This document shows positions 1-8,778 of a stretch of DNA of 8,778 bases, in pieces. The notes below the pieces were generated by a model. The model did no database searches. It saw nothing but the letters and a program-made list of their open reading frames with translations, and was not told the origin of the DNA. Position 1 is the first letter of the stretch, and each line of letters starts with the position of its first letter. Position numbers and translations under genes: made by a program. This DNA is from an uncultured Pseudomonadales bacterium (GTDB lineage: Bacteria > Pseudomonadota > Gammaproteobacteria > Pseudomonadales > IMCC2047), in assembly GCA_947258895.1 (NCBI GenBank), contig CAMYKE010000172.1, forward strand, positions 1 to 8,778, in the 5' to 3' direction.

Positions 1-273
1 TATAGCCCAGGCGTATTTTTCGTAAATTGCTTTCATCCTGTCGATCAGGTCGTTATCTTCTGTGTTTCGAGTCCATGCTTCGATTTCATGCTTTAATTGT
101 GCGACGTCTCGGGCCGTAACGCCCTGCACTTTTTGCAATTCAGCAATGCTGGAGTAAAAATCCTCCAGCGCATTGGTTTGGAATATGGATGTTTTGTTCT
201 TGTCTCCCTGAACAATGTTTCCAAATTCACTTTTACCGCCCGAAACACTGATGTTGATGTTTCCCTTCGTCAT
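1..273 (-). CDS. Partial gene: protein with N-terminal SGGK/VQG motif, then helices
   Basis: Only the first 91 codons are present and the frame is open to the left edge. The start is the ATG at 273, which overlaps the upstream stop codon as ATGA and has its own AAGGGAG ribosome binding site seven bases upstream (281-287), so translational coupling is likely. Residues 5-27 carry a Gly/Asn/Val-rich motif (NISVSGGK, three residues, GNIVQG, two residues, NK). The same motif ends the preceding protein, with 14 of 21 positions identical. Residues from about 33 to the edge look helical and charged, with no signal peptide or membrane helix, so the visible part is probably cytoplasmic. I do not recognise the family from what is visible, and the functional domain presumably lies beyond the edge. 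By inference this is the soluble partner of the membrane protein encoded just upstream. The frame and start are well supported; the function is a hypothesis. Confidence 0.85.
   Translation of the reverse strand, partial: MTKGNINISVSGGKSEFGNIVQGDKNKTSIFQTNALEDFYSSIAELQKVQGVTARDVAQLKHEIEAWTRNTEDNDLIDRMKAIYEKYAWAI
193..258 (-). other. Motif copy 2: N-terminal SGGK/VQG motif of the partner protein
   Basis: These codons specify residues 6-27 of the truncated downstream protein. Aligned to copy 1 without gaps, 14 of 21 residues are identical, including SGGK, GN, VQG and NK. The underlying DNA differs at many positions, so the likeness is held at protein level and is not a recent DNA duplication. 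Confidence 0.6.
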
Positions 274-1130
274 GCCCGTGCTCCCTTCGCAGTACTGGTT
301 ACCTTGTTCATGGCGCCCTGAACGACATTCCCCATACTGACCTTGCCGCCGGAAATGCTGATGTTCATCACCTGCATTTTTTGCGCCTTGAGTTCCGATG
401 TATCAATACCATGCGATTCGAGCTCATTAATCATCGCATTAAAAACCGCATCGTGCAGGCACCTGATTTGGGTCGCCACGTCCATATCATTGTATGCGCC
501 GGCATAGATAGTCCGCACCCGACCCAACAAATTGTGCTCTTTCTTCAGGTAGGGAATTATCCAGAACAAGATGGTAAACAAAGAATAGGCATATAAATTA
601 AACTTTTTATCCTGATCGATGTAGCCCCCCGCCAGGACACGCCATTCGATCGACTGCATCTTTCCGAAATTCGATTGACCAAGAATCAATGTTACGGTGG
701 TTCCCCGGACGGTGTTCGTCGATTCTGCCTTGATAAAGGTTCTGTCTTCCGCCTGGGACAAATCCTTGTCGACATCGGTAATTGAGATCGCTTCCATAGA
801 CTTTACCGGCGTGTTTGATGTCAATTCAGCCTCGATTGCCTGGTACATGCTCTCCTCTATTATCTCTGAATGAGAAAATACATGCTGAAAACTGCCAAAA
901 CTCTGCCCATAGTAATTGAATGGGAAGTTCTTTTTGAATCTGTTCCTGGCGGAGGACGCTTCAGTTACTTCTCTATTTACCCAGGATTTTGTTACCCATA
1001 CAGATATTGCCAGCAATATCAGCGATACACCAACGGTAAACACGGCCAGATAAAGGTGGACAAAAATAGCGATGACGACACTTCTTGGCTTTACGTTGTT
1101 CTTGACATAACCGGAATCTGATAAATCCAT
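270..1130 (-). CDS. Two-helix membrane protein with C-terminal SGGK/VQG motif
   Basis: This 286-residue protein is of unknown family. The frame is open from a GTG/ATG-capable position at 1163, but the ATG at 1130 is preferred because AAGGAG (1135-1140) sits four bases upstream of it. A short basic N-terminus (K14, R16) precedes a hydrophobic helix at about residues 17-47. A hydrophilic region of about 130 residues (48-178) follows, then a second hydrophobic helix at about 178-195 followed by KKEH and further basic residues. The positive-inside rule gives cytoplasmic ends with an extracytoplasmic central domain. The cytoplasmic tail (196-254) looks helical. It ends in the motif at 255-276 (MNISISGGK, VSM, GNVVQG), which is repeated at the N-terminus of the next protein. 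The stop overlaps the next start by four bases. The topology suggests a sensor that signals through its tail to the overlapping gene product; this is inference. The gene is visibly AT-rich compared with the right half of the window. Confidence 0.88.
   Translation of the reverse strand: MDLSDSGYVKNNVKPRSVVIAIFVHLYLAVFTVGVSLILLAISVWVTKSWVNREVTEASSARNRFKKNFPFNYYGQSFGSFQHVFSHSEIIEESMYQAIEAELTSNTPVKSMEAISITDVDKDLSQAEDRTFIKAESTNTVRGTTVTLILGQSNFGKMQSIEWRVLAGGYIDQDKKFNLYAYSLFTILFWIIPYLKKEHNLLGRVRTIYAGAYNDMDVATQIRCLHDAVFNAMINELESHGIDTSELKAQKMQVMNISISGGKVSMGNVVQGAMNKVTSTAKGARA
303..368 (-). other. Motif copy 1: C-terminal SGGK/VQG motif of the membrane protein
   Basis: These codons specify residues 255-276 of the 286-residue protein. 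The pattern is N-I-S-[IV]-S-G-G-K-x3-G-N-[VI]-V-Q-G-x2-N-K. Only ten residues follow before the stop. Alternating polar and beta-branched residues with Gly, Asn and Gln fit a short beta-arch or amyloid-type motif. It resembles, from memory, the SGG/GxVVQ motifs at the ends of some bacterial NLR-type proteins and their effectors. The resemblance is unverified. Confidence 0.6.
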
Positions 1131-1134
1131 TTTG

Positions 1135-1140
1135 CTCCTT
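1135..1140 (-). promoter_or_regulatory. Ribosome binding site that fixes the start at 1130
   Basis: The minus strand reads AAGGAG, then CAAA, then ATG. It favours the internal ATG at 1130 over the longer frame beginning at 1163, which has no comparable site and would put an implausible basic stretch before the first helix. Confidence 0.7.
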
Positions 1141-1283
1141 GGCAGTAAGTGGAACCGCCACAACCCGGTGCGGTGCCTGCGGTGTTACCATACCATTACA
1201 AAACCAGCCGTTTCAAAGCATTATTGCGGTCTGCCTGCGCAAATGCTACCAGATGATCTCGTTTTCGGCGCAGTAATTCCGGC

Positions 1284-1616
1284 TTAACAAGCGCCTTGAA
1301 CGGCCAATTCTCGGGCGGCCTGTTCACGGGTGACAAAACAGCCATTGTGGATAAACCCCGCCACGACAGATGCCTTGGCTGCCACCACGCTTCCCTGGGA
1401 AGTGCGGGCAACAATCAGGCTGGCTGGCAAGCCGTCGAGAAGATGTATTGGCGCGGGTCTGCCGTCGGCAAATCGAGACACATAACTCTGGCCAGTGGTT
1501 TGATCACAAAAGGCAGGAACGTAACCCTTGTTTCGATTATTTTGGCTGATGCCACCACTGCCGCGATATTTGCTGCTCTCCCGTAGCAGTGAACGTTCGG
1601 TCAATCGTGCTTTCAT
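1284..1616 (-). CDS. Small conserved-type protein of unknown function, 110 residues
   Basis: The frame runs from the ATG at 1616 to a TAA at 1284-1286. AGGAG (1624-1628) lies seven bases upstream of the ATG and supports the start. Residues 1-30 are basic and Ser/Asn-rich. The core (about 32-102) contains a distinctive run FADGRPAPIHLLDGLP at 49-64, then a beta-rich VVAAKASVVAGF stretch at 77-88, and ends with FVTREQAARELA. It has no signal peptide or membrane helix, so it is probably cytoplasmic. The core looks like small conserved hypothetical proteins I have seen in proteobacteria, but I cannot name a domain. Two cysteines (C37, C93) are too far apart to call a metal site. It is transcribed in the same direction as its neighbours but separated by a 329 bp upstream spacer and a 153 bp downstream spacer, so it may have its own promoter. 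Confidence 0.8.
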   Translation of the reverse strand: MKARLTERSLLRESSKYRGSGGISQNNRNKGYVPAFCDQTTGQSYVSRFADGRPAPIHLLDGLPASLIVARTSQGSVVAAKASVVAGFIHNGCFVTREQAARELAVQGAC

Positions 1617-1945
1617 GGTGATACTCCTACCCCGGTCGGGGATTTGTAATCACGAACCCCAAACGCAATGTGGCGAGCCTGGGGCGAAATTTTCAATGAT
1701 CGGGGCGGGAAAACTGTTGGGGTAACGTCTGGCCGCCCCGCGCCGTGACCTTCGCTGCTCTCTATCCGGGCTATTGAATAGCCGTGCACATTTCGGAAAA
1801 TTACTGCCGGAACGGATCGTTCACATTGCGCGGACCACGGCACCGCGTTTGATTCAAGTGTATTCCGGTGGCCATGCGCACGCTGTGAACCAGTTACGCA
1901 TCGGCTGTGAAATAGTTCCGCGCGGCCGATGAAGGGCGGGTGGGT
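1617..1945. promoter_or_regulatory. 329 bp gene-free spacer rich in dyads
   Basis: No credible gene is visible on either strand. The stretch holds several inverted repeats. CCCCG-GT-CGGGG is at 1630-1641, just upstream of the ribosome binding site at 1624-1628. The eight-base arms CGGGGCGG/CCGCCCCG are at 1701-1708 and 1733-1740. An odd-length dyad GGCTATT-G-AATAGCC is at 1769-1783. CATCGGC/GCCGATG is at 1899-1905 and 1925-1931, just past the end of the 95-residue gene. None is followed on the minus strand by a T-run, so none is a classical terminator. The spacer probably includes the leader and control region of the 110-residue gene. Confidence 0.45.
1769..1783. promoter_or_regulatory. 15 bp near-perfect dyad, candidate operator
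   Basis: GGCTATT and AATAGCC flank a single G, so both seven-base arms match perfectly. It lies about 150 bp upstream of the start of the 110-residue gene. The compact symmetry suits a dimeric regulator better than an RNA hairpin, which would have no loop. The regulator is unknown. Confidence 0.35.
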
Positions 1946-2233
1946 TCAGCCTTCGCCGGAAGCATTCAATCGGAAGCTGGAATGCACACCCAGAACCCCA
2001 GCCTGGGCCGCAAGCTCGCAAATGATTCTTTTCCGGGCCTTGACGACCGCGCAATTGGCGAGTTTCAGGATGTTGTATTCCAGATCACTTTTGCCGCCTC
2101 TCGACCGGATCAGCCTGTCGAGTTCTTCAAGCGTGTTTTCCGGGTAGAAGAGTGCCTCGGTGCGGTCCTCGTCGCCGAGAACATTCAGCAGTTCGGTAAG
2201 ATCCTTATCAATTTTAGGCAGGGTGGTGTCCAT
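1946..2233 (-). CDS. Small helical protein of unknown function, 95 residues
   Basis: The ATG at 2233 follows AGGAG (2240-2244) with six bases between, a strong start. The stop TGA is at 1946-1948. The protein is mostly charged helix. An acidic N-terminal half (LTELLNVLGDEDRTEALF at about 12-29, then LEELDRLIRSRGG at about 35-47) is followed by a longer helix through LEYNILKLANCAVVKARKRI, then an Ala/Gly-rich tail. There is no signal peptide or membrane segment. I do not recognise the family. It could be a small adaptor or regulatory protein, but nothing in the sequence says which. It lies 203 bp downstream of the three-helix membrane protein, on the same strand. Confidence 0.75.
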   Translation of the reverse strand: MDTTLPKIDKDLTELLNVLGDEDRTEALFYPENTLEELDRLIRSRGGKSDLEYNILKLANCAVVKARKRIICELAAQAGVLGVHSSFRLNASGEG

Positions 2234-2436
2234 TTTTTGCTCCTGAAATCTCTAATGGTTGTAAGGGCAGCTCTGTCGGCAGGGCAACGGGGCTGCATTG
2301 AATTCCGGGGTCCCATGGAGACTGCATCCGGATGGCTCGGCCAGCGGCCGCATTGCCGACACTCCGGAATCGCTCCGGAATGCCGGTAGTTACTATTTAT
2401 TGCAGGCGTACACGCCGCTTAACCGGGAGTCATTGC

Positions 2437-2925
2437 CTAGTTCGCCAGGAAACCCTTGATGACTTTGCCGACCGGACCCTTCGGTTTGGGTGGTTTCTCC
2501 GGCTTCGGCTCCTCGTCTTCGGCATATGCGCTTGCAATGAAGGAGAAGGAAACAGCAGCGCTTCCCGGGCTTGGATTGGTGTCACGAAGATTATCCAGAT
2601 TGTGGGCGTTGATCATCCCGGTAATCATGGCTGGCGCCACGATACCCAGCTGAAACAATTTGATGGGATCTTTTTCGGAACTATGCAGATAGGCCCAAAA
2701 CCCGCCAAGCAGGAACAGGGCCAGGAATCGCAGCAAATAGCCCGATAGATAATACATGTCGGATTCCAGCGACTGGATGTAGGTGGCGATTACTTGAATA
2801 TCTACGAGCACCAGGGTCATTATCAGGGGAACCAAACCCCCGATGCCCCCCAGTAAAAATTTCTTTATCGGGTGCGCGGTTTCTGGTGCAGTGTGTGCTG
2901 TTGGTGAACCGGTTGCGGACGTCAT
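2437..2925 (-). CDS. Three-helix inner-membrane protein, unknown function, 162 residues
   Basis: The start ATG at 2925 has TGGAGGT (2931-2937) five bases upstream, the best ribosome binding site in the window. A Thr/Ala/Pro-rich N-terminus (1-19) precedes hydrophobic helices at about 23-50, 60-80 and 90-106; the last contains LGIVAPAMITGMINA. After a polar stretch (107-122) comes AAVSFSFIASAYA followed by EDEE (136-139), which looks like a signal-peptidase site inside the protein. The C-terminus is a Pro/Lys-rich tail (140-151) ending in a short basic helix. The function is unknown. The LGIVAPAMITG run resembles conserved hypothetical membrane proteins, but I cannot name the family. It is the first gene of the leftward series, and the 333 bp upstream of it presumably contains the promoter. 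Confidence 0.82.
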   Translation of the reverse strand: MTSATGSPTAHTAPETAHPIKKFLLGGIGGLVPLIMTLVLVDIQVIATYIQSLESDMYYLSGYLLRFLALFLLGGFWAYLHSSEKDPIKLFQLGIVAPAMITGMINAHNLDNLRDTNPSPGSAAVSFSFIASAYAEDEEPKPEKPPKPKGPVGKVIKGFLAN

Positions 2926-3258
2926 GGAGTACCTCCACTTGGACTAAATAACGATAGCCTGACCTGTTACGACATATACTAATGGACGTGCGGGCTGCTG
3001 ATCTTCGCAATATTCACCTCCGGGCTGTGAAATATTCACCATTGCAACTCCACAGTGCGGCGCAGCAAACGCAATACATCGCATTGCCTGAAGTCAGGGC
3101 GGCACAAGTGTCCACTGCGAATTCACCAGTTTGAAGTGGATTGGTGAGGGAGACGGGTTGGTAGAGCCTGCGGTTAGCAGCGACGGGCGGGGTGGTAGCG
3201 CGGCTTGCGGGAGAAATTTTTTTCAGGGTCGAAGTGCGGCTCGCAGCGGGCTGTTCAG
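2926..3258. promoter_or_regulatory. 333 bp gene-free spacer upstream of the leftward genes
   Basis: No credible gene is visible. It should hold the promoter for the three-helix membrane protein, but I cannot pick out a convincing -35/-10 pair. It contains two exact copies of AATATTCACC (3009-3018 and 3031-3040) 22 bp apart, a related GAATTCACC at 3119-3127, and a TGTGA/TTCAC dyad at 3026-3039. No terminator for the CRP-type regulator is evident: the T-run at 3217-3223 has the wrong polarity for a minus-strand gene. Confidence 0.45.
3009..3040. repeat. Tandem AATATTCACC boxes, 22 bp apart
   Basis: Two identical ten-base copies begin at 3009 and 3031, a spacing close to two helical turns, so proteins bound to both would lie on the same face of the DNA. 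The second copy is part of a dyad, TGTGA, five bases, TCAC (3026-3039). This is close to a CRP-type site but one base short in the spacer. It lies about 85-115 bp upstream of the membrane-protein start. Confidence 0.4.
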
Positions 3259-3897
3259 CTACCAGCCGGCTGGCAGGGGTTTTTTGATGGCCAGCTTGCC
3301 GGGCAACTGCTCAATGTAGCCGCCCACCACCAGTTCCTTCATAATGCGGCTGACCATCTCCCGGGATGCGCCGACCATATTGGCGATCTCCTGGTGGGTT
3401 AGTTTGGGATTGGAAATCTGGCCGGAGTCATCCGATAGCTGCTGGAGTTGTCGCGTGACCCGGCCATAGACATCTAGTAGCGCCAGGTCCCTCGCGCTGT
3501 CCGTCAACGTGCGAATGCGCGTAACCAGCTGGCACATCAAGGCCAGGGCAACATCCGGGTTGTCGGTAATGAAACGGCGGAAATCGTCCCGCGATATGGT
3601 GACAATCACACTGTCGGCGACCGTCATCACGGACGCCGAGCGCGGCTTGCCATCTATGAGCGCGAGTTCACCAAAGTAATCCCCCGCGACGAGGTAATTA
3701 AGGACGAATTGCTTGCCGTCTTCGCCGCTCACGAACACCCGAACTCGCCCTGATTCCAGAATATACAAGTGGTTGCTGTCGTCGCCTTCCATAAACAGGA
3801 TTGAGTCTTTCGGATAATGACGACGTTTGCTGTACTCCCCCAGAGCTTCCACCAGTTCTGCAGGCACGTTGGTGAAAAGACTGACGTTCTCAAACAT
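3259..3897 (-). CDS. CRP/FNR-family cyclic-nucleotide-responsive transcription factor
   Basis: From the ATG at 3897 the protein is 212 residues, normal for the family. The frame continues to a GTG at 3948, but those 17 residues do not fit the family and the 3897 start begins right at the sensor domain; neither start has a good ribosome binding site. Residues 5-115 form the cyclic-nucleotide-binding domain. The phosphate-binding cassette reads FGELALIDGKPRSA (75-88) with E77, R86 and S87, the residues that hold the cyclic phosphate and ribose in CRP. A long dimer helix follows (about 112-140), then a winged helix-turn-helix at 166-190. The recognition helix SREMVSRIMKEL keeps R179, E180 and R184, matching the TGTGA-reading residues of CRP. 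No FNR-type cysteine cluster is present (only C122), so this is not an oxygen sensor. It is divergent from the cyclase and probably responds to its product. The target genes are not known. Confidence 0.93.
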   Translation of the reverse strand: MFENVSLFTNVPAELVEALGEYSKRRHYPKDSILFMEGDDSNHLYILESGRVRVFVSGEDGKQFVLNYLVAGDYFGELALIDGKPRSASVMTVADSVIVTISRDDFRRFITDNPDVALALMCQLVTRIRTLTDSARDLALLDVYGRVTRQLQQLSDDSGQISNPKLTHQEIANMVGASREMVSRIMKELVVGGYIEQLPGKLAIKKPLPAGW

Positions 3898-3934
3898 AGT
3901 GGCAGATAAAAATGCAGGGAAAAAACACCGGGTG

Positions 3935-3946
3935 GTATCATGATAC
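3935..3946. promoter_or_regulatory. Perfect 12 bp palindrome in the divergent promoter region
   Basis: GTATCATGATAC lies in the 95 bp between the regulator start (3897) and the cyclase start (3993), almost at the centre. Each strand contains TATCAT, one mismatch from a -10 hexamer, but I see no good -35 element at the right distance for either. It is not a CRP or FNR consensus site. It may be an operator shared by both divergent genes. Confidence 0.4.
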
Positions 3947-3992
3947 ACTCAATTGTTACCCGATCCCATAGCGTTCAGGACGCAACCGAACG

Positions 3993-6228
3993 ATGGCGAC
4001 ATCCCTCACTGATAGCAGTACGGTTGCCCCGATATCCCGCAAGCCCGCGCTGCTGGCTTTGTCGCTCGTCCTCGTTCTATGCATGTCGTTGGTGCTGTCG
4101 CCGCTTTTTCAGCGTGTTGAAGAGTCCCTCGGCCTCGGATGGTTGTTCCATTGGCGCGGCGCGATTGCAGCGCCCGGAACTGGGACGCAATCGGTGCGAT
4201 CGGGGAAATCGTCGGCGCGCTCGGCGTCATCGTCTCCTTGATCTACCTGTCCAGACAGATCGTTGGCCGCGCAACGTGCATGCCGAACTGATCGCCGAGC
4301 TTGACCGCCGCGGCGCCGCTGTGATTGCCCTGGATATTGCATTCAAGGAGCCACGGTCTCGCGACGAGGACCAGCCGCTGGCGAGTGCAATCCAGGCGGC
4401 TGGCAATGTCGTCCTGTTCAAATACCTGCAGCGCTCGCAGCACGGACTGACCAGCAAGGAAGGAGATCGACTGGGCATCATGGACCTGGAAACCGAGGTC
4501 CCGCCAATCCGTCCGCTCAGGAACGCCGCTGCTGCGGTCGGCACATTCACCCTGCCGAAAACGCCGTTGCGCGTAAACAAAACGAAGCTCTATACGCAAT
4601 TGACGGAGGGCGTTGAAGCGAACCTGGTACTGGCGGTTCTGCAAGTGTATTCGAAGGCGCTCCTGCCCCACATGGGCGCGCTGTTTGCCAAAGCTGCGCC
4701 GGGGGTTGTGCCAGCGGACCTGTTTGGTATCGAGTCCGACCCCCAATTACGGGCACGTGCAATTCACGCAGGATTTACCACGCATCCGGCCTTGCCCGGG
4801 CGGCTGATCACGCTTGCGTCGCAACATACCGATCCGAGCCAGCGGCAACAGCTCATAGCGATGCTGCAGGCATACGAGCAAAGGGCTGACGTGTACATTA
4901 ACTTTTACGGCCCCGAACGGACTGTGGCTACCATTGGCTACGATCAGGTATTGGGCGCGCCCGGCGCTCGCGAGTTGGTGGCCGATGTGCAGGGTAAAAT
5001 TGTCTTCGTAGGGCTCTCTGAATGGTTGCAGACCGAGCAAAGTGATAGCTATACGACGGTCTTTACCCGCGACGATGGGGTCGACCTGAGCGGCGTTGAG
5101 ATTGCCGCGACAGTTACCGCGAATTTACTCGAAGGCAGGCCGGTCAAACCGTTTCCCGGTCAGCCTGTTTTGCTGCTCGCGATGACGATTTTACTATTTC
5201 TGGTGGCCCTTTCCGGCTCCCTCAAACAGGTACTGGTCATCCAAATGTTGATCGCTGCCGCTTACGCCTTGCTTGCTCACCACCTGTTTGCCCGCTATGC
5301 ACTATGGCTGCCCCTGGCGACTCCCCTCGCGGTACTGCTGTTCACCAGTCTCGCAGCGCTCGGAGCACGCTATGTTCAATCCAGTATTGCCGGACAAGCC
5401 ATTACCGATGCGCTAAGCCACTACCTGCCCCGTGAGGCCGCACAGCAACTGAGCCAGGATATTCGCCAATTCCAGGAACAATACAGTGATGTGAAAGGGG
5501 TATGCCTGATGACCGACATCCAGGGTTATACCGCGATATCCGAGCAACTGAGTCCGAGTGACCTGCACCGCCTCATGAACAATTATTACGCAAAGCTGGT
5601 CGAGCAGGTAAAAATCCATGACGGCACGGTAGCGAACATCGTCGGCGATAGCCTGTTGGCGATCTGGACGGCCAAAGAACTGGATAGAGAATTATGCAGC
5701 CGGGTTTGTAATGCCGCTTTGAGTATCGCACAGGTGGCCAATGAAGCCGCGAGCACCGCTATTCCCCTGCCTACTTCCGTTGCGGTGCATGGTGGCAGCT
5801 TTTCACTGGGCAACCTGGGCGGTGGGGACCATTTCGAATACTCCCCGGTAGGGGATATAGTCAATACCAGCTCACGTATCGAGGGGCAGAACCGGACTTT
5901 ACGCACTCGTATATTAACCACCGATATCATTGCGCAGGGCGCATCCGGCTTTGTCCTGCGCAATCTCGGGGATTTTCCGCTAAAGAACAAGCAAGCACCG
6001 TTGTGCCTGCATGAACTGCTAGGCCATGATGCCGACATTTCCCCGGAGACACGGCTGTTAGTGAAGTGTTTTCGTGAAGCACTGGGTTATTATCAGCAAC
6101 GCGACTATGTCGCCGCGCTGAACTTGTTTGATCAGCTGGTTGCGCAACACCCCGATGATGGGCCGAGCCTCTATTACCGGGCCCGGTGTGAACAATTTCT
6201 GTCAGTCACACAATCGCCGCGGGAATAA
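3993..6228 (+). CDS. CHASE2-domain class III nucleotide cyclase, reading frame broken
   Basis: The architecture is N-terminal helix, CHASE2 sensor, three membrane helices (about 5155-5376), class III cyclase domain (about 5482-5940) and a TPR-like tail (6040-6228). It would make a cyclic nucleotide in the cytoplasm in response to an extracytoplasmic signal. The cyclase domain keeps both metal aspartates (codons 5515-5517 in MTDIQGYT and 5647-5649 in NIVGDSLLAIW) and the transition-state Asn and Arg (5863-5865, 5875-5877 in VGDIVNTSSR). The usual purine-reading Lys is Asn (5635-5637), and the usual Thr/Asp position is Ser (5842-5844). The frame is not continuous. From 3993 the sequence reads a good membrane helix and ESLGLGWLFHWRGAIAAP, then stops at 4239-4241. 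The CHASE2 core (DRWPRNVHAELI onward, 4258) and all the rest are in the next frame. That frame is open back to an ATG at 3940, but it reads Arg/Cys-rich nonsense there. Either this is a pseudogene or sequence error, or only a shortened form is made. Confidence 0.85.
4176..4261 (+). other. Anomalous segment in the CHASE2 coding region with a third-frame peptide
   Basis: The last good residue before the break ends at 4175 and the first secure CHASE2 residue after it starts at 4258, leaving 82 bp (27 codons plus one base). Neither flanking frame gives the expected first CHASE2 strand (VVIVAID type). The third frame instead reads NWDAIGAIGEIVGAL then GVIVSLIYLSRQI (4178-4261). From memory this looks like the N-terminus of a widespread hypothetical membrane-protein family (usually starting MNWEAIGAIGE and ending in YLAxQIR). 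It may be a transplanted fragment, a recombination scar, an assembly chimera, or a doubly frameshifted native CHASE2 strand. Confidence 0.5.
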
Positions 6229-6262
6229 AACACGGTACGGAAAAGATAACCCTTCTGCTTTT

Positions 6263-6288
6263 GCAGATTTACATTTATCATAATCTGC
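6263..6288. promoter_or_regulatory. Inverted repeat between cyclase and FecR/TPR gene
   Basis: GCAGATT (6263-6269) and AATCTGC (6282-6288) are perfect seven-base arms around a 12-base AT-rich centre containing TATCAT. There is no following T-run, so it is not a classical terminator. Its place 50-75 bp before the next start makes it a candidate operator or promoter element. A second, smaller dyad, ATGTG-GGA-CACAT, is at 6301-6313. Confidence 0.35.
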
Positions 6289-6336
6289 GCCAATGATGGC
6301 ATGTGGGACACATCCAATCAGCAACCAAGGGATGTC

Positions 6337-8778
6337 ATGACTGATAATTGGGGCAGAGGGACAGGTGGCTTCGGGCAGTGGTTTATTTGCTTGGTTGCGC
6401 TGCTATTGTATTGGTCTTTTCCTGTCGCTTATGCGCAGATGACGGGCAACTGTGAGCCCTGGTTAGCCAAACTGGTGAGCCTGGAAGGGCGTGCGGAGGT
6501 GTTGACGCATGGCCAGTCCCAGTGGAAAGCCGCACAGCCGGGGCAGCATTTTTGCGCCGGCGACACCCTGCGGGTCTTGCAAAACCCGGCGGCACTTCGT
6601 CTTTCCAATCAAACAGTACTGCGAGTCAAAGAACGTTCAACATTAAAGTTCGTTGAACCCAGGCAGGGATTCTGGCTGGAGTTGCTGGAAGGCTTCGTCC
6701 ATTTTATTACCCGCACCCCCAAACGTTTTGAAATTACCACGCCTTATCACAATGCTGTGGTGGAAGGCACCGAGTTTTTTGTGGCCGCAGGCGACGGACA
6801 AGGTGAGGTGGGCGTGTTTGAGGGTCAGGTCCTGGTAGCCAATGATCAGGGACAATTGAGCCTGACGGGTAATCAGCGAGCGATCGCCAGGGCAGGGACC
6901 CCGCCCCGCAAAGTCACGGCCATCAACCTGCGGGATGCCGTCGCTTGGGCGCTCTACTATCCACCCGTCCTCACGCCGAGCGATACCCCGGAAGACATAA
7001 GCAGGGAGTTGACTCATGGCCAGGCTTCACGTGCCCTGGAACGTCTTGCGGCTATGTCGGAGGCTGAAAAAAATTCCGACTTGCACGCCCTGGAAGCCGG
7101 ATTGTCATTATATCTGGGCCAGGTCGAACGCGCTTCTATCCTCCTGGCCAAGACGTTTGCAGCCGATCCCGAAAACGTCACCGCGCTGAGCCTGCAGAGC
7201 ATAACGACACTGGCAAGCGGAGATCCGCAAAAGGCCCTGCAGCAGGCACTGGCGAACACCGATCGTTGGCCGGGCGAAGCGACTGCCTGGCTAGCCTTAT
7301 CCTATGCCCAGCAGGGGGTGTTCGATCTTCCGAAGGCGCTGCAGAGTGCGCGCCAGGCCCTCGCGCTGCGTCCCAATGCAGGGCTGTTGCATGCGCGGCT
7401 GGCCGAACTGGCGCTGGCAAACGGAGAATCCCGGAAAGCATTGTTGCATGCCCAACAAGCGCAGGCCCTCGCGCCGGGGTACAGCCGCACTTACAGCGTG
7501 CTGGGGTTCGCCGCCATGAATCGCTTTGCGCTGGCCGATGCGGAGGCAGCCTTTCAGCAAGCGGCGACCCTGGATCCCTCGGACCCCATGCCGCGTCTGG
7601 GCCTGGGCCTGGCCGCGATCCGTCGCGGCGACCTGGCGCAGGGCCGGGAACTGATCGAGCTGGCAGCAATCCTGGATCCGGGAAACAGCCTGATCCGTAG
7701 TTACCTTGGTAAAGCCTACTACGAGCAGAAAAAAGTGAGCCTCGCGGCTACCGAGTTGGCAATTGCGAAACAGCTGGATCCAAATGATCCGACACCCTGG
7801 TTCTATGGCGCCATTCAAGAGCAAATGCGTAATCGCCCGGTGGAAGCCCTTGCCGCTCTGGAAAAGTCAATCGCATTAAATGATAACCGCGCAGTATATC
7901 GCTCACGCCTGCTACTCGACGCGGACAGGGCGACCCGTGGCACGAGCCTCGCGCGAATCCACGATGATCTGGGGTTCGAGCAGCTGGCCCTCGTCACGGC
8001 CGCCAAATCCTTGAGTTATGACCCAGGCAACCACTCGGCGCACCGTTTTCTTTCGGATGCCTACGCGGGGCGGTCACGCCATGAAATCGCCCGGGTCAGT
8101 GAATTGCTCCAGGCGCAGCTCCTGCAGCCCCTCAATGTCAATCCAATCCAGCCGAGGCTTACCGTTACTGATCTCAATATTGTCGCCGGCGCCGGCCCCG
8201 CCGAAGCGGCTTTTAATGAATATACTCCATTATTTGAACGTAACAGGCCACAACTCGTGGTCTCCGCTCTGGGCGGCGACAACGACACATGGGGCGAGGA
8301 AGTTGTCGTATCCGGGCTGGCTGATCGGCTTTCATACAGCCTGGGCCAGTTTCATTATGAAACCGATGGCTTTCGCCAGAATAATGACCTGGAACACGAC
8401 ATTTATAATGTGTTCGCGCAGTACGCGCTGACGCAGGACGTGAGTGTTCAGGTCGAATTGCGCAGTCGCGAAACGCAGCAGGGCGATCTAACGCAGGAAT
8501 TCGATCCGGCGATTTTCTCGGAGAGCAATCGACGCAAATTACGACATGACAGTGTGCGCCTGGGTGGGCGCGTCTCCTTGTCACCTTCACAGGATTTGAT
8601 TGGATCCTGGATCTACAGCGATCGGCGCGAAACGCTAACCAATTTCGAACCGCAATTCATCGAGGTCTTCGACCTTGCGGATGAGGGGTATCAGGTCGAG
8701 GCTCAGTATCTTTACAGAGCACCGCAGGCTAACGTCACTGCAGGGGTGGGCAGTTATGAGATAGAGACGACGACGCAG
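6337..8778 (+). CDS. Partial gene: exported FecR-domain, TPR, outer-membrane beta-barrel protein
   Basis: The frame is open for 814 codons to the right edge. The ATG at 6337 has AAGGG (6327-6331) five bases upstream. Residues 1-33 are a signal peptide with a hydrophobic core (about 15-29) and a VAYA cleavage site before Q34. Residues about 41-190 are a FecR-type domain, including LRLSNQTVLRVKERSTL and ITTPYHNAVVEGTEFFV (133-149). Residues about 225-600 are a TPR array with six helix-turn landmarks about 34 residues apart (345, 378, 412, 446, 480, 514); three are LDP encoded by identical CTGGATCC, exactly 102 bp apart. From about 609 the protein changes to alternating beta-strand sequence with aromatic residues and many Asp/Asn turns, ending in strands such as YQVEAQYLYRAP, like a TonB-receptor-type barrel. 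It is probably an outer-membrane protein with periplasmic FecR and TPR parts, for export or assembly of a surface product. It lies 108 bp downstream of the cyclase, possibly in the same transcription unit. Confidence 0.9.
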   Translation, partial: MTDNWGRGTGGFGQWFICLVALLLYWSFPVAYAQMTGNCEPWLAKLVSLEGRAEVLTHGQSQWKAAQPGQHFCAGDTLRVLQNPAALRLSNQTVLRVKERSTLKFVEPRQGFWLELLEGFVHFITRTPKRFEITTPYHNAVVEGTEFFVAAGDGQGEVGVFEGQVLVANDQGQLSLTGNQRAIARAGTPPRKVTAINLRDAVAWALYYPPVLTPSDTPEDISRELTHGQASRALERLAAMSEAEKNSDLHALEAGLSLYLGQVERASILLAKTFAADPENVTALSLQSITTLASGDPQKALQQALANTDRWPGEATAWLALSYAQQGVFDLPKALQSARQALALRPNAGLLHARLAELALANGESRKALLHAQQAQALAPGYSRTYSVLGFAAMNRFALADAEAAFQQAATLDPSDPMPRLGLGLAAIRRGDLAQGRELIELAAILDPGNSLIRSYLGKAYYEQKKVSLAATELAIAKQLDPNDPTPWFYGAIQEQMRNRPVEALAALEKSIALNDNRAVYRSRLLLDADRATRGTSLARIHDDLGFEQLALVTAAKSLSYDPGNHSAHRFLSDAYAGRSRHEIARVSELLQAQLLQPLNVNPIQPRLTVTDLNIVAGAGPAEAAFNEYTPLFERNRPQLVVSALGGDNDTWGEEVVVSGLADRLSYSLGQFHYETDGFRQNNDLEHDIYNVFAQYALTQDVSVQVELRSRETQQGDLTQEFDPAIFSESNRRKLRHDSVRLGGRVSLSPSQDLIGSWIYSDRRETLTNFEPQFIEVFDLADEGYQVEAQYLYRAPQANVTAGVGSYEIETTTQ

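What the first reader, a model, noticed from the sequence alone, without database searches (positions are those of the whole stretch)
193..368. Possible amyloid-signalling pair: the same short motif at facing ends of two overlapping genes
The C-terminus of the 286-residue membrane protein and the N-terminus of the overlapping downstream protein share NIS-[IV]-SGGK-x3-GN-[VI]-VQG-x2-NK, 14 of 21 identical. The likeness is in protein rather than DNA, which argues for selection. Adjacent genes with one short Gly/Asn/Gln/Val motif C-terminal in one protein and N-terminal in the next is the known layout of bacterial amyloid-signalling motifs (BASS) and of the fungal HET-s/NLR pairs. The VQG-x2-N run also recalls the RHIM core. 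Here one partner is a predicted transmembrane protein with an extracytoplasmic domain, which would make it a membrane sensor templating a cytoplasmic partner rather than the usual NLR-effector pair.
Basis: partly seen in the sequence, partly recalled or inferred. Interest (0 to 1): 0.75.

Follow-up and report, generated by a model that had tools for sequence, protein, structure and literature searches.

The report
Membrane protein and partner sharing motif
Two neighbouring marine-bacterial genes make a membrane protein and a small soluble protein that end and begin with the same short conserved stretch, which looks like a lock-together motif of the kind used in amyloid signalling but without the usual immune-receptor partner.

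Summary
A 286-residue membrane protein (A) ends, and a roughly 103-residue soluble helical protein (B, cut by the contig end) begins, with the same 21-residue motif, 14 of 21 identical. It is no local accident. A profile of B heads alone recognises the tails of 112 of 120 A proteins and 0 of 2400 shuffles. A-only and B-only profiles align only over the motif (P 1.1e-9), which is the most conserved 21-residue window of both families. Of 19 A-bearing genomes, 15 have the intact pair with an ATGA overlap and the motif on both sides; in the other four, one or both genes are damaged. Elsewhere in those 19 genomes the motif profile scores no better than E 0.021. AlphaFold2 leaves B's motif and half of A's unfolded. 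Charges suggest a cytoplasmic, not extracytoplasmic, A domain. RHIM/PP spacing is absent, and B is no NLR. Best reading: an undescribed, NLR-free two-gene unit whose shared motif joins the proteins, most likely by beta-arch co-stacking as in amyloid signalling. The coupling is well supported; the amyloid step is inferred.

The parts
270..1130 (-). Gene A: 286-residue protein with an N-terminal transmembrane hairpin, an alpha/beta domain and the C-terminal motif (a TTG start would extend it to 1163)
   Evidence: ORF; 119 further homologues listed, 104 of the 120 listed proteins being 280-300 residues long; AF2 mean pLDDT 87.9; no Pfam or NCBIfam family at E up to 1
1..273 (-). Gene B: small soluble helical protein with the motif at its N-terminus; cut by the contig end (91 of about 103 residues)
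   Evidence: ORF; 19 homologues; AF2 of homologue P0122 gives four helices
303..365 (-). Motif copy 1: C-terminal tail of A, residues 256-276
193..255 (-). Motif copy 2: N-terminal head of B, residues 7-27
270..273 (-). ATGA overlap of A stop and B start (likely translational coupling, inferred)
   Evidence: Same 4-nt overlap in 16 of 16 intact pairs
954..1088 (-). Predicted transmembrane helix hairpin of A, residues 15-59
   Evidence: AF2 helices 15-31 and 35-59; hydropathy and flanking charge
414..905 (-). Folded alpha/beta domain of A, residues 76-239, predicted cytoplasmic
   Evidence: AF2 pLDDT mostly above 90; only weak fold matches
369..413 (-). Conserved linker of A, residues 240-254, ahead of the motif
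   Evidence: Mean entropy 0.88 for residues 241-255 against 1.59 for residues 61-240; AF2 helix 245-254
1..186 (-). Helical region of B from residue 30 on (incomplete in the window)
   Evidence: AF2 of homologue P0122: helices 30-48, 54-69, 76-86, 88-101

Best explanation
A and B form a self-contained, probably translationally coupled two-gene unit. A is anchored in the inner membrane by a helix hairpin, with its alpha/beta domain and C-terminal tail in the cytoplasm; B is a soluble four-helix protein with an unstructured head. Shown: the A tail and B head carry one homologous, highly conserved motif that in the genomes scanned is found only in this pair. Inferred: when freed or clustered, A tails and B heads stack as beta-arches on one another (motif-on-motif co-assembly, as in amyloid-signalling pairs), so that a change of state in one partner is copied to the other and B's helical domain is gathered at the membrane, or B seeds clustering of A. 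Which partner senses and which acts is not settled. The layout of known systems (C-terminal motif on the membrane-side effector, N-terminal motif on the trigger) makes A the membrane-side actor and B the trigger slightly more likely.
For: Shared motif far above chance (0 of 1000 shuffles) with diverged third codon positions. A-only versus B-only profile alignment: P 1.1e-9 over 26 columns, motif only. B-head profile hits the last 50 residues of 112 of 120 A proteins, 0 of 2400 shuffles; A-tail profile hits 29 of 29 B at E 0.05 or better, 19 of them at 1e-3. In four whole genomes the B profile's second-best place is A's tail (E 1.1e-5, 1.1e-5, 1.6e-4, 0.017). The motif is the most conserved 21-residue window in both families, although AF2 leaves residues 1-27 of B (all of its motif) and 267-286 of A (10 of its 21 motif residues) below pLDDT 50. 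Adjacency and ATGA overlap in 16 of 16 intact pairs. In 19 genomes the motif profile's 35 best places (E 1.7e-6 or better) are all pair sites; the next has E 0.021. In three genomes both genes are damaged or their motifs degenerate. Fifteen A-less genomes of one family gave no B at E 0.1 (no positive genome in that run). 3 prolines in 2780 A-tail residues.
Against: No amyloid or aggregation test was possible. B is not an NLR and A is not a recognised effector. The named genomes with the pair are marine Gammaproteobacteria, not the filamentous bacteria in which such pairs are known. AF2 gives two short strands in the A tail (257-260, 263-266), compatible with a plain beta hairpin. A and B motifs differ in a fixed way (mostly QGA in A, QGD in B), and in HTCC2207 (L004) only 6 of 21 residues match. 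Own-pair motifs are barely more alike than swapped ones (mean score 55.1 against 53.9; 180 of 10000 permutations, relatedness not removed). Five of 120 A proteins are full length but have a degenerate tail, and in G821 A and its motif are intact beside a frame-shifted B, so A's motif is not always lost with B.
Confidence: 0.45

Rival explanations
1. Ordinary non-amyloid docking: A tail and B head pair as a beta-hairpin or beta-augmentation contact (1:1 or a small ring) that holds a stable membrane complex together; no templating or polymerisation.
For: Same linkage and conservation data; AF2 shows two short strands in the A tail; the constant 4-nt overlap would suit a fixed stoichiometry (inference).
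Against: A docking contact seldom needs the same sequence on both partners; self-similar motifs on both sides are typical of stacking assemblies (general knowledge).
Confidence: 0.3
2. Mimicry: the A tail and the B head are alternative ligands of one site, on A's own domain or on a third protein, so that B displaces the A tail (release of self-inhibition) or competes with it.
For: One linear motif on two proteins, unfolded in B and half unfolded in A, strongly conserved together with the linker before it in A.
Against: No conserved third gene beside the pair outside one family's ordinary synteny (flanks of about 2.6 kb where held); AF2 gives the end of the A tail no confident position.
Confidence: 0.15
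3. The likeness is a relic of an old partial duplication (or chance) without joint function.
For: Adjacent genes; 42 of 63 DNA identity in the window.
Against: Third codon positions diverged (9 of 21) while the motif stays the most conserved window of both proteins and is kept on both sides in 15 further genomes.
Confidence: 0.03

Closest known systems
Bacterial amyloid signalling sequences (BASS1-10) in BELL-NLR gene pairs
   Same: One short motif (20-40 residues in PMC8086366, 21 here) at the C-terminus of a membrane-side protein and the N-terminus of the protein of an adjacent or overlapping gene
   Different: No NLR (B is about 103 residues, helical) and no recognised BELL domain (A has a transmembrane hairpin plus an alpha/beta domain); named hosts are marine Gammaproteobacteria instead of mainly actinobacteria and cyanobacteria; BASS profiles could not be run
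RHIM / fungal PP / BASS3 motif
   Same: Short N/G/Q/V motif
   Different: The PP core NxGxQxGxN and the RHIM-like Q-x-G-x-x-N spacing are absent (0 of 120 A, 0 of 19 B); here Q and G are adjacent
Fungal HET-s and sigma motif pairs (HeLo effector with NLR)
   Same: Motif C-terminal on one partner and N-terminal on the other, neighbouring genes
   Different: No Pfam match for any of 25 motif sequences, 24 of them distinct; bacterial; no NLR
Effector-associated domains / bacterial Death-like and TRADD-N adaptors (PMC8195603, abstract and passages)
   Same: Small helical adaptors that join partners through a shared element
   Different: There the shared element is a folded domain; here it is a 21-residue motif, and the helical part is in B only

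Membership tests
BASS-type amyloid signalling pair | Same short motif at the C-terminus of one protein and the N-terminus of its neighbour's, in adjacent or overlapping genes | tested here: met
   16 intact pairs: window and 15 of the 19 genomes found with A; the other 4 are damaged; profile tests
BASS-type amyloid signalling pair | Receptor partner is an NLR (NB-ARC or NACHT plus repeats) | tested here: not met
   The longest of the 19 listed B homologues has 116 residues, too short for an NLR; for P0122 Pfam gives only matches below cut-off, among them a NACHT N-terminal helical model at E 0.024
BASS-type amyloid signalling pair | Effector partner carries BELL, TIR, CHAT or another known effector domain | tested here: inconclusive
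BASS-type amyloid signalling pair | Motif matches one of the BASS1-10 profile HMMs | not testable with these tools
   The profiles were not available; the original paper is not held
BASS-type amyloid signalling pair | Motif forms amyloid and seeds its partner | not testable with these tools
   Needs the bench
BASS-type amyloid signalling pair | Multicellular or filamentous host | tested here: inconclusive
RHIM / PP / BASS3 | Core NxGxQxGxN (PP, pattern from PMC9815663) or (I/V)Q(hydrophobic)GxxN (RHIM, recalled) | tested here: not met
   0 of 120 A and 0 of 19 B
Fungal HET-s / sigma / PP Pfam models | Match to the Pfam model | tested here: inconclusive
   0 families for 25 of 25 motif sequences at E up to 10, but HMMER's filters drop most weak matches and I did not check that each model is in this copy
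EAD / Death-like / TRADD-N adaptors | Homologous folded adaptor domain on both partners | tested here: inconclusive
   A and B align over the motif only; over 29 B proteins no Pfam family matched more than 4 (25 of 85 families shown)

The most novel reading that the evidence does not exclude
A new motif family of amyloid signalling that works without any NLR: a membrane-anchored alpha/beta protein and a soluble four-helix partner in marine Gammaproteobacteria switch state by heterotypic cross-beta templating through a 21-residue motif found, in the genomes scanned, only in this pair.
Probability: 0.35. Interest if true: 0.8.

Novelty: new variant of a known kind. Interest (0 to 1): 0.62.

Why it matters
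A 2021 review of the field lists as an open question whether bacteria have signalling amyloids in proteins and pathways not dependent on NLRs, and notes that the searches so far were biased to NLR/executor architectures (PMC7889193, passages). This pair is a concrete candidate: two small proteins, one motif, no NLR, marine Gammaproteobacteria, and two peptides that can be tested for fibres and cross-seeding. Even if the contact proves non-amyloid, the unit is a conserved pair of protein families for which no Pfam or NCBIfam model was found here.

Full report
WHAT IS THERE. On the minus strand of the window, gene A (270-1130, 286 residues) is followed by gene B (1-273, cut by the contig end at 91 residues). 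The two overlap by the four bases ATGA. A residues 256-276 (window 303-365) and B residues 7-27 (193-255) share 14 of 21 residues, while the DNA shares 42 of 63 bases and only 9 of 21 third codon positions. Shuffling both proteins never reaches the observed score (0 of 1000).

THE FAMILIES. The A search gave 121 hits including the window's own protein; 120 are listed, at 37-71% identity apart from the window's own, 104 of them 280-300 residues long. B has 19, of which 17 have 103-116 residues and two have 66 and 72. The window's A has no Pfam, NCBIfam or PADLOC family at E up to 1 and no PHROGs family at 0.1. Over 46 A and 29 B proteins, Pfam gives only scattered matches (best E 9e-4 and 7e-4; no family in more than 3 and 4 members of those shown). 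A is patchy: 2 of 369 genomes of the class, 2 of 395 of one family, 15 of 112 of the family of HTCC2207, 1 of 349 of the phylum, 4 of 376 of the order, 1 of 5 and 1 of 7 in two small families. In several of these counts the hit is the genome the search was centred on or one already found. The window's A has no match in plasmid or phage records, and no relative of A or B was confirmed in viral contigs.

THE MOTIF BINDS THE TWO FAMILIES. An alignment of A (96 rows) and one of B (29 rows), compared as profiles, align over 26 columns only, exactly the motif, with P 1.1e-9. A model of B heads alone finds the last 50 residues of 112 of 120 A proteins at E 1e-3 or better (database size set to 5000), and none of 2400 shuffled sequences. 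The eight misses are five full-length proteins with a degenerate tail (P0079, P0085, P0087, P0096, P0099), two with an altered or missing C-terminus (P0104, P0116) and one divergent tail (P0105, E 0.017). The reverse model finds 29 of 29 B proteins at 0.05 and 19 of 29 at 1e-3. Within four whole genomes, a B profile's best place is B and its second-best is A's tail (E 1.1e-5, 1.1e-5, 1.6e-4, 0.017). Within 19 whole genomes that hold A, the 35 best places of a motif profile are all pair sites; the next has E 0.021 (the profile includes sequences from some of these genomes; G815 gave one pair site and G799 none). Of 349 genomes of the phylum, only G002, a genome already in the set, has the motif at 0.01.

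CONSERVATION WITHOUT A FIRM FOLD. In A, the 21-residue window starting at residue 255 has the lowest entropy of 266 windows (0.67; residues 61-240 average 1.59). In B, the windows at residues 4-8 are the lowest of 83 (1.08-1.15; residues 28-103 average 2.01). Yet AlphaFold2 leaves B residues 1-27 below pLDDT 50 (homologue P0122, mean 67.5). In A (mean 87.9) residues 267-286 are below 50, that is 10 of the 21 motif residues; the other half is modelled as two short strands, 257-260 and 263-266, at falling confidence. Strong conservation of a segment with little fold of its own is what a linear assembly or docking motif shows.

THE PAIR IN GENOMES. Nineteen genomes with A were found. Fifteen have the intact pair, as does the window: 16 of 16 with ATGA overlap and B's motif at the same place. 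Four are not intact. In G821 B is shifted by a frame change within the motif, while A and its motif are intact. In G815 B's motif is gone and B has an early stop, and A's motif is weakened. In G807 A is broken and B has a stop. In G799 A is broken and both motifs are degenerate or gone, though B's helical frame is open. Fifteen genomes of the HTCC2207 family without A gave no B at E 0.1 (that run had no positive genome, its six-row parent profile found B in 4 of 4 genomes). Nine of 19 B records have the same longest-contig length as an A record, which is indirect evidence of linkage. Of 28 neighbour clusters shared by two or more of 18 loci, none includes a locus outside the HTCC2207 family, so no third component is seen.

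ANATOMY AND MECHANISM. A starts with a helix hairpin (15-31, 35-59) whose downstream flank is net positive in all 16 pairs (+1 to +4) and whose first 14 residues are net 0 to +2. By the positive-inside rule (recalled) the folded domain and tail are cytoplasmic, on the same side as B. B has no segment hydrophobic enough to span a membrane in the four sequences examined (highest 19-residue mean 0.73). The A tail is rich in Gly, Asn, Val, Met and Ile, with 3 prolines in 2780 residues. The motif pattern is roughly hydrophobic-x-hydrophobic-S-G-G-x3-hydrophobic-G-N-hydrophobic-x-Q-G-x2-N. The reading I favour is motif-on-motif assembly through short beta-arches, joining B to the membrane protein. 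Membrane anchoring and motif coupling are supported by the calls above. Beta-arch stacking, templating, direction and output are inferred.

AGAINST. The two motifs differ in a fixed way (mostly QGA in A, QGD in B), and in HTCC2207 only 6 of 21 residues match. Own-pair likeness is only slightly above swapped pairs (55.1 against 53.9; 180 of 10000 permutations, relatedness not removed). Simple docking explains most of the same data. Five A homologues are full length with a degenerate tail, and G821 has an intact A beside a shifted B, so the two motifs are not lost together in every case.

COMPARISON WITH WHAT IS KNOWN. [quoted passage not shown] PMC8086366 and PMC12261475, passages). The shared N-/C-terminal motif of adjacent genes is itself used as an identification criterion (PMC9815663, passages). 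By that layout the pair qualifies; by the NLR criterion it does not. The BASS profiles and the original paper were not available. The RHIM/PP/BASS3 core is excluded by spacing. The searches of papers run here listed no paper on this pair by title or abstract start; they covered the open library only, and none was a search by sequence.

VERDICT. Confirmed observation; a real, apparently undescribed, NLR-free motif pair. It works like an amyloid-signalling pair in layout, but membership is unproven.

Noticed in passing
P0006, P0014, P0023, P0026: Four of 120 A proteins (442-453 residues) carry an extra N-terminal membrane segment of about 155 residues, possibly a fused upstream partner.
   Followed up: no
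window 3259-3948 (-), 3940-6228 (+), 6301-8778 (+): A CRP-type regulator, a CHASE2 protein with an adenylate/guanylate cyclase domain and weak TPR matches, and a FecR-TPR protein lie together; the ORFs of the first two are divergent and overlap by about 9 bases if the first starts are used.
   Followed up: no
L028 and L030: Related genomes in which both genes of the pair are degenerate: the B motif is lost in both, the A motif is weakened in L028 and lost in L030, while much of B's helical frame stays open.
   Followed up: partly
P0079, P0085, P0087, P0096, P0099: Full-length A homologues with a degenerate tail; their B partners could not be read and would be a natural test of co-evolution.
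   Followed up: no
L014 604-990 (+): A 128-residue ORF with hydrophobic segments (by eye) lies convergent to the pair just beyond B in a divergent genome.
   Followed up: no
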